Position numbers and translations under genes: made by a program | Shown here: positions 1-64,000 of the stretch, one piece after another | Layout of the letters: every line of letters starts with the position of its first letter | Numbering within the stretch: position 1 is the first letter of the stretch | Assembly (NCBI RefSeq): GCF_000378965.1 | Contig: NZ_KB900536.1 | Location: 941,583-1,005,582, forward strand | DNA length: 64,000 bases | Reading direction: 5' to 3' | DNA from: Thioalkalivibrio thiocyanodenitrificans ARhD 1 | GTDB taxonomy: Bacteria; Pseudomonadota; Gammaproteobacteria; Ectothiorhodospirales; Ectothiorhodospiraceae | Notes under the pieces: model-generated | The model's input: the letters and a program-made list of their open reading frames with translations, nothing else | Databases searched by the model: none | What the model was told of the DNA's origin: nothing

Positions 1-29
1 ACGGATCCCGTTTCGGGAATGACAGCAGG

Positions 30-830
30 ATGACGGAGTCGACACAGGCGCACCGGGAGGAACAGCGGGAACACGGATGGGTAACCCTCCCCGCCATCCG
101 CATCGGAGGCATGCGCATCGTGACCGCCTCACGGAGCGCGCTGGCCGGGGCAATGGTGGCGGACTGCCTGGCGGCGCGGCGCCCCGATCCCCGCCCGCGC
201 CTGATATTCAGCGCAAACGGTCATGCCCTCTCCCTGCGGGAAACGGACAGCGCCTATCGCGCCGCCGTGGATCAGGCGGATGTCATTCACGCGGACGGCG
301 GCTTCCTGGTGACCGCATCGAGACTGCTTGCATCCACGCCCATCGCGGAACGCAGCGCCACCACCGACATGATCCACGACTGCGCCGCGCAGGCCGCCGC
401 CCACGGCCTGTCCTTCTATCTGCTTGGCGGGACCGAAACGGTCAACGCCGCCTGTGCCCGCATCCTGGCCGACACCTACCCGGGGCTCGCAATCGCCGGA
501 CGGCGGCACGGTTACTTCTCTCCCGAGGAGGAGGACGACATCGTTGCCGGGATCAATGCGGCGCAGCCCGACGTCCTGTGGGTCGGGCTCGGAAAACCCG
601 GGGAGCAGCTTTTCAGCGTACGTCACCGGGACCGGCTGTGCGCCGGATGGCTGGTCACCTGCGGGGGATGCTTCAACTTCGTCACCGGAGACTACCGGCG
701 GGCGCCCGCGTGGATGCGCAACCACAATCTGGAATGGCTGCACCGCATGCTGAGCCAACCGCGCAAACTGTTCCGGCGCTACCTGCTGACCACGCCCCAC
801 GCCCTATGGCTGGTGCTGACGCGGCGTTGA
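30..830 (+). CDS. WecG/TagA/CpsF-family glycosyltransferase
   Basis: 266-residue member of the WecG/TagA/CpsF (GT26) family, which adds a second sugar such as N-acetylmannosamine(uronate) or glucose to a polyprenyl-linked first sugar at the cytoplasmic face of the inner membrane. Family landmarks are all visible: SANGHALSL near residue 60, the acidic HADGG motif near residue 90, YLLGGTE near 137, VGLGKPGEQ near 185, and the C-terminal CGGCFNF...RAPAWMR...LEWLHR...PRKLFRRY block. Length is close to the family norm of about 240-260. The first ATG is used; no strong ribosome site is visible. It is the only plus-strand gene before a run of minus-strand genes and may end an operon that began upstream of the window. 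The exact sugar cannot be told from sequence. Confidence 0.9.
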   Translation: MTESTQAHREEQREHGWVTLPAIRIGGMRIVTASRSALAGAMVADCLAARRPDPRPRLIFSANGHALSLRETDSAYRAAVDQADVIHADGGFLVTASRLLASTPIAERSATTDMIHDCAAQAAAHGLSFYLLGGTETVNAACARILADTYPGLAIAGRRHGYFSPEEEDDIVAGINAAQPDVLWVGLGKPGEQLFSVRHRDRLCAGWLVTCGGCFNFVTGDYRRAPAWMRNHNLEWLHRMLSQPRKLFRRYLLTTPHALWLVLTRR

Positions 831-892
831 CCCGGGCTGCGGGTCCGCCGGCCCCCTCGCCTATGGCTTGAAAGACAAACACCCCCCACACC

Positions 893-981
893 GTAGGAGC
901 CCAGTCCCCTGGGCGATCCGGTCCGGCATCGGTGGGTCATTCTTCGCCCGGAGGACCGGGCTCCTACGGGAAGAATCCTGC
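893..981. repeat. Inverted pair of GTAGGAGC-type REP palindromes
   Basis: Two REP units face each other: GTAGGAGCCCAGTCCCCTGG at the left, and the reverse-oriented GGACCGGGCTCCTAC at the right, about 50 bases apart. Each unit is an imperfect palindrome ending in GGGCGAT. The same family recurs in blocks at about 12.3, 17.4, 22.6, 47.2, 50.3, 53.4, 55.2 and 58.2 kb. The rest of the 247-base gap to the next gene holds a separate 50-base repeat. Confidence 0.9.
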
Positions 982-1036
982 ATCGCAGCAACCAGCCGGA
1001 TGAACAACCTGTTGCCGGATATCTGACCACCCTTCA

Positions 1037-1086
1037 ACTGCGGCCGCCGATCTGCGCGCTGTGGCGGAGCGTACTCGCTACGAACG
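1037..1086 (-). repeat. Dispersed 50-bp repeat, copy A
   Basis: A 50-base sequence matches 10178-10227 in the opposite orientation at 44 of 50 positions by eye. It contains the GC palindrome GCGGCCGC and the conserved stretch GCAGATCGGCGGCCGCAGT (minus-strand reading). This copy includes the stop codon of the minus-strand glycosyltransferase gene, whose last codons lie inside it. I do not recognise the family. Confidence 0.7.
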
Positions 1087-1995
1087 GCGGGGAGATATCC
1101 GGGCCAGGTAGAAATCGGCGATGCGCCGGTAGGCGCCGGCCGGGAACAGGATCTGCATGGCGATGACCATCGCGAGCCGCGGCCTGTAGCACCGGTGCCC
1201 GACGGCGGACGCATAGAGCGTCAGTGCCTTCCAGAGCCTTCCCGATCGGGCATACGACTTTGCAAGGAACCATCCCCGGTGGCCATGGTACGCACGCACC
1301 GGAATCTCGCTCCTGATGCCCTCCAGCCAGCGCAGCCGGACCTCCGGCACCGATCGCGCCGAAATTCTTTCCGGGTCCGCCACGTCCCGCCAGACGACCG
1401 ACGGTTCGGCAAGCAGATGAAAGTGCATCCCGTGAAGGTAGAGCCGGATGGCGAAATCCGTGTCCTGACCGTAGGGCAGTCCCTCCAGGTACCGGACTTC
1501 GCGGGCGACAGGCGTGGGCACCACCAGCGAGGACGTGGCCACGAAACCGCGTTCGCAGAGCAGGTACTCGGCCATGTGTTCCCCGGGCGCGAGCCCCCGC
1601 GGTGGTTTCAGGTTCGTCCTGCCGCCGCCTCGGTCGACCAGTACCCGTCCATGAACGACGGTTTCGGGTGACACGCGCAGGACCGCGGCGACGCTTTCCA
1701 GATGGTGCGGCATGAACCGGTCATCAGAGTCGAGAAAGGCGATGTATCGCCCATGCGCCGCGTCGATCCCCCGGTTCCGGGCGGTATTGGCACCGCTGTT
1801 ATCCTGCCGGATCAGGCGAATGCGGCGGTCCCCGAGCGCTTCCAGCACGGCGTCCGGGTTGTCGTCCGAGCCGTCGTCCACGACGATGATCTCGAAATCC
1901 CGGCACGTCTGCGCCAGCACCGACCGGATGGTCTCACCCAGGAGGTGCGCACGGTTATAGACGGGTATCACAACCGTGAAAAGCGGCTCGCTCAT
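1078..1995 (-). CDS. Family 2 glycosyltransferase (GT-A fold)
   Basis: About 305 residues beginning MSEPLFTVVIPVYNRA, the usual GT2 opening; an in-frame upstream ATG at 2028 would add 11 unconserved residues, so the inner start is preferred. The N-terminal half is the nucleotide-sugar binding domain with IVVDDGSDD and the metal-binding AFLDSDDRF (DxD-like) motif near residue 95. The C-terminal third is basic and may sit on the membrane. It is the most downstream gene of a minus-strand group (FkbM methyltransferase, GT2, this gene), separated from the preceding GT2 by about 106 bases. The donor and acceptor sugars are unknown. Confidence 0.85.
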   Translation of the reverse strand: MSEPLFTVVIPVYNRAHLLGETIRSVLAQTCRDFEIIVVDDGSDDNPDAVLEALGDRRIRLIRQDNSGANTARNRGIDAAHGRYIAFLDSDDRFMPHHLESVAAVLRVSPETVVHGRVLVDRGGGRTNLKPPRGLAPGEHMAEYLLCERGFVATSSLVVPTPVAREVRYLEGLPYGQDTDFAIRLYLHGMHFHLLAEPSVVWRDVADPERISARSVPEVRLRWLEGIRSEIPVRAYHGHRGWFLAKSYARSGRLWKALTLYASAVGHRCYRPRLAMVIAMQILFPAGAYRRIADFYLARISPRRS

Positions 1996-2101
1996 GTCCG
2001 CCAAGAGATCCCACCCTCTCCCGGGCATCGGGCATGCAGGCCCGATGACGCCTGATGCGGCGCCATGGATGCGCCCTTCCCTGTATTCGCGTCGTCCCGC
2101 A

Positions 2102-3061
2102 TCAACCCCCCTGAACGTGGCGGTAGTTCTCCAGCTTCCATCCCAGCAGACCGCTCAGCACCCCGAGCTGCGTGGACAGGTATTGCAGCAGATCGACCCC
2201 CACATACCTGCGCTGCCCCCGGATGAACCGCCACACCTGCTGCAACGCCCGGACGTTCTGATACCCCGCGAAGGCGAGAAGGTACACGACGGCCTGAAAA
2301 CGCGGGCGCAGAATGAGATGCATCCTCGCCAGGGCATTGCCGTGACACAGCGCGCGCCTGAACACCCAGCGCCGGGTCAGCCGCTCCTCGGGAACACGCT
2401 CCGTCAGCCGCGCGGCATTGTGCCAGTGAATCGAATATCCAAGCCGATTCAACTGGATGAAGTAAAGCTCGTCTTCTCCCCCCGTGAGCGCCAGGCGGTG
2501 ATCAAAGCGCAGTCCGGAACGCCGGATCACGTCAGTCCGGATCAGGACATTGCCGCTCGCCGCGCGGGGCACTGCCTCGCCGTCACGGTACGCCTTTCGC
2601 CGGAAGATGCTTGCGTGCGCCACCCATGGCGGCGCCGAATCGGGGAATGCGCGCACCACCGGCCCTGTCACCACGTCCGCCCGGTATGCGCGCTGCGCCT
2701 CGAGCAGCGCGTGCAGCCACAGGGGATCCGCCACCTCGTCATCGTCAATGAACGCCAGGAAGTCGCATGCCTCGTCCGCTGCCGCCCTGTCCAGCGCCCG
2801 GTTTCGCGCCTGGCTGATGCCTCGCTCCGGCACCGGCAGGTAGGTCAGCGGGAACGGGAAACCGGGCGCCAGGGCATCGAACACCGGGCGGGCGCAACCC
2901 TCGGCATCGTTGTCGATGAGATACACCCGCAGGGTCACCCCCGGCGTGGAGATCTCCTGTGCGGCGATGCTCTCCAGTGTGCGCCGCAGGCTGCGCGGAC
3001 GCCGAAAGGTGGGGATGAACAGGCTGACCGCGATCCGGCCTTGTGGGACATCAGGTTTCAT
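2102..3061 (-). CDS. Family 2 glycosyltransferase
   Basis: 319 residues if started at MKPDVPQGRIAVSLFIPTF; this ATG lies 11 bases inside the end of the preceding FkbM gene, an overlap typical of translational coupling, and is preferred over an in-frame ATG at 3124. GT2 hallmarks are VYLIDNDAEG near residue 50 and the acidic metal-binding FIDDDE motif near residue 105, followed by TGGEDELYF, where the ED pair fits the usual catalytic position. It probably elongates the same glycan as its neighbours. Substrate not predictable. Confidence 0.87.
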   Translation of the reverse strand: MKPDVPQGRIAVSLFIPTFRRPRSLRRTLESIAAQEISTPGVTLRVYLIDNDAEGCARPVFDALAPGFPFPLTYLPVPERGISQARNRALDRAAADEACDFLAFIDDDEVADPLWLHALLEAQRAYRADVVTGPVVRAFPDSAPPWVAHASIFRRKAYRDGEAVPRAASGNVLIRTDVIRRSGLRFDHRLALTGGEDELYFIQLNRLGYSIHWHNAARLTERVPEERLTRRWVFRRALCHGNALARMHLILRPRFQAVVYLLAFAGYQNVRALQQVWRFIRGQRRYVGVDLLQYLSTQLGVLSGLLGWKLENYRHVQGG

Positions 3062-3779
3062 TGACGTAGAGGAAATCCCCGAACCAGTCGTCTCTCGGCA
3101 CATGCGCCCGCTGTCTGAAGCCATGGCGGATCAGGTACTCATGGACCGGCTGATAGAGGGACTGACCATGATAGACCTCCCGGTGCTCGAGTTCGGCGAT
3201 GATATAGCGCACGGTGGAGATGCGCTCGCCCAGACCCCGCAATGCCTGCATGCCCGCTCCCTGCACATCCATGCAGATCAGATCGATCGATCCGATGCCC
3301 TGTTCCCTGCAGTACGTGTCCAGCCTGATTGCCGGTACCCGGACCCGGGTCTGGTCATAGCGCTGAAGGTAATCATCCCGTGCGCGGAAGCACGACGATG
3401 CGCCGATGTTGGTGACCGGATTGCCCCGGCCGTCCGTGATCTCCCGGCCGTCCGCCCACCGGGAGGCCGTGACCGGATAGAACGTGATCTCGGTATCCTC
3501 GTCCCATACGGCCGCCTCCACCAACCGGATACGCCGCCGCCAGCGCAGGTTACGGCGGCACATCCGGACCGCCTCCGGATTGCATTCGAACGCCGTGACG
3601 TCGGCGTGGAAATGGTCTCTGAGCCGAACCGAGTCATGACCATCCCTGGCGCCCAGCTCGAAGATGCGCCTTACTTTCGCCGAGTCGATCCGTGCCGTAA
3701 ACTCCCGTGCCAGATAGTCCGAATGGCCAACCGTTGACCGGAATCCCATGCGGGTAAGATACCAGGGCCTGGCGCTCAT
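3051..3779 (-). CDS. FkbM-family SAM-dependent methyltransferase
   Basis: 242 residues from ATG 3779. The SAM-binding motif I is IFELGARDGHDSV near residue 40 and the family's second landmark is IDLICMDVQGAGMQALRGL near residue 165, where most relatives have DVEGAE. FkbM proteins O-methylate sugars or polyketides; here the setting points to methylation of a polysaccharide sugar hydroxyl. The gene is first in a minus-strand group with two GT2 genes and overlaps the next by 11 bases. A 161-base divergent intergenic region separates it from the plus-strand glycosyltransferase at 3941; no clear promoter is visible there. Confidence 0.83.
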   Translation of the reverse strand: MSARPWYLTRMGFRSTVGHSDYLAREFTARIDSAKVRRIFELGARDGHDSVRLRDHFHADVTAFECNPEAVRMCRRNLRWRRRIRLVEAAVWDEDTEITFYPVTASRWADGREITDGRGNPVTNIGASSCFRARDDYLQRYDQTRVRVPAIRLDTYCREQGIGSIDLICMDVQGAGMQALRGLGERISTVRYIIAELEHREVYHGQSLYQPVHEYLIRHGFRQRAHVPRDDWFGDFLYVNET

Positions 3780-3940
3780 GAGTTTCGTGACTCTGCCGTA
3801 ATGGAGAGGATGCCGGAATTCTCCCACAGCGGGATGGATGCCTCCACATGCGCGAGCTGACATTGCCGCAGCATGCGCCCGGCACCGGCGTGTGCAGATG
3901 CGCCGCGCCTTTGAATCGACAGGACCCGCCAGGCCCGCAC

Positions 3941-5038
3941 ATGGACAACCCCGTACCACTGCATATCTACGGCGGCTTCGGCGCCCCCTGCGGTTACAAG
4001 ACCCATACGCTGTCGTTCGCCAGGGCATTGGCGCGCATCCGCCCGGTCCGGCTGCGTCTGCTGGGCGAACGGCTGGTGCCGTCATCGCTGCCCGACGACC
4101 TGCAAGGTCTGTTGGAACAGGATCAGGACACCCTTCCCGACATCGGCCTGTACATCGGCGGCATGCATGATTTTCCCCGGCTGCCGGGCCGGTTTCGCAT
4201 CGGCTATGCCGTGTTCGAGACGACCCGGCTGCCCGAGCGGCTGCTGCGCGCCTTCGACGGACTCGATCAGATCTGGGTACCCACCACATGGTGCCGCGCG
4301 CAGTTGATCCACAACCGGATCGACCCGGCGCGCATCCGGATTGTCCCGGAAGGGGTGGATACCGGCACCTTCTCCCCCGGTATCGAACGCCGGGCCGGGG
4401 ACGGGACGCCCTTTCGCTTCCTGTGCGTCGGCAAGTGGGAGACGCGCAAATGCCAGGAGGAACTGATCCGCACCTTCGTCCGGACGTTCGGCCCGGACGA
4501 GAACGTCGAGCTGATCATCCACGGGCACAATCCCTTCATGCCCGGCTTCTCCCTGGAACATGCGATCACCCGGGCCCGGGGCCGCACCCGGCATCGGATC
4601 ATCGCCAGTCCCCCGCTGTCGGAAGCCGAGCTGGTGAATCTTTATCGCCGCTGCGATGCACTGGTACTGCCCACCCGCGGCGAGGCCTGGGGGCTCCCCA
4701 TCACCGAGGCCATGGCCTGCGCCCTGCCGGTCATCGCCACCGCGCATGGCGGTCCGCTGGATTTCCTGCACGACGACCACGCCTACCCGCTGCCCGTCTC
4801 CAGGCTCAGGCGTGTCCGCGACCGCTCGAACTTCCGCCCCGGCCGCCACTTCGGACGCTGGGCCGAACCCGACTGGAAGGCACTGTCGTCAATCATGCGC
4901 CACGTGGTCGAGCATCCGCTTCAGGCACGTGCCGTCGGGGCCCGGGCAAGGCGGTATGCCGAGCAGCACCTCACCTGGCACCACGCGGCGGAAAAGGCGG
5001 CACGCGTCCTGAAGGATCTGCCCAGTACCGCTCCCTGA
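3941..5038 (+). CDS. GT4-family glycosyltransferase
   Basis: 365 residues from ATG 3941 (MDNPVPLHIYGGFGAPCGY); longer in-frame starts add 31 unconserved residues. The GT-B fold is clear: an N-terminal acceptor half, then FRFLCVGKWETRK at the domain junction, and the retaining-GT motif EAWGLPITEAMACALPVIAT in which the E-x7-E pair is intact. Related in style to the GT4 gene at 7161-8312, whose YGGPLNYL segment resembles HGGPLDFL here. Its 3' end runs 68 bases into the 3' end of the convergent gene 4971-6194, so the two transcripts are antisense over their last codons. Confidence 0.85.
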   Translation: MDNPVPLHIYGGFGAPCGYKTHTLSFARALARIRPVRLRLLGERLVPSSLPDDLQGLLEQDQDTLPDIGLYIGGMHDFPRLPGRFRIGYAVFETTRLPERLLRAFDGLDQIWVPTTWCRAQLIHNRIDPARIRIVPEGVDTGTFSPGIERRAGDGTPFRFLCVGKWETRKCQEELIRTFVRTFGPDENVELIIHGHNPFMPGFSLEHAITRARGRTRHRIIASPPLSEAELVNLYRRCDALVLPTRGEAWGLPITEAMACALPVIATAHGGPLDFLHDDHAYPLPVSRLRRVRDRSNFRPGRHFGRWAEPDWKALSSIMRHVVEHPLQARAVGARARRYAEQHLTWHHAAEKAARVLKDLPSTAP

Positions 5039-6194
5039 GACGCGATGCCGCCGCAGCGCACATCTCGCGGCGCGCCTGCGCGTCCGCCAGCAGGTGGAGC
5101 ACCGCGTCGGCGAATCCCTGCGCCGATGCGGCGATCGCCAGATGACCGGTGTCGAAATCCAGACCTTCCATGCCCATGGGCGTGGTCACGACTGCCCTGT
5201 GATGGGCGATGGCCTCCAGAATCTTGATGCGCGTACCACCTCCGGCGCGCAACGGGCAGATGGCCACGTCCGCGGCCCGATAGATCCCGGCAAGGTCCTC
5301 CACGTACCCGTGCACGGTCACCGATGGATCCTCCGCCAGCTCACGGGCCAGCTTCCGGCGTACCCCCGCGCCCACCACGTGAAACCGGATCGGTCCGGCA
5401 AACCGCGTCTTCACCTCTGGCCAGATCTCCCGGAAGAACCAGCGCACCCCGTCCCGGTTGGGCAGATAGCCCATGGAGCCCACGAACAGGATCGCGGCCT
5501 CCCGGGACACGGCCCGCTGATCATTCTCCACGATGTCACCCACATAGCGATTGGGAAAAACCTCCACATGGTCCGAACCGAACACCTCCGACAGACCCTG
5601 GCGATCCACATCGGAGCAGACGAAGACCCGGTCCGCCGCCGGGACCCAGCGGGCCTCATCCTGGCGGTAGGCCTCGGCCATCCGGAGATAGCGCCGCTCT
5701 TGGGCGCGGCCGCCCTCCCGGCCGGCCAGCCTTGCAATCCGGCCATGGCAACGGGACTCCCAGTCATCGAGATCGAGCCACAGCGCCCGCCCGCGCGCCC
5801 GGACGGGCAGGCGCGACAGCACCGGCATCATGTAGAGCCTGAACACCAGGACGATGTCCGCACCGCTGATAAGCGCCCGCGCCTTCGCCGGCACCGTGAG
5901 GTCTTTCATCGCAGCGCGGGGGCCGCCGTCGACGGGCCACCGGGACCTCAATGCCCGCGGCAGCCGCCGGAGCACCCGTCGCAACCATGCGCCCGCGCCG
6001 CGGTCCGGGCTGAGCATGAAGTCATCGCGCACCCATGCGCGCACTTCCGGCGAGAGGGGTTCCGGATCCCCTCTCAGGAGCACGATCGCGTATTCCTCCG
6101 ACAGGAGCCGGATCCACTGATATGCGCGCATCCGCCTGCCCGCCCCCGTCGGCTTCGGTGTCACGGGCGAAATGAACACCAGCGTCTTCTTCAT
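4971..6194 (-). CDS. GT4-family glycosyltransferase
   Basis: About 407 residues from ATG 6194 (MKKTLVFISPVTPKPTGAGRR), which overlaps the stop of the preceding GT32-like gene in an ATGA junction. The C-terminal GT-B half carries AILFVGSMGYLPNRDGVRW and the motif GGGTRIKILEAIAHHRAVVTT, typical of the GT4 subgroup seen in exopolysaccharide loci. The usual C-terminal helix, normally RYSWD followed by about 15 residues, is replaced after RERYW by a proline-rich tail read antisense to the neighbouring gene, so a small deletion or frameshift may have altered the end. Confidence 0.83.
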   Translation of the reverse strand: MKKTLVFISPVTPKPTGAGRRMRAYQWIRLLSEEYAIVLLRGDPEPLSPEVRAWVRDDFMLSPDRGAGAWLRRVLRRLPRALRSRWPVDGGPRAAMKDLTVPAKARALISGADIVLVFRLYMMPVLSRLPVRARGRALWLDLDDWESRCHGRIARLAGREGGRAQERRYLRMAEAYRQDEARWVPAADRVFVCSDVDRQGLSEVFGSDHVEVFPNRYVGDIVENDQRAVSREAAILFVGSMGYLPNRDGVRWFFREIWPEVKTRFAGPIRFHVVGAGVRRKLARELAEDPSVTVHGYVEDLAGIYRAADVAICPLRAGGGTRIKILEAIAHHRAVVTTPMGMEGLDFDTGHLAIAASAQGFADAVLHLLADAQARREMCAAAASRLRERYWADPSGRVPPFPPRGAR

Positions 6195-7171
6195 CGGGTC
6201 AGGCGCTCCCGCAGCGACGTCAGCCGGCGGGCGAGTCCGTGGCGGACCCGGTCCGGCACTCCGGCCAGCACCCCCCAGGCATCCCTCGCGCGATAGCCCA
6301 TCATGCGGATGAGGTCGGTCCCGCCATCGTCGGGCAGAAACCGGCGTGCAATCAGATTGAAGGTCGTGTCCACGTCGCGAATGCGCCGCTCCGTGATCAG
6401 TCCATGGTGAAAGCGCGAGAACTCCGTGCGGTGCCGGTCCCACCACAGGTGATTCCAAAGGTGAATACTGCACACGCCCCGGTGGTCCGTCACCACGTTC
6501 TCGAACAGATCCGCCAGACCTTCTCTCGTCCACATGTACCTGTAGAACGTGGCCTCCGGCTCCACGTGAACCCAGTCCGGGTGGGCCTCACTGATCTCAT
6601 GGGGCAGGTAACAGGAATGATTGCTCCAGGTGCCGTCGAAGTATTCCGGCATCTTCACCAGCCACTCCCTGAGGAAGCGCGCATCCTTTCGGCCCATGAA
6701 AAAGGCATTGCACAGGGAAGGACGCGACACCTGTCGCACGGGACAAAACACATCCCGCTCCCGGCCGATCACGAACTCCTTGCGGTACAGATGCTCCGGA
6801 AGCGGATTGACGAACAGCGTATCCATGTCCGCGTACACACCGCCGCACTCCAGCACCTTCTCCACCCGGATGAAATCCGCATGATGCGCATAGCTGTAGC
6901 GATGGTGTCCGGACAGACGCCCGTAGTGCGACTCGAGATCCCGGTTGAGCGGCACCCTGACCAGCGTCAGATGCGGGCGCATCAGATCCCAGTAACGCCC
7001 GTAGGGCAAGTAGTGATAATAGAAATAGATCCTCTCCGGCCGATTCACCTCCAGACAGGATCTCAGGCACAGGTAGAAGACCAGATGGAACTGCTCGCGC
7101 TGCTTCCGCAGGCCGAACACAAAGTGAAAGACACGGGGGATCGTATCCCCATCGGCCGGATCAGCGGACAT
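6191..7171 (-). CDS. GT32-like glycosyltransferase with DXD sugar-binding region
   Basis: 326 residues. The motif GGVYADMDTL near residue 110 is the DXD nucleotide-sugar/metal site of the Gly_transf_sug (GT32, OCH1/capsule synthesis) group, preceded by HADFIRVEKVLECGG, the segment that normally leads into it. Such enzymes transfer hexoses in capsule or LPS assembly. Its start overlaps the upstream GT4 gene by 11 bases and its stop overlaps the downstream GT4 in ATGA, so three GT genes (8312 to 4971) form one coupled operon. No membrane segment is seen. Confidence 0.82.
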   Translation of the reverse strand: MSADPADGDTIPRVFHFVFGLRKQREQFHLVFYLCLRSCLEVNRPERIYFYYHYLPYGRYWDLMRPHLTLVRVPLNRDLESHYGRLSGHHRYSYAHHADFIRVEKVLECGGVYADMDTLFVNPLPEHLYRKEFVIGRERDVFCPVRQVSRPSLCNAFFMGRKDARFLREWLVKMPEYFDGTWSNHSCYLPHEISEAHPDWVHVEPEATFYRYMWTREGLADLFENVVTDHRGVCSIHLWNHLWWDRHRTEFSRFHHGLITERRIRDVDTTFNLIARRFLPDDGGTDLIRMMGYRARDAWGVLAGVPDRVRHGLARRLTSLRERLTR

Positions 7172-8312
7172 GGGCCGAAAGCAAGGTCATGAGTTCCTGC
7201 GTAACCACGGAAGCGTCGAAACGGCGTTCAATATGGCGCTGCAGTGCCGCGTTCGGGCCCGCGGGCATCGCCTGCATCTTCGCCACGGCATCCCCGATTT
7301 CGGCCTGCGCCCAGCACTGCTGTTCACTGTACGAGCCGCGCCCCCTGGGATCAAACACCGGCACCATCTCGTACGCCACCAGAAACGCCAGGTCGGGGGG
7401 CAGATAATTGAGCGGACCGCCATAGCCCGTGATCAGCACCTGGTTGCCGGCCCGGGCCGCATCGAAGGCGCCCATACCCCACCCCTCACCGTGGGTGAGC
7501 GAGACAAAGCAATGGGCCTGCGCATGCAGGGCCCCGATCTCCGCCGCGGACAACTCCTCATCGATCAGATGAACACGGGCCGGGTTGCGGAACTTCTTCA
7601 GGATCCTGCCAAGCGCGCGGGCGGTGGACGGTCGATACCGCCAGAAACCCCGCCTGGTCAGATCATGCCGGCCGGTCTTCACCACAAGCAGCGTGTCGTC
7701 GTCGCCGGTGAAAGCCTGAAGGTAGGCCTCGATCGTCTGCCACAACGCCTTGCGCCAGGTCCAGGCGTTGATCGTATAGAACACCATATCGGCCGGCCTC
7801 GCCGGCAACGAAAGCGCCGCACCACCGGAGGTCACCGGTTCTGAGATATGGGGCACCACCTCGATCGGCACCCTCACCCCGCACCGCCTCATCACCTCCC
7901 GGTTCCAGTGGCAGGGCACCAGCAGGAGATCCACGCCATTGAGCAGATCCGGCCAGTGGTCCGGCAACCGGTCCGTCTCCCAGGTCGTATACCCCACCAG
8001 GAACCGGTCCGGCTCAAGTTTGCGCCAGTACGGAAAATACTCCGGCACCGCATGGACGATCACCGTGTCATAATCGATATCCCGCATGCAGAGCCGATCC
8101 AGCGCCGGATTCGTACGGCTCGGCTCCTTACGAGGCCCGTACCACAACCCCGGCTCCGTCCCGCCTCCCGGAGACAGCGGCGTCCAGGTCACCGCCACCC
8201 CCGCATCCACCAGCCCCGCAACGTAACGGCTGGCCGAAATGCCGTAGCCGCTTCTCTCATTGAGCGAGATGTACCTGATGCCTTTCAACCGGTCACCGCT
8301 AATCCACCCCAT
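7161..8312 (-). CDS. GT4-family glycosyltransferase
   Basis: 383 residues from ATG 8312; a TTG a few codons in is another possible start because the conserved part begins at GIRYISLNERSGYG. GT-B protein with HGEGWGMGAFDAARAG in the donor half; the second glutamate of the E-x7-E pair is aspartate here, which may weaken or alter catalysis. First gene of a three-gene GT operon. Its start codon lies inside a RAYT-associated repeat, so insertion of that repeat has replaced the native leader and probably the promoter. Confidence 0.82.
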   Translation of the reverse strand: MGWISGDRLKGIRYISLNERSGYGISASRYVAGLVDAGVAVTWTPLSPGGGTEPGLWYGPRKEPSRTNPALDRLCMRDIDYDTVIVHAVPEYFPYWRKLEPDRFLVGYTTWETDRLPDHWPDLLNGVDLLLVPCHWNREVMRRCGVRVPIEVVPHISEPVTSGGAALSLPARPADMVFYTINAWTWRKALWQTIEAYLQAFTGDDDTLLVVKTGRHDLTRRGFWRYRPSTARALGRILKKFRNPARVHLIDEELSAAEIGALHAQAHCFVSLTHGEGWGMGAFDAARAGNQVLITGYGGPLNYLPPDLAFLVAYEMVPVFDPRGRGSYSEQQCWAQAEIGDAVAKMQAMPAGPNAALQRHIERRFDASVVTQELMTLLSAHVR

Positions 8313-8397
8313 GGGGGTCAAGTCTAGTTTTATCTAGTTTACTCTCCGCGGGCACCCCACGGGGGTCAAGTCTAGTTTTATCTAGTTTACTCTCCGC
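8311..8397 (-). repeat. Two direct copies of the RAYT-associated TTGACCCC element
   Basis: Two 39-base copies start at about 8311 and 8359. On the minus strand each reads TAAACTAGATAAAA followed by CTAGACTTGACCCC, with a CTAG...CTAG inverted pair inside. They sit downstream of the RAYT gene and are inverted relative to the copy upstream of it at 9417, so the transposase is bracketed. The left copy overlaps the start codon of the adjoining glycosyltransferase. Confidence 0.85.
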
Positions 8398-8431
8398 TAC
8401 AACGCCATCTCCGGGCGCAACGCAATCAGCA

Positions 8432-9403
8432 TCACGCTCCACTGGCAGAGACCCAATCCCCCATGATGGCGTTGATCTCCCCTCTCAATGCCTTGTCTTC
8501 CGCCATGCGCCGACGCAATGCGCGTATCGTCGATCCCGCGCTGGCATAACTGGCCAGGCCAAATGCACCCGCGATCTCCGACAAGGTCATCCCGCACGCC
8601 TCCTGCGCCGCATACATCGCCACCGCGCGCACCGGCTTGCCGGCATTCCGCCCGCGCCGGGTGATCCAGACCTGCCGTTCGTCCTCCCCAAACCGCGCAC
8701 AGACAACGCGCACCACCTCCTCCAGCGTCGGCCGGGGCCGATGACGCGCCACCTCGGGCACATCCACGCTCGGCGCACGCCCATCAAGCACTCTCTGGCG
8801 AAACTCTTCGTCGCCCAGAATGGATGGCGTGCCACTTTCGTAGAATTCACTTAACCCCTCGGCAGTGTCGCCCTCCATGTACACCCGATAGCGGGCGTGC
8901 GTGCGACGTTTGCCAATGGCCCCCAGCACGTACCCGGTTTCCAGCCAATCCGGCGCCGGCTCCAGCCCCACATAGGCCCGATAACTGGACCAGCGGTAGT
9001 CCGCTAGATCGTCCACCAGACCGGCTTCCAGAGGATTGCGATGGATGTAGCGCGAGAGTTCCAGCCAGTGGGCTTGCGCATCCACCAGAACCGACTTGTA
9101 ACGCCCCCGGAACAGCGGCCCGTCCCTGCCCTCACGGCGATTGAAGTACTGCGTGTACACCCCGTTCACATGGCGCATGATCCGCTGCATGTTGCCTTCC
9201 GGGGTACGCAAAAGCAGGTGGTAATGGTTGTCCATCAGACAATACGCATGCCACTCCGCGTGGAAACGCGCATGCGTATCACCCAGCAGCGACAGGAAGT
9301 ACAGCCGCTCGGCGTTGGTCCTGAAGACCTTCTGCCGGCCAGCGCCCCGGTTCATCACGTGATACCAGGCCCCGGGGTATTCGATGCGAAGTGGACGTGC
9401 CAT
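8432..9403 (-). CDS. REP-associated tyrosine transposase (RAYT, IS200/IS605-like)
   Basis: 323 residues opening MARPLRIEYPGAWYHVMNRG, the classic start of this RAYT group. The Y1 HUH nuclease domain spans about 1-180: the HUH-type residues are in YCLMDNHYHLLLRT, and YIHRNPLEAGLV with the later tyrosine region completes it. Residues about 215-320 form a DnaA-like helix-turn-helix tail (TLEEVVRVVCARF...GMTLSEIAGAFGL), common in this subgroup. RAYTs cut single-stranded DNA at hairpin repeats and are thought to spread them. It is intact and flanked by inverted copies of the TTGACCCC element, its probable substrate. Confidence 0.92.
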   Translation of the reverse strand: MARPLRIEYPGAWYHVMNRGAGRQKVFRTNAERLYFLSLLGDTHARFHAEWHAYCLMDNHYHLLLRTPEGNMQRIMRHVNGVYTQYFNRREGRDGPLFRGRYKSVLVDAQAHWLELSRYIHRNPLEAGLVDDLADYRWSSYRAYVGLEPAPDWLETGYVLGAIGKRRTHARYRVYMEGDTAEGLSEFYESGTPSILGDEEFRQRVLDGRAPSVDVPEVARHRPRPTLEEVVRVVCARFGEDERQVWITRRGRNAGKPVRAVAMYAAQEACGMTLSEIAGAFGLASYASAGSTIRALRRRMAEDKALRGEINAIMGDWVSASGA

Positions 9404-9416
9404 GGGCGGAGATTAG

Positions 9417-9449
9417 TCCGATAAACTATATTTTACTAGACTTGACCCC
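9417..9449 (+). repeat. RAYT-associated TTGACCCC element
   Basis: Single copy reading TAAACTATATTTTA then CTAGACTTGACCCC, just upstream of the RAYT start and inverted to the pair at 8311-8397. It shares TAAACTA and the 14-base right end with the other copies; the seven A/T bases between them vary. Confidence 0.85.
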
Positions 9450-9488
9450 ATCGTCTTTGACCCCATCGTCTTGCGCTGAACCCTGCGG

Positions 9489-9505
9489 GTGTGCATCATA
9501 CACAC
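9489..9505. promoter_or_regulatory. Candidate operator of the hicAB module
   Basis: A 17-base near-palindrome GTGTGCATCATACACAC ends one base before the hicA ATG. HicB antitoxins with a DNA-binding tail commonly autoregulate through such palindromes. The position leaves no room for a ribosome site, so hicA may be read from a leaderless message or from an upstream GTG at 9489. Confidence 0.45.
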
Positions 9506-9506
9506 C

Positions 9507-9692
9507 ATGAACAGCAGGGAGCTGATCAGGGAACTCAGGGAAGCAGGCTGGCGCCAGGTACGGGTACGCGGCAGCCATCATCAGTTCTCACATCCCGATC
9601 ATCCCGGAGCCATCCTCACCGTGCCCCACCCGAAGAAGGATCTTGGCAAGGGACTGGTCAAGGCGATTCGTAAACAGGCAGGACTGGAGTAG
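9507..9692 (+). CDS. hicA: HicA-family mRNA interferase toxin
   Basis: 61 residues (MNSRELIRELREAGW), the usual HicA size. The double-stranded-RNA-binding-like fold and the catalytic histidine region RVRGSHHQFSHP are intact, followed by LTVPHPKKDLGKGLVKAIRKQAGL. HicA cleaves mRNA when not bound by HicB. Followed after 4 bases by hicB. Part of a cluster of three TA modules lying between RAYT-associated repeats. Confidence 0.92.
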   Translation: MNSRELIRELREAGWRQVRVRGSHHQFSHPDHPGAILTVPHPKKDLGKGLVKAIRKQAGLE

Positions 9693-9696
9693 ATTG

Positions 9697-10125
9697 ATGC
9701 GGTACCTCATTCTGATCGAACCGGGCACCGAATCCTGCGCGTATGGCGTCGTGGTTCCTGACTTTCCCGGCTGTTTCTCAGCCGGTGACACCTTGGAGGA
9801 GGCCATCGAGAATGCCGAGAACGCCATTCTCATGCACCTCGAATCCCTGATTGACGCCGGTGAACCCCTCCCGGCCCCTCTGCCCGCTGAAACCTACGTG
9901 AACAACCCGGCATACAAGGGCTGGATTCATGCGATGGTGGACATCGACGTAAGCCGTATCCAGGGGCCCGCGCAACGCATCAACATCACCATTCCCAAGC
10001 GGGTATTGCGGGCCATCGATGCCGCGGCAGCGCGCGCGCATGAAACACGCTCCGGGTTTCTTGCCCGGGCCGGGCTTGAGTTAGCCAAATCGCAAGGATC
10101 CGACGGGAATACTAGCCCCGACTGA
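9697..10125 (+). CDS. hicB: HicB-family antitoxin with ribbon-helix-helix tail
   Basis: 142 residues from ATG 9697. The N-terminal HicB partial RNase-H-like fold is YGVVVPDFPGCFSAGDTLEEA, and residues about 95-135 (INITIPKRVLRAIDAAAARA) form a ribbon-helix-helix DNA-binding domain. It neutralises HicA and should repress the operon, probably at the palindrome just upstream of hicA. The longer reading that starts inside hicA is rejected because the HicB fold begins at MRYLILIEPG. Confidence 0.92.
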   Translation: MRYLILIEPGTESCAYGVVVPDFPGCFSAGDTLEEAIENAENAILMHLESLIDAGEPLPAPLPAETYVNNPAYKGWIHAMVDIDVSRIQGPAQRINITIPKRVLRAIDAAAARAHETRSGFLARAGLELAKSQGSDGNTSPD

Positions 10126-10177
10126 TCCCTGCGGATGCCCCATCGGGGATCGCCTGACCAGCCTGCATATCCCACAC

Positions 10178-10227
10178 CGTTCATAGCGAGAACACCCCGT
10201 CACAGCACGCAGATCGGCGGCCGCAGT
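10178..10227 (+). repeat. Dispersed 50-bp repeat, copy B
   Basis: Second copy of the 50-base element seen inverted at 1037-1086, with six differences by eye. It lies in the 288-base gap between hicB and the HigA-like gene, in which I see no gene. Confidence 0.7.
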
Positions 10228-10355
10228 AGTAGAGAGATATGCACGCCATGCTCCCCGAATCGTCCTCGACTCCCGGACGCGGGTCCCACAGGTCACTCCC
10301 TTCCGCTGGACATGAATCACCCGGACGGCGCTGAATCGGCTTGCTGACTGCCATG

Positions 10356-10387
10356 GTCGATAAACTATATTTTGCTAGACTTGACCC
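10356..10387 (+). repeat. RAYT-associated TTGACCCC element
   Basis: TAAACTATATTTTG followed by CTAGACTTGACCCC, just downstream of the HigA-like antitoxin stop. Same orientation as the copies at 9417, 11873, 12248 and 27328. Confidence 0.85.
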
Positions 10388-10413
10388 CTATAGGTAATGA
10401 CATACACCAGCAA

Positions 10414-10713
10414 TCAAGCCGCCCTCGGCCGGACCGACAATTCAACACCAAATGCCCCCAGAATCGCCCGAAGACTGGACAACCGTGGGTTCCCCTCCTT
10501 GGAGAGGGTCCTATACAGCGATTCCCGCGACAAGCCGCTGCGACGCGCCAGTTCCGACATGCCACCAATTGCGTCCGTAGCATTCCTGAGCGCCAGCAGC
10601 AGAACCCGTTCATCACCGTCCTCGAGCGCCGCATTCAGGTAATCTGCAATATCCTCAGCAGACTTCAGATAGTCAGCCGAGCGATACGGCACCGAGCGCG
10701 ATTCATTGACCAT
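10414..10713 (-). CDS. HigA-like antitoxin (putative addiction module antidote)
   Basis: 99 residues from ATG 10713 (MVNESRSVPYRSADYLKSAED). The protein matches the Xre-like antidote group: YLNAALEDGDERVLLLALRNATDAIGGMSELARRSGL leads into the helix-turn-helix, then SRESLYRTLSKEGNPRLSSL. It lies downstream of its toxin and overlaps it by 11 bases, the inverted toxin-first order of higBA systems. It should repress its own operon and bind the RelE-fold toxin. Confidence 0.88.
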   Translation of the reverse strand: MVNESRSVPYRSADYLKSAEDIADYLNAALEDGDERVLLLALRNATDAIGGMSELARRSGLSRESLYRTLSKEGNPRLSSLRAILGAFGVELSVRPRAA

Positions 10714-11020
10714 GATAATCTCTCCAGAACTCTCTCGCTTTCGCAATATCACTCGACTGCGTCGACTTGTTCCCACCGCACAGAAGCAGCACGAGCGCAT
10801 CGTCATCCCACGCGTAATACACCCGATATCCACCACCTTCGGGGATACGAAGCTCACGAACTCCCTCACCAACTGGCCTCCAGTCCCCTTCCAGACCAAG
10901 CGCCAGACGGTCGATCCTTACCTGAATCCGCCTCTGCGCCCTCCTGTCGCGGAGCCCGGCGAACCATTCGTCGAACGGAACCCGCGCCTGTACCGTCCTG
11001 TACTTGCGGATCTCAACCAT
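10703..11020 (-). CDS. RelE/HigB-like toxin (addiction module killer protein)
   Basis: 105 residues with the pattern of the RelE-superfamily killer proteins paired with HigA-like antidotes: ARVPFDEWFAGLRDRRAQRRIQVRIDRLALG, VGEGVRELRIPEGGGYRVYYA and LVLLLCGGNKSTQSSDIAKA. RelE-fold toxins cleave mRNA at the ribosome. First gene of the pair; the upstream 184 bases separate it from the divergent ParD-like gene and could hold both promoters. Confidence 0.88.
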   Translation of the reverse strand: MVEIRKYRTVQARVPFDEWFAGLRDRRAQRRIQVRIDRLALGLEGDWRPVGEGVRELRIPEGGGYRVYYAWDDDALVLLLCGGNKSTQSSDIAKAREFWRDYHGQ

Positions 11021-11204
11021 ACCCGGATTGTAGCTTATAAATTACACCGCACCAAACGACAATCCGCCGGCCCCGTTCCAGTTGCCCCCCGGGCGAATCC
11101 TGGCCTGAAAAGGACTGACCGGCCCCGGACGCGATGCATATCGGAATCTTGCACCTCGCCCACTCGGGTACTACGATATGACTACCTGTGCCCCGGAGTG
11201 AGTC

Positions 11205-11489
11205 ATGCCCGTCGTATCTACATCCATAAAGCTCCCTGAAGAACTCAAGGCCAGGATCCAGCGGCTGGCCGAACTGAGTCACCGCTCGCCCCACAGCGTC
11301 ATGGTCGAAGCGCTCGAGCGGGAAATCTCGCGCGAAGAACGGATGCATGAATTCGTTCTCGAGGCCATGCGGGCGGATAACGACATCGAGGAAGGCGGCC
11401 ACGTTTATCGTGCCGACGATGTGCACACCTGGCTGAAGCGGTTGGCGCAGGGAGTCGCCACCGATAGGCCACGGCCTTGCCGAAAGTAA
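11205..11489 (+). CDS. Ribbon-helix-helix (CopG/ParD-like) antitoxin
   Basis: 94 residues. STSIKLPEELKARIQRLAEL at the N-terminus is a ribbon-helix-helix DNA-binding motif; the rest (EALEREISREERMHEFVLEAM) is the helical toxin-binding tail. The stop overlaps the start of the downstream RelE/ParE-fold toxin by 13 bases. It should neutralise that toxin and autoregulate. Confidence 0.88.
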   Translation: MPVVSTSIKLPEELKARIQRLAELSHRSPHSVMVEALEREISREERMHEFVLEAMRADNDIEEGGHVYRADDVHTWLKRLAQGVATDRPRPCRK

Positions 11490-11770
11490 TCTATTCCGAG
11501 AACGCGCTCGAGAATCTGGAGCGCCGGTTCAAGTTCCTGCTCGAACACGACCCGACAGCAGCGGTAACGGCAGCCGATGTCATTACCTGCGCAATAGATG
11601 CGCTCAAGGCACATCCCTTGATCGGCCGCAGTATTGAAAGCGACATCCGCGAACTGATCATCTCCTACGGCAAGTCCGGCTACGTCGCCCTCTATCGCTT
11701 CATCCCCGCACGCGACCAGATCCGCATCCTCGCCATCCGCCACCAACTGGAACTCGACTATCCACCATGA
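11477..11770 (+). CDS. ParE/RelE-family toxin
   Basis: 97 residues starting at a TTG (MPKVIYSENALENLER), accepted because it overlaps the antitoxin stop and the conserved fold begins there. The family pattern AIDALKAHPLIGRSIESDIRELIISYGKSGYVALYRF and ILAIRHQLELDY is complete. ParE-type toxins inhibit gyrase, RelE-type ones cleave mRNA; which applies is not clear. Its 3' two-thirds is duplicated downstream. Confidence 0.87.
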   Translation: MPKVIYSENALENLERRFKFLLEHDPTAAVTAADVITCAIDALKAHPLIGRSIESDIRELIISYGKSGYVALYRFIPARDQIRILAIRHQLELDYPP

Positions 11771-12293
11771 ATGGACGATCGCACACAGCCCGTAGCGCCT
11801 GCGTGTCTTGTGTGCCGGTCCCCGTAGACCGTCCCACGAAGGTGTGGGTTTGACCCGGCGTTTGAGTGAAGTCGATAAACTATATTTTGCTAGACTTGAC
11901 CCCCAATGGGGATATGCGAACACGACCCGACAGCAGCGGTAACGGCAGCCGATGTCATTACCTGCGCAATAGATGCGCTCAAGGCACATCCCTTGATCGG
12001 CCGCAGTATTGAAAGCGACATCCGCGAACTGATCATCTCCTACGGCAAGTCCGGCTACGTCGCCCTCTATCGCTTCATCCCCGCACGCGACCAGATCCGC
12101 ATCCTCGCCATCCGCCACCAACTGGAACTCGACTATCCACCATGAATGGACGATCGCACACAGCCCGTAGCGCCTGCGTGTCTTGTTTGCCGGTCCCCGC
12201 AGACCGTCCCACGAAGGTGTGGGTTTGACCCGGCGTTTGAGTGAAGTCGATAAACTATATTTTGCTAGACTTGACCCCCAATGGGGATATGGG
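11544..12293 (+). repeat. 375-bp tandem duplication ending in a RAYT element
   Basis: Two head-to-tail copies with a 375-base period (toxin stops at 11770 and 12145). Each unit runs from the GAACACGACCCG codons inside the toxin gene, through about 100 bases of 3' sequence, to a TAAACTA...CTAGACTTGACCCC element (at 11873 and 12248) and GGGGATAT. By eye the copies differ at only two bases in the downstream part, so the event is recent. The junction falls just after the RAYT-associated element. Confidence 0.9.
11919..12145 (+). pseudogene. 5'-truncated duplicate of the ParE/RelE toxin
   Basis: Encodes the same residues as the intact toxin from HDPTAAVTAADV to the stop (75 codons) but lacks the first 23 residues and its antitoxin. 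An upstream ATG at 11906 inside the repeat could give a 79-residue product beginning MGICEHDP, but without the N-terminal strand and helix it is unlikely to be an active toxin. Confidence 0.85.
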
Positions 12294-12302
12294 GATACCG
12301 CG

Positions 12303-12412
12303 CCGATCGCCCGCAGGAGCGGGCTCCTACAGGGGGGGAAGCGCCCCATCCAACGGGCAATGCCTTCGCCAGGGCCGGTCCCGTAGGAGCCCGGTCCCCC
12401 GGGCGATTTCCC
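12303..12412. repeat. REP palindromes in the toxin-manC gap
   Basis: An ATCGCCC...GGGCTCCTAC unit at about 12303-12330 faces a GTAGGAGCCCGGTCCCCCGG unit at about 12384-12410. The 336-base gap between the toxin duplicate and manC also holds the RAYT element at 12248; I see no gene in it. Confidence 0.85.
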
Positions 12413-12481
12413 ACAGTCAACCCCTACCCTCTGCCGGATGTGCGGCAAACAATGCGAGACCTGACCTCATAGGCGGGGCTG

Positions 12482-13942
12482 CTACTTCACGCGCCCGTAG
12501 GTATCCTCCAGGCGCACGATGTCGTCCTCGCCCAGGTAGGCGCCGGACTGGACCTCGATCAATTCCAGCGGGATCCGGCCGGGGTTCTCAAGACGATGCT
12601 TTACGCCAATCGGGATGTAGGTGGATTCGTTCTCACTGAGGATGAACACCTCCTCACCACGGGTGATGCGGGCCGTGCCGCGCACCACCACCCAGTGCTC
12701 GGCACGGTGATGGTGCATCTGCAGCGAAAGCATTTCGCCGGGCTTCACCGTAATGCGCTTCACCTGAAAACGCTCCGCCGAATCCACGCACTCGTAGGTA
12801 CCCCAGGGCCGGGCCACACAGCGGTGGGTCCGGGTCTCGCCGCGGTCTGCTTCGCGCAGCTGCTTGACGATCTCTTTCACGTCCTGGGTCCTGGCCCTGT
12901 CCATGACCAGCACCGCATCGCCGGTCTCCACGATCCCCAGGTTCTCCAGGCCTACCGCGGCGACCAGCCGCTGGCCGGCATGCACATAAGTGTTTCGGAC
13001 CCCTTCGGTAAGCACATCCCCGACGAGCACGTTACCGTCTGTATCCTGCCTGCCGATCGCCCAGAGGGATTCCCAGGAACCCACGTCATTCCATCCCGCA
13101 TCGAGCGGCACCACCATGGCGCGGTCGGTCTTCTCCATGACGGCGTAATCCACGGAATCCGCGCGGCAGCCGGCAAAGGCCTCCTCATCCGGACGCAGGA
13201 AATCCCGGTCGCACGCCTGCGCCTCCAATCCCGCGCGGCAAGCCTCGAGAATATCCGGGGCATGGCGCTCCAGTTCCTCCAGGTAGCTGGATGCACGGAA
13301 CAGGAACATGCCGCTGTTCCAGAAGTAGTCACCCGACGCGAGATACCTCTCCGCCGTTGGCGCATCGGGTTTCTCGAAAAATTCCGCCACCAGGTACGGC
13401 CCGTTGTCAGCGCTCCCCGATCGGTCGGCTTTCACCAACTGACCATCAACAACGGACCACTGACGTTCCTTGTCGGCCCGTATATAGCCGTAGCCGGTAT
13501 GCGCAGAGGTGGGCACGATACCGAACGTGACCAACGCGCCCTCCTGGGCCAGGGGCAATCCCGCGGCAACACTCTCATGAAAGGCGTCCACGTTCCGGAT
13601 CACGTGATCCGCGGGCATCACCAGCAGGACCGAATCCGGATCCGCCTGGGCCAACGCAGCAAGTGCCACCGCCGGTGCCGTGTTGCGCCCCACCGGTTCC
13701 AGCACAATCGCTTCGGGCTTCACACCGGCCTGGCGCAACTGTTCGGCCACCAGAAAACGGTGCTCCTCGTTGCACACCACCACCGGCGCCCGTCCGCCGG
13801 GAAAGTCCGCGATCCGGTCCAGCGTGCACTGAAGCAACGTCCGATCGCCATCCGAGAGTGGCAGGAACTGTTTCGGATACAACTCCCGGGACATGGGCCA
13901 GAGCCGGGTGCCGGAACCGCCTGAAAGAATCACTGGAATCAC
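12482..13942 (-). CDS. manC: Bifunctional mannose-1-phosphate guanylyltransferase / mannose-6-phosphate isomerase
   Basis: 486 residues, type II bifunctional enzyme (ManC/AlgA/WbpW). Residues 1-290 are the guanylyltransferase: GGSGTRLWPMSRELYPKQF carries the nucleotide and PPi contacts and FFEKP the signature. Residues about 370-480 are the cupin isomerase with QMHHHRAEHWVVV and YIPIGVKHRLENPG, the zinc-binding region. It supplies GDP-mannose to gmd and rmd upstream. About 20 extra residues (161-181) between GYGYIRADKER and the VAEFFEKP signature are encoded by DNA resembling the heptad repeats found elsewhere, so the gene has absorbed a repeat without losing frame. Confidence 0.95.
   Translation of the reverse strand: MIPVILSGGSGTRLWPMSRELYPKQFLPLSDGDRTLLQCTLDRIADFPGGRAPVVVCNEEHRFLVAEQLRQAGVKPEAIVLEPVGRNTAPAVALAALAQADPDSVLLVMPADHVIRNVDAFHESVAAGLPLAQEGALVTFGIVPTSAHTGYGYIRADKERQWSVVDGQLVKADRSGSADNGPYLVAEFFEKPDAPTAERYLASGDYFWNSGMFLFRASSYLEELERHAPDILEACRAGLEAQACDRDFLRPDEEAFAGCRADSVDYAVMEKTDRAMVVPLDAGWNDVGSWESLWAIGRQDTDGNVLVGDVLTEGVRNTYVHAGQRLVAAVGLENLGIVETGDAVLVMDRARTQDVKEIVKQLREADRGETRTHRCVARPWGTYECVDSAERFQVKRITVKPGEMLSLQMHHHRAEHWVVVRGTARITRGEEVFILSENESTYIPIGVKHRLENPGRIPLELIEVQSGAYLGEDDIVRLEDTYGRVK
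13401..13466. repeat. Heptad-repeat relic inside the manC coding sequence
   Basis: The plus strand reads CAACTGACCATCAACAACGG then ACCACTGAC, nearly the CAACTGACnnnn...ACAACGGACCACTGAC units of the intergenic heptad elements, plus CCGTTGTCAG at 13401. It encodes residues 161-181 of ManC (QWSVVDGQLV through SADNG), which sit between conserved segments of the nucleotidyltransferase domain. Confidence 0.7.
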
Positions 13943-13981
13943 GGGAGAATCACTCCTTGATCGTAACGATAATGCGTGGAA

Positions 13982-14131
13982 TCAGTTGTCAGTTGTCAGT
14001 TGTCAGTTGTCAGTTGTCAGTTGTCAGTTGTCAGTTGTCAGTTGTCAGTTGTCAGTTGTCAGGAGCGTAATCGGCCCCGGAGGCATGTCAACGGGTTTTC
14101 ACAACGGACCACTGACAACTGACAACGGACA
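13982..14131 (+). repeat. Heptad-repeat element 1
   Basis: Eleven perfect tandem copies of TCAGTTG plus four bases (13982-14062), a core containing AGGAGCGTAATCGGCCCC and GCATGTCAA, then inverted arms ACAACGGACCACTGACAACT (about 14100-14130). The core matches that of the element at 52490-52602 in the opposite orientation. The arms can pair into a long hairpin. It fills the 209-base gap between the GT4 gene and manC. Confidence 0.88.
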
Positions 14132-14151
14132 AATCGTCCAAAGATACTTTG

Positions 14152-15279
14152 TCAATGTCTGCCGAGCACATCCCTATAGACCTCAAGGGTCATCGAGGCA
14201 GTGCGCTCCCAGGTGAATTCCCTCGCCCGGGACAATCCCGATGTTCGCAATCCTTCGGCAAGGCCCGGCACTTCGAGGATCTGGCGCATGGCGTCCGCGA
14301 TCTCGCCCGCGTCTTCGGGATCCACCATGAAGGCCGCCCCTTCGGCCACCTCCGGCAATGCGGTCGTCCCCGAGGCCACCACGGGGATACCGGCCGCAAA
14401 GGCTTCGAGTACAGGCAGACCGAAGCCCTCGTGAAGGGACGGGAACACCAGGGCTGCCGCTCCACTCATCACGCTCTTCAGATCAGACTCCGGCACATAG
14501 CGCAGCCAGCGCAGCCCCGCATCGCCCTCGGCCTCAAGCCGGGCGATCACATCCCCACACCCCCAACCCGCCCTGCCCACCACGATCAGCGGTACATCGC
14601 GTCGCAGGGAATCAGGCAGTTGCCGGTGGGCGTCGATCAGCCGCGCCACGTTCTTGCGAGGCTGCAAGGTCCCCACGAACAGGAAGTATCGCTCCGGGAG
14701 CACGTAGCGGTTGCGCACCCGCGCGACATCGTCCCCCGCGGGCGGTTCGAACCAGCGGTGGTCCACGCCAAGCGGGATGACGCTGATGCGCTCGCCCGGA
14801 ATACCGAACCAGCGTTCGATCTCGAGCCGTGAGAACTCGGAGATCGTGATCACGTGATCGGCCCAACGCACCGATCGGCGCCACAAAGCGTTGGTGACTC
14901 GCTTCAGCGGATAGGACACCCACTCCGGATGGGAAAGCGGAATGGCGTCCATGACCGTGGCCACCACGGGGATGCCCCGCACGCGGGGCACCAGGTGGTC
15001 GGTGGCATGGACCAGTTCAACCCCGGCCATCGCGCGCAGACCAGGGAACGAGGCCCCGGTCACCAAAGCACGCAACGCCTGGCGATGAAAACTACCGGCA
15101 TCCTGCGCGGATACGCCGCCCGGAAGGCTCGCCGGCGGGCCATAGACGAAGGGCAACAGGTCCACCGCGTCCATGGCCGCCAGGCGCGAACCCAGTTCAC
15201 GCGTGTAGGCGCCGATACCATCGACACCGCCTCCCGCCGTACCGTGAGCGAGCGCCGTCATGCCGAACGCCACACGCAT
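14152..15279 (-). CDS. GT4-family glycosyltransferase (mannosyl/rhamnosyltransferase-like)
   Basis: 375 residues from ATG 15279 (MRVAFGMTALAHGTAGGGVDGIG); a longer reading would overlap rmd and adds 41 unconserved residues. GT-B fold: EFSRLEIERWFGIP, RYFLFVGTLQPRKNVARLI at the interdomain region, and HEGFGLPVLEAFAAGIPVVAS with both E-x7-E glutamates. Close in style to the first domain of the three-domain GT4 at 35498-39211. Lies downstream of gmd and rmd and upstream of manC, the order of D-rhamnan loci, so a rhamnosyl- or mannosyltransferase role is likely. Confidence 0.87.
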   Translation of the reverse strand: MRVAFGMTALAHGTAGGGVDGIGAYTRELGSRLAAMDAVDLLPFVYGPPASLPGGVSAQDAGSFHRQALRALVTGASFPGLRAMAGVELVHATDHLVPRVRGIPVVATVMDAIPLSHPEWVSYPLKRVTNALWRRSVRWADHVITISEFSRLEIERWFGIPGERISVIPLGVDHRWFEPPAGDDVARVRNRYVLPERYFLFVGTLQPRKNVARLIDAHRQLPDSLRRDVPLIVVGRAGWGCGDVIARLEAEGDAGLRWLRYVPESDLKSVMSGAAALVFPSLHEGFGLPVLEAFAAGIPVVASGTTALPEVAEGAAFMVDPEDAGEIADAMRQILEVPGLAEGLRTSGLSRAREFTWERTASMTLEVYRDVLGRH

Positions 15280-15344
15280 TGCCACATCAGACACCCCGGG
15301 TGGAGTGGTCGCCTTAGTTCCGCGGGTCTCAGGGACAGCCGCGT

Positions 15345-16247
15345 TCACGCGGGCTCCCGGCTCTCGTACATCCAACGCAGGGTGTCGTGCAGGGGAATCC
15401 ACGGCATCGCGCCCAATGCGGCATCCAGTCTCGCGCGGTCACCATGAAGGCACTTGACCTCGTTGGCACGCACAAAATCTGGATTGACCCTCACTTCGAT
15501 CCGATAACCGGAAATCTCCTCCATCATGTCCAGGGCCTGCTGAAGACTCACGGCTCTCCCCGAGCAGATATTGAAGGTCTCGCCAGCCGGCGCAATCCGG
15601 ATCAACCGCATATAGGCATCGACCACGCTGCGGACATCCGAAAAATCGCGAGCGACGTCGACATTGCCCAACTCGATCACCTGCCTGCCCTGGCGGAAAT
15701 GCTCGACAATCTTCGGCAGCAGGAACCTGTCCGATTGGCCCACGCCCGTGTAGTTGAACGGACGCGCCATAACGACCGGAAGCCGATGGGCCCACAGCCT
15801 TGCCATGTGCTCCATGGCGAGCTTGCTGACGGCATAATCATTGGCGGGTGCGGTCGGGCTGTCCTCCGTCAGCGGCCCTCCCTTCGCGTTGCCGTAGACG
15901 TTGGCACTGCTGGCAAGCAGGACGCAACGCGGCACGTGCGCACAGTGCGCCAGCGCCTCCAGAAGGTTGCGGGTACCGATGAGATTCACGCGATAGAAAT
16001 CACCCGCATCCGCGTGACCCACAAAGGCAATCCCCGCCAGGTGGACGACCACGTCGGGCCGCACCTCCGTCACAGCCTTCGACAGAGCGGGGCGGTCTTC
16101 GAGATCCACCGTGAAGTAACCCGGGGAATCGGAGGGATGCGATCCGATCCCGAAGACCTCATAACCGCCTTCGGTCAGTGCTCGCTCCATATAGCGGCCC
16201 GTGAAACCGCTCAGGCCGGTGACCAGTGCGCGCGGTTTCGAACTCAT
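15345..16247 (-). CDS. rmd: GDP-6-deoxy-D-mannose (GDP-4-keto-6-deoxymannose) reductase
   Basis: 300-residue short-chain dehydrogenase. NAD(P)-binding GLSGFTGRYMERAL at the N-terminus, catalytic serine region LLASSANVYGN and YAVSK (Tyr-x3-Lys) near residue 138. Size and adjacency to gmd (1-base gap) fit Rmd, which reduces the 4-keto sugar to GDP-D-rhamnose; GDP-L-fucose synthase is the alternative product but its epimerase pattern is not evident. Feeds the polysaccharide polymerases of the locus. Confidence 0.88.
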   Translation of the reverse strand: MSSKPRALVTGLSGFTGRYMERALTEGGYEVFGIGSHPSDSPGYFTVDLEDRPALSKAVTEVRPDVVVHLAGIAFVGHADAGDFYRVNLIGTRNLLEALAHCAHVPRCVLLASSANVYGNAKGGPLTEDSPTAPANDYAVSKLAMEHMARLWAHRLPVVMARPFNYTGVGQSDRFLLPKIVEHFRQGRQVIELGNVDVARDFSDVRSVVDAYMRLIRIAPAGETFNICSGRAVSLQQALDMMEEISGYRIEVRVNPDFVRANEVKCLHGDRARLDAALGAMPWIPLHDTLRWMYESREPA

Positions 16248-16248
16248 C

Positions 16249-17283
16249 TCAGAATGACCGGGGTTGATCGATGCGAGGGAGATCCGCTTCGTACATCATT
16301 TGGCAGAGCTCCTCGAGACTCGTCTTCGCCTCCCAGCCAAGCTCACGCCTCGCCTTCTCCGCATTGCCGATCAACAGGTCCACCTCGGCGGGCCGGTAGA
16401 ATCCGGGGTTGACGCGCACGATCGTCTTTCCCGTCTCCATATCCACCCCCTGTTCCGATTCACCCTCACCGCGCCACTCAATGCCCATGCCCGCCGCCTT
16501 GCACGTCATGGTCACGAAATCCCGCACGTTCTCCGTACGCCCGGTGGCCAGCACATAGGTGTCGGGCTGTTCCGTCTGCAGCATGCGCCACATGCCGTCG
16601 ACATACTCCTTCGCATAACCCCAGTCCCGCTTGGCATCCAGATTGCCCAGCTCCAGCACGTCCAGCTTTCCCCTCTTGATCCGGGCGATGGCATCGGTGA
16701 CCTTGCGGGTCACGAACTCACGGCCACGAAGCGGGGACTCGTGATTGAAGAGGATACCGCTGGCCCCGAAGATTCCGTGGCTCTCACGGTAGTTTACGGT
16801 CATCCAGTGCGCATAGAGCTTTGCCACGCCATAAGGGCTTCGGGGATAGAAGGGGGTACTCTCGTCCTGCGGTACGGTCTGCACCTTGCCGAACATCTCC
16901 GAGGTGCTGGCCTGGTAGAAGCGGATGCCCGGGTTCACGATACGGATCGCCTCCAGGAGATTGACCGCACCCATGCCGGTGATCTCTCCGGTGGTAATGG
17001 GCTGATCGAAGGAGACGGTGACGAAGCTCTGGGCCGCCAGATTGTAGACCTCGTCGACCTCGGCACGTTCCAGCAGGCGAATGCTGGCCGAGAGGTCCGT
17101 TAAGTCATGTTCCACCAGATGCAGGCCGGGATGGTCCTGAATCCCCAGTTCCTCGATTCGCCAGAAGTTGGCCGAGCTGGTCCGCCGATAGGCGCCGAAC
17201 ACCTCGTAGCCCTTCTCCAGAAGCAACTGCGCCAGGTACGCGCCATCCTGGCCGGTAATGCCTGTAATGACTGCCTTTTTCAT
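16249..17283 (-). CDS. gmd: GDP-mannose 4,6-dehydratase
   Basis: 344 residues from ATG 17283 ([18 protein letters not shown]), about 4-9 bases after a GGGGAG ribosome site; ATG 17286 directly before it is equally possible. Motifs: [11 protein letters not shown] for NADP, STSEMFG with the catalytic Thr/Ser-Glu region, and YGVAK (Tyr-x3-Lys) near residue 150. Converts GDP-D-mannose to GDP-4-keto-6-deoxy-D-mannose, the substrate of the adjacent rmd. Typical length. Confidence 0.95.
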
Positions 17284-17356
17284 CATGACTCCCCTTCCCT
17301 TTTCATCCTGCTGAACCAATGACTTCCATGCGCACCGCGTCGGACTCGCGCCGTAT

Positions 17357-17772
17357 CGATAGGAGCCCAGTACCCTGGGCGATCCTGCCCGCCGGGACCA
17401 AACCCCTTTCGCCCGGAGGACCGGGCTCCTACGCGTGTCCTGCCCTTCCGGTCGGGGCCCAGTCCCCTGGGCGATCCTGCCCGGGCCCGAACCCCTTTCG
17501 CCCGGAGGACCGGGCTCCTACGCGTGCCCTGCCCTCCCGTAGGAGCCCAGTCCCCTGGGCGATCCTGCCCGGGCCGAACCCCTTTCGCCCGGAGGACCGG
17601 GCTCCTACGCGTGTCCTGCCCTTCCTGTCGGGGCCCAGTCCCTTGGGCGATCCTGCCCGGGCCGAACCCCTTTCGCCCGGAGGACCGGGCTCCTACGCGG
17701 CCCTGCCCTCCTGTAGGAGCCCAGTCCCCTGGGCGATCCTGCCCAAACTAAACCCCTTTCGCCCGGAGGGCC
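17357..17772. repeat. Block of REP palindromes (BIME-like)
   Basis: Alternating GTAGGAGCCCAGTCCCCTGG and TTTCGCCCGGAGGACCGGGC units separated by the linker GATCCTGCCCGGGCCGAACC, about five pairs. Two units show GTCGGGGC in place of GTAGGAGC. It occupies most of the 645-base gap between gmd and the membrane-protein operon. I see no gene there. Confidence 0.9.
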
Positions 17773-17928
17773 GGCCCTTCCCGACGAACGGGTTCCATTC
17801 GAGGCATCAAGGCACCGATACACATGGGATACGGCACAGGACTGTTCCCACACAAAAATGCGGCATTCTACCCTCGATACCACGGCGTCGCGACGAACCA
17901 CGTCTCGAGATCGCAACCTGATCCGGGA

Positions 17929-19806
17929 TCACGGCCCCGGTTGGGGGTCCACGGGCCCGGGGATCGGTACGAGCTCATAACCCGTTACCCGCAGTCGATC
18001 ATCACTGGTGACAAAGATCCGGATCTCGGCATCCCGGATCGGGGAAGTCACCGAGACCATGCCTTCGACCACGCCGGCACCCGCATCCGGATGATCCGCC
18101 AACGGAAAGACCGCATGGCGTTCCCGGCCGGTGCCGGACACCAGTTCGACGTGTCCGCCCGCGGCCGCATCGACCTCGCCGAACACGCGAAGCCGGTAAT
18201 CGCCCGCCGGCAGAGTTTCGTAGGGCCCATACAGCAGAAATCCGCGCCGCCCGTCAGACACGACCGCCCCCGCCTCCCTGCGCCCCACCAGGCCCGGCAG
18301 CCGCGCCAGCGCCTCCGCGTCGATCTTGAGGGCTCTGGGCGGCATGGGCGCCAACGCAAGGACCCGATGCCCCCGATCGCTCACCACCCGGGCCTCGCGC
18401 AATTCCAGAGGCGCGATGTAGGTGTTGGCCTGGCGCACGCATTCGGCCACGTCCGCCTTCAGACAGCTGATCCGCAGCACCCCGTCCGCGTCGATCCTCG
18501 CCTGGGCCGCGCGGCGCAGCGCCTCGCCGTTGCCGCTCGCACGCTCGGCCACACCCAGGCTGTCCTCCCCGCGAAGCAAACCCCGCATCACGGCCGCCCA
18601 TGCAAGGTTGAAGTCACCCGCATAGAACGACGTATCGGCCTGTCCAAGTGCGTCCACCCGCTGGATGAATGCATAGTCCTCAAGGGGGACGAATGGCCTG
18701 GCCAGATAGCCCACCACTCCCGCCAGGACAATTCCCGTCAGGGCCGTGCGAAACCCTCTCCCCAGCGGGAGACGCACGCGCGCCAGCCCCAGGGAAATCA
18801 ACATCACCGCCGCGAAGACGACCATGGCGAAATACCGGAAGTGGTACTCGTTGAGGACCACCCACGTACTGCCGGAAAACACCACCAGCCATCCCAGGCC
18901 GAAACCCAGCAGGGCCGCCCCGAGCCGGCCCATGGGCACGGCATCCCGATCCGCGATCCCCGGCGCGTCCCGGCGGGATGACCACCACCACGACCCGGCC
19001 ACCAGCACGAGCACGGCGATGGCATTGACCGTGTACAGGACCTGCAGGATGTTGCCGATCACCCCTGCCATGGCCGCCGGGAGCGAGCTGAAATCAAACC
19101 CGGCGTAGGCCTCCGCCCCGGGGCCGGGATAAAGGCGCGCCACCATGCCCCAGGCCGCAAACACCGCAACCGCCGCCCCCGAAAAGCCAAGTGCACGGCG
19201 ATCCAGCCTGCCCGCCAGCCAGACATGCGTGCCGCCGAGCGCCAATGCCGGCAGGACGACGCTGTAGTTCACACCCGTCGCGACCACCAGCAGCGCCATG
19301 CCTGCCGGCCACGCAAGCCACCGGGGACCTGCGGAAACGAATGCCACATAGGCCAGACCAAGCAGCAGCAGGGAGAGGGTGTACTCCACATGCCAGATGA
19401 CAAAATCAAATACCGCCGCGGGCCTGAACACCAGGAAGACCACCGCCACCACGAGCACGAACAACTCACGTGCACCCGGCAACCCGACGCGGCCACCCCC
19501 TGACGCCAGGCGTGCCGCCTGACCGGTCCAGAATCGAATCATCGCGAAGAAGGCCAGCGCGGGAAACAGCAGGTTGGCGTAGAGATTGGCCGCCGGATCA
19601 CGAATGACGGACGTGAGCAGCGGCCCGACATTTAGCAGCCGGTTCTGTTCCCAGAAGAACAGAGTGACGTTCTGCAACGACATCACGGAATAAAGAATGA
19701 CATCGCCCGAATGTATATCCGGTGCGAAGCGATTCACGGTCAGTGCCGCCAGACCCAGCACCAGGGCCGCATCCAGCCACATCCCATGCCACCGGATCCG
19801 GCCCAT
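17929..19806 (-). CDS. Polytopic inner-membrane protein with C-terminal periplasmic-like domain
   Basis: 625 residues from ATG 19806, which overlaps the preceding stop by one base (TGATG). About ten hydrophobic segments cover residues 10-395 (for example LFVLVVAVVFLVFRPAAVF and LLLLGLAYVAFVSAG), followed by a soluble domain (about 400-620) with a cysteine pair in ISCLKADVAEC. The layout of a GT-C-like membrane half plus soluble tail recalls polysaccharide-modifying membrane transferases, but no family motif is recognised. Last gene of a four-gene operon starting with the UDP-xylose synthase, so a role in modifying or polymerising the glycan is plausible. Confidence 0.72.
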   Translation of the reverse strand: MGRIRWHGMWLDAALVLGLAALTVNRFAPDIHSGDVILYSVMSLQNVTLFFWEQNRLLNVGPLLTSVIRDPAANLYANLLFPALAFFAMIRFWTGQAARLASGGGRVGLPGARELFVLVVAVVFLVFRPAAVFDFVIWHVEYTLSLLLLGLAYVAFVSAGPRWLAWPAGMALLVVATGVNYSVVLPALALGGTHVWLAGRLDRRALGFSGAAVAVFAAWGMVARLYPGPGAEAYAGFDFSSLPAAMAGVIGNILQVLYTVNAIAVLVLVAGSWWWSSRRDAPGIADRDAVPMGRLGAALLGFGLGWLVVFSGSTWVVLNEYHFRYFAMVVFAAVMLISLGLARVRLPLGRGFRTALTGIVLAGVVGYLARPFVPLEDYAFIQRVDALGQADTSFYAGDFNLAWAAVMRGLLRGEDSLGVAERASGNGEALRRAAQARIDADGVLRISCLKADVAECVRQANTYIAPLELREARVVSDRGHRVLALAPMPPRALKIDAEALARLPGLVGRREAGAVVSDGRRGFLLYGPYETLPAGDYRLRVFGEVDAAAGGHVELVSGTGRERHAVFPLADHPDAGAGVVEGMVSVTSPIRDAEIRIFVTSDDRLRVTGYELVPIPGPVDPQPGP

Positions 19807-20402
19807 CAGCATTCATACCCGGGGCTTTCCACGCCGTCCCGAAAGGGGTCGATCAGCGCATCTGAATGCTCGCCCATCAGCAGCCGGTTTCTCGGCAGGA
19901 AATGGAGCCGGTAGAAGCGGCTGAAAGCCGCCAATCGCTCACCTCTCCCGGTCAGTCTGACGCAGTCATCCTCGATCAGGATCGTTCCGGATGCCAGTTG
20001 TTCAGTCAGGCGCACCTGGACCAGCCGATGCTCGGGCATGTACTCATCCACGAAAACCTCCCCGAAGCGATCGAGACGAATCCCGCCGCCACGCTGGTCA
20101 AGCTTTTCCAGGATGTAGAAAGACAGGGAACGGTCGATGACCGTCGGTACCGAGATCGCGAAGGCGTAGGCGGCCAGGATCCAGATCAGGCACAACTGAA
20201 ACTTCTCAAAGATGCTGAGCGGCCAGAACCAGCGCGCCCCGAACAGCACAGCCGCCCCGACCAGACACGCCACCAGCCCGTCAACCAGGGCGCTGTACAA
20301 CACCACATCCACGGTCAGGAACCGCACGTGCACCCAGTGCACCGCCAGCAACGCCAGCAGGAAAACGGCCGTTGCCACCCCTGCGCGCCAAACCTTGATC
20401 AT
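19806..20402 (-). CDS. Small membrane protein of unknown function
   Basis: 198 residues from ATG 20402. Three hydrophobic helices in the first half (GVATAVFLLALLAVHWVHV, ALVDGLVACLVGAAVLFGA, CLIWILAAYAFAISV), then a soluble domain of about 100 residues rich in charged residues. Overlaps the following gene by one base and follows the GT2 gene after 4 bases, so it is part of the operon. The pairing with a DPM1-like GT2 and a polytopic protein suggests a lipid-sugar donor system. No known domain recognised. Confidence 0.7.
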   Translation of the reverse strand: MIKVWRAGVATAVFLLALLAVHWVHVRFLTVDVVLYSALVDGLVACLVGAAVLFGARWFWPLSIFEKFQLCLIWILAAYAFAISVPTVIDRSLSFYILEKLDQRGGGIRLDRFGEVFVDEYMPEHRLVQVRLTEQLASGTILIEDDCVRLTGRGERLAAFSRFYRLHFLPRNRLLMGEHSDALIDPFRDGVESPGYEC

Positions 20403-20406
20403 CGGA

Positions 20407-21432
20407 TCACCCGTCGCATGCCTCCCGTCCATCGCCAGCCTGCTCCGCCCTGCCTGCCGGCGCTGCGCCCATTTCCGGACCGTCCGGCTTCACCAGCACC
20501 GCGTCAATGAACGCCAGGTAAGCCGGGCGGCCCAAGACCCCGCCACCACCGACGCCGGTCCGCATCAGCAACATCCAGGCGAGTACTGCCGTCTGCGCAA
20601 ACAGCAGTGCCACGACACCCAGCGCCACCGGCACCCAATCGGGTATCGCGGCCCCGGCGGTTTTCAGCAGAATGGCACCCGCGCCGACCAGCAGGGACAG
20701 GGCGGCCAGCAGAATGAAGGCCATCCCGATCCTCACCAGCACGGTCTCTCCAAACACCCTCAACGCCCTCGCGCCATGCAGCACCAGTGCGGAGAAACTC
20801 ATTCTGCTCTCACCCGTATAGCGCCGCCCCCGATCGGTCGGACAGCCGGCGATGCGAAGCCCGGAACGCAGCGCACAGGCCGCCACGTGGACCCACAATT
20901 CGTGCATGGCGGCCAGGCGCCGGACAGCAGCCGGGCGAAGCGCCATGAAGTTGCCGAACCCGATCCGCCGCCCGGTGAGCATCCGGAAGGCCCACTTGTA
21001 CACCTGGTAGAACACGCGAAAGCCCGTGCTCTCCTGGCGGCGCCGCCGCTCGGCCACCACCACATCCGCGTCGCCGTGCCCCAGCATATCCAGAAGCGCG
21101 CCCACGCTCGCCGGAATATCTTCCCCATCGGCATCCATGACCACCACCCGCTCCGCGCCGGGCAAGTGGTCCGCGACGTAGTTGAGCCCGATGGCGATCG
21201 CGCGCTGATGCCCCATGTTGCGGGTCAGGCGCAGGACCAGTCCGTCGATCCCCTCCAGGTCGGACGCCTCCAGCGGCTCCCGCACCGATCCGTCATCCAC
21301 CGCCACCACGAACGCCCCCTCGCCCAGCAGGGAACCAAGCTCCGCAAACAACCGGGAGGCGGCCTTTCGATCCTCGTAGACCGGTGTGACGATGACCGTG
21401 CCGATCTTTGCATCCCCGCCTGCCGGCGTCAT
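20407..21432 (-). CDS. GT2 polyprenyl-phosphate sugar synthase with two C-terminal membrane helices
   Basis: 341 residues from ATG 21432, overlapping the UXS stop in ATGA. DPM1/GtrB-like GT2: [13 protein letters not shown] opening, VVAVDDGSV, and [12 protein letters not shown] as the DxD motif, then [14 protein letters not shown]. Two hydrophobic helices near residues 245-320 ([19 protein letters not shown] and [19 protein letters not shown]) match the GtrB group. It would load a sugar onto undecaprenyl phosphate for use outside the membrane by a GT-C protein such as the polytopic product downstream. Confidence 0.85.
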
Positions 21433-22367
21433 GCCCGCAGAATCCCGCGAAAGTACGCGATCGTCTCCTTCAGGCCGTCCTCCAGCGTCACCGTCGGCGT
21501 CCAGCCCAGTTGATCGCGAACAAGCCCGATATCGGGTCTGCGCCGACACGGATCATCAGGCGGGCGCGGCCCGAACTCGATCCTCGACGTCCCCCCGACA
21601 AGCCGCACGATCGTCTCGGCCAGCTCGAGGATGGTGATCTCGGTGGGATCGCCGATATTCACCGGGCCGGTAAAATCCGGCGGGGTCTCCATCAGCCGCA
21701 TCAGACCGTCGACCATGTCGTCCACGTAGCAGAAACTCCTTGTCTGCTGCCCGTCCCCGAACACGGTCAGGGGCTCCCCCTTGAGCGCCTGCACGACAAA
21801 GTTGCTCACCACCCGCCCATCCTTCATGTCCATCCGCGGGCCGTAGGTGTTGAAGATCCGGGCCACCTTGATGCCCAGGCGATACTGTCGCCAATAGTCG
21901 AAGAACAGCGTTTCGGCGCAGCGCTTTCCCTCGTTATAACAACTGCGCACACCGATCGGGTTTACCCGCCCCCAGTAAGATTCCGACTGCGGATGCACCT
22001 CCGGATCCCCGTACACCTCGGACGTGGAGGCCTGAAGGATGCGCGCCTTGACGCGCTTGGCGAGGCCCAGCATGTTGATCGCGCCGTGCACCGACGTCTT
22101 GGTGGTCTGCACCGGATCGAACTGGTAGTGAACCGGCGACGCCGGGCAGGCCAGATTGTAGATCTCGTCCACCTCCACATAGAGCGGGAACGTGACATCG
22201 TGACGCATGGACTCGAAAAGAGGATTTCCGATCAGATGGGCAACGTTCGACTTCGTGCCGGTGAAGTAGTTGTCGACGCACAGGACGTCATCGCCCCGCC
22301 GCACCAGGCGGTCACAAAGATGGGAGCCGATAAAACCCGCGCCGCCGGTCACCAGAACCTTGTTCAC
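21429..22367 (-). CDS. UDP-glucuronate decarboxylase (UDP-xylose synthase)
   Basis: 312-residue short-chain dehydrogenase, very close to the UXS family. [15 protein letters not shown] at the N-terminus, [22 protein letters not shown], and CYNEGKR (Tyr-x3-Lys) are the UXS landmarks; [11 protein letters not shown] and [12 protein letters not shown] follow. Decarboxylates UDP-glucuronate to UDP-xylose (or its 4-keto form). First gene of a four-gene operon with a GT2, so xylose or a derivative is probably added to the glycan. The native UDP-glucose dehydrogenase is not in the window. Confidence 0.93.
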
Positions 22368-22607
22368 ACATGATCCCCCGCAAGGTCTGGCCCGGCGCGC
22401 CTGAAGACATCGTTCACGATTTCACCCTTCCCGCTGTTCTCGCGGGTTCCACAACGCGTTGCGCATCGCCCGGCCTGCCCGGGCGTTCATGATACGCACC
22501 ATCCCGGGAGCATTGCCAGGGTACGGATCCGACACAACCCATCTTGGACCGGGACGTGATTCCCCTGGATGCAACCAGCACGAAGCGCCTGCAAGCGGAT
22601 CAGCCAC

Positions 22608-22774
22608 ATGTAGGAGCCCGGTCCTCCGGGCGATCAGGGTTTAGCCTGGGCAGGATCGCCCAAGGGACTGGGCTCCTACACGGCGGGGATCAAAGCACGC
22701 GTGTAGGAGCCCGGTCCTCCGGGCGATCAACCCCCACCGCACAGATCGCCCGCGGGAGCGGGCTCCTACGAGGG
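22608..22774. repeat. REP palindrome block upstream of the subtilase promoter
   Basis: Four units: GTAGGAGCCCGGTCCTCCGG at about 22611 and 22702, and the reverse GGGCTCCTAC at about 22670 and 22760. Together with unassigned sequence from 22370 to 22600 it fills the gap before the promoter at 22811. Confidence 0.9.
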
Positions 22775-22810
22775 GTGATCTGGGGGTGCACGGGATGAAC
22801 CTCGCCCCGC

Positions 22811-22838
22811 TTGACCCGCTTTGATCCGGCGGCATAAT
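22811..22838 (+). promoter_or_regulatory. Sigma70-like promoter of the riboswitch-subtilase transcript
   Basis: TTGACC at 22811-22816, a 16-base spacer and CATAAT at 22833-22838. Transcription would start near 22845, just before the riboswitch aptamer. Confidence 0.6.
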
Positions 22839-22849
22839 GTGAATTCAAA

Positions 22850-22945
22850 AGGTTTCAAGGGCAAACTGCGGGTGACCGTAGGGCGCAAAGTCGTGGATCC
22901 CGCGTGAACAGATCGCGGGACAGCCTGGCTACAACCGCCCTCCCG
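22850..22945 (+). promoter_or_regulatory. Cyclic-di-GMP-I (GEMM) riboswitch aptamer
   Basis: The ordered conserved segments of the GEMM-I aptamer are present: AGGGCAAACTGCGGGTGACC (GGCAAAC joining P1 to P1b, with a GTGA tetraloop), then GGGCGCAAAGTC (the GCAAAG segment), a GC-rich P2 hairpin (GATCCCGCG...GATCGCGGG), and ACAGCCTGGCTACAACC, the 3' AGCC-GGCTAC segment. These fold as two side-by-side hairpins that bind one c-di-GMP. It lies between a sigma70-like promoter and the subtilase gene 90 bases downstream. The 22945-23033 stretch contains ACCGGCCGGAG and CCGGTCGG, which could form the expression platform. Covariance-model confirmation was not possible here. Confidence 0.8.
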
Positions 22946-23033
22946 AATTCCTCCTGGCCACGACAGGAAAACCGGCCGGAGAGTTTGCTCCAACACGATA
23001 TTCCTCCCGGTCGGATGGCCCGGATCTCATGAT

Positions 23034-25040
23034 ATGAAACGCACAAACGGCGTCATATTTCGCCTTGCCGCTGTAATCCTCATCGCGGCGCTGGGGTTGC
23101 TCGGCTATACGCTGCCGACCGCCGGCGAGAATCCCCACCTGCCCGCGCTGAGCTCGCATCCGGCATCCGTCGAAACTCCAGAGGAACATCACGCCGCATT
23201 GGTCAACCGGGCGATTGCCGACGGCAACGTGCCCATCCTGGTTCAGCTCGACGTTCATCTGGTACTCGAAGAAAAGCTGCCGGACCATGCCGCCCTCACC
23301 GCGCAGCGCGAACGGCTGCGCAGCATTCAGGAACAGGTCCTGCAACGTCTGTCGGCCGTGCCGGCGCCCGAAGCGGCCCGCGGAATCAAGCGATTCCACC
23401 TCTTTCCCGGCTTTGCCATGCAGGCCAGTGCAGTCGAGATCCAGAAACTGCTCGAAGACCCCAAGGTTGTCCGTATCTTCGAGGACACCCCCGTACCGCC
23501 CCTGCTGGACGACAGTGTGCCGCTGATCGGCGCGGATGGCTCCGGAACCTTCTCCGGATTCACGGGAGACGGGCATGTCATCGCGATCCTCGATACGGGT
23601 GTCGACAAGCACCATACGTTTCTGAGCGGAAAGGTGATCTCGGAGGCCTGTTATTCAAGCACCGTGGAGGCTGATGGCTCCACGTCACTTTGTCCGGACG
23701 GTGTCGCCGAATCCACGGCACCCGACTCCGGCCTGAACTGCCCGGGGAGTATCTCCGGCTGCGATCATGGCACCCACGTGGCCGGCATCGCGGCAGGGAA
23801 AGGCGACACCTTCTCCGGCGTTGCCCGGGAGGCCGAACTCATCGCGATCCAGGTGTTCAGTGAGGTCTCCGGCACCATATGCACGAACCACGGATTGTCG
23901 TCACCATGCATTCTCAGTTACAACTCAGACCTGCTCAAAGCACTGGAAAGGGTGTTCGATCTGCGCAACACCTACGACCTCGCCTCCGTCAACATGAGCC
24001 TCGGCGGGGGCGCCTATCCCAGCGCATGTGACGACAATCCGCTCAAGACACCCATAGACAACCTTCGCGCCGCGGACATCGCAACGGTGGTTGCCAGCGG
24101 CAACAACGGCTTCACCGACGCCATCAGCAGCCCGGCCTGCATCTCCACTGCCGTGAGCGTCGGCAGCACGACCAAGTCGGACATCGTATCGGCCTTCAGC
24201 AACAGCGCGGATCTCCTGGATCTGCTGGCACCGGGCGATTCAATCTTCTCTTCGATACTCGACAACAGCTTCGGCTACAAGTCCGGAACCTCCATGGCCG
24301 CGCCTCATGTGGCGGGTGCCTGGGCCGTGCTCCGGCAGGCACAAAGCGATGCGACGGTGGATACCATTCTGGACGCATTCAAGAGCACCGGCGTCCTGAT
24401 CACCGACACCCGCACCGGCGCGGGTAACCGGATCAAACCGCGTATTCGCGTGGACGCCGCGATCGAGGCCGTCACGACCGGCACGGGTCCCGCGCCCGAA
24501 GAACCGCCCCCGCCCCAGCAGATCAAGACCGGCGAAACCATCGACGGGATCACCGGTGATCAGGGCAGCGAGCGGTATTTCTTCATCGAAGTGCCTGCCG
24601 GCGCATCCGACCTGGTCATCAGCACCTTCGAAGGCACCGGGGACGTGGACCTGTACGTACGCTTCGGCACGCCACCCACCCAGTCGGAGTACGACTGCCG
24701 CCCTTACCTGCCGGGCAATGAGGAAACCTGCGAGTTCTCAACGGCTCCTGACGGCATCTGGTACATCATGCTGCATGGCTGGGACGCCTATGCCGACGTA
24801 AGCCTGACGGCCAGCTATGCATGTGAGCCCGGGCAGATCCTTCAGATTTCCGGAACCGTGATCGATGCCTATTCACTCACCGCATGCCGGACCATCCGCA
24901 CGAGCGGGGATGGCTTTACAGTGAATTCCGATGCCTATGCACAGTTCAGGGCAGGCGAGCGCATTACCCTGTCTCCCGGCTTTCGGGTTCTCCCGGGAGG
25001 AAGCTTCAACGCACGCGTGGATACCGCTCTCGCGCCCTGA
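23034..25040 (+). CDS. Secreted S8 subtilisin-like serine protease with PPC domain
   Basis: 668 residues. Signal peptide (about 1-30) FRLAAVILIAALGLLGYTL, a propeptide-like region (about 50-165), and the S8 catalytic domain with Asp in VIAILDTGVD (~186), His in CDHGTHVAGIAAG (~247) and Ser in GTSMAAPHVAGAW (~420). Residues about 500-600 form a PPC domain (TGETIDGITGDQGSERYFFIEVP region; GDVDLYVRFGTPP). The tail repeats a beta-rich ACRTIRTSGDGF...AGERITLSPGFRV...GGSF motif seen in secreted gamma-proteobacterial proteins. Preceded by a c-di-GMP riboswitch, so expression probably follows the motile-to-sessile switch; the protease is likely exported for matrix or adhesin processing. Confidence 0.92.
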   Translation: MKRTNGVIFRLAAVILIAALGLLGYTLPTAGENPHLPALSSHPASVETPEEHHAALVNRAIADGNVPILVQLDVHLVLEEKLPDHAALTAQRERLRSIQEQVLQRLSAVPAPEAARGIKRFHLFPGFAMQASAVEIQKLLEDPKVVRIFEDTPVPPLLDDSVPLIGADGSGTFSGFTGDGHVIAILDTGVDKHHTFLSGKVISEACYSSTVEADGSTSLCPDGVAESTAPDSGLNCPGSISGCDHGTHVAGIAAGKGDTFSGVAREAELIAIQVFSEVSGTICTNHGLSSPCILSYNSDLLKALERVFDLRNTYDLASVNMSLGGGAYPSACDDNPLKTPIDNLRAADIATVVASGNNGFTDAISSPACISTAVSVGSTTKSDIVSAFSNSADLLDLLAPGDSIFSSILDNSFGYKSGTSMAAPHVAGAWAVLRQAQSDATVDTILDAFKSTGVLITDTRTGAGNRIKPRIRVDAAIEAVTTGTGPAPEEPPPPQQIKTGETIDGITGDQGSERYFFIEVPAGASDLVISTFEGTGDVDLYVRFGTPPTQSEYDCRPYLPGNEETCEFSTAPDGIWYIMLHGWDAYADVSLTASYACEPGQILQISGTVIDAYSLTACRTIRTSGDGFTVNSDAYAQFRAGERITLSPGFRVLPGGSFNARVDTALAP

Positions 25041-25106
25041 ACAAGGTGTCGGGCCCCCTTGCACCTCCATTCTCGAAAGATCCCGTATCGACATCAGGAG
25101 ATCGAC

Positions 25107-25994
25107 ATGTTTCAACCATCCATATCCGGTTCAGTACCCGTCCGCCAAGGGTTGATGGTCTCGGTCCTAGCCCTTGTCGCCATTTTGTACAGCCCCCTTC
25201 CGCAACAGGCGGTACACCAGGCAGGCGCCGGCATCCTGACGCTCGTCGCATCCTCCGCACATGCCAGTGGTGAGATGTATGTCGAACCTGAGGGTGTCGG
25301 AATCGGTACGGCGAATCCCCAGCGTCAGCTTCATTTGGTCGGAAACAATGCGGTTTTCCGTATGGACCGGTCTGCCAACACGGCGGCATTCCTGATGGTG
25401 CGTACCGACGCAGGTGGCACTCCCCTAAAAACCTTCGTGGTCGGCACCAACGCCTCCGGTTCGGACAACGGCGAGTTCATCATCACCGACCTGGGTACCG
25501 CACTCGGGGGCTCCGGAGCCCGACGCCTTACGATTACCAACGATGGCGAGGCACATTTCACCGGCACCGTGCGCGCTCCCGCGTTCGTGCAGACCAGTTC
25601 GGCACGGCTCAAGGACAACGTTGAAACCCTGCGCCACGCGCGCCTCGCCATACAGCAGCTACGCGGGGTTCGATTCTCCTGGAAGGACTCGGGTGAAGCG
25701 TCGTTGGGAGTGATTGCCGAGGAAGTCCAGGCCGTGTATCCGGAACTAGTGGACACCGAGGACGGCATGGCGGCGGCGGTGAACTACTCCGCCCTGGTGG
25801 CGGTGCTGGTGGAAGCGGTCAAGGAACAGCAGACCGTCATGGACGATCAGCAGAAGGAGATTGCCGCCCAACAGGCCCGTATGAAGCTGCTGGAGAACCG
25901 ACTGGCAGAAATCGCGCTATTGAAGGCCCGCTTGGCGGATGTCGAGGACCAGCTCACCCGCGGGCACCTCCAAAGCGCAACACTTTTGGAGTGA
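25107..25994 (+). CDS. Exported protein with S74 intramolecular chaperone domain
   Basis: 295 residues from ATG 25107, six bases after AGGAG. N-terminal hydrophobic segment (GLMVSVLALVAILYSPL), a beta-rich region with VGIGTANPQRQLHLVGNNAVFRMDR typical of fibre-like proteins, then SARLKDNVETLRHA...GVIAEEVQAVYPELV...AVNYSALVAVLVEAVKEQQ, the S74 (endosialidase) chaperone, and a C-terminal coiled coil of about 50 residues. S74 domains help trimeric fibres fold and often cleave themselves off. The gene follows the subtilase by 66 bases and is probably co-transcribed under the same riboswitch. A cell-surface or phage-derived fibre is likely. Confidence 0.85.
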   Translation: MFQPSISGSVPVRQGLMVSVLALVAILYSPLPQQAVHQAGAGILTLVASSAHASGEMYVEPEGVGIGTANPQRQLHLVGNNAVFRMDRSANTAAFLMVRTDAGGTPLKTFVVGTNASGSDNGEFIITDLGTALGGSGARRLTITNDGEAHFTGTVRAPAFVQTSSARLKDNVETLRHARLAIQQLRGVRFSWKDSGEASLGVIAEEVQAVYPELVDTEDGMAAAVNYSALVAVLVEAVKEQQTVMDDQQKEIAAQQARMKLLENRLAEIALLKARLADVEDQLTRGHLQSATLLE

Positions 25995-26067
25995 TGCATC
26001 GCGATCCACGGATGGGGTTGCCACCATGGGGCGGGGCGTCTGAGCTTCCCCCAATAAAACGGACGGT

Positions 26068-26931
26068 TTAATTGCTCGCGTATCGTGCTTCGTATTCTAC
26101 CGGCGCCAGGTAGCGTAACGAAGCATGCCGTCGTTGCCGGTTGTAGAACACCTCGATGTACTCAAAGAGGCTTTGCTTGGCTTCTGCCCGGGTCTTGTAG
26201 TCCTCGTGGTGCACCAGTTCGTTCTTCAGGGAACCGAAGAAGCTTTCGGCCACCGCGTTGTCGAGGCACTCGCCCTTGCGGCTCATGCTGCAGCGCAGGC
26301 CGTTCTCGCGTAACTGCTGCCGGTACGTCGTCGAGGCATAGGTGCTGCCCTGATCGGAGTGGACGATGAGGTTGTCGACCTTTTTTCGACGCCACAGCGC
26401 CATAGTCAGGGCCTGCTGCACCAGTTCGGTATCGTTGCGGTTGCCCATGGCCCAGCCGATCACCTGACGGGAGAAGAGGTCCAGGAGCACGGCGAGGTAG
26501 AGCCAGCCCTCGCGGGTGGGGATGAAGGTGGTATCAGAAACCCAGGCAGTGTCCGGCTGGTCGACGGTAAATCGTCGCTGTAGCAGATCGGGTGCGGGCT
26601 GCAGGGTGTTCTTCGAATCCGTGGTGATGACGAACTTGCGGGCCATCCGGGACTTGATGTCCGCCGCCTTCATCAGGCGAGCCACCCGGTTAACACCACA
26701 GGCCGCGCCTTCGGCGACCAGGTCTTTGTGGATCTTCGGCGAGCCGTAGTTTTGCCGGGAACGTTGATGATAGTAGGCGATCTTCGCGGTGAGTCGTTTG
26801 CTTTCCTGGGTCCGCGGGCTCTCGGGCCGATCCAGCCAGTCGTGGTACCCGCTACGGGAGACCCCCAGTACCGCGCACAGCCGTGAGAAGGTGTGTTGAT
26901 GACGGTGTTCCCGGATGAAGGCGTACTTCAC
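26068..26931 (-). CDS. IS3 transposase OrfB (DDE integrase domain)
   Basis: 287 residues from a GTG that overlaps the orfA stop (GTGA). The DDE triad is visible: DTAWVSDTTFIP, LIVHSDQGSTYAS, and ECLDNAVAESFFGSLKNE. N-terminal HTH_21-like segment includes SRSGYHDWLDRP. The in-frame sequence continues open upstream to the slippery site near 26970, so a full OrfAB transposase can be made by -1 frameshifting. Confidence 0.95.
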   Translation of the reverse strand: MKYAFIREHRHQHTFSRLCAVLGVSRSGYHDWLDRPESPRTQESKRLTAKIAYYHQRSRQNYGSPKIHKDLVAEGAACGVNRVARLMKAADIKSRMARKFVITTDSKNTLQPAPDLLQRRFTVDQPDTAWVSDTTFIPTREGWLYLAVLLDLFSRQVIGWAMGNRNDTELVQQALTMALWRRKKVDNLIVHSDQGSTYASTTYRQQLRENGLRCSMSRKGECLDNAVAESFFGSLKNELVHHEDYKTRAEAKQSLFEYIEVFYNRQRRHASLRYLAPVEYEARYASN

Positions 26932-27236
26932 TTGGACTCCCGAGCAAAGTACGCCGCGGCTTTTTTTAGGATTTCATTCTCCTCCTTGAGCCGCTTGTTC
27001 TCCTGGCGAAGCGTGGCCATCTCGCTCTGGCCTTCTTTCCTGGGCCGGCCCCGTTTGCTTGAAGCCACCTTGCCTTTCTGACTCATCTGTTCCTTCCATT
27101 TGTAGAGCTGGTTGCGTCGGATGCCGAGCTGCCGGGCTACTTCACTGGCCGGCCTGTCGGATTCCTCCAGCAAGCGCAGGGCTTCGAGCTTAAAGGCTTC
27201 GGGATAGGTTTTATAGGGCTTGCGTTTGACGGTCAT
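26928..27236 (-). CDS. IS3 transposase OrfA (helix-turn-helix)
   Basis: 102 residues, IS3 OrfA with EAFKLEALRLLEESDRPASE and RQLGIRRNQLYKWKEQM helix-turn-helix followed by the leucine-zipper ENKRLKEENEILKKAAAYF. CTAAAAAAAGCC near 26968 is the slippery heptamer for fusion to OrfB. Binds the element ends. Confidence 0.95.
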   Translation of the reverse strand: MTVKRKPYKTYPEAFKLEALRLLEESDRPASEVARQLGIRRNQLYKWKEQMSQKGKVASSKRGRPRKEGQSEMATLRQENKRLKEENEILKKAAAYFARESK

Positions 27237-27326
27237 GGGACACTCCTTGGGGAGACGCTCGTCTCCGATTAAAAGTGTCCGCTAAACTGGGGGAGGTTCA
27301 GTCTGACCCGATGCTTCCGTGAACCC

Positions 27327-27358
27327 GATAAACTATATTTTACTAAACTTGACCCCAT
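27327..27358 (+). repeat. RAYT-associated TTGACCCC element
   Basis: TAAACTATATTTTACTAAACTTGACCCC with one change (CTAAACTT) from the consensus. It lies 26 bases from the right end of the IS3 element, and the upstream TGACCCGATGCTTCCGTGAA is similar to that before the 11873 copy, so the repeat unit is longer than its core. Confidence 0.82.
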
Positions 27359-27464
27359 GGCTAGCCCACGATATGGCGCTTAACGGGCTCCATACCAGTC
27401 GCCTCGCATGGCTTCCCGGTCGAAGGGTTCGAAGCATGTCGGACGGGACGAATTCATGACATTT

Positions 27465-28424
27465 TCAACGGCCTGTTAAAGCAGGTTTCTGGCTAAAACG
27501 CCTCAGCAGTAATCCGACCAGTAGTGATATCGCGTCACCAACAGTAGTTGTGATTCTTAGAGTAATCCCCAGTCCTATCGCCGCACCAGTGCCGAGAACA
27601 GGAGAAAGCGTTACTGCCATAACGGCTTCCCGTATCCCAAGCCCACCTGGTGCTCCTGGCACAAGATACCCAGCCAACCACGCAATTGCGAATAAACAAG
27701 TTATTTCAAAAACATTACCGCCAGACACCCCAAAAAACCACTCGGCCTGGAATTTAAGGATTAGCCCCATAATCAAAAAGCTAGCCAGATAAAGAAGGCC
27801 CACTGCAATAGCCGTTCTTGGGCTCGGAGTGCTTATTGAGCTGCCCCCCGATAGCCGTTTAGCTAGTTCTGGGAAAAGCTTGTTAATAAACTTTATTCCG
27901 ATCCAAGGAGAGAGCAACAAGACGAGCGTCGCGGCCGCAAGCTCAGTCGCACCGATTTGAATATACGAACTGACTGTACTTGCATCGACATACAGGAGCA
28001 CGGATAAAAGCGACAGTCCCGCTCCGGTACCTGCGCTCCAGAGCATTTCGACTACTATTGTATTTAGAACAATTGAAACGGGAATACCGATGTCTCTTGC
28101 AAGAATAATACGGCCAAAGTGTTGTCCTACATTGCCAGGTAGATATTTTCCGAACTGAGCGATTGCGAATGTACCGATTACATCCACTTCCCCCCTTTTG
28201 ACCCCGTTGTCTCGCAAAAGGAGCAGCCAAATTACTCCTCCAATTATCGTGCCGAATACAATGAGTACCGCACTGCCTGCCATAACGAGAATGGCTGAAG
28301 GGGTAACCGTGATGCTAGGTATTTCTTCGCGAAAAGACCAAACCAGCGTCACGTAGAAAACCAAGGCCACCAAAAAAAATACGGCCTGAATAAGTTTCTT
28401 AATTGAGTTCTTACTCACCAGCAT
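27465..28424 (-). CDS. Lysylphosphatidylglycerol-synthase-TM-like membrane protein (flippase-like)
   Basis: 319 residues, eight or so hydrophobic helices. The family features YLPGNVGQHFGRIILARDIG and the glycine-rich PGAPGGLGIREAVMAV region near the C-terminus match the LPG_synthase_TM/UPF0104 group often found in polysaccharide loci, where the role is probably lipid or glycolipid handling. Base composition is visibly lower in GC than the flanking DNA, and the codon use is AT-biased, consistent with transfer. First of a block of five genes running to 32433. Confidence 0.8.
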   Translation of the reverse strand: MLVSKNSIKKLIQAVFFLVALVFYVTLVWSFREEIPSITVTPSAILVMAGSAVLIVFGTIIGGVIWLLLLRDNGVKRGEVDVIGTFAIAQFGKYLPGNVGQHFGRIILARDIGIPVSIVLNTIVVEMLWSAGTGAGLSLLSVLLYVDASTVSSYIQIGATELAAATLVLLLSPWIGIKFINKLFPELAKRLSGGSSISTPSPRTAIAVGLLYLASFLIMGLILKFQAEWFFGVSGGNVFEITCLFAIAWLAGYLVPGAPGGLGIREAVMAVTLSPVLGTGAAIGLGITLRITTTVGDAISLLVGLLLRRFSQKPALTGR

Positions 28425-28480
28425 CCGGACTCGTGTGGCGTAATGCCCTTCCGAGGGGCATGCATCTTCCGCAATACGCG

Positions 28481-29233
28481 TTAGCTATCTTGGATAAAAT
28501 CCAAGAATCTGTGGCTTTTAGGGACGAACAAGATATTTCTACTGCCATTCTCGTGCGAAAAAATATCGTTCCCGCATAGGCAAGGTCCGGTTCCAGTAAC
28601 GATTATCGATTCATACCCAAGTGTACGAAGGAACGTGACAATTTCTCTACACCTCTCTGATTGGCCATTTTCATAAAACACTTCGACAAGCAACACCGGT
28701 TTATCTCGCTGTATTGTACTCTGTCCGCCAGCGATCACACGTTCCTCGGCGCCTTCCACGTCGATTTTTACAAACCCTACATCCTTAAAATCGTAAGAAT
28801 CCAGCGTGCGGACCCTCACACGCCTTTCTTCACCATGCGTGTTGCCAACAAGTGACGCTCTAGTCGTGACTCGCCTCCCATTGCTAACCGGTATTCGTAG
28901 AGTGAACTCACCATTCTCATCGGCTAAAGCTGAGTTAATAGCGGTCAATCGTGGGGAGCCGTATCTCCGTATGTAATCGCATAGTTCGGAAATCGGTTCA
29001 AAACCGTAAACGTGCTGTGCGCGCTTAGTAAGTGCATAGGAATAAATACCCTTATTAGCACCCACATCTATTGCCACCCGGTGAGGATCGACAAGGACAT
29101 CCAGATAGTACATCTCCGGTTCCAGTGCCCCTACGAATCGTTGTCCGTGATATCGAAGCGGAAGCCGCAGTGACTTGGGCACTGCTTTCTCGAGAACCTC
29201 CAGTTTGCGAGAAAACGTGATTGGCAACTTCAT
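28481..29233 (-). CDS. FkbM-family methyltransferase
   Basis: 250 residues from ATG 29233, overlapping the preceding GT stop in ATGA. SAM motif VAIDVGANKGIYSYALTK near residue 65, and VGFVKIDVEGAEERVIAG, the FkbM hallmark, near residue 155. Likely methylates a sugar in the glycan made by its neighbours. Lower GC than the rest of the window. Confidence 0.87.
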   Translation of the reverse strand: MKLPITFSRKLEVLEKAVPKSLRLPLRYHGQRFVGALEPEMYYLDVLVDPHRVAIDVGANKGIYSYALTKRAQHVYGFEPISELCDYIRRYGSPRLTAINSALADENGEFTLRIPVSNGRRVTTRASLVGNTHGEERRVRVRTLDSYDFKDVGFVKIDVEGAEERVIAGGQSTIQRDKPVLLVEVFYENGQSERCREIVTFLRTLGYESIIVTGTGPCLCGNDIFSHENGSRNILFVPKSHRFLDFIQDS

Positions 29234-30381
29234 GGTTTTGCGTCCAAAATTGACTTGACGAGGCCCCACCAACTCAGACGTCTCCTGTATGATGCAATAG
29301 CGTCAGGACTGTAAATACACTCACTTGACAGGACCTTCCGGATCGCCTCAGCCAGCATAGCACCCGAGTCAGGATCAATGAGTGTTCCGCTAACCCCATC
29401 TTCGACTACATCCGGAAGCCCGCCCACCCGTGTCGCGATGACCGGTTTTCCATAGCGATAGGCAAGTGGTATCACGGCGCTTCCAGTCGCACTCCGATAT
29501 GGGAGAACCACCAAATCGCAACGCTCGAAATAACTGGCAGCCTCGCCGTCAGATACGTAGCGCGGCTCGAACTCTACTTTATTCTCGATTTTATTATCAA
29601 CGATAAACTGGCGAGCGTCTTCTTCACCTTTCCAGAATTCTCCGACAACAGACAGGAATATATCCTCATCTTTAAGGAGATTGATTGCCTCCAACAATAC
29701 CTCGAGTCCTTTATATGGTCTGATAAAGCCGAAAAAGAGCAATTCCAGCTTGGCTCTTCGAGGTAACCGGGTTGTCGCCTCAGGAAATTCTTCGAACACA
29801 GGGATGGGATGGATCGTTACGCTCCGTTGGGGGAAGCGATGCCTTAAATTACGCTCATCGACAACGGTGTGGACCACGAAACGATCGGCGGACCGTAGCA
29901 CTAAATCACCCAGACGGCGCTTCCAAGGGGCGTCTTCATGACCAAATACGTTATGGCATAGGAATACGATTTCGACATCTTGGCTCTTGAGTCGCTGACT
30001 GAACCACCAAAAACAAGGTGCCCAATACACATGCCACCAAGGGAAGATCGCGATCGACGGTCCAAACTCCTTCGCACGCTTCAGGGCCTTAGACCAACTA
30101 AGGGGATTGATAGAATCAATGAGGTACTCGACGCCTTCCTCTCGAAGGTCACCTTTGCTGCGGTCTTTGTCATCCTTCCCGGGAAACAGCCAACGGGGGT
30201 ACTGTCTGCTAAATGAAATCATTAGGGTCTCTGTTTCCTTTGCCAACGCACGATACAACATGGTGGTGTGCTGGGCGATGCCGCCGCGATAAGGGAGCAC
30301 GGGCCCGATTAGAAGGACACGAACAGGTCCTCCTGGTGAGGACGATCGGGCGCAATCAGAATCGGGTGGAATGGCGTCCAC
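29230..30381 (-). CDS. GT4-family glycosyltransferase
   Basis: 383 residues. RVLLIGPVLPYRGGIAQHTTM is the N-terminal glycine-rich loop; LELLFFGFIRPYKGLEVLLEAI is the donor-half junction; the catalytic segment reads SATGSAVIPLAYRYGKPVIATRVGGLPDVV, lacking the first Glu of E-x7-E, as in a known subgroup of GT4 proteins. Coupled by ATGA to the FkbM gene. Lower-GC block. Confidence 0.85.
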   Translation of the reverse strand: MDAIPPDSDCARSSSPGGPVRVLLIGPVLPYRGGIAQHTTMLYRALAKETETLMISFSRQYPRWLFPGKDDKDRSKGDLREEGVEYLIDSINPLSWSKALKRAKEFGPSIAIFPWWHVYWAPCFWWFSQRLKSQDVEIVFLCHNVFGHEDAPWKRRLGDLVLRSADRFVVHTVVDERNLRHRFPQRSVTIHPIPVFEEFPEATTRLPRRAKLELLFFGFIRPYKGLEVLLEAINLLKDEDIFLSVVGEFWKGEEDARQFIVDNKIENKVEFEPRYVSDGEAASYFERCDLVVLPYRSATGSAVIPLAYRYGKPVIATRVGGLPDVVEDGVSGTLIDPDSGAMLAEAIRKVLSSECIYSPDAIASYRRRLSWWGLVKSILDAKP

Positions 30382-30508
30382 CTTCTTGATTACCGGACAA
30401 GTAACTGAGCATACGGTGCATTATCGACCACAATTTTGCACGTGCGCGTACCACCGCGATTGGCAGTGACGATCATCGCTCCGCCTATTTCCCTGCGTCT
30501 CCCTGGCA

Positions 30509-31309
30509 TTATTCTTCGTGCGCCTTCCTGGCGCGCAGCATATATCCCTTCCCGATGCCGAATTTTCCCAACACCCCTTGGGCCAGGAACGAACTCCGCA
30601 TCAACAGCCTGCCGGGAATACTGCACAGATGCGGATACAACCGCATCTCGACAGGGCGCTCCACGCCGCTCAAGGAGCTGCCCACATCCTTTCCGCCGAT
30701 CCCCTCACGCCTGCGCCGAGACAATTGCCGCGCATGAACTCGGGCGCGGATCGGATCGATCAAATTCGCAAGCGGCGACCCGTAGGCCTCGAGATGGTCG
30801 ATGGCATAACCGCACTCTGCAACCAGCGACTCGAGCCCTTGTCGCTCATAACGGCGGTAGTGGCCCGCCCACTCATCGCTGGCTGTCCACTGGCTCATGT
30901 GCGCGGGTACAGACAGCAACAAGTTCCCGCCCGGCTTGAGCCATTGTCGCCATTGCGCCAGGGCCGCCCTGTCGTCCTCAATGTGTTCGAGCACCTCGAA
31001 TGCCATGACGCAGTCGAACCTTTCGTGCCATCGGTCATCCGGCCTGTCTGCGACGAAGACGCCCGATTCCGCGTTTAGATGACGCGCGATGGCCAACGCT
31101 GCCGCGGAGGTTTCGAGTGCCGTACACTTAAGACCCCTGCCGGCCAATTCATAAAGAAGCGCTCCTGCACCACAACCGATCTCCAGTATGTCGCAAGGCT
31201 CTACCTCGTCAAAAAGCCTCAGGATCCGGTCACGTCGCAGCAAATAGCTGGGCGCGGGGACCCATCCCACTTCGGGTGCGCTCGGCCCGTACAAGGCGTC
31301 ATAGTCCAT
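30509..31309 (-). CDS. SAM-dependent methyltransferase (class I)
   Basis: 266 residues. Motif I LEIGCGAGALLYELAGRG near residue 40, then FDCVMAFEVLEHIEDDRAALAQW and LKPGGNLLLSVP, the standard Methyltransf_11/23 pattern. No specificity can be assigned; sugar or lipid methylation is likely from the setting. Eight bases separate it from the upstream GT gene. Confidence 0.85.
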   Translation of the reverse strand: MDYDALYGPSAPEVGWVPAPSYLLRRDRILRLFDEVEPCDILEIGCGAGALLYELAGRGLKCTALETSAAALAIARHLNAESGVFVADRPDDRWHERFDCVMAFEVLEHIEDDRAALAQWRQWLKPGGNLLLSVPAHMSQWTASDEWAGHYRRYERQGLESLVAECGYAIDHLEAYGSPLANLIDPIRARVHARQLSRRRREGIGGKDVGSSLSGVERPVEMRLYPHLCSIPGRLLMRSSFLAQGVLGKFGIGKGYMLRARKAHEE

Positions 31310-31317
31310 CGTCCTCT

Positions 31318-32433
31318 TTACCCCGAAGCCGCCGTGTTACCGATCACTTCGGTCATTCTGCGACCGATGCTGACAGGAGATATCCGTGCCCTGACGGCCG
31401 CGTGCAGTCCCGGCTCGCATTCCGGGCTTGCACGCACCGCTTGTGCGAGCGCCACCGCGTCCGCCGGAGGCACCAACGCGATACCCGTCATCCCGCTGCC
31501 GACCAGCTCGCGGATCGCCGGCGAGTCGCGCGTAATCAGCGGTTTGCCGCTCATCAGGATTTGGAACACCTTGTTAGGGATCACGCGAGCCGCCTTGTCA
31601 GTGTCACCGAAGATGCCGAGGCACACGTCCGCGCGGCGTATCCAGTGCGCGAGTTCCAGATAGCGCACCCATGGCAGCCATTTAACCCGAGGCAGCGGCG
31701 ATTCGTCGAGCATCTTTCTGATTCTGCCCGCCTCCTGGCCGCTGCCGATGATGATCCAGTGGATAGCCTCGTTCTTCGTTTCGCGCGCCGCGTGGATGAT
31801 CGTCTCGATGCCGTGCAGGGGGATGAACTGTCCGTAGAAGAGCGCGATCTTCTCGACTCCGGCAGGACGTTCCTCGGCCGCGGCGACGGGAAACGCCTCC
31901 TGCTCGGCGCCGACCCAGACAACGTCAGTGCGTTCCGCCGGGCACCCGAATGTCGCAACGAAATAATCCGCATGGGCTCGCGTGTCGAGCACCACCCGGT
32001 CGGCCGCCCGACACGCCAGCCATTCCAGTACATACAAAAGCCATGCGACGGGGTGCCATTTCCGCAACAGGCACCGATCTTCAACCACGGTATTGTAAAG
32101 AGACAGGAAGGCATCCCAAACGATCGGTACACCCCGCAGCCTCGCGAACGGCCAGAGTACCAATACATCCATCTGCCCCATATACCCCACCACGACGGCA
32201 TCGTGCCGGGGCGCGCGTAGATAACAGCTGATCAGCCACGGATAGGTCAGGAGCCATCGGCCGGCCATCACCAACCGCGAGAGCCAACCGTGTACCTGGC
32301 TCTTGTCCTCGATGTCGCCCCAGACCTCGCGATGGCACTCGATAACCTCGATTCCATTCTCCGTCAGGCCGCGGCGAATGATCCGCACACGGGGCTTGCC
32401 ATTATCGTAGGTTCCCCACAGGACGACGCGCAT
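31318..32433 (-). CDS. GT4-family glycosyltransferase
   Basis: 371 residues from ATG 32433, seven bases after GGGAG. KIALFYGQFIPLHGIETIIHA marks the donor half, and NKVFQILMSGKPLITRDSPAIREL is the usual nucleotide-sugar loop. A decayed IS3 copy ends only 16 bases upstream of the start, so promoter or leader sequence has been changed. Lies at the edge of the REP-poor block. Confidence 0.85.
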   Translation of the reverse strand: MRVVLWGTYDNGKPRVRIIRRGLTENGIEVIECHREVWGDIEDKSQVHGWLSRLVMAGRWLLTYPWLISCYLRAPRHDAVVVGYMGQMDVLVLWPFARLRGVPIVWDAFLSLYNTVVEDRCLLRKWHPVAWLLYVLEWLACRAADRVVLDTRAHADYFVATFGCPAERTDVVWVGAEQEAFPVAAAEERPAGVEKIALFYGQFIPLHGIETIIHAARETKNEAIHWIIIGSGQEAGRIRKMLDESPLPRVKWLPWVRYLELAHWIRRADVCLGIFGDTDKAARVIPNKVFQILMSGKPLITRDSPAIRELVGSGMTGIALVPPADAVALAQAVRASPECEPGLHAAVRARISPVSIGRRMTEVIGNTAASG

Positions 32434-32448
32434 CAATTCTCCCGGCAC

Positions 32449-32963
32449 TGAACCACTCCGGGCTTTTCGGAGGCTCGTGGATTTGAGTCACGCCGCCATG
32501 CGTGACCCGCGGATTGTAGTGCAATGCTCCACTTCGACTTCTCCCGATGGCCTGTCGCCATTCGAGCTAAACAACCAACGATGATTGAACCAGTCAACCC
32601 ACTCCAGGGTCGCAAACTCAACCTGATCGAGGTTTCTCCACGGATCGCCATTTGCGGATCACCTCGGTTTTATCTTGTAGAGTCGGTTGATTGTCTCGGC
32701 GAGAGCGTCATCGTAGGAGCCCCCACGCTCCCTACCGATGGTTCAATCTCGGCCTCGGCCAGTCGCTGGCTGTAGCGGAGTAACAGATACTTGCTTAGGT
32801 TCAAGTAGTCGTCGCAACACTGGCGCGCATACAGCGCCTGTTCCAGCGCATCCAGCACCAGCCGTACGGCCCGCCCCTTCACTTCTTGTGAATCGCTTGG
32901 TCTTCTCATATATTGCTCCATTCTCTCAAGATATGGAGCCTCTGGGAAACTCGGGGTGGTTCA
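32449..32963 (-). mobile_element. Decayed, internally deleted IS3-family element
   Basis: Both ends resemble those of the intact IS3 at 55841-57160: TGAACCACTCCGGGC at the left, and GGGTGGTTCA at the right. Inside, reading minus strand, the fragment LVLDALEQALYARQ and RLAEAEIEPSVGS match orfB of that element, but the rest of orfA and orfB is deleted or frameshifted. 515 bases remain. No target duplication seen. Confidence 0.85.
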
Positions 32964-32989
32964 ATATTCAAAACATAAAATCTAGCGAG

Positions 32990-35395
32990 TCACTCAATAC
33001 ATTCCACCTGTATGTGAGTCAGTTCAACAATTGCCTCGGCTATTCTGAAGCGGAACTCCAAATCTCTGACCTCAGCTAAAACATTAAAATCCAGATGGAC
33101 TAAGCTCCCATTGTCTGACTCTGGATCAGTAACCTGCACCAGCCGCTGCGCGATCATTGTTCCCCCTTTATCTGCAACCACATCCACTTCGCCAATGTCC
33201 GCCGTCACCGACTCCAACATCGACCCGTACCATGTCACCCTGTACTTCCCAGGAGTCGCACTGACATACGGGCCAAACTGAAGAAACCCGGGCTGTCCGA
33301 TCGACGTCAGCGTGCGTCCTTTCTGATCGAGTTTACCCACACGCGTGTGAAGTAACGGATCACCCACCGCGATCGAATCTGAGTCGCACACCGCCGTTCC
33401 GGCATGGCTCAATGGTTCGACTGAAACGTAATGACAACGCGATATCAACTTCTCGGGACGTCCCCCTCGCACACTTTCCGTGTACTCTCCACACCATTTC
33501 GGCCCGCTTCCAAGCGAAATTCTCTGTGGACTGATCACTTGCCGCGCGCCACCAATTGCCCACGCCTGGTCGCCCAGTTCCTCCCTGAATACCTCAAATC
33601 CATTACTGCGAACGAGCACCGTCGGAATACCGTATACGTAGGTCAGTACGCCGGCCAGATGACCATCTCTCGTGGCGTAGACTTTGGCAGAGTCGTTTCT
33701 CTCAAGTTCGGTCGCCAATCTTTCGTACTCATACGGATAGGCAGCCAGCAGCGACGTCGACCAGAAAGGTGTCACCAGGGTCATGGTCCCCCATAGATAC
33801 CAAGCCAGCGGCGCCAGTATGACCACGCCGGATACGGAAATCGGATACCCCCTGTTTACTAAGGTCTGGTGTCCAAATTGAACGGCCTTCACGGAGAACA
33901 GCACGATCAACGGGATGCAGTAACTCAGCCATCTTCTGGAGGCCCAGAAATGGTCTGGGGTGATACTTGGTCGCCATGTGTAGACAAACAAGGTAGCCAG
34001 AAACACGCCACCAATGGTCAGTATGTAAAGCCATTGCCTTTCTCTATAAAGTACCCAGACGCCTACGACCGACAAGACAAGTGCAAGTGGCGTCACATAC
34101 CATCCTAGTTCGCGAACCGAGCGCAATGGGAAGTCGGCGTCGTTTGAGAAGGACAGCCCATAACGAATCACAACCCAACCTACAATCCCCGAAAGCACCA
34201 GTGGTAACGCCTTGTCCAGATAGCGGGCCAAAGTACCTCGCCACCTATCGTTACCGCGGACAATTAGAGCAATACCCGCACCAAACCCAAACACATAGTT
34301 GGCAATCACGAGTTGCTTGAGAGACCCATGTGCCCAGAGGTCAAACAAATAGGGATATGCGTGAAGATAACCATCCACTAATCCCAGGGTACTGATCCCA
34401 AGATAGGAACCGACCAAGCAGAGACCCGCTTTTTTGAGTTCCGGGCGCTTAATACAAGCGTACAGAGCGAAACCAACTATCACCAAAACAGCTATGAGTG
34501 CATCCAGTCGGTTGAACACCCCGAGCCCCAGCACAACGCCCGCAAGAAGCGCCCACCAAGCCGACTCTCTGTCGGTCGCCTTAAGAAGTAAATACACGCC
34601 CGTAAATAGGACTACGATCTGGAGAGGTTCGGTGAAGGTCGATCTGGTCACCCATACCATGGACGCATTGATCGCCAGAAGAAACGTGGCGGCCAACCCC
34701 CACCGATCTCCGACAATCCGTCGAGACACCATGAAGAAGGACCAGAGGGCAAAAAAGGCGATTACCGCATTTGTCCGAACAACGCCTTCGAGTCCCGCGA
34801 CCTGGTGGCTCAACGCCCCATACGCCGGGAATAGATGCATAAACTGAGGAATAAGTGTCGAAGGACTGTCACTTAAGCCCCTGTTGTAGGCGCTGTATAT
34901 CCCCGGATAGCCAAGCAGTACGGCATCACCAACGCGTTCGTGGATGTCGGCCAACCACGGAAGATCCAGGTCCAGCCCCCCGGTGTAGGAAATATGATGG
35001 GCAAATATCAGATAAAGTCCGTGGTCCCTCCACCCAAGAAGGTAATAGGTTGGGTACCAGGCATAGAGCAGCAAACACAGGACACCAAGTCCGCCAAGAA
35101 CCAGCGCTGCCGGAATGGCATTCCCTGTGTTGCGGTCGGCCTTCGATTTGATCGCGAGACTTGCGCCAAACGCCGCTGCCGATAGCACCAACGTTAGGAC
35201 CGATACCAGCGTCGCCGAGAAGATTCCCAGGCGTACACTCGCGAGCGCCGTTGCACCAAGCAGAAGAAAGGCCAGCGTCGCGGAGACGAATAAGCGATCC
35301 AACTCCGAAGGCCCGAATGGCGATGTGGACTCGCACTGCCGAAACGCCACCACGGCACCTGTAAAGCAAAGTGCCAACACGATTCCATTCATCAT
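32990..35395 (-). CDS. Large polytopic membrane protein (GT39/GT83-like, putative)
   Basis: 801 residues; about 13 hydrophobic helices over residues 1-570, then a soluble C-terminal domain of about 220 residues rich in beta-type sequence (FLQFGPYVSATPGKYRVTWYGSML). A short acidic loop RDHGLYLIFAHHI after the first helices, with the aspartate near the place used by GT-C sugar transferases, makes a polyprenyl-sugar-dependent membrane transferase the best guess. Homology is too weak to give a product. It follows the three-domain GT4 by 103 bases and may belong to the same transcript. Confidence 0.72.
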   Translation of the reverse strand: MMNGIVLALCFTGAVVAFRQCESTSPFGPSELDRLFVSATLAFLLLGATALASVRLGIFSATLVSVLTLVLSAAAFGASLAIKSKADRNTGNAIPAALVLGGLGVLCLLLYAWYPTYYLLGWRDHGLYLIFAHHISYTGGLDLDLPWLADIHERVGDAVLLGYPGIYSAYNRGLSDSPSTLIPQFMHLFPAYGALSHQVAGLEGVVRTNAVIAFFALWSFFMVSRRIVGDRWGLAATFLLAINASMVWVTRSTFTEPLQIVVLFTGVYLLLKATDRESAWWALLAGVVLGLGVFNRLDALIAVLVIVGFALYACIKRPELKKAGLCLVGSYLGISTLGLVDGYLHAYPYLFDLWAHGSLKQLVIANYVFGFGAGIALIVRGNDRWRGTLARYLDKALPLVLSGIVGWVVIRYGLSFSNDADFPLRSVRELGWYVTPLALVLSVVGVWVLYRERQWLYILTIGGVFLATLFVYTWRPSITPDHFWASRRWLSYCIPLIVLFSVKAVQFGHQTLVNRGYPISVSGVVILAPLAWYLWGTMTLVTPFWSTSLLAAYPYEYERLATELERNDSAKVYATRDGHLAGVLTYVYGIPTVLVRSNGFEVFREELGDQAWAIGGARQVISPQRISLGSGPKWCGEYTESVRGGRPEKLISRCHYVSVEPLSHAGTAVCDSDSIAVGDPLLHTRVGKLDQKGRTLTSIGQPGFLQFGPYVSATPGKYRVTWYGSMLESVTADIGEVDVVADKGGTMIAQRLVQVTDPESDNGSLVHLDFNVLAEVRDLEFRFRIAEAIVELTHIQVECIE

Positions 35396-35497
35396 AAAGA
35401 GGCCTTATTTTCTACTTGTCTGAACGGACAATCAGGAGGTTATGGGAACCTCCCAGAGCGCCACGCAGTTGCCCTTCATTATTGTGCCCGTTTAACA

Positions 35498-38400
35498 CTA
35501 CGCCGACCGTTGGGCCGAAGCCTCCGTAAGCGTCTCTGACTCGATACTCCGCTCCAGAACGACATCGAGTAACTGTCGGGCACTCTGTTCCCAAGTCATC
35601 CATGGCATCAAATCTGATTTCGGATGGCTATCCTTCTCGTACAAAGCAAGCCACTCCTGCACTGTCCGTTCCAACACCTCCGGCGAGGTGTTATCGGGGA
35701 AATAGTATGCGTACGCCCCGGCCACCTCACGAAAAACCGGGATGTCTCGGGCGATAATCGGGGTACTGTGCTTGGCGGCCTCTATAATCGGCAATCCGAA
35801 ACCTTCCGCCTCGGACGCAGCAATCAAACAGTCACTGGCAGAATAAACTTGGTCAAGATATTTGTCGCAAATACCGTCAAGCCAGAAAAGTCGTCTATCT
35901 CTTTCGGAATGATTGCGCAGACTTTCCATCAGTTTGTCGACCATCCACCCCCCCTTTCCTACAATCACCAAATTGACATCCACCCCTCTTCTCCACAGAA
36001 GATCAAACGCGGCAAGGACTTGCGCATGGCCTTTCCGGGGTTCCAGTGTCCCGACCATTACAAAAGATGGTGCTTCTCGCATTCGCCGCAAAACAACATT
36101 CGATTTATCCGTGGAAACATTTACTGTATTCATATTGAGATTGTCTGTACCAAGATGAATCCAGTCGATCCTATAGGGACAGAGGCGCTTTGTTTCTTGT
36201 TTGCAAAGCCATTCACGAAGCTCTTGCGCCACAGATTTCGAAATGCAGACGGCTCCATCAAACTGCGTTATGGCTTGGAGCCATCTTTGATAGCAGTCTT
36301 CCATATCTTTCGGAAAAAATTCCGGCCTATTCACGGCAATCAGATCATAAACCATGAAATAGATACTTACTCCCTGCTGATGAAGTTTGTGCAAGTAGTC
36401 TGTTTGCGCTGGAACGGATTGCGGCTGGAGATCTAAGCCGAAGAATATATCGCCCGGCGCGCAATCCACGAGTTCATCCGGGAGCGATGCAGGGCTCCCT
36501 CCAAAAAACTCACAGGTAAAGCGCCTCGCATATCGATATCCATGCGTCAGCGCGGCGTACACAGGCTCGATGCGGTATCCGTTTGGCGGATGGCTTAACA
36601 ACTCTCTCAGCATAGTGCGCACCACACGCTGGATGCCGGTTCTGGCATCGCGCTGCACCAGTTCAGAAACATCCACCAGAAGTTGCCGGCGTGGGTAGTT
36701 CTGCTCGATCAGCGCTGTCTTGAGTTTTTCGGCACTTTCCTGCCAAGTCGACCATGGCATCGAGGTGGAGTGCGGATGCTGGCCCGCGTGGTACAGACCG
36801 AGCCATGCCTTGAGTGCCTGAGCGAAGTCATGCGGCGTTTCACCGCAGAAATAGTAAGCGTGACGACCAGCGACCTCTCGAAACACTGGTATATCGCGCG
36901 CAATGATCGGGATCCCGTGGCGTGCGGCCTCTATAAGGGAAAGACCGAATCCTTCGTCGATACTGGCTGCAACGAGGCAGGTGCTGGCTGCGTAGACTCT
37001 TTCAAGGTATTCATCGCTAATGCCCTCAAGCCAATAGAGGCGTTTTCCCTGTTCGTAATGACTGCGCAGTCGATTGGCGAGGGATTCTGTTTGCCAACCT
37101 TCCTGGCCGACAAGAACGAGATTCAGATCCGTGCCTTCTTGCCATAGCTGCTCGACAGCTTCGAGTACTTGTTGCTGCTGCTTGCGTGGTTCCAGAGTGG
37201 AGACACAAAGCAAGGTCGGTCGTTGACGCAGGGTTTCCAGGATTTTCTCGGCGCCACCTGGCAAGCCACGGGAAGGATTGGAGCCGTCGATATCACCCCC
37301 AATATGCACCCAACATGTGCGAAACGTCGGCGATCGCGGGACACCGGCTTCATTGATCCAGGTTTCGAAGGCGTCGGCTGTGGCCTTTGAAATACACACA
37401 GCGCCATCCGTACCGGCAATCAACGTCAGCCATCGTTCGTGTAGCTCTTTCGCGTTCGAGTCCTTAAACAGATCAGCCAACTTGATCGGCAGCAAGTCAT
37501 AGACAAGAAACTTGACAGTCACGCCATCCTGCATGAGCTGACGGTAAAACGACGCATGTGCGAGCTGGACATGGTGCTGCATGTCCAAGCCAAAGAAGAC
37601 ATCGCCGCGTTGCCAGCGCACAGGGTCGTCGGATGCGTCCGTGGCATCCTGACCCAGGAAGCGCTGGGAAAATCGGCGTGCATAACGATAGCCTTCATTC
37701 TGTGTTGCGTAGATCGGCTCGACCCTGAACCCAGGGGGTGGCAATTGCAGCAGCCAATTCAGGTAACTACGAACAACGCGCTGTATACCAGTAGCAGCAT
37801 CGTGCCGGCTAATCTCCGACACATCCACGAATAGTTGACGCACGGATCCGGCGGCGTGATTTTTTGCAAGGCAGTCGGCAAGTACTGGCAGTTCGTCCGC
37901 TTTGTTTCTAGAAATCTTCTCCGTCAAGTTTTCAACAAGCATTGCGCTCGCGCTCAATGCTGACCAGCCAAGTGCGTTGTGACGCTCACGTGTATCGCAC
38001 ACCGACTCCCATGCATTGAACGCGCGCCTGGCCGTATCATCCCATGCAAACGTTTTTGCCTGTTTCAGGCCATGCTCTCTTAGCATCGCGCGAAATACAC
38101 CATCCTCCAGCACTCTCACCATCTTGGCAGCGATTGCGTCAACGTCAAACGGATCAAACAAGGCGTCATCCAGACCAATCACCTCGGGAATACTCGATGT
38201 ATTTGATCCGATTACCGGGGCACCGCAAGCCATTGCTTCGAGCGCAGGGAGACCAAAACCCTCGTGCCAAGACGGGAACACGAAGAACTCGCAAAAGTTG
38301 TACAGCTTGATAAGGTCATCGTCAGATATGTATCCCGTGAAGCACACATCATCGGCTTCAAGGCCAGCAACTCGTGCTTTATGCTTGAGCTGCGCTACTT

Positions 38401-39211
38401 GATACTCTGGCATCATCCCCGCCAGCAGCAATTGGTATTTGCTCCGAAGTGGCTGCGGTATTTTCCCGAATGCTTGAATCAAGCGAGCCAAATTCTTCCG
38501 GTCATCAGCCCCACCGGTATAGAGAATGAAGGGTCGGGTCAAGCTGAGCTTCCGGCGGAATCCCGCGGAAATCGCTGGCTTCATGTCGAGAACACCAAAG
38601 CGTGGCTCTGTCGCCGTGGAAATATTGACCACGCTTTCTTCTGGCACACCCAAATATCGTATCGCTTCCTGACGAGATGACTCCGATATCGTCAGATATA
38701 AAGCTGCCTTCTTAGCCTCACGGAGCTTGCTTTCATAAAAGCGTGCGAACTCGGGATATGGCTTAAGATACTGGTCTGGATTCAGCAACGGGATGAGGTC
38801 ATACAGCGATACACTCACCAGATAGGAGGTATTGTGACAACCGATGTTAGCGGCCGCACTGTCACTAAAGCCTTCGAAAAGGCTGCTCAGATGGACAACA
38901 TCCGGCTGGAGACTTTCCAGGAATGCCTCGCGAAGAAGCTGGGCCACCTCATACCGTGATTCCCTTTCCTGTAAGCCCTTCTTTGCGGGATCAGGCGCAT
39001 GCCAGACCCTTATACTCTCTTGGGGAATAAGTCCGTCAAATGCCGCCCTAATGATCTCGATTGTGTCGGGGAAGAGGCCACTCAGTGCGAGGATGACTTC
39101 GTGCTCGCCCCGGTTACGCACGACGGCCTGTGCAAACGACATCGTGTACCGGCCGATACCGCGAAAACGGCTTTCGGTTTGCGCTCCGTGCATGTCGATC
39201 ACGATCCGCAT
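35498..39211 (-). CDS. Three-domain GT4 glycosyltransferase (polymannosyl/rhamnosyl polymerase candidate)
   Basis: 1,237 residues, three complete GT4 domains in tandem. Domain 1 (about 1-400) opens MRIVIDMHGAQTESRFRGIG and has HEGFGLPALEAMACGAPVIG. Domains 2 (about 455-840) and 3 (about 850-1220) both start with RQL(F/L)VDVSE and share TGIQRVVR, GYRYARRF and the catalytic EGFGLSLIE and EGFGLPIIE. All three E-x7-E pairs are intact. Domains 2 and 3 look like an internal duplication. Compares with WbdA (two GT4 domains) of E. coli O9a. It overlaps the FkbM-coil gene by one base (TGATG) and is followed by an 801-residue membrane protein. Probably builds the repeat unit of an ABC-exported chain. 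Confidence 0.9.
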   Translation of the reverse strand: MRIVIDMHGAQTESRFRGIGRYTMSFAQAVVRNRGEHEVILALSGLFPDTIEIIRAAFDGLIPQESIRVWHAPDPAKKGLQERESRYEVAQLLREAFLESLQPDVVHLSSLFEGFSDSAAANIGCHNTSYLVSVSLYDLIPLLNPDQYLKPYPEFARFYESKLREAKKAALYLTISESSRQEAIRYLGVPEESVVNISTATEPRFGVLDMKPAISAGFRRKLSLTRPFILYTGGADDRKNLARLIQAFGKIPQPLRSKYQLLLAGMMPEYQVAQLKHKARVAGLEADDVCFTGYISDDDLIKLYNFCEFFVFPSWHEGFGLPALEAMACGAPVIGSNTSSIPEVIGLDDALFDPFDVDAIAAKMVRVLEDGVFRAMLREHGLKQAKTFAWDDTARRAFNAWESVCDTRERHNALGWSALSASAMLVENLTEKISRNKADELPVLADCLAKNHAAGSVRQLFVDVSEISRHDAATGIQRVVRSYLNWLLQLPPPGFRVEPIYATQNEGYRYARRFSQRFLGQDATDASDDPVRWQRGDVFFGLDMQHHVQLAHASFYRQLMQDGVTVKFLVYDLLPIKLADLFKDSNAKELHERWLTLIAGTDGAVCISKATADAFETWINEAGVPRSPTFRTCWVHIGGDIDGSNPSRGLPGGAEKILETLRQRPTLLCVSTLEPRKQQQQVLEAVEQLWQEGTDLNLVLVGQEGWQTESLANRLRSHYEQGKRLYWLEGISDEYLERVYAASTCLVAASIDEGFGLSLIEAARHGIPIIARDIPVFREVAGRHAYYFCGETPHDFAQALKAWLGLYHAGQHPHSTSMPWSTWQESAEKLKTALIEQNYPRRQLLVDVSELVQRDARTGIQRVVRTMLRELLSHPPNGYRIEPVYAALTHGYRYARRFTCEFFGGSPASLPDELVDCAPGDIFFGLDLQPQSVPAQTDYLHKLHQQGVSIYFMVYDLIAVNRPEFFPKDMEDCYQRWLQAITQFDGAVCISKSVAQELREWLCKQETKRLCPYRIDWIHLGTDNLNMNTVNVSTDKSNVVLRRMREAPSFVMVGTLEPRKGHAQVLAAFDLLWRRGVDVNLVIVGKGGWMVDKLMESLRNHSERDRRLFWLDGICDKYLDQVYSASDCLIAASEAEGFGLPIIEAAKHSTPIIARDIPVFREVAGAYAYYFPDNTSPEVLERTVQEWLALYEKDSHPKSDLMPWMTWEQSARQLLDVVLERSIESETLTEASAQRSA

Positions 39212-40611
39212 CAGTGCTCTGTCCCGTGTTTCTCCAATCTTGCCTTCAGGTCCGCATGGATCCGCCGGGCCCTTGGGGGGAGTTGCTGCAAACTCTCATC
39301 CTCCCCGGTTCGGTCGGCATCTGCCTTTCCATTCACCGAAGCAAACGGCGGTGGCACGATCCGGGTCACGACCCGAGTGGCAGCGGCATGGAGCCGCGGG
39401 AACGGTCGCAGGCAGCGGTGCACACACGCGACGAGCCGCGGGTTGCCGAGGGAATGGAACACGGCCCCATGGAACCATCGTGGCGGTGTCACCGGGCCCG
39501 CCCTGCACCCGGTGAGCAACCGCATGAAATCCAGCCCGCATCTCAAGGGTGCCGTGATGCGCCAGGAGAGGCTTCTACGAAGCGCCTCTGCTTCGGCCTT
39601 CGCGCTCTGGGCACGGTCCTCGGCTGCTACAGCCTGCTCCCCCCGTTCCGTCGCAAGTGCCTCGGCCGCTACAGCCCGTTTCTCATGCTCCGTCGCAAGT
39701 GCCTCGGCTGCTACAGCCCGTTTCTCCTGCTCCGCCGCAAGTGCCTCAGCTGCTACAGCCCGTTTCTCCTGCTCCGCCGCAAGTGCCTCGGCCGCTACGG
39801 CCCGCTTCTCCTGTTCTCCCGCGGAAGCCTCAGCCGCTGCCGCCAGCCCCTCCTGCTTGGCCGCTCGGGCATCGGCGGCAGCAGCTTCTTCTTCTGCTAC
39901 CCGAGTCCTTAACTCGGAGGCAAATTGCCGCGCGGGCATAAATTCGTCAAAAACGTTCGGTGGCGTTATGAAATGCGCCTTCAACTCATGATGCTCATAT
40001 GCCACGTAATAGCGGTTCAGCCCGTCGAAATAGACATAATCATAATCGGCGTCACAAAGAATCGGCTCCCATTCCGCGTAATCTTCGATTTGCGTATTCG
40101 GCAATGTCGATTCGACGACGATGACCCACGGACGAATAATCGAGAGATCGAGCCCTTCGAGAACATCTTTTTCCGCCCCTTCCACGTCTATTTTCAGGAA
40201 ATGGATGGGGGCCACATGAAGGCGCCGGCAGATGGATGTCAGCGTTTCAACGGGCACGGCATTTTCAAGTTTTTTATAACCACGCTCGGCTTCGTGACGC
40301 TCGGCCGTCGCCTTGTCCGTCGTCGAAAGCCCCGTATCCGGCAACTCATAGATCACGACTTCGCCCTGCTTCGCGCCCACCGCCATCTGCAGGTTGATGT
40401 CCCGAGGGCGCTGCTCCTCAAGTCGCTGGAACCACTGTGCGACGGGCTCGATGTTGATACCCTGCCAGCCACGATCATAGAAGGCCTTCGTCACCGAATC
40501 GATCTCTGGATCGTTGGCGCCAACATCGATGTAAAATCCGCTTTCGACATGCTTGAGCGCACGCCAAAGCATGACGTCTTCAAAGTTCTGGGCGTAAGAA
40601 ACGAACGTCAT
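39211..40611 (-). CDS. FkbM methyltransferase with C-terminal repeat coiled coil (putative chain terminator)
   Basis: 466 residues from ATG 40611, overlapping the wzt stop in ATGA. Residues about 10-230 are an FkbM methyltransferase: FYIDVGANDPEIDSVTKAF, INIEPV and HFLKIDVEGAEKDVLEGLD. Residues about 235-350 form an Ala/Glu-rich coiled coil made of 14-residue units EQEKRAVAAEALAA (five 42-base DNA repeats, 39619-39828), ending in LRRSLSWRITAPLR, a motif found before membrane or GT partners in O-antigen loci. By analogy with WbdD of E. coli O9a, where a methyltransferase/kinase caps the chain and a coiled coil sets its length, this is a candidate terminator. Confidence 0.85.
   Translation of the reverse strand: MTFVSYAQNFEDVMLWRALKHVESGFYIDVGANDPEIDSVTKAFYDRGWQGINIEPVAQWFQRLEEQRPRDINLQMAVGAKQGEVVIYELPDTGLSTTDKATAERHEAERGYKKLENAVPVETLTSICRRLHVAPIHFLKIDVEGAEKDVLEGLDLSIIRPWVIVVESTLPNTQIEDYAEWEPILCDADYDYVYFDGLNRYYVAYEHHELKAHFITPPNVFDEFMPARQFASELRTRVAEEEAAAADARAAKQEGLAAAAEASAGEQEKRAVAAEALAAEQEKRAVAAEALAAEQEKRAVAAEALATEHEKRAVAAEALATERGEQAVAAEDRAQSAKAEAEALRRSLSWRITAPLRCGLDFMRLLTGCRAGPVTPPRWFHGAVFHSLGNPRLVACVHRCLRPFPRLHAAATRVVTRIVPPPFASVNGKADADRTGEDESLQQLPPRARRIHADLKARLEKHGTEH
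39619..39828 (-). repeat. Five 42-bp in-frame tandem repeats encoding the coiled coil
   Basis: Five adjacent 42-base units starting at 39619, 39661, 39703, 39745 and 39787; the central three are nearly identical, the outer ones degenerate. Each encodes 14 residues, two heptads of the coiled coil. Units can be gained or lost by replication slippage without changing frame. Confidence 0.9.
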
Positions 40612-41831
40612 GACATACTGATTCTGATTTCGGGATCGATCCACGCACAGCCGGCAAAGTGTGTCTTGCTGATATTCACGACATTGAACACCAAAGCGAG
40701 GTCACGCCATTCGTAATTATCAACGAGATGGGTATCCGTGCTGCACAGCGCCGTCTGGACCGAATAGCTCCCCGGTCCGAGATTGGCGGGGAAGGCGATT
40801 TCATACACGACCGTCGCTCCGGCCGAAACGCTCGACAACGCCTGGTCCCTGAGGTGGGTGTTGGTCCCGTACATTACCTGTCCAAGGCGATCCTTGATGC
40901 CGTAACCGAACACGAGGCGGTCGATGTCCCGATATACGCGAACGACGACACGCAGCGTGACCGGCGCCCCGACGTCGATGCACTCGACCCGCCGGCCCGA
41001 GGCGTCGATCAGCGCAATGTCCTCGACGGCAGCCTCGCCAGTTCCTGAAGTCGTCTGCGCCCTCCCATCCTCAAGCCGCTTCACTTCGACGGTGGCGTTC
41101 TCCTTTTCGGCGATGATGGCGTTATAGAAGTCCATCACCTCCTCCGGATTTCCGTCCCTGATGACGAAGCCGTCCTCAAGCAGAATGGCGCGGTCGCACA
41201 GGCTCTGGATAGCCAACCTGTCATGCGAAACGATCAGCAGCGTGGTGCCCTGCTTGCGGAATTGGCGGATACGGTCGAAGCTCTTGTGCTGAAAATAGGC
41301 ATCACCGACGGACAGGGCCTCGTCAACGATGAGGATCCCAGGCCGCCGGGCCGTAGCGACGCTGAAGGCAAGGCGCATCTGCATGCCACTGGAATACACG
41401 CGCACCGGCTGGTCGATGTACTCGCCGATCTCGGCGAAGGCCTCGATCTCCGGCATCATGCGCTCGATTTCGGCGACGGTGAAGCCCATGATCTGGCCGG
41501 CCATGTAGACGTTCTGGCGGCCGGTGAACTCCGGATCAAAGCCCATGCCGAGTTCCAGCAGCGCGGCCATTCGGCCGTTGACGTGGACGCTGCCGGTGGT
41601 GGGCTGGGTGGTCCCGGCGATGATCTTGAGCAGGGTGCTCTTGCCGGCGCCGTTGATACCGACGATGCCCACGGCCTCCCCCGGCTCGACGGTGAAGTGA
41701 ATGTCCTTCAGCACCCAGGTGAGTTCATGCCGGGGTCCGGCGAAGGGAGCCATCCATTCCACCAGGCGCGACCAGCGCGTCGGGTAGCGCTTGTAGGCCT
41801 TGGACACGTTGGTCACGGCGACACTGCCCAT
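40608..41831 (-). CDS. wzt: Polysaccharide ABC transporter, ATP-binding subunit with carbohydrate-binding tail
   Basis: 407 residues from ATG 41831, which overlaps the wzm stop by one base. Residues about 1-250 are the NBD: Walker A GINGAGKSTLLK, signature YSSGMQMRLAFSV, Walker B ILIVDEALSVGD and H-loop VSHD. Residues about 265-405 match the Wzt C-terminal beta-sandwich (VEDIALIDASGRRVECI through LALVFNVVN), which in E. coli O9a binds the methylated chain end. It should therefore recognise the cap added by the adjacent FkbM-coil protein and permit export of finished chains only. Confidence 0.95.
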   Translation of the reverse strand: MGSVAVTNVSKAYKRYPTRWSRLVEWMAPFAGPRHELTWVLKDIHFTVEPGEAVGIVGINGAGKSTLLKIIAGTTQPTTGSVHVNGRMAALLELGMGFDPEFTGRQNVYMAGQIMGFTVAEIERMMPEIEAFAEIGEYIDQPVRVYSSGMQMRLAFSVATARRPGILIVDEALSVGDAYFQHKSFDRIRQFRKQGTTLLIVSHDRLAIQSLCDRAILLEDGFVIRDGNPEEVMDFYNAIIAEKENATVEVKRLEDGRAQTTSGTGEAAVEDIALIDASGRRVECIDVGAPVTLRVVVRVYRDIDRLVFGYGIKDRLGQVMYGTNTHLRDQALSSVSAGATVVYEIAFPANLGPGSYSVQTALCSTDTHLVDNYEWRDLALVFNVVNISKTHFAGCAWIDPEIRISMS

Positions 41832-42625
41832 CAGAGTTCGTCCACCATCTCGCCGGCGCGGCGCAGGAACAAACGCACGCCCAGGGCACAGAGCACGATG
41901 CCGGCCAGTGTCACCGGCCAGAGGGACCCCCAATCCGGCGCCTGAGCGTAGACCATGATGTCCTGATAGGCAGACATGAGCGGATACATGGGATTGTAAC
42001 GAAGCATCGCCTCGACCCTGTCGGGCAGGATGGCGGCGGGGTAGACGATGGGGGTAAGCCAGAACCAGAAGAAGAGGACCACGGTCACCGTCTGGCCAAC
42101 GTCGCGGAAGAAGACGTTGAGAATGCCCAGGGAGACGCCCAGCCCCAGGGAAAACAGCAACTGAATGACCAGCAACGGGATCATGGCGAGCATGGCCCAG
42201 CCGGGGAACGCGCCGACCGCGACCAGGAAGACGATGAACAAGCCGAAGATCAGGACAAAGTTGACCAGGGCGTTCAGCGACAGGATCACGGGCAGGCAAA
42301 GCCGGGGGAAGCTTACCTTCTTCAGCAGGTTCGCGTTCTCGATGAACATGGTCTGGCTGCGGCTGACGATTTCGGCGAACAGGCCCCAGGTGATGATGCC
42401 GGCGCACAGGTAGATGCTGTAGGCGAACGGGCTCTCCACCCCGGGCAGCCTGGCCTGCATGATCTGGGAGAAGATGAGCGTGTAGACCACGATCATGCTC
42501 AGGGGCTGGATGATGGTCCAGGCGCCCCCCAGCATGGAGCGCCGGTACTTGGACTGGAACTCGCGCTTGACGCTGCCGAGGATGAAACCGCGGAAGTTCC
42601 AGACCGGCCTGACGATGCCGATCAT
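41831..42625 (-). CDS. wzm: Polysaccharide ABC transporter, permease subunit
   Basis: 264 residues, ABC2-type polysaccharide permease. [20 protein letters not shown] at the N-terminus and six hydrophobic helices, with [32 protein letters not shown] the conserved stretch near residue 190. Forms the channel moving lipid-linked chains to the periplasm with Wzt. Overlaps the cysC stop by 4 bases. Confidence 0.95.
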
Positions 42626-43293
42626 GGTTCATCCCCGTCCGTACCGACAGGCGCCCGCGGGCGCGGGGTGGATGACGTCGAGGCCGGGGATCGGGAGAGG
42701 TCGATGATGGCCCGCTCGCGCAGCAAGGCGAGCACCCGATCGACGGACTCCTCGAGCGAGAGCCGGTCGGTGTCCACCACCAGTTCCGGGTTCAATGGCT
42801 CCTCGTAGGGCGCGGAGATACCCGTGAACTCCTTGATCTCACCGGTGCGGGCGCGCTCATAGTGCCCCTTCACATCGCGGGTTTCGCAGACCTCCACCGG
42901 GCAGCGGCAGTAGATCTCCAGAAAATCATTCGGCATCACCAGGCCGCGCACCCGCTGGCGGTCCGCTGCAAACGGAGAGATGAACGCGGTCAGTATGATC
43001 ACGCCGGCATCGACGAAAAGCTTCGCCACTTCGCCGACACGGCGCGCGTTCTCGCTCCGATCCTCCTCCGAGAAGCCGAGATCACCGCAGAGGCCGTGCC
43101 GGACGTTGTCGCCATCCAGCACATACGTGACACAACCCTGCTCGTGCAGCTTTTCCTCAACGCCATGGGCAAGCGTGGACTTTCCCGCGCCCGACAGGCC
43201 GGTGAACCACAGCACGGCGCTGCCGTGCCCGTTGAGACGCCGGCGATCTTCGCGCCTGACGGTGGCATGATGCCAGACCAGGTTATTCGTCAT
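42622..43293 (-). CDS. cysC: Adenylyl-sulfate (APS) kinase
   Basis: 223 residues. P-loop [37 protein letters not shown], and [40 protein letters not shown] are all APS-kinase landmarks; a Pro/Ser/Thr-rich tail of about 25 residues follows. Makes PAPS, the sulfate donor. The gene lies inside the wzm-wzt operon, overlapping both neighbours (4 bases each), which suggests PAPS is used to sulfate the exported glycan. No sulfotransferase is visible in the window, and no sulfate adenylyltransferase. Confidence 0.95.
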
Positions 43294-43628
43294 CCCTCAT
43301 CCCGCGTCTTTCTTTCATAAAGCGCCAGTTGCTGGTTGAGCCTGCGCAACCGGCGTTCGTTGCGTGTGTTCGCGATGTCCGCCAGCAACGATTTTACGAA
43401 CAGCACGATGACGGCGCCCAGCAGCAGGAACGCGGGCGGATAGGCGACACCGAAAAGGCCGGCGATCCGGTCGATCAGGCCCGGCACGGCGCCGAAGATC
43501 ACGGCGATGGCGGCGACGGCAATCCAGAAGACGCCGTGACTGAGACGCAGGTGGTCGCGCCGGATGAGCACCAGTATGGTGGCCGCCAGGCCAACTCCCA
43601 GGATCGTCGTTGTCACGGTCAGTTGCAT
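43290..43628 (-). CDS. DUF2304-family membrane protein
   Basis: 112 residues from ATG 43628. Three hydrophobic helices ([53 protein letters not shown]) then a basic helix [26 protein letters not shown]2304 proteins regularly accompany GT2 lipid-sugar synthases, here the fused GT4-GT2 two bases upstream, and may help deliver the sugar lipid. Longer in-frame readings overlap that gene and are rejected. Confidence 0.85.
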
Positions 43629-43630
43629 GG

Positions 43631-45469
43631 TCACCTTCCGTAGTGCTTCGGATGCCACCGGGCGCAGCACAGCAAGGTGCTTTCGGCCATGTAGCGGGCC
43701 ACCCGCCACCAGTTGGCAAAGACACGCGAGTGACCGTTGGCGCGCTCGTTCATCTCGACCGGCACCTCCGTGATCTTCAGGCCGTTGGCCCGCAACAGCA
43801 GCAGCACGCCCACATCCTGGTAGTCGAAGAGCGTCGCCTCGACCCCCGTGAGCACTTCGCATGCCGCGCTATTGTAACAGCGAAAACCCGAGGTGATGTC
43901 CTCGATGCCGAAGCCCGTGATGAACCGGAAATAGCCCCAGGCGATCTTGCGCAGCCGGCTGCCGCGCCCGGTGCAGGCCCCGATGACCACATCGCTGCCC
44001 CTGGCGGCTTGCAGCAGATCCCGGACATGTGCCGGTTCGTGCTGGCCGTCCGCGTCAAGCGTGACCACCTGGCGAAAGCCCCGGCGCAGCGCATAGCGGA
44101 TGCCGGTCTGGGTGGCCCCCCAGGCACCGAGGGGAAGCGTGGCCGATAGGACAACGGCGCCGGCGCGGGATGCGCACTGCGCCGTGTCGTCGCGGCTCTG
44201 ATCATCAATTACGACGATGTGCTTCCAGCCCTCGGCACGCAACGCTTCGACTACCGCGCCAATGGTCTCTGCCTCGTCACGGGCGGGAATGACCATCATC
44301 GGCTGCTCGGGCGGCGCGTCCGCGGGAATGGCCAAATCCATCCCGGCGTACAGATCCCGGACGGCGTGCTCGCAGGTGCGGATATCGAAACGCGAGAACG
44401 CGGCTTTCCGGCCGGCGCGGCCCATGGCCCGCGCCCGGTCGGGCTCGCTGCCCATGGCGGCGATGGCGTCGCGCCAGGCGGGGATATCGTCGGGCGGGAC
44501 CGTTCGGCCGGCACCGGAGCTTTCCACCAGCCAGGGCAGCCCGGACCCGGGCAGGTCGCTCACCAGGCAGGGCCGTGCATAACGCATGGCCTCCAGGACG
44601 GCCAGCCCGAAGGCCTCCGTGCGCACGCGCGAGGCCAGGCAGAAGACGTCACATGCCGCCAGCATGGCCCATTTCTCCGCCCCGGACGCGGCGCCGGCGA
44701 GGGTCACCCGAGGCGACTGGCCCGCGGGCGTGGTGTCGGCGATGAGCCGTTCCAGTTCGGCCCGTGACTCGCCCTCCCCCACGATGACGAGATGGACACC
44801 GTTCATTCCGGCCACGGCGCGCACCAGGGTCTCGTAACCCTTGTAATGGGAGAGCCGGCCGATGGACAGCAGGCGCAGAACACCCGGCGGCCAGAGGTCC
44901 GGGGGGGCGGGCCCGGGGTCATCGGGCAACCGGTGCAGATCCAGGCCCAGCGGAATCACCGCGCAAGCATCGCGCCAGCCGGCCAGGGGTTCGGATGCCT
45001 TCAGGTAGGGCGGTGACGTCACGATGATGCGGTCCGCGTGCTCCAGAACAGCCTGCTCGAACGGACGGTAGACACGATAGGCCGCGTTCACGGCGCCATG
45101 GTCTCGCGGCCCCACGACATCGGAGTGCCAGTGCACCACCCACGGGAGGTCCCGCGCGGCCGCGAGGGAGAGTGCCCAGAGCGCCGACGGGTTGGGCAGG
45201 TGCAGGTGCAGGAGATCCGGCCGGAAGCGGCGGATCGCGGCGGACAGCGCCCCGCGAAAGCCCGGCGCAAGCGGCGTGTAGAGCAGCGAGCCCTTCACGG
45301 GTACACGGATGAGCCAGTCCGGATCGTCCGGCAACGGGGTGCCGTGCACCAATGCCGCGGCGTCGACACCCCCGGCACGCTGGGCGCGGACCAGGTCGGC
45401 GAGAAACCTCTCCATGCCGCCATGGGCCGGCGGGAAGAACTTCCCGATATGGAGCACGGAAGCCGTCAT
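43631..45469 (-). CDS. Fused GT4-GT2 glycosyltransferase
   Basis: 612 residues from ATG 45469, overlapping the preceding stop in ATGA. Residues about 1-365 are GT4: MTASVLHIGKFFPPAHGGME, LRLLSIGRLSHYKGYETLV and TEAFGLAVLEAMRYARP with both catalytic Glu. Residues about 380-610 are GT2: MMVIPARDEAETIGAVVE, IVVIDDQSRDDT, TLDADGQHEPAHV and GFRCYNSAA, a DPM1-like transferase. A single polypeptide would both build the glycan and make a polyprenyl-sugar donor. The DUF2304 gene that follows fits the GT2 half. Confidence 0.9.
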   Translation of the reverse strand: MTASVLHIGKFFPPAHGGMERFLADLVRAQRAGGVDAAALVHGTPLPDDPDWLIRVPVKGSLLYTPLAPGFRGALSAAIRRFRPDLLHLHLPNPSALWALSLAAARDLPWVVHWHSDVVGPRDHGAVNAAYRVYRPFEQAVLEHADRIIVTSPPYLKASEPLAGWRDACAVIPLGLDLHRLPDDPGPAPPDLWPPGVLRLLSIGRLSHYKGYETLVRAVAGMNGVHLVIVGEGESRAELERLIADTTPAGQSPRVTLAGAASGAEKWAMLAACDVFCLASRVRTEAFGLAVLEAMRYARPCLVSDLPGSGLPWLVESSGAGRTVPPDDIPAWRDAIAAMGSEPDRARAMGRAGRKAAFSRFDIRTCEHAVRDLYAGMDLAIPADAPPEQPMMVIPARDEAETIGAVVEALRAEGWKHIVVIDDQSRDDTAQCASRAGAVVLSATLPLGAWGATQTGIRYALRRGFRQVVTLDADGQHEPAHVRDLLQAARGSDVVIGACTGRGSRLRKIAWGYFRFITGFGIEDITSGFRCYNSAACEVLTGVEATLFDYQDVGVLLLLRANGLKITEVPVEMNERANGHSRVFANWWRVARYMAESTLLCCARWHPKHYGR

Positions 45470-46923
45470 GCGCTCACGCCGGCATGGCCGGGCCGCGCGG
45501 ACAGGTCGGTGCGGTTGCGCATGTATTCGATCACCAGCCATGTGTGCACAACGAACACGGCACTCCAGTGCAGCAGCAGGCGATTGGTGGCGGTGAAGTC
45601 GGCGCTCCAGGCGCCGGCCTCCGAGTAGAAGAACATCACATAGAACACGGCGACGGCGGGAATCAGTACCGCGGAGGTGGCCCGGATCAGGCGGTCATGC
45701 CGCCCGAGATACACGCCGGCGATCAGCGCAATCGCGGCGACGAACCAAAGCAGGTGCCAGTTCGCCAGGGCGAACATATTGAGGACCAGCGGCCGCCACG
45801 CACCCGGCATGACCTCCCAGGCGAAGGTGCCGACCAGCGGCACATGCAGCAGTCCGTCCCGCAGCCCGATCGCACCCGGGTCCATCGGCAGAGGCAGATA
45901 GAGATTGAATCCCAGCGAGACCCACGCCAGCACGGCGACCCCCATCAACGCGGCCACCATCAGCCAACGGCCGGAAACCACCCACACGACGGCGAGCGGC
46001 AACAGGCACAAAAACCACAGCATGCCCTCCAGCTTGACGAACGGTAACGCCAGGGCCGCCGGCAGCACGACCCAAGCGAGGCGATGCTGCCCGGTATGGA
46101 TCCATAACAGGGCGCCCATGACGGCCAGCCCCAGAATGACCGTGATCCACAGATCCGCATAGCCCGCCAGGGCGGCGTGCGTGGAGAGCATCGGCAACGA
46201 GCCGAGCACATAGGCGACCGCGACCCCGGCCACCCACGAGCCGCTCAGCCGGACGACGGTGCCATAGGCGCCGGCGAGCAGCGCGAACCAGCACAGCAGC
46301 CAGGGCAACCCGACGGCGAGGTCGGATTTCACGCCGGTGGCCAGCAGGCCCCAGGTGGCCGCCAGGGAAACAAAGGCGGGGTAGTGCCAGGCGGCGAGCT
46401 GCCAGGTTTCGGGAGGCTGCAGGTGGGGCTGCGCGGCCGGGGCGACGAACTCCACAAGCTCTCCTTGCTCGAACCACAGCAGGGCACGATAGATCCAGGT
46501 GGTCCACGCGTCCCAGGGATACGTGGGCAGACGCACCACTTCATGGATCAGGCTGCCGAAACGCAATGCGAGGAGCATCAGCAGCAGACCCGCGAGAAGG
46601 GCATACCAGCGGCCCGCCGATACCCGCGACACGGCGGGCACGGCGGACGCCGGACTGCGTCCGGCAAGCCGGAGCCTGACCACCGTGCCCGCGGCGACCA
46701 GCAGGGAGAGCAGCAGGCCAGGAGCGATACTCAACGGATAGCCGGCCGCGTCGATCACCACCAGGGTCGCGGTCATGGCCAGCGCACTGAGCGGGAATCC
46801 GAAAGCGACGGCGAGCGGCAGGCTGCCCCTTTCCCGGGACGGATGAAACACAAGCGCGTAGACGAGCAGCGAGAACGCCAGCCACGGAAGACCGAAGGCG
46901 GGCACCAGGTACAGTTCCGTCAT
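45466..46923 (-). CDS. Polytopic membrane protein (putative GT-C/ligase-like)
   Basis: 485 residues from ATG 46923. About eleven hydrophobic helices; PWDAWTTWIYRALLWFEQGEL near residue 135 is an Asp-bearing periplasmic loop of the kind seen in GT-C enzymes, and FVKLEGMLWF follows. No recognised family motif, so function is uncertain: a GT-C transferase using the lipid-sugar donor from the GT4-GT2 fusion is a reasonable guess. First gene of the eight-gene minus-strand operon ending at 35498. Confidence 0.75.
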   Translation of the reverse strand: MTELYLVPAFGLPWLAFSLLVYALVFHPSRERGSLPLAVAFGFPLSALAMTATLVVIDAAGYPLSIAPGLLLSLLVAAGTVVRLRLAGRSPASAVPAVSRVSAGRWYALLAGLLLMLLALRFGSLIHEVVRLPTYPWDAWTTWIYRALLWFEQGELVEFVAPAAQPHLQPPETWQLAAWHYPAFVSLAATWGLLATGVKSDLAVGLPWLLCWFALLAGAYGTVVRLSGSWVAGVAVAYVLGSLPMLSTHAALAGYADLWITVILGLAVMGALLWIHTGQHRLAWVVLPAALALPFVKLEGMLWFLCLLPLAVVWVVSGRWLMVAALMGVAVLAWVSLGFNLYLPLPMDPGAIGLRDGLLHVPLVGTFAWEVMPGAWRPLVLNMFALANWHLLWFVAAIALIAGVYLGRHDRLIRATSAVLIPAVAVFYVMFFYSEAGAWSADFTATNRLLLHWSAVFVVHTWLVIEYMRNRTDLSARPGHAGVSA

Positions 46924-46978
46924 CGCTCGTATCCGGTCAAGACGTGTTCCGTGCGCATGAATCTCCCTGACCGTCAGT

Positions 46979-47001
46979 GCGTTACATCTTGCGTTACATC
47001 T
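46979..47001. promoter_or_regulatory. Direct repeat upstream of the wzm-wzt operon
   Basis: Two copies of GCGTTACATCT (46979-46989 and 46991-47001) separated by one base, 56 bases upstream of the first start codon of the operon. A 12-base period places them near one helical turn apart, as for a regulator binding two sites. No clear -35/-10 pair was recognised, so this is only a candidate. From here to 47160 I see no gene. Confidence 0.35.
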
Positions 47002-47175
47002 AATGACAGCGTGACGTTGAACTGCATGAGGCGGGGCGTGCACAGCTATCCCCAAAAACACGCCAAACACAAGGAATCAAGTCACGAATTACGCAATTCT
47101 CAGGTTCCTCGACGTTTCCGGTGGTTTCGATCATCACAGCGGATCCAGGAACATCCGCGCGATGATCTACACCCC

Positions 47176-47520
47176 CTGTAGGAGCCCACTCCCGTGGGCG
47201 ATCCTGCCCCAGGCCAAACCCCTTTCGCCCGGGGGACCGGGCTCCTACACGCGTGTGCCCTGATCCCCCTGTTGTAGGAGCCCAGTCCCCTGGGCGATCC
47301 TGCCCAAACCAAACCCCTTTCGCCCGGAGGACCGGGCTCCTACACGCGTGTGCCTTGATCCCCGCCCTGTAGGAGCCCACTCCCGTGGGCGATCCCGCCC
47401 AGGCCAAACCCCTTTCGCCCGGAGGACCGGGCTCCTACACGCGTGTGCCTTGATCCACCTGTAGGAGCCCACTCCCCTGGGCGATCCTGTCCAGGCCAAA
47501 CCCCGGTCCTCCGGGCGAAC
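47176..47520. repeat. Block of REP palindromes
   Basis: Seven to eight units: forward TGTAGGAGCCCACTCCCGTG or TGTAGGAGCCCAGTCCCCTG followed by GGCGATCC, paired with CCCTTTCGCCCGGAGGACCG...CTCCTACACGCGTG. Occupies part of the 1,067-base gap between the wzm-wzt operon start and rmlA. Confidence 0.9.
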
Positions 47521-47780
47521 CGGTCATTGCCGATAAAGGCTTACCATTCGAGACGTCGAAGGACCAATTTCTATGTGCCTGGCGGAGTGGGAACCGTCAT
47601 CCGCCGGATCGTGCTCGCCGCTTCCGATGCCGGATTGTGTTCACCGCCAATGATGATGCTGATCAGGTAATCAGTGCTTTGGCGGATGTTTTTGTTCGAA
47701 CGCCCTGCCGGGGATTAGACCCATGTCCATTTCAGGGATCAACACTTGACCTGGACGGACGGCTTAACTGGTGTGGTCAA

Positions 47781-47978
47781 TGGTCAGTTGTCAGTTGTCA
47801 GTTGTCAGTGATTGAAGCGTAGTCGGTCGCGGATGGGTGAGTGCCCGGATCGGGGATGATGCCGTAATCATTCCACGCCGGAACGACAACTGACGTCGTA
47901 CGGGAGCTGTCAGTTGTCAGTTGTCCGTTGTTGGTCGTTCTTTAACCACTGACAACGGACAACTGACAACTGACAATT
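47781..47978. repeat. Heptad-repeat element 2, with 23-bp perfect hairpin
   Basis: Tandem TCAGTTG units at about 47783-47808, then a GAAGCGTAGTCGGTCGCGGA core, then two inverted arms: 47909-47931 and 47952-47974 form a perfect 23-base stem with a 20-base loop. The right arm ends 13 bases before the rmlA stop, so the hairpin may terminate or stabilise the convergent transcripts. Confidence 0.85.
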
Positions 47979-47990
47979 AAAAATCCCCAA

Positions 47991-48866
47991 CTAAAAAACC
48001 CTTTCGGTCAACAGACGCAGGAGGTACTGTCCGTAGCCGTTCTTGCTCAGGGGCTCGGCCAGTTGTTCGAGCTGCTCGGGGGTGATGTAGCGCATGCGGT
48101 AGGCGATCTCTTCCGGGCAGGCGATCTTGAGGCCCTGGCGGGTTTCGATGGTTTCGATGAACGTGGCGGCTTCGAGCAGGGAGTCGTGGGTGCCGGTGTC
48201 GAGCCAGGCCATGCCGCGGCCCATGATCTCGACGTTGAGCCGGCCTTCACTGAGGTACTGCTTGTTGACGTCGGTGATCTCCAGTTCACCGCGGGCGGAC
48301 GGCTTGAGGGACCGGGCGATGTCCACCACCCGGTTGTCGTAGAAGTACAGGCCGGTCACGGCGTATCGGGACTTGGGGTTGGCCGGTTTCTCTTCGAGGC
48401 TGAGGACCTGGCCGTCGCGGTCGAATTCCACGACGCCGTAGCGCTCCGGGTCCTTCACGGGATAGGCGAACACGGTGCCTCCCCCGGGGTTGCCGGCGGC
48501 GCGCTGGAGCTGCGGGGCGAAGTCGTGGCCGTGGAAGATGTTGTCGCCCAGGATCAGCGCGCAGTCGTCACCGCCGATGAATTCGTTGCCGATCAGGAAG
48601 GCCTGCGCGAGGCCGTCGGGCGAGGGCTGCACGGCATAACGGATACTGATGCCCCACTGGCTGCCATCACCGAGGAGCTGCTCGAAGCGCGGCGTATCCT
48701 GCGGCGTGGAGATCAGCAGGATATCGCGGATGCCCGCAAGCATCAGGGTACCGAGGGGGTAGTACACCATCGGCTTGTCGTAGACCGGCAGCAGCTGCTT
48801 CGAGACCACCTGGGTCACGGGATACAGCCTCGTGCCGGAACCGCCCGCCAGGATGATGCCCTTCAT
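47991..48866 (-). CDS. rmlA: Glucose-1-phosphate thymidylyltransferase
   Basis: 291 residues from ATG 48866, which overlaps the rmlB stop in [24 protein letters not shown] and [10 protein letters not shown] at the N-terminus, [12 protein letters not shown] and [20 protein letters not shown] complete the RmlA pattern; length typical. Makes dTDP-glucose for RmlB. No rmlC or rmlD is visible in the window, so the final sugar is unclear. Confidence 0.95.
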
Positions 48867-49933
48867 GAGGCACCTTCCGCGAGGCCGATGCGCTCGAGGC
48901 GGTAGCTGCCGTCGAGCACCCGGCGCCACCATTCGGGGTTCTCCAGGTACCATTGCACCGTCTTGCGCAGGCCGCTCTCGAAGGTCTCCTCCGGGGTCCA
49001 GCCAAGCTCTTTTTCGATCTTCGCCGCGTCGATGGCATAGCGCCGGTCGTGCCCGGGGCGGTCCTTCACGAAGGTGATCAGCGACTTGTGCGGGCGATGC
49101 GGGGATTCGGGCAGCAGCTCGTCGAGCAGTTCGCACAGGGTGGTGACCACCTCCATGTTGGTGCACTCGTTGTGTCCGCCCACGTTGTAGGTCTCGCCCG
49201 GGCGGCCCTGCTCCAGGATACGGACCAGGGCACGCACGTGGTCGTCCACGTAGAGCCAGTCGCGCACGTTGGTGCCGTCTCCGTAGATGGGCAGGGGCTT
49301 GCCGTCCAGGGCATTGAGGATCATGTGCGGAATGAGCTTCTCGGGGAACTGGCAGGGGCCGTAGTTGTTGGAGCAGTTGCTGGTGACCACGGGCAGGCCG
49401 TAGGTATGGTGCCAGGCGCGCACCAGGTGGTCGGAGGCCGCCTTGCTGGCGGCGTAGGGGGAGTTGGGCTGGTACGGCGTCTCCTCGGTGAACAACCCGG
49501 TCGTGCCGAGGCTGCCGTACACCTCGTCGGTGGAGACGTGGTGAAAGCGAAACGCCGCCCGCGCCTCGCCTTCCAGCCCGATCCACCAGGCGCGGGCCGC
49601 CTCCAGGAGTGTGCTGGTGCCGACGATGTTGGTGTCGATGAACTCGGCGGGCCCCTCGATGGAGCGATCCACGTGGGATTCCGCCGCCAGGTGCATGACG
49701 GCGGCGGGCCGGTGCTCCCCGAACACCCTGTCCAGCGCCCGGCGGTCCCGGATGTCCACCTGCTCGAAGGCGTAGCGCGCGGACCCGGCGGCCCCGGCCA
49801 CCGAATCCGGGTTGCCCGCATAGGTGAGCCGGTCCAGGTTTACGACCCGGTAATCGGTGTGGTGAATGAGGTGACGGATGACTGCCGAGCCGATGAACCC
49901 GGCTCCGCCGGTGACGATGAGCGTTTTTGACAC
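48863..49933 (-). CDS. rmlB: dTDP-glucose 4,6-dehydratase
   Basis: 356 residues. NAD-binding [15 protein letters not shown], the catalytic [14 protein letters not shown] (Asp-Glu region), and [12 protein letters not shown] (Tyr-x3-Lys) near residue 160, then [17 protein letters not shown]. Converts dTDP-glucose to dTDP-4-keto-6-deoxyglucose. Paired with rmlA by ATGA overlap. Confidence 0.95.
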
Positions 49934-49974
49934 TGGTGAGCTGCCCGTTGTTCTTCTGCAAGAAGACGCGTGGT

Positions 49975-50065
49975 TCCGTAGGGCGGATCAGCGAAGTCCA
50001 TCCGCCGACCCTTGCCGCTGGCATGCCGGATGCGGCTGCGCCTTATCCGGCCTACGAGGTCCGCG
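49975..50065. repeat. GTAGGGCGGAT-type dispersed repeat
   Basis: CCGTAGGGCGGATCAGCGAA then CCATCCGCC, followed by CATGCCGGATGCGGCTGCGC and TTATCCGGCCTACGAGG: two inverted-repeat arms (GGCGGAT...ATCCGCC; CGGAT...ATCCGG). This resembles a repeat common in other gammaproteobacteria but is unlike the GTAGGAGC family. Confidence 0.6.
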
Positions 50066-50268
50066 GGACCGCCCGCCAGTTACGGCCGATCCATGCGGAG
50101 AACCGGCATCGTGGATGCCTGTCCCGGAAAACCAAAAGGGAATTAAGCCCTTGCTGGCGGCGCGGGTCAAGACTTGACTTTGCATTCCCGCCCCGCAAAA
50201 GCGGGGAACCGCCGGATCCGAAATCGGGACCGTTCACCCAGGTGGCTTGGGGCCCCTGAGGATGTCCG

Positions 50269-50667
50269 GTAGGAGCCCGGTCCCCCGGGCGATGGCCGGG
50301 CCGTGGAACGCCCGTTGTAGGAGCCCGGTCCCCCGGGCGATGGCCGGGCCGTGGAACGCCCGTTGTAGGAGCCCGGTCCCCCGGGCGATGGCCGGGCCGT
50401 GGAACGCCCGTTGTAGGAGCCCGGTCCTCCGGGCGATGGCCGGGCCGTGGAATGCCCGTTGTAGGAGCCCGGTCCTCCGGGCGATGGCCGGCCCCGGGGA
50501 TGATCGCCCACGGGAGTGGGCTCCTACAAGGGGGGCATCCGGGTGCCGTCGGCGCCTTCCGGGCGATAGGCCGGGGCGCGGAATACCCGTTGTAGGAGCC
50601 CGGTCCTCCGGGCGATGGCCGGCCCCGGAAGCGATCGCCCACGGGAGTGGGCTCCTACAGGGGGTGG
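50269..50667. repeat. REP block with a 48-bp tandem period
   Basis: Five units of GTAGGAGCCCGGTCCCCCGG plus linker GCGATGGCCGGGCCGTGGAA start at 50269, 50317, 50365, 50413 and 50461, a 48-base period; two further inverted pairs follow to 50667. The 744-base gap between rmlB and the ABC exporter contains only this block and the repeat at 49975. Confidence 0.9.
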
Positions 50668-50677
50668 GTGTTTGCGG

Positions 50678-52480
50678 CTAACGGACCGCGGCCATGGCGC
50701 GGAAGCGCTCGCTGGATTCGATCAGTTCGTCGTAGCTGCCCTGCCCGATGACCCGCCCCTTGTCCAGGAGATAGATGCGATCGCACTCCCGCACGGTGCT
50801 GAGCCGGTGGGCGATGAGGATGATGGTCTTCCTGCGGCCCAGGTTGTGCACGGCCTCCATGACCGCAAACTCGGTCAGGTTGTCCAGGGCGCTGGTGGCC
50901 TCGTCCATGATCAGCACCTGGGGGTCCCGGTACAGCGCCCGGGCAATGCCGATGCGCTGGCACTGCCCGCCGGACAACCGGATACCGCGCTCCCCGATGC
51001 GGGTTTCGTATCCGTCGGGCAGTTCGGACACCACGAAATCGTGCAGATTGGCGACGCGGGCCGCCTGTTCGACGGCGGACAGGTCGATCTCGTCGTGCGC
51101 CCGTCCGAAGGCGATGTTCGCGGCCACGGTGTCGTCGGCCAGGTAGATGCGCTGGGGCACGTACCCCAGGTTGCGCTGCCAGGCACGGAGGTTGTCCGCG
51201 CCCAGCGGCTCATCGTCCACCAGCACACGCCCGGTCCGGGGCCGCAGCAGGCCGAGGATCACGTCGACGGCGGTGGTCTTGCCGGACCCGGTGGCGCCCA
51301 CCAGTCCGACGGTATGCTGCGCGGGGATCTCCAGGCCGAGATCCCGCAGCACGGGGCTGTCGGCCCCCGGGTAGGTGTAGGTCACTCCCTCCAGGCGCAC
51401 CGCACGGTGCACCCGCAGCGGTTCCGCGCCCTCCCCGTCCCCGGCGGCGCCCGGCCCGGGTGCCAGCCCGGTGAGATCCCGGTGCAATGCCTCTACGGCG
51501 GCCTCGGCAAACCTCAGGTTCGCGAGGTCTCCGTAGACCGTCTGCAGCGCGGGAATAAGCCGGTATCCCGCGAAGGCGTACAGGGCGATGACGGGCAGGG
51601 CCTGCTGCAGGCCGCCCTCCCCCGCCATCAGGTACAGCACGACCGCCAGCATGCCGCCGAAAACCACCACCTCGAGACCGAACCGGGGGACCCGGCGGGC
51701 CACCTGGGCCGCCGCCTGGCGCGTCGCGAACCGCCTTGCCGGGCGCTGGAAGCGTGCCAGCATCCGGCCTTCCGTTCCCGAAAGCTTGATCTCCTTCACC
51801 CCGCCGAAGGTCTCCTGGACCACCCGGAACCGCTCCTGGTTGGCCTTGACCCGGTCCGCGCCCAGGTGGCCCAGATAGCGGCGCAGGAGCATGTAGATCG
51901 CGACATAGGCGCCACCGAGCCCCAGGGCCACCACGGTGGCCAGCCCGGGGTCCACCACCACCAGCAGCATGAGAATGGCCAGGACCACGGTGCCGTGGGC
52001 GATGACGTGCAGCATCGGCATCAGCCCCCCCTGCACCACCTGACCGACCTCCGACAGCACCATCTTGCCGAGATCGGCGCTGTGGCGATCCAGGTACCAT
52101 TCATAGGGCTGATTGAGGTACCCGGCCGTCAGCCGCATGCTGAGGGCGTACTCACGCATGTTGGCGTAGCGCGCGATGGCGTAGTGCGTCAGCGCCTTGA
52201 ACAGGGTGGAGACCACGAAGAAGACGAATACGAGTACGCCCAGAAAGAAGAGGAACCGCTCCGGGTCCCGGAAGCCGAGCAGTTCATACGCCGCGGACAG
52301 ATAGGCGTTGGTGTGCACCAGCTCCATGTTGGCCAGGACGGCCAGGAACGGCAGGATGGAGGCCACGCCCAGCACCTCCAGGAACGCCATCATGAGGATC
52401 ATCCCCAACAGCAGATAGCCCCGGCGCCGCTCGGCGGGGGTCAGCAGGTCAAGGATGCGTCGCGGTGTGGTCAGGGGCAC
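50678..52480 (-). CDS. ABC exporter, fused permease-ATPase (PglK/MsbA-like)
   Basis: 600 residues. Residues about 15-310 hold six hydrophobic helices (LLGMILMMAFLEVLGVASIL through PVIALYAFAGYRLIPAL). Residues about 355-590 are the NBD: Walker A GATGSGKTTAVDV, Q-loop region YVPQRIYLADDTV, signature LSGGQCQRIGIARAL, Walker B VLIMDEATSALD. PglK-type proteins flip lipid-linked oligosaccharides and MsbA flips lipid A; the polysaccharide setting favours PglK-like. Stands alone, with repeats on both sides. Confidence 0.9.
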   Translation of the reverse strand: MPLTTPRRILDLLTPAERRRGYLLLGMILMMAFLEVLGVASILPFLAVLANMELVHTNAYLSAAYELLGFRDPERFLFFLGVLVFVFFVVSTLFKALTHYAIARYANMREYALSMRLTAGYLNQPYEWYLDRHSADLGKMVLSEVGQVVQGGLMPMLHVIAHGTVVLAILMLLVVVDPGLATVVALGLGGAYVAIYMLLRRYLGHLGADRVKANQERFRVVQETFGGVKEIKLSGTEGRMLARFQRPARRFATRQAAAQVARRVPRFGLEVVVFGGMLAVVLYLMAGEGGLQQALPVIALYAFAGYRLIPALQTVYGDLANLRFAEAAVEALHRDLTGLAPGPGAAGDGEGAEPLRVHRAVRLEGVTYTYPGADSPVLRDLGLEIPAQHTVGLVGATGSGKTTAVDVILGLLRPRTGRVLVDDEPLGADNLRAWQRNLGYVPQRIYLADDTVAANIAFGRAHDEIDLSAVEQAARVANLHDFVVSELPDGYETRIGERGIRLSGGQCQRIGIARALYRDPQVLIMDEATSALDNLTEFAVMEAVHNLGRRKTIILIAHRLSTVRECDRIYLLDKGRVIGQGSYDELIESSERFRAMAAVR

Positions 52481-52489
52481 GGGGGAGTT

Positions 52490-52602
52490 GGTGAGTTGTC
52501 AGTTGTTTATTGTCAATTGTCAGTCGTCCGTAGTCAGTTGTACAAGAGCCCTTTGACATGCTGCGGGGGCCGATTTCGCTCCTGACAACGGACAACTGAC
52601 CA
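52490..52602 (-). repeat. Heptad-repeat element 3
   Basis: On the minus strand: CAGTTGTCCGTTGTC, core AGGAGCGAAATCGGCCCC...GCATGTCAA, then degenerate inverted arms ACAACTGACTACGGACGACT to 52490. The core aligns with that of element 1 at 14060-14095. It abuts the stop of the four-helix-bundle gene. Confidence 0.85.
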
Positions 52603-52980
52603 TCACCCACCACCAACCTTATCTGTCCCTATGGAGTTCAGGTATGCGTTGAGTCTGGGGGCCAGTTCGTCGATGGTGGCTTTCAGGGGCTCGATATCCC
52701 GATCCGGGAGCAATTTACGTTTATAGGCCCGGCGCAGCCAGTGCTGGACTTCGGTGAGGGAACCCCGGGCGATGCGAATGAAACGGCGGTTATCCTGATA
52801 TGTGCCCCTGGCACTGCCTTCGGCGATGTTGGCGCCGACGCTGTCGGCCGCCTTCACGAGTTGCTTGCCTACAGTCTCCCTGGGAAACGGGTCCCACCCG
52901 GATACGATCTCCCAGATCGCGTCGGCCAGGCGTTCGGACAGTCCATAGACATGAAGATTCTGAAAATTCGGCCTTCCCAT
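52603..52980 (-). CDS. Four-helix-bundle protein (S23/IVP-like)
   Basis: 125 residues from ATG 52980 (MGRPNFQNLHVYGLSERLAD). The pattern QLVKAADSVGANIAEGSARGTYQDNRRFIRIARGSLTEVQHWLRRA is the signature of the four-helix-bundle family (S23 of 23S rRNA intervening sequences, also similar to Avd-like accessory proteins). Members bind nucleic acid; their cellular function is unknown. The gene is bounded on both sides by heptad repeats (52490-52602 and 53018-53050), so gene and repeats may travel together. Confidence 0.88.
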   Translation of the reverse strand: MGRPNFQNLHVYGLSERLADAIWEIVSGWDPFPRETVGKQLVKAADSVGANIAEGSARGTYQDNRRFIRIARGSLTEVQHWLRRAYKRKLLPDRDIEPLKATIDELAPRLNAYLNSIGTDKVGGG

Positions 52981-53017
52981 GGCAATCTCCCGTGCTTTAG
53001 TCCGTGGCCGTTGCATT

Positions 53018-53050
53018 TAACAACGGACAACGGACCACTGACAACGGACC
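53018..53050 (-). repeat. Heptad-repeat half-arm upstream of the four-helix-bundle gene
   Basis: ACAACGGACAACGGACCACT then GACAACGGACC; same units as the other heptad elements. Ends exactly at the T-run of the terminator that follows. Confidence 0.8.
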
Positions 53051-53084
53051 AAAAAAAACCCCGGACCCTTGCGGGTGCCGGGGC
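53051..53084 (-). terminator. Strong rho-independent terminator
   Basis: Minus-strand CCCCGGCACCCGCAAGGGTC, then CGGGG and eight T residues: stem CCCCGG/CCGGGG with an inner CCC/GGG pair and a GCAA loop. It would stop transcription from the manB side. The stretch 53085-53345 upstream of it on the minus strand has no gene and could be a small RNA. Confidence 0.8.
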
Positions 53085-53366
53085 GGGCCAATCCGTGGCC
53101 AGTCTATGGTGATTGCAGCGTTCCATACGCGATCCGTCGAATCCATTCCCGGAGCATCCGTGCCCCGGCACTGCCCGGAAATCCCTTTCCCGGATCGCGG
53201 CACTATGATCCCGGCTGGGCTGTTGACACGTAAACCCTCGATCCACGGCGCTTTTGTAGGATTCGGCCCCAACGCTCGTAGGACCGGCCCGATCGGGAGG
53301 CTATCCGTCGTCAGATGCAACCGCCAACGGGCAGGGCGTACAGATCGCGCGCGGATTGTGCCGCCC

Positions 53367-53773
53367 CGTAGGAGCCCGTTCCTCCGGGCGATGGCTGGCC
53401 CCGGAAGCGATCGCCCACGGGAGTGGGCTCCTACAGGGGGGCGTCCAAGTGTCATCGGAGCCTTCCGGGCGAAAGGCCGGGGCGTGGAATACCCGTTGTA
53501 GGAGCCCGGTCCCCCGGGCGATGGCTGGCCCCGGGGATGATCGCCCACGGGAGTGGGCTCCTACAGGGGGGCGTCCAGGTGTCGTCGGAGCCTTCCGGGC
53601 GAAAGGCCGGGGCGTGGAATACCCGTTGTAGGAGCCCGGTCCCCCGGGCGATGGCTGGCCCCGGGGATGATCGCCCACGGGAGTGGGCTCCTACAGGGGG
53701 GCATCCAGGTGTCGTCGGAGCCTTCCGGGCGAAAGGCCGGGGCGTGGAAATCCCGTTGTACGAACCCCCGGCC
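53367..53773. repeat. REP block with about 130-bp period
   Basis: Four forward GTAGGAGCCC... units and their inverted partners GGGAGTGGGCTCCTAC, separated by linkers that share CCTTCCGGGCGAAAGGCCGG. The last unit is degenerate (GTACGAACCCCCGGCC). Lies between the terminator and the manB stop. Confidence 0.9.
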
Positions 53774-53792
53774 AGCCCCCTGGGCGAACAAT

Positions 53793-55178
53793 CTACCGAG
53801 AGCCCACAATGAGGTCACGGATCTCGATTGTCTTTGATTTCAGCAGATCGGCGTCGCGGCGGGTTTCCACGTTCAGGCGAATGACGGGTTCCGTGTTGGA
53901 GCCCCGCAGGTTGAAGCGCCAGGTGTCGAACTCCATGCTGAGGCCGTCGGTGCGGTCGACGGCGGGGGACTCGGACTGATAGCGGGATTCGATTCGGGCG
54001 ATGGTGTCGCGGACACTGTCCACGTGGAAGTTGATCTCTCCGCTGCAGGGATAGGCCGCCATGCGCGCGTCGACCAGGTCGGCCAGGGGACGGGGCTTTC
54101 CGCCCTCGGCACTATCCGCGGAGGCACACATGCGTTCGGTGATGAGCAGCCAGGGAATCATGCCGGAGTCGCAATAGGCGAAATCCCGGAAGTAGTGATG
54201 TGCGCTCATCTCGCCGCCGTAGACGGCATCCTCCAGGCGCATGCGCTCCTTGATGAAGGCATGGCCTGTCTTGCTCATGACGGGGATGCCGCCCGCGGCG
54301 GTGACCTGTTCGATGGTGTTCCAGGTCAGTCGGGGATCGTGGATGATCTTTGCGCCCGGATACTTGGCAAGCATGACCTCCGCAAGCAGACCCACCAGAT
54401 AATAGCCCTCGATGAAGCGGCCGTCGGCATCGAACAGGAAGCAGCGGTCGAAGTCGCCATCCCAGGCGATGCCCATATCCGCACCGCATTCCCGAACCGC
54501 GTTCGCCGTGACCGCCCGGTTCTCGGGCAGCAACGGATTGGGGATACCGTTGGGAAAGCGGCCGTCCGGTTCGTGGTGGATGCGCGTGACCTGAAACGGC
54601 AGATGCTCGGCAATGGCATCGAAGACCGGGCCTGCTGCGCCGTTGCCTGCGTCGACCACAAGGTGCAGAGGCTGAAGCGCCGCCACGTCGACAAGCGAGA
54701 GCACACGCCGGACGTAGCCGGCAATGACGTCCAGCGGCTCATCCCTTCCACGGTCCGTAGCATCCGGAAACTCCCCCTTACGAACGAGCTGCTCGATTTC
54801 CCTGAGACCACTGTCGCCGCTGATGGGGATCGCCTCTTCCCGTACCAGCTTCATGCCGTTGTAGTCGATGGGATTGTGGCTCGCGGTCACCATGATGCCT
54901 CCGCCCATGCCGGGCAGGGAGGCCGCGTGATAGACGATCTCGGTACCGCACAGGCCGAGGCTTCGGGTATCCACGCCTGCATCGTTCAGGCCCCGGATAA
55001 CGGCTTCGGCCAATTCGGGGCTGGTGAGCCGCATGTCCTGCCCTACGGCCACGGGGCCCGACGGTCCGATGACCCGTGCATAGGCACGGCCGATGCGGTA
55101 GGCCAGCTCCGGATTGAGTTCGTCCGGGATACGACCCCGGATGTCGTAGGCTTTGAAACAGGGCAGGGTCTGTGACAT
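53793..55178 (-). CDS. manB: Phosphomannomutase (phosphoglucomutase-like)
   Basis: 461 residues, AlgC/ManB type. Phosphoserine loop [17 protein letters not shown] near residue 100, metal site AWDGDFDRC near 245, substrate loop [12 protein letters not shown] near 330, and phosphate-binding [11 protein letters not shown] near 430; all intact. Converts mannose-6-phosphate to mannose-1-phosphate for ManC, and may also act on glucose. Flanked by REP blocks rather than by operon partners. Confidence 0.95.
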
Positions 55179-55214
55179 GCGGTGCTATCCATTTTGTTGC
55201 ATTTGGGTGGGAGG

Positions 55215-55324
55215 CAATTGCCCACGGGAGTGGGCTCCTACAGGGGGTTTTCGTAGGAGCCCGGTCCTCCGGGCGATGGCTGGCCCCCGGGAAAATGATC
55301 GCCCGGAGGACCGGGCTCCTACGA
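55215..55324. repeat. REP units between manB and the split RAYT
   Basis: One inverted unit (CCCACGGGAGTGGGCTCCTA), one forward GTAGGAGCCCGGTCCTCCGG unit and one reverse CGGAGGACCGGGCTCCTACG unit. Mirror-image units lie on the far side of the split RAYT at 58168. Confidence 0.85.
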
Positions 55325-55879
55325 GAATCGCGGACCGGCGCGGCTCACAACCAGGCGGCATCCCAATGAGGATAATCTCGTCGCAGTAGGGACGCCGGTT
55401 ACCCGGCGCCCCCTGCACAGATCCCGGCGTGCGGTTTTCCCGCACCGGGCTCTTCAATCATGCTCACATTCGTAGAAGCAGCAATGCTGCTCATAGATAG
55501 TCCCTGCAAGAAGGTTGGCTCGTCGTACTCCGGCCCTACATTGTCCGGCGCGAGTTGCCTTTGCAAGCTACACATGACTGTCACTCCCTTCCCCATGTGA
55601 TCGGCCCTACCGTCTCCGAGTACTATGGAGTGATCCGACTCCCCATCGGCCTTCAAGCCAGCCTCCCGTTTGTAGCGGTCCGCTGTACTTTACCCTTCCC
55701 TTGGAGCCCATGGGGCCTCCCGCGTTCATGACGCATCTCTTGTTACATGCCGCAGCTTGAGAACTCCGCCGGCTCTCTACAGGCTCACCAATGCGCCTGC
55801 TTCGTATGGGCTTCACGCGCGTTACAACGCTGGCCAACCGTGAACCGCCCCGGGAATTGCGGAGGCTGGTTGGTTTAAG

Positions 55880-56731
55880 TCAAGCCGCCATTACGGCCTG
55901 ACTGGCGAGTTGCCGATAGTAGTTTGCCTCAGCTTCCACCGGCGGAATATACCCCAAGGGCTCCATCAACCTCTGATGATTGAACCAGGACACCCATTCC
56001 AGCGTCGCCAGCTCCACCGACTCCCTGGACCTCCAGGGGCCGCGGCGATGGATCAGTTCCGCCTTGTACAGGCCGTTGATGGTCTCGGCCAAGGCATTGT
56101 CGTAGCTGTCGCCACGGCTGCCGACCGACGGCTCGATACCGGCTTCGGAAAGTCGCTCCGTGTAGCGAATGCTGACGTATTGCGACCCGCGGTCGGAGTG
56201 ATGGATCAGGGCATCGTTATGCTCGGGCTGCCGAGCGTAGAGCGCCTGCTCCAGGGCATCGAGCACGAAGTCCGTGGTCATGGTGCAGCTGACGCGCCAT
56301 CCCACGATGCGCCGTGCGAAGACGTCGACAACGAAGGCCACGTACAGCCATCCCTGCCAGGTCGAAACGTAGGTGAAGTCCGACACCCAGAGCTGGTTGG
56401 GGCGCTCGGCCTGGAACTGCCGATTAACCCGATCCAACGGACATGGCGCCGATCGGTCCGCCACGGTGGTGCGAACCGTCTTGCCACGGCGTGCCCCCTG
56501 CAAGCCCAGGCGGCGCATGAGCCGCTCCACGCTACAGCGCGCCACGGAAACACCTTCGCGGTTGAGTTGCTTCCAGACCTTGTCGGCGCCGTAGACCTGG
56601 AGGTTGGCCTCCCAGACACGCTCAATGTGTGGAACCAGCCGCTCATCGCGCTTGGCCCGGGCACTGCGCAGATCCGGATTGCGCCGCCGGGCCGCATGGC
56701 GCCGGTAGGCCGATGGGGCAACCTGCAACAC
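55880..56731 (-). CDS. IS3 transposase OrfB (IS51-like)
   Basis: 283 residues from the first ATG-like start, but the open frame extends upstream through VEPICKVLQVAPSAYRRH to the slippery site, so the functional product is an OrfAB fusion. DDE motifs: LWVSDFTYVSTW, ALIHHSDRGSQYVS and DSYDNALAETINGLYKAE. Intact. Confidence 0.93.
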   Translation of the reverse strand: MLQVAPSAYRRHAARRRNPDLRSARAKRDERLVPHIERVWEANLQVYGADKVWKQLNREGVSVARCSVERLMRRLGLQGARRGKTVRTTVADRSAPCPLDRVNRQFQAERPNQLWVSDFTYVSTWQGWLYVAFVVDVFARRIVGWRVSCTMTTDFVLDALEQALYARQPEHNDALIHHSDRGSQYVSIRYTERLSEAGIEPSVGSRGDSYDNALAETINGLYKAELIHRRGPWRSRESVELATLEWVSWFNHQRLMEPLGYIPPVEAEANYYRQLASQAVMAA

Positions 56732-56784
56732 TTTGCAGATCGGCTCGACCCCATAGGCGTCCCGGTGCTGATCGATGTAGGCGT

Positions 56785-57108
56785 TTACGACTTCAGTTTG
56801 CGGTCGAGCTCCGCCTGCGCGAAAAAAGCGCTGGCGGTACGCAGGATCTCATTGGCGCGCCGTAACTCCTTGTTCTCGCGCTCCAGGTCCTTGATGCGCT
56901 GCGTCTCGGCCGTGGTCATGCCTGGCCGCGCACCCGCATCAATCTCCGCTCGCCTGACCCACTCCAGCAGCGTCTGTGGCACGCAGCCGATCTTTGGGGC
57001 TATCGACTCCACAACCGCCCACAGCGACGGGTACTCCCCACGGTGCTCCTGGACCATCCGCACCGCCCGCTCACGGACCTCAGGTGAAAACTTGTTTGAC
57101 TTGTTCAT
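56785..57108 (-). CDS. IS3 transposase OrfA
   Basis: 107 residues: helix-turn-helix [20 protein letters not shown] and [17 protein letters not shown], then leucine-zipper [20 protein letters not shown]. Ends after the TTTTTTC run; a -1 slip there continues into OrfB. Confidence 0.93.
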
Positions 57109-57568
57109 GGCTCCATTCTCTCAAGAGTTGGAGCCTCCGCGATACCCGGGGCGGTTCACCGGGACTGTTCATTTCGAAGCGATTCCATCTCTAAGGAGCT
57201 ACGTCTCCAAACGGCCTGCAACATACCCTGTGTACGCTTCACCTCTCTTGTTCACGCATGCTCCAGTCTTCGTGACCAAGGCACCGTTCCGCCAGAGGCG
57301 CAACACTCGGTAATGGTGGGTGGTTCACCCTTACCATGTCGGGACTCTCACCCGACCAGATGCGCCACGCTTTGCGCGGCGCGCCAACGCTTGCCACCAA
57401 CCCGGCGCGCAGGGGGTTGGCCACGATATATCGCGCCCAGGCCCGCACGTCGTCTTCCTTTCTCAATGCGTGATCATGAAAACCCTTCTGCCAGACCCGG
57501 CGCCCGACACGGCGGCTGCTCATGGCCTTGACGTCGCGAACCACCGCAGACAGGTCATGACCCGGCCG

Positions 57569-57832
57569 AGTGTCGTGTCCCACAAATAACTTGCCATTCA
57601 GCGCGACTGTGCGGGCGTGTGGCCAGGCACGCTTGCGCAGGAATGGCCACCCCCTTTCAAGCAAGCGTAACACCGCCACACGCCCGCACAGCCGCGCCCG
57701 AAGGGAGCCCCGCAAAAACGCCAATGCGGCGTTGCACACCTTGCCAAGGGCCTGCCATTGCCTGCGGTGTGCGCCTTGCCTTGGCGCTTTTGCGGGGCTC
57801 TGAATGGCAAGTTATTTGTGGGACACGACACT
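57569..57832. mobile_element. Structured MITE with perfect 32-bp terminal inverted repeats
   Basis: 264 bases inserted in the RAYT coding sequence. The 32-base ends (57569-57600 and 57801-57832) are exact inverted repeats containing GTGTCGTGTCCCACAAATAA. Two inner hairpins: arm 1 pairs CTGTGCGGGCGTGTGGC (57607-57623) with 57675-57691, extended by CACGCTTGC/GCAAGCGT; arm 2 pairs 57705-57724 with 57781-57800 (19 of 20). The whole folds as a three-way junction. No ORF of its own and no clear target duplication. Confidence 0.88.
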
Positions 57833-58167
57833 AGCCGCATCAGCCAATGCAGGTGATCGGGCATCACCACGTAGGCCAGGGTCTCGGCGCGTTGCAGATC
57901 CCGCTGCTCACGAAGCACCCGAACCACGGCCCTTGCCGGTGGAAACTCCGAGAAATACGCGCGCCGGTCGCGGGTGACCGTGGTGACCGCATACACCTGA
58001 CCCGGAACCGAGACGCGCCCGACGCGCAGGCGTCGCCCGTGAGGCTGAAGAGACATGGTGGACCTCCTGTCCGTTGAAATCTCATCCCTGGGTCGGCCCT
58101 GCGCGAAGCCGCCTGGCTACAAGGGCCTCCCCCAACAAAATACCTGTCCCGAGGTCATTCATCCACC

Positions 58168-58433
58168 GTGTAGGAGCCCACTCCCGTGGGCGATCGCCGG
58201 AGGTCCGACCTATCGCCCGGGGGACCGGGCTCCTACGGGAGGATCCCGGGGCTCCGTTATCGCCCGGGGGACCGGGCTCCTACGGTCGGGATCCTCGGAG
58301 GCTCCGTTATCGCCCGGGGGACCGGGCTCCTACGGTGGGGATCCCGGGGCTCCGTTATTGCCCGGGGGACCGGGCTCCTACGGAACCGCCGGCCAGGCCC
58401 CTGTAGGAGCCCACTCCCGTGGGCGATCGCACT
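58168..58433. repeat. REP block upstream of the split RAYT
   Basis: Forward TGTAGGAGCCCACTCCCGTG units at both ends, with four reverse CGCCCGGGGGACCGGGCTCC units between, each followed by TACGG and GGATC linkers. Lies between the RAYT start (58056) and the epimerase stop (58445). Confidence 0.9.
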
Positions 58434-58444
58434 GCCACCCTACC

Positions 58445-59452
58445 TCAGCAGTTGTAGAACTCCCGATACCATTTCACGAAATTTGCCACGCCCTGCTCTA
58501 CGCTGGTTTCTGGCTTGTAACCCGTGTCGTCGACCAGGTCCCGGACGTCGGCGTAGGTGTCGGGGACGTCGCCGGGCTGGAGCGGCAGCAGGTTCTTCTC
58601 GGCCTTCCTGCCCAGGCACTGCTCCAGGACCTCGATGTAGTGCGTCAGCTCGACGGGGTTGTTGTTGCCGATGTTGTAGAGCCGATACGGTGCATAGCTG
58701 GTGGCGGAGTCGGGATCGTCTCCCGACCAGTCCGGGTTCGGCCCGGGGATCCGGTCCAGCGCCCGGATCACGCCCTCGACGATGTCGTCGATATAGGTGA
58801 AATCGCGCCGGTGCCTGCCGTAGTTGAAGACGTCGATGGGCCTGCCGGCGAGGATGTTCTTCGTGAACAGAAACAGCGCCATGTCCGGCCGCCCCCAGGG
58901 GCCGTAGACGGTGAAGAACCGCAGGCCGGTGGTGGGCAGCCCGTACAGGGAGCTGTAGGTGTGGGCCATGAGTTCGTTGGCCTTCTTGCTGGCCGCATAG
59001 AGGCTCATGGGGTGATCCACGTTGTCGTGCGCCGTGAACGGCATGCGGGTGTTGGCGCCGTAGACGGAACTGGACGAGGCGTAGACCAGGTGTTCGACGC
59101 CGTGATGGCGGCAGCCTTCCAGGATGTTCACGAATCCCACCAGGTTGGTGTCCACGTAGGCATGGGGATTCTCGATGGAGTAGCGCACGCCGGCCTGGGC
59201 GGCCAGGTTGACCACCCGGTCCGGCTTGTGGGCGGCAAAGGTGTCCTCCATGGCGTCGCGGTCGCTGATATCGGCGCGCACGTCGGTGAAGCCCGGCTCC
59301 CCAACCACCCGGGCGAGCCGGGCCTTCTTGAGATTGACGTCGTAATAGTCGTTGAGGTTGTCGATGCCGACCACCTCGTCGCCCCGCGCCAGGAGGCGCA
59401 GGGCCAGGGCATTGCCGATGAAACCGGCGGTGCCGGTGATGAGGACCTTCAT
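58445..59452 (-). CDS. NAD-dependent epimerase (UDP-glucuronate 4-epimerase-like)
   Basis: 335 residues. [15 protein letters not shown] for [20 protein letters not shown] typical of the UDP-glucuronate 4-epimerase group (LspL/Cap1J), ASSSSVYG and [11 protein letters not shown] (Tyr-x3-Lys). Product would be UDP-galacturonate. UDP-GlcNAc/Glc 4-epimerases are the alternative, but the YYDVNLK and [15 protein letters not shown] segments favour the uronate type. Separate from the following HepT by about 21 bases. Confidence 0.9.
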
Positions 59453-59473
59453 TGCGGAATCCTTGAGATGGGC

Positions 59474-59905
59474 TCAGTCGGTGGCCGGATCGCTCAGCAT
59501 ACCGGCGTACAACCTGTACAGCTCCTGCAACGCGGGATACTTGTCGCACAGCACATCGTAGACCTGACCATGATCGAGACGGGCATAGTCGTGCACCAGC
59601 AGGATTCGAAACGCCGCCATGCCGTCCAGAGACCGGTACAACGCCTCCGGCAGCACATTGTGATCGAACAGGACGGCAAGCACGCCGGCGTAGGTGTCGG
59701 GCCGCGGGTAGCCGCGTTCGGCGATGATATGGTTGCCGATATCCAGAGCACTCTCCATCGCGAGGTGCAGGTAACGCTCGCCTGCACCACGCAGGATCGG
59801 GTCCCCGACAAACTCGTCCCGGAGCCGCGTCCTGATGGAATCCAGCAGACCGAGATACTCGCGAAATCGATCCAGCCGGGCGGCAAATGCCGTCTTGTCG
59901 ATCAT
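59474..59905 (-). CDS. hepT: HepT-like RNase toxin (DUF86)
   Basis: 143 residues, HEPN-domain protein with active-site R-x4-H-x-Y in FRILLVHDYARLD near residue 102. Preceding helices YLHLAMESALDIGNHIIAERG are the family signature. Cleaves RNA unless modified by its MntA partner, whose gene is upstream with an ATGA overlap. Confidence 0.92.
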   Translation of the reverse strand: MIDKTAFAARLDRFREYLGLLDSIRTRLRDEFVGDPILRGAGERYLHLAMESALDIGNHIIAERGYPRPDTYAGVLAVLFDHNVLPEALYRSLDGMAAFRILLVHDYARLDHGQVYDVLCDKYPALQELYRLYAGMLSDPATD

Positions 59906-60333
59906 GTCCGGCCAGCACCTGCAGAGGCCCTGAGCGCCGCGTCATGCGGTTCACGCAGGGCATGCGTATCGAAGTACTCCGACATGGCTCGAACCTCGAA
60001 CGGCACGCGCACCGAGTGGTCGCCCTTGAGCAGAATGCCATCGCAGATCACGTTGAATCGGAGAACAGGGGAGGCCTGCGCAAGGTCGATCAGATCGACA
60101 CGATCCGATCCGAGATACCTGCACAGGGCATCGTGGAGTCGGAGCCTGTCGTTGAAGTCATCGTCCCCGGGGCCGGAGAACCGCACGGCCACGTCCACGT
60201 CGCTGAGGGGCCCCGTGGTGCCACGCGCGGCCGAACCGAAAAGCCAGGCGAGTTCCACCCGGGGCTGCTCCTGGAAGAAGCTGCGCAGTCGGGCTGAAAG
60301 ATCCGGGCTGTTCGGCTGGAGGGTCATGGCCAT
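59902..60333 (-). CDS. mntA: MntA-like minimal nucleotidyltransferase antitoxin
   Basis: 143 residues (ATG 60327 would give 141). LAWLFGSAARGTTGPLSDVD is the GSx10DxD nucleotidyltransferase motif, with LRFNVICDGILLKG near the end. MntA AMPylates the Tyr of HepT. First of a two-gene operon. Confidence 0.92.
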   Translation of the reverse strand: MAMTLQPNSPDLSARLRSFFQEQPRVELAWLFGSAARGTTGPLSDVDVAVRFSGPGDDDFNDRLRLHDALCRYLGSDRVDLIDLAQASPVLRFNVICDGILLKGDHSVRVPFEVRAMSEYFDTHALREPHDAALRASAGAGRT

Positions 60334-60521
60334 GGGCTCATCGGCAATGAGGGCATTTTAACCGATTTGACGACGATCTCATTGACCGGATTCCGGATGC
60401 ATTCCCACGATCGGGCTGGCGCGAAGCGCAATCGATGTGCGGGCGCGGCGATCCGGCCGTAAACCAGCCGGGCCCGCCCGGGCGCCGCATGCCCGGCATC
60501 CGCTACGCGGCATTCCGAAGT

Positions 60522-61802
60522 CTAGAGACTCCAGTAACGCAGTTTCCCGCCCATGTCGCCCGGGCCGATGGCCGACTTCACGTCCACGAACACGCCGTCA
60601 TCCACCATCATGGCGGCCAGGCCCCGGGCGCCAAGTTCGAGGTACGGGCGATGCGTGACCGCGAGGATCAGGCCGTCCAGGTCATGGAAGGCCTCCAGGG
60701 GAGACAGTTCCAGGCCAAACTCGTCACGGGCCTCATCGGGGTCGGCGAGCGGGTCGTGAATCATGGGCTCGATACCGAACTGGCGCAGCTCCCTGACCAT
60801 GTCGGGCACACGCGAGTTGCGCAGGTCGGGGACGTTCTCCTTGAAACTGAGACCCAGGATGCCCACCCTGCCGTGCTTCACGGGGCGGTCCTGCCCGATG
60901 AGCATCTTGACCAGGTGCTGGACGATGTAGGGGCCCATGCCGTCGTTGATGCGCCGACCGGCCAGGATCACCTGGGGGTAGTAACCCACGGCCTTGGCCT
61001 TGGCGGTGAGGTAATAGGGATCGACGCCGATGCAGTGGCCCCCCACGAGTCCCGGACTGAAGGGCAGGAAATTCCACTTGGTGGCGGCGGCGGCGAGCAC
61101 GTCCCGGGAGCGGATGCCGAGCCGGTTGAAGATCATGGCCAGTTCGTTCATCAGCGCGATGTTGAGATCGCGCTGGGTGTTCTCGATCACCTTGGCGGCC
61201 TCGGCCACCTTGATGGAGGGCGCGCGGTGGATGCCAGCGGTGATGATCCGCCCGTAGGCTTCGGCCACGCGCGCCAGGGTCTGATCATCCTCGCCGGAGA
61301 CCACCTTCACGATGCGCTCCAGGGTATGTTCGCTGTCGCCCGGGTTGATCCGCTCGGGGGAATAGCCCAGCTTGAAATCCCTGCCCTGCGCCAGACCGGA
61401 AACACGCGCCAGAATGGGGCCGCAGACTTCCTCGGTGACCCCCGGATAAACGGTGGATTCGAACACCACCACCGCCCCGGGCGAGAGCGCCCTGCCCACG
61501 GTTTCGCAGGCGGCCATCACCGGGCGAAGGTCGGGCTGGCGGTTGTCGTCGATGGGGGTGGGGACCGTCACCACGAAGAAGGTGACGCCCTGCAGATCCG
61601 CCGGGTCCGTGGTGAAACGCACGGAAGCGGCAGCGAGTTCGTTCGGTGTGACCTCGCCGGTATGATCGCACCCCTCCCCGAGGGTGCGAACGCGCCGCTC
61701 GCTGACGTCGAAACCCACGGTATCCGGGTAGTGCCTCGCGAAACCCAGGGCCACTGGAAGGCCCACATACCCCAGGCCGATGACGCCGACTCTTTCCGTC
61801 AT
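60522..61802 (-). CDS. UDP-HexNAc 6-dehydrogenase (TviB/WbpO/WbpA-like)
   Basis: 426 residues from ATG 61802, eight bases after AGGA; ATG 61811 is too close. Rossmann GVIGLGYVGLPVALGF, then TVPTPIDDNRQPDL, YSPERINPGDSEH, and the catalytic cysteine in GLVGGHCIGVDPYYL near residue 265. Oxidises C6 of UDP-GlcNAc or UDP-GalNAc to the uronic acid. Makes UDP-HexNAcA for the polysaccharide. Stands alone next to the HepT-MntA module. Confidence 0.92.
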   Translation of the reverse strand: MTERVGVIGLGYVGLPVALGFARHYPDTVGFDVSERRVRTLGEGCDHTGEVTPNELAAASVRFTTDPADLQGVTFFVVTVPTPIDDNRQPDLRPVMAACETVGRALSPGAVVVFESTVYPGVTEEVCGPILARVSGLAQGRDFKLGYSPERINPGDSEHTLERIVKVVSGEDDQTLARVAEAYGRIITAGIHRAPSIKVAEAAKVIENTQRDLNIALMNELAMIFNRLGIRSRDVLAAAATKWNFLPFSPGLVGGHCIGVDPYYLTAKAKAVGYYPQVILAGRRINDGMGPYIVQHLVKMLIGQDRPVKHGRVGILGLSFKENVPDLRNSRVPDMVRELRQFGIEPMIHDPLADPDEARDEFGLELSPLEAFHDLDGLILAVTHRPYLELGARGLAAMMVDDGVFVDVKSAIGPGDMGGKLRYWSL

Positions 61803-62023
61803 GCTGCTCATCCTGTTTACAGGCGGATCCGGGGGCGAACGATAGCCCAAACGGACGGTGGGGGAAAAGGGGCGGGCGCAATGGCGCCCCGATCAGGATT
61901 CTGCCTACGCCGGCCCCGGGGAATACCTTGCGATCATGGAACAGCCCACTTGCCAGACGGGAAAGACTCGGGGACGCCGTGGATCAGGCAGTTGCACATC
62001 CGGGCAAGCGGGGGCGGCGCAGA

Positions 62024-62198
62024 TCAGAACTGTTTGGAAAGCCCTGCCTGCCTCAATACGGCGTTTGCCGTGTGCCGAGAAATTACGCTCAGTGATGGGG
62101 CTGTACCAAATCTCATGATCACCTTTTCCCTGGCGTACGAAGTTACATCCCGCATCACGCAAAACGCGTTTCAGGTCCGGGGTAAAGCTACCCCCCAT
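62024..62198 (-). pseudogene. Frameshifted HicA-like toxin
   Basis: Reading from ATG 62198: MGGSFTPDLKRVLRDAGCNF, VRQGKGDHEIWYSPITERNF, in HicA style with the catalytic His in GDHEIW. After NFS the frame shifts: the alternative frame continues RHTANAVLRQAGLSKQF and stops at 62024, the normal HicA ending. A deletion of the usual linking codons with a frame change has therefore inactivated the toxin. The start overlaps the antitoxin stop by one base (TGATG). Confidence 0.75.
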
Positions 62199-62440
62199 CA
62201 GCTCGCCAGGCGGACGCTATCGTGGCGCTCCGCAATGACTTCGAACGGCAGTTCATCGTTCTCTGTCTGCGGGGTAATGCCATTGGCTTCCAGTAGTTCG
62301 GGGATGAGTACGCGCAGCTTTTCAGTGAGAGCTTCGATGGTATCCGCCTCGGTCACCAGGCCCGGCACATCATCGCTTTCTGCGGCCCAGACCTTTGCGT
62401 CTGGATCCCACAAGGCATTGATGCGAATGACGGTAGCCAT
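62198..62440 (-). CDS. HicB-like (DUF1902) antitoxin
   Basis: 80 residues from ATG 62440 (MATVIRINALWDPDAKVWAA). The DVPGLVTEADTIEALTEKLR segment is the DUF1902/HicB fold, and ELLEANGITPQTENDELPFEV follows. Antitoxin-first order. Its toxin is frameshifted. Confidence 0.82.
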   Translation of the reverse strand: MATVIRINALWDPDAKVWAAESDDVPGLVTEADTIEALTEKLRVLIPELLEANGITPQTENDELPFEVIAERHDSVRLAS

Positions 62441-62572
62441 ACTGGAGCCTCGGGTTACCCGGTTACCGGAAAAATTATAGTCAACTATGAGGAGGGCATA
62501 GCAGCAGTCTGCACCCCGATCGCTCCTCATCACCCGCCAATCCCCGCTGAACTATCTTAACCCATTGATTAT

Positions 62573-62649
62573 TGGCGCCCCGATCAGGATTCGAACCTGA
62601 GACCTTCCCCTTAGGAGGGGGACGCTCTATCCAGCTGAGCTATCGGGGC
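62573..62649 (-). tRNA. tRNA-Arg (anticodon CCT)
   Basis: 77 bases including CCA. Acceptor stem GCCCCGA, D-arm TAGCTCAGCTGGATAGAGC, anticodon loop CTCCTAA with anticodon CCT, T-arm GGTTCGAATCC and 3' CCA are all seen. Its 3' 20 bases recur at 61882-61901, marking an integration site. Confidence 0.97.
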
Positions 62650-62826
62650 GGCGGGGAGAACGCAGCACAGGATACGGGATACGGGTTGCGGGAGGGAAGC
62701 GCGGGCGCCGGCGCGTGCCGCCCGCCGCTTGCAGCGGGCACGCTTTTCCGACGTCCGACGCGGGGGAAGACGTGGCTCGGGCCGGCATGCGGCAGGGATG
62801 CCGCATGCCGGCCCGAGAGGTTGCGC

Positions 62827-63999
62827 TCAGTCGCCCGAGCCCGGGGGACCGGCGTGTTCCGGCGGCCCCGCATGATCGGGCGGCCCGGCATGGGGCGGCG
62901 GACCACCGCCCACGTCACTCACCACCTGATCATTCATGCCCAGGGTAATGGCCACGATACGGTGCGCCTCGAAGTAACTCTCGCCCTGCTCGCCCTGGGC
63001 GATGATGCGCACCCGGTCGAAGTCACCCAGGTCGGCGAGGGCACCATCGGACACCTGGCCCTGCCCGCTGATCACGAGCTGGCCGCCCTCCTCGAGCTGG
63101 ACCCAGTGAACTTCACCGTTCACGTCCACCTGCAGGGTGTCTTCGTTCTCCACGGCGATCAGTTCTCCCCTGATATTCGTGGGAGACGCGCCGAAAGCCT
63201 CGCCGTTACCGTCATCGTCATCGTCATCGTCACCTCGCAGAATCACCAGGGTCGCCGGGATCGGATTCGAGGGACCGCCGACAATGCCCATGAAGGTCAG
63301 GCCCTGCCCGTCCATGATGGCCTCGGCGCCCAACGGCTGACCCCGGTTGTCGACCACGGGGGTCTCCGGCGCCAGGGCCACCGTGCGTCCGTCGCGCAGC
63401 ACGAAGTGACCGTTCTCGTCCACGGGACCGCCGGCAGCGCCGCCACGCGTACCTACCGTCGGGCGAGTGCCCATGGTGATGCTCAGCACCTCCAGCACAC
63501 GGCGGCCATCCTCCGGATCCCGTTCAAGCAGACCCATGGCGATGAGGCGCGCGCCTTCCGTGAGGGCATCGGGACCAACCAGAGCGCCGGTAGTGTCGAA
63601 CACCGGGCTTTCATCGTTCAACGAGAGACGCACACAGGCCGTCTCGGACGCCGCTGTGGCGGGGCAGACCAGCACGCGGTCTTCCTCCGCCAGACGCACC
63701 AGGCCACTGACGCCCAGCAGCGGCGCGTCTTCCCCGGCGGTCTCCATCTCCTCGTTGTCGACGGCCTCCGGCAGCCCGTTCTCTTCACCGTTTCCGTTCT
63801 CGCCGTTGCCCTCATCCTCCTCGAAGACACGGACAAACACGACCGGACGGAAGATCAGGTTTCCGGTGCCGGTCTCCGTGATCAGCAGCGAATTCCGGGC
63901 GTCGAGATCAAGCTCCAGATAGAGCGTCTGATCCTCGGCCACGGTGAGCGGCTCCTTCGGCAAAAGGTCGATCTTGCCGCTCGGCAGCGTGGCGAACAC
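62827..63999 (-). CDS. Secreted acidic protein with DUF5666-like domains (C-terminal part)
   Basis: 390 residues; the start lies beyond the window's right edge. The N-terminal segment visible (LPKEPLTVAEDQTLYLELDLDARNSLLIT) resembles the end of a DUF4382 domain. Later segments GVSGLVRLAEEDRVL and NIRGELIAVENEDTLQVDVN with DFDRVRIIAQGE and EAHRIVAITL are DUF5666-type beta repeats. A poly-Asp run encoded by GTCATC repeats (63211-63234) and a tail of HAGPP repeats are unusual. Likely a surface or periplasmic lipoprotein; no function known. Confidence 0.72.
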   Translation of the reverse strand: MFATLPSGKIDLLPKEPLTVAEDQTLYLELDLDARNSLLITETGTGNLIFRPVVFVRVFEEDEGNGENGNGEENGLPEAVDNEEMETAGEDAPLLGVSGLVRLAEEDRVLVCPATAASETACVRLSLNDESPVFDTTGALVGPDALTEGARLIAMGLLERDPEDGRRVLEVLSITMGTRPTVGTRGGAAGGPVDENGHFVLRDGRTVALAPETPVVDNRGQPLGAEAIMDGQGLTFMGIVGGPSNPIPATLVILRGDDDDDDDGNGEAFGASPTNIRGELIAVENEDTLQVDVNGEVHWVQLEEGGQLVISGQGQVSDGALADLGDFDRVRIIAQGEQGESYFEAHRIVAITLGMNDQVVSDVGGGPPPHAGPPDHAGPPEHAGPPGSGD

Positions 64000-64000
64000 G

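Follow-up and report, generated by a model that had tools for sequence, protein, structure and literature searches.

A putative c-di-GMP-I riboswitch in the leader of a subtilase gene from Thioalkalivibrio thiocyanodenitrificans

Described c-di-GMP-I systems and the subtilase locus

Vibrio cholerae has two c-di-GMP riboswitches, Vc1 and Vc2 (RF01051), that are among the closest described relatives of the element analyzed here, with which they share the aptamer class and the contact residues. Vc1 lies upstream of gbpA, which encodes a secreted colonization factor. The element is located in a 64,000-nucleotide stretch of the T. thiocyanodenitrificans ARhD 1 genome (contig NZ_KB900536.1), hereafter the window, and it differs from Vc1 and Vc2 in its GUGA loop, its receptor-less P3, the 97-nt leader that follows the aptamer, and its subtilase target.

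The Clostridioides difficile gene zmpI itself has a class I riboswitch. Its product, ZmpI/PPEP-1, is an exported protease that cleaves adhesins and belongs to a c-di-GMP-controlled set of surface genes (PMC6366702, excerpt). ZmpI/PPEP-1 is a zinc metalloprotease of a Gram-positive bacterium, whereas the window encodes a serine subtilase of a gammaproteobacterium. In Bacillota, tandem c-di-GMP-I aptamers precede genes for transglutaminase-like, putative cysteine proteases (PMC12452182, excerpt). The c-di-GMP-I aptamer of the window likewise precedes a proteolysis-type gene, but the Bacillota system has tandem aptamers, another enzyme class, and another phylum. A search of the open literature, a weak one given that most subscription journals fall outside its scope, yielded no paper describing a subtilase preceded by a GEMM-I or c-di-GMP riboswitch, and the available parts of PMC6366702, PMC10599522, PMC13194489, PMC3754575, and PMC7793685 do not place a c-di-GMP riboswitch in such a position. 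The riboswitch type is well known, whereas there is little description of it being paired with a protease of this kind, a combination that seems to have originated on more than one occasion.

We propose, with a probability of roughly 0.8, that a c-di-GMP-I riboswitch in the 5′ leader of the subtilase mRNA makes the subtilase, and probably the S74 protein encoded next to it, depend on the intracellular c-di-GMP level. The aptamer would bind c-di-GMP, control would be exerted at the start of translation, and the level of the second messenger would set the production of the exported subtilase and probably of the S74 protein. If c-di-GMP gates exported subtilases through RNA in this way, the decision to settle or leave would be tied to the cleavage of proteins on the cell's own surface or in its surroundings; such a system would be similar in kind to PPEP-1 of C. 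difficile, with another protease class and in Gram-negative bacteria. The order promoter, aptamer, S8 gene, and S74 gene agrees with the original prediction, whose coordinates were right, the aptamer proper spanning 22850-22936 (Table 1).

Table 1. Features of the riboswitch-subtilase locus, in window coordinates.
Feature	Position	Strand	Basis
Sigma-70-like promoter (TTGACC 22811-22816, spacer 16, CATAAT 22833-22838)	22811-22838	+	Consensus scan, 10/12 matches
c-di-GMP-I (GEMM-I) aptamer	22850-22936	+	RF01051, 45.7 bits; model R1, 50.4 bits, partly circular
G equivalent to Vc2 G20 (c-di-GMP rather than cGAMP)	22860	+	Rfam alignment; column at least 90% conserved in 40 aptamers
P2 hairpin, GUGA tetraloop 22872-22875	22866-22881	+	Rfam structure
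C of interhelical C-G pair, partner G 22923	22884	+	Both columns invariant in 40/40 aligned aptamers
A equivalent to Vc2 A47	22887	+	Invariant in 40/40; unlike GGC variant consensus
P1-side stem and P3 arm, G-C rich, without GAAA-type receptor	22889-22930	+	Rfam alignment, folding, receptor pattern
C equivalent to Vc2 C92	22932	+	Invariant in 40/40 aligned aptamers
Leader, presumed expression platform	22937-23033	+	Folding
S8 subtilase, probably exported (I9 prodomain, S8, PPC, GCX_COOH)	23034-25040	+	Pfam, NCBIfam; PF00082, E 1.8e-33
S74 (chaperone of endosialidase) protein	25107-25994	+	PF13884, 4.2e-12

The predicted subtilase comprises 668 residues and starts 97 nt past the end of the aptamer. 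It carries the catalytic triad motifs AILDTG (184), GTHVAG (246), and GTSMAAP (418), as expected of the S8 family, and its sequence relatives in the PDB include subtilisins. The protein is probably exported, judging from a basic and then hydrophobic N terminus, as assessed by eye, and from its I9, PPC, and GCX_COOH domains. The S74 gene begins 66 nt after the subtilase stop codon, with no terminator-like site on the + strand between the two, and the genes likely share one transcript. An S8 protease gene and an S74-type gene on the same strand after the aptamer had both been predicted, and the domain matches (E of 1.8e-33 and 4.2e-12) bear this out.

Aptamer and ligand pocket

To look for the predicted GEMM-I aptamer, the window was scanned with the Rfam models. 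RF01051 (c-di-GMP-I, GEMM-I) matched on the + strand over its full length (model positions 1 to 87), in the place where the aptamer had been expected, with 45.7 bits (gathering score, 35) and E-values of 9.9e-6 in the window scan and 1.3e-7 in the genome scan. The refuting outcome named in the original prediction, a lack of any RF01051 match, thus did not occur. Our own model R1, built from 40 aptamers, gave 50.4 bits and an E-value of 4e-10 over 686 kb, a partly circular result since the window aptamer is 1 of the 40. These matches confirm the c-di-GMP-I aptamer, which belongs to a known riboswitch class and is most likely functional. In the 3.75-Mb genome (three contigs), no second c-di-GMP-I match was found with the Rfam model among the 150 of 181 first-look candidates scored, nor a second GEMM-I match with R1 among 150 of 1042. 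The same genome contains 35 GGDEF matches, and the one riboswitch found would represent a compact, testable c-di-GMP output.

The contact residues of Vc2 are G20, A47, and C92, and the distances of 24 and 27 nt that separate 22860 from 22884 and 22887 are the same as those from G12 to C36 and A39 in Vc1 (PMC4744006, excerpt). For a broader comparison, we assembled 111 above-cutoff rows from a class-level sample (leaving out the window's own row and four below the cutoff) and 16 family-level aptamers, i.e., 127 aptamers, of which 125 are distinct. In the class sample, which was taken to be Gammaproteobacteria, a strict-filter search found GEMM-I in 67 of 369 genomes, own genome included; the family sample gave 16 matches in 8 of 47 genomes, again with the own genome, and the order-level sample consists of the same 47. 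All 125 distinct aptamers fitted a pattern in which an A is obligatory at the A47 place. The C92 and partner-G assignments (22932 and 22923) are presumptive and follow the alignment column together with the Vc2 numbering. Binding of c-di-GMP is predicted because the pocket residues are intact, and we read the pocket as canonical and of the c-di-GMP rather than the cGAMP type.

The GUGA loop and the receptor-less P3 were then considered together. After 18 of the 127 aptamers were set aside (two duplicates and 16 with unparsed P2 loops), 109 were left, 16 of them without a GNRA loop as parsed. A CUAA..UAYG receptor was present in 31 of 65 aptamers with a GAAA loop versus 0 of 28 with another GNRA loop (Fisher P = 1.4e-6, with related sequences counted as independent); the receptor pattern is strict, so that 34 of the 65 GAAA aptamers do not match it. 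The window aptamer is one of the 28, and its GUGA loop and lack of a receptor in P3 fit the pattern of the 93 GNRA-loop aptamers.

Could a GEMM-I aptamer of this shape recognize another ligand, such as cGAMP (as in GEMM-Ib) or the one bound by the GGC variant? On a short stretch and at a permissive threshold, c-di-GMP-I-GGC (RF03167) matched the same place as the window aptamer with the best E-value of the clan, but its 41.2 bits fall below its own gathering score of 59, and the model consensus, as we read it, has a G at the A47 place where the window has an A. Membership in the GGC variant was rejected on both counts. Membership in the cGAMP class, which needs an A at position 20, was rejected as well, as the window has a G (22860), and an A20G change in that class switches selectivity to c-di-GMP (PMC6456294, excerpt). 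We therefore regard another ligand as very improbable and retain c-di-GMP as the predicted one.

Two further features of the aptamer set were recorded. RF03167 also outperformed RF01051 by E-value on 6 of 7 other aptamers (L260-L262, L182, L190, and L215) that had been chosen as receptor-less with A at the A47 place, which looks like an apparent fit to the P3 shape; automatic c-di-GMP-I subclass labels may thus mislead on receptor-less aptamers. In addition, 20 of the 125 distinct GEMM-I aptamers (L198, L207, L214-L219, and others) have CGGAA in place of the CGCAA-type core letters, mostly with GCC instead of GGC on the opposite side, a compensatory change adjoining the ligand site.

Leader and direction of control

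The consensus scan found the TTGACC/CATAAT promoter where it had been predicted. Promoter-like sites are as common in shuffled sequence (2 found versus 1.0 ± 1.0 expected), so that the one feature supporting this candidate is its position: with a start assumed 7 nt after the site, the RNA would begin about 5 nt before the aptamer. Shortly before this promoter, the window carries two REP-like pairs (22610-22770), and REP-like palindromic repeats with the cores GTAGGAGC and GCTCCTAC occur throughout the window with 23 and 22 exact cores.

No intrinsic terminator-like site was found on the + strand in 22400-26100, the sole such site there being on the - strand. Because the leader lacks a + strand terminator-like site, control is expected to act at the start of translation, or possibly through Rho. 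In the free fold, two GCCC sequences of the leader (22937-22940 and 23018-23021) can pair with the GGGC sequences of the aptamer (22881-22884 and 22859-22862), and the second GCCC is directly followed by a Shine-Dalgarno (SD)-like GGAU (23022-23025). The unconstrained leader fold breaks the two core G-C pairs of the aptamer, and locking the aptamer alone in its Rfam shape costs 3.0 kcal/mol in a folding model that includes neither the ligand nor tertiary contacts. An evolved competing structure in the leader was not supported, as the locking cost of 10.5 kcal/mol compares with 6.9 ± 2.6 for shuffled tails and was equaled or exceeded by 20 of 200, which is not significant.

As to the direction of control, we lean slightly toward a switch that c-di-GMP turns ON, because base pairing is possible, in the unliganded fold, between the 5′ side of the aptamer and the nucleotides immediately preceding the start codon. 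With the aptamer locked, the SD-like stretch became more accessible in 11 of 18 fold windows, as this reading predicts, and less accessible in the other 7, while the AUG was less accessible in many. These latter results would suit an OFF switch, with less protease at high c-di-GMP as for the GEMM Cd1 before C. difficile flagellar genes (PMC4744006, excerpt); given the 11 windows and the failure to find a + strand terminator, which speaks against a transcriptional mechanism of the Cd1 type, an OFF switch is quite possible without being the reading we would choose. Alternatively, a decayed GEMM-I aptamer could keep the right look after losing binding or regulation. Decay would account for the lowest score among the 16 family matches (45.7 versus 64.6 to 80.1 bits for the others), for the U-U and A-C mismatches that the Rfam alignment places in the stems, for the core pairs missing from the unconstrained fold, for the nonsignificant expression platform, and for the failure to find GEMM-I beside homologues of the protease (see below). 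However, none of the contact residues has been lost, nor has the interhelical pair, RNAfold restores the outer P3 stem by shifting the bulge and forming a G-U pair, and the P2 loop and P3 fit the tetraloop-receptor pattern. We consider decay unlikely, and a functional c-di-GMP riboswitch, with a slight lean toward ON, remains our preferred reading.

Around the start codons, some additional arrangements were noticed. A two-codon frame, ATGATATGA (ATG ATA TGA, 23029-23037), overlaps the start codon of the subtilase. In the same-genus loci L004, L005, L009-L013, L015, and L016, the start codon abuts the aptamer, with GTTACCGAA and then ATG in 6 of 9. Their aptamers contain an SD-like GGGG or GGAG, and the frame extends for about 25 to 75 codons before an apparent signal peptide, as judged by eye. 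The idea that start codons generally adjoin the aptamer was rejected, as 20 of 122 loci conform, which by a crude test is not above shifted positions (14 to 32 of 118).

S8 genes behind GEMM-I aptamers and their neighborhoods

We then asked how often S8 genes follow GEMM-I aptamers. The longest ORF starting within 500 nt was taken as the downstream gene of each of the 127 aptamers, a choice that may be wrong and is wrong for L005. Seven aptamers had no ORF and L172, which repeats the gene of L169, was dropped, leaving 119 ORFs in which at least the gene shared by L137 and L213 is still counted twice. Peptidase_S8 was found in 8 of the 119, window included, and the same eight emerged from a second search, in which an S8 profile derived from the homologues was used. 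The other domains comprised Big_9 (10), Cadherin_4 (9), Cadherin_5 (8), GGDEF (5), M23 (3), and papain-type C1 (2), in overlapping counts; two of the eight S8 proteins also bear Big_9 and cadherin-like domains. All eight S8 genes lie on the same strand as the aptamer and start 0 to 161 nt past it. Their products fall into four groups, namely, G042/G035/G014/G293 (48 to 65% identical), G140/G384 (50%), G212, and the window protein, which is 24 to 30% identical to the other seven.

The background frequency of S8 genes was 51 matches in the 47 family genomes (about 136 Mb) and 596 matches in 223 of the 369 class genomes, or 868 if all first-look candidates there were real. Against this background, the 4 S8 genes among 103 class ORFs have a Poisson probability of 7e-7 to 1.2e-5, assuming 0.9 genes per kb and 2.0 to 2.9 Mb per genome and counting related genomes as independent. 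The 4 among 16 family ORFs lie further out than the class figure, but three of the four belong to one group. S8 genes thus appear after GEMM-I well above their gene frequency, which suggests repeated recruitment, although part of the excess may reflect that GEMM-I targets are generally secreted proteins. The point of interest is this repeated union of the riboswitch with distantly related subtilases. We tentatively suggest, short of considering it probable, that GEMM-I in Gammaproteobacteria repeatedly captured distant S8 subtilases and that c-di-GMP-gated exoproteolysis is a recurrent and largely undescribed theme; the window would be one independent capture, with S74 beside glycan genes, perhaps serving to trim surface proteins at the change between sessile and free life.

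Homologues of the window protease itself were examined at 80 loci, the best of which, from a Thiocapsa MAG, is 59% identical. Model R1, run with default filters and E-values up to 1, found no GEMM-I in the 80 homologous loci, of which 77 include 250 or more bases upstream of the inferred start (L039, L065, and L078 do not), and co-inheritance of the riboswitch with this protease was rejected on this result. An all-Rfam scan of 7 of the 80 loci and two G014 stretches detected one tRNA and no riboswitch. Within the taxonomic family (47 genomes), the protease was matched in 21 genomes and the S74 protein in 2, own genome counted in both, and only G014 has close relatives of both (an S8-GCX_COOH protein at 42% and an S74 protein at 51%). 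Because this G014 stretch has no Rfam riboswitch, the S8 and S74 gene set exists without one; the one GEMM-I found in G014 is located outside this roughly 25-kb stretch and precedes another S8 gene.

The original prediction had also proposed that the riboswitch, next to a presumed O-antigen locus, links a surface-glycan lifestyle to proteolysis. In the window, a nucleotide-sugar SDR enzyme gene lies upstream of the riboswitch on the opposite strand, and downstream, beyond a transposase pair, are genes for an LPG_synthase_TM-type protein, an FkbM methyltransferase, and a glycosyltransferase. In G014, the S74 gene is followed by one whose product is similar to the window's LPG_synthase-type protein (26% over 239 residues, E of 1e-6), and an ORF at the edge of the 25-kb stretch appears by eye to be glycosyltransferase-like. 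The proposed link between glycans and proteolysis is suggestive only; a similar gene set lies near such an ORF in G014, but Rfam finds no riboswitch there.

The G014 stretch (G014:C1:2072000-2099500, L258-L259) also contains a run of protease genes, two reprolysin-type, S8, and M23, with the S74 protein at its end, and several proteins of the run carry PPC, GCX_COOH, or Lcl_C domains. As for the transposase pair of the window, its two ORFs (26068-27236, - strand), with rve and HTH_Tnp_1 domains, separate the S74 gene from the glycan genes. We take the pair to be of the IS3 type. Elsewhere in the window (55380-57348, - strand), an ALIL element (56714-56830) and ORFs resembling a transposase pair are bracketed by group II intron matches (57068-57348 and 55380-55454), as if an insertion sequence lay inside a group II intron.
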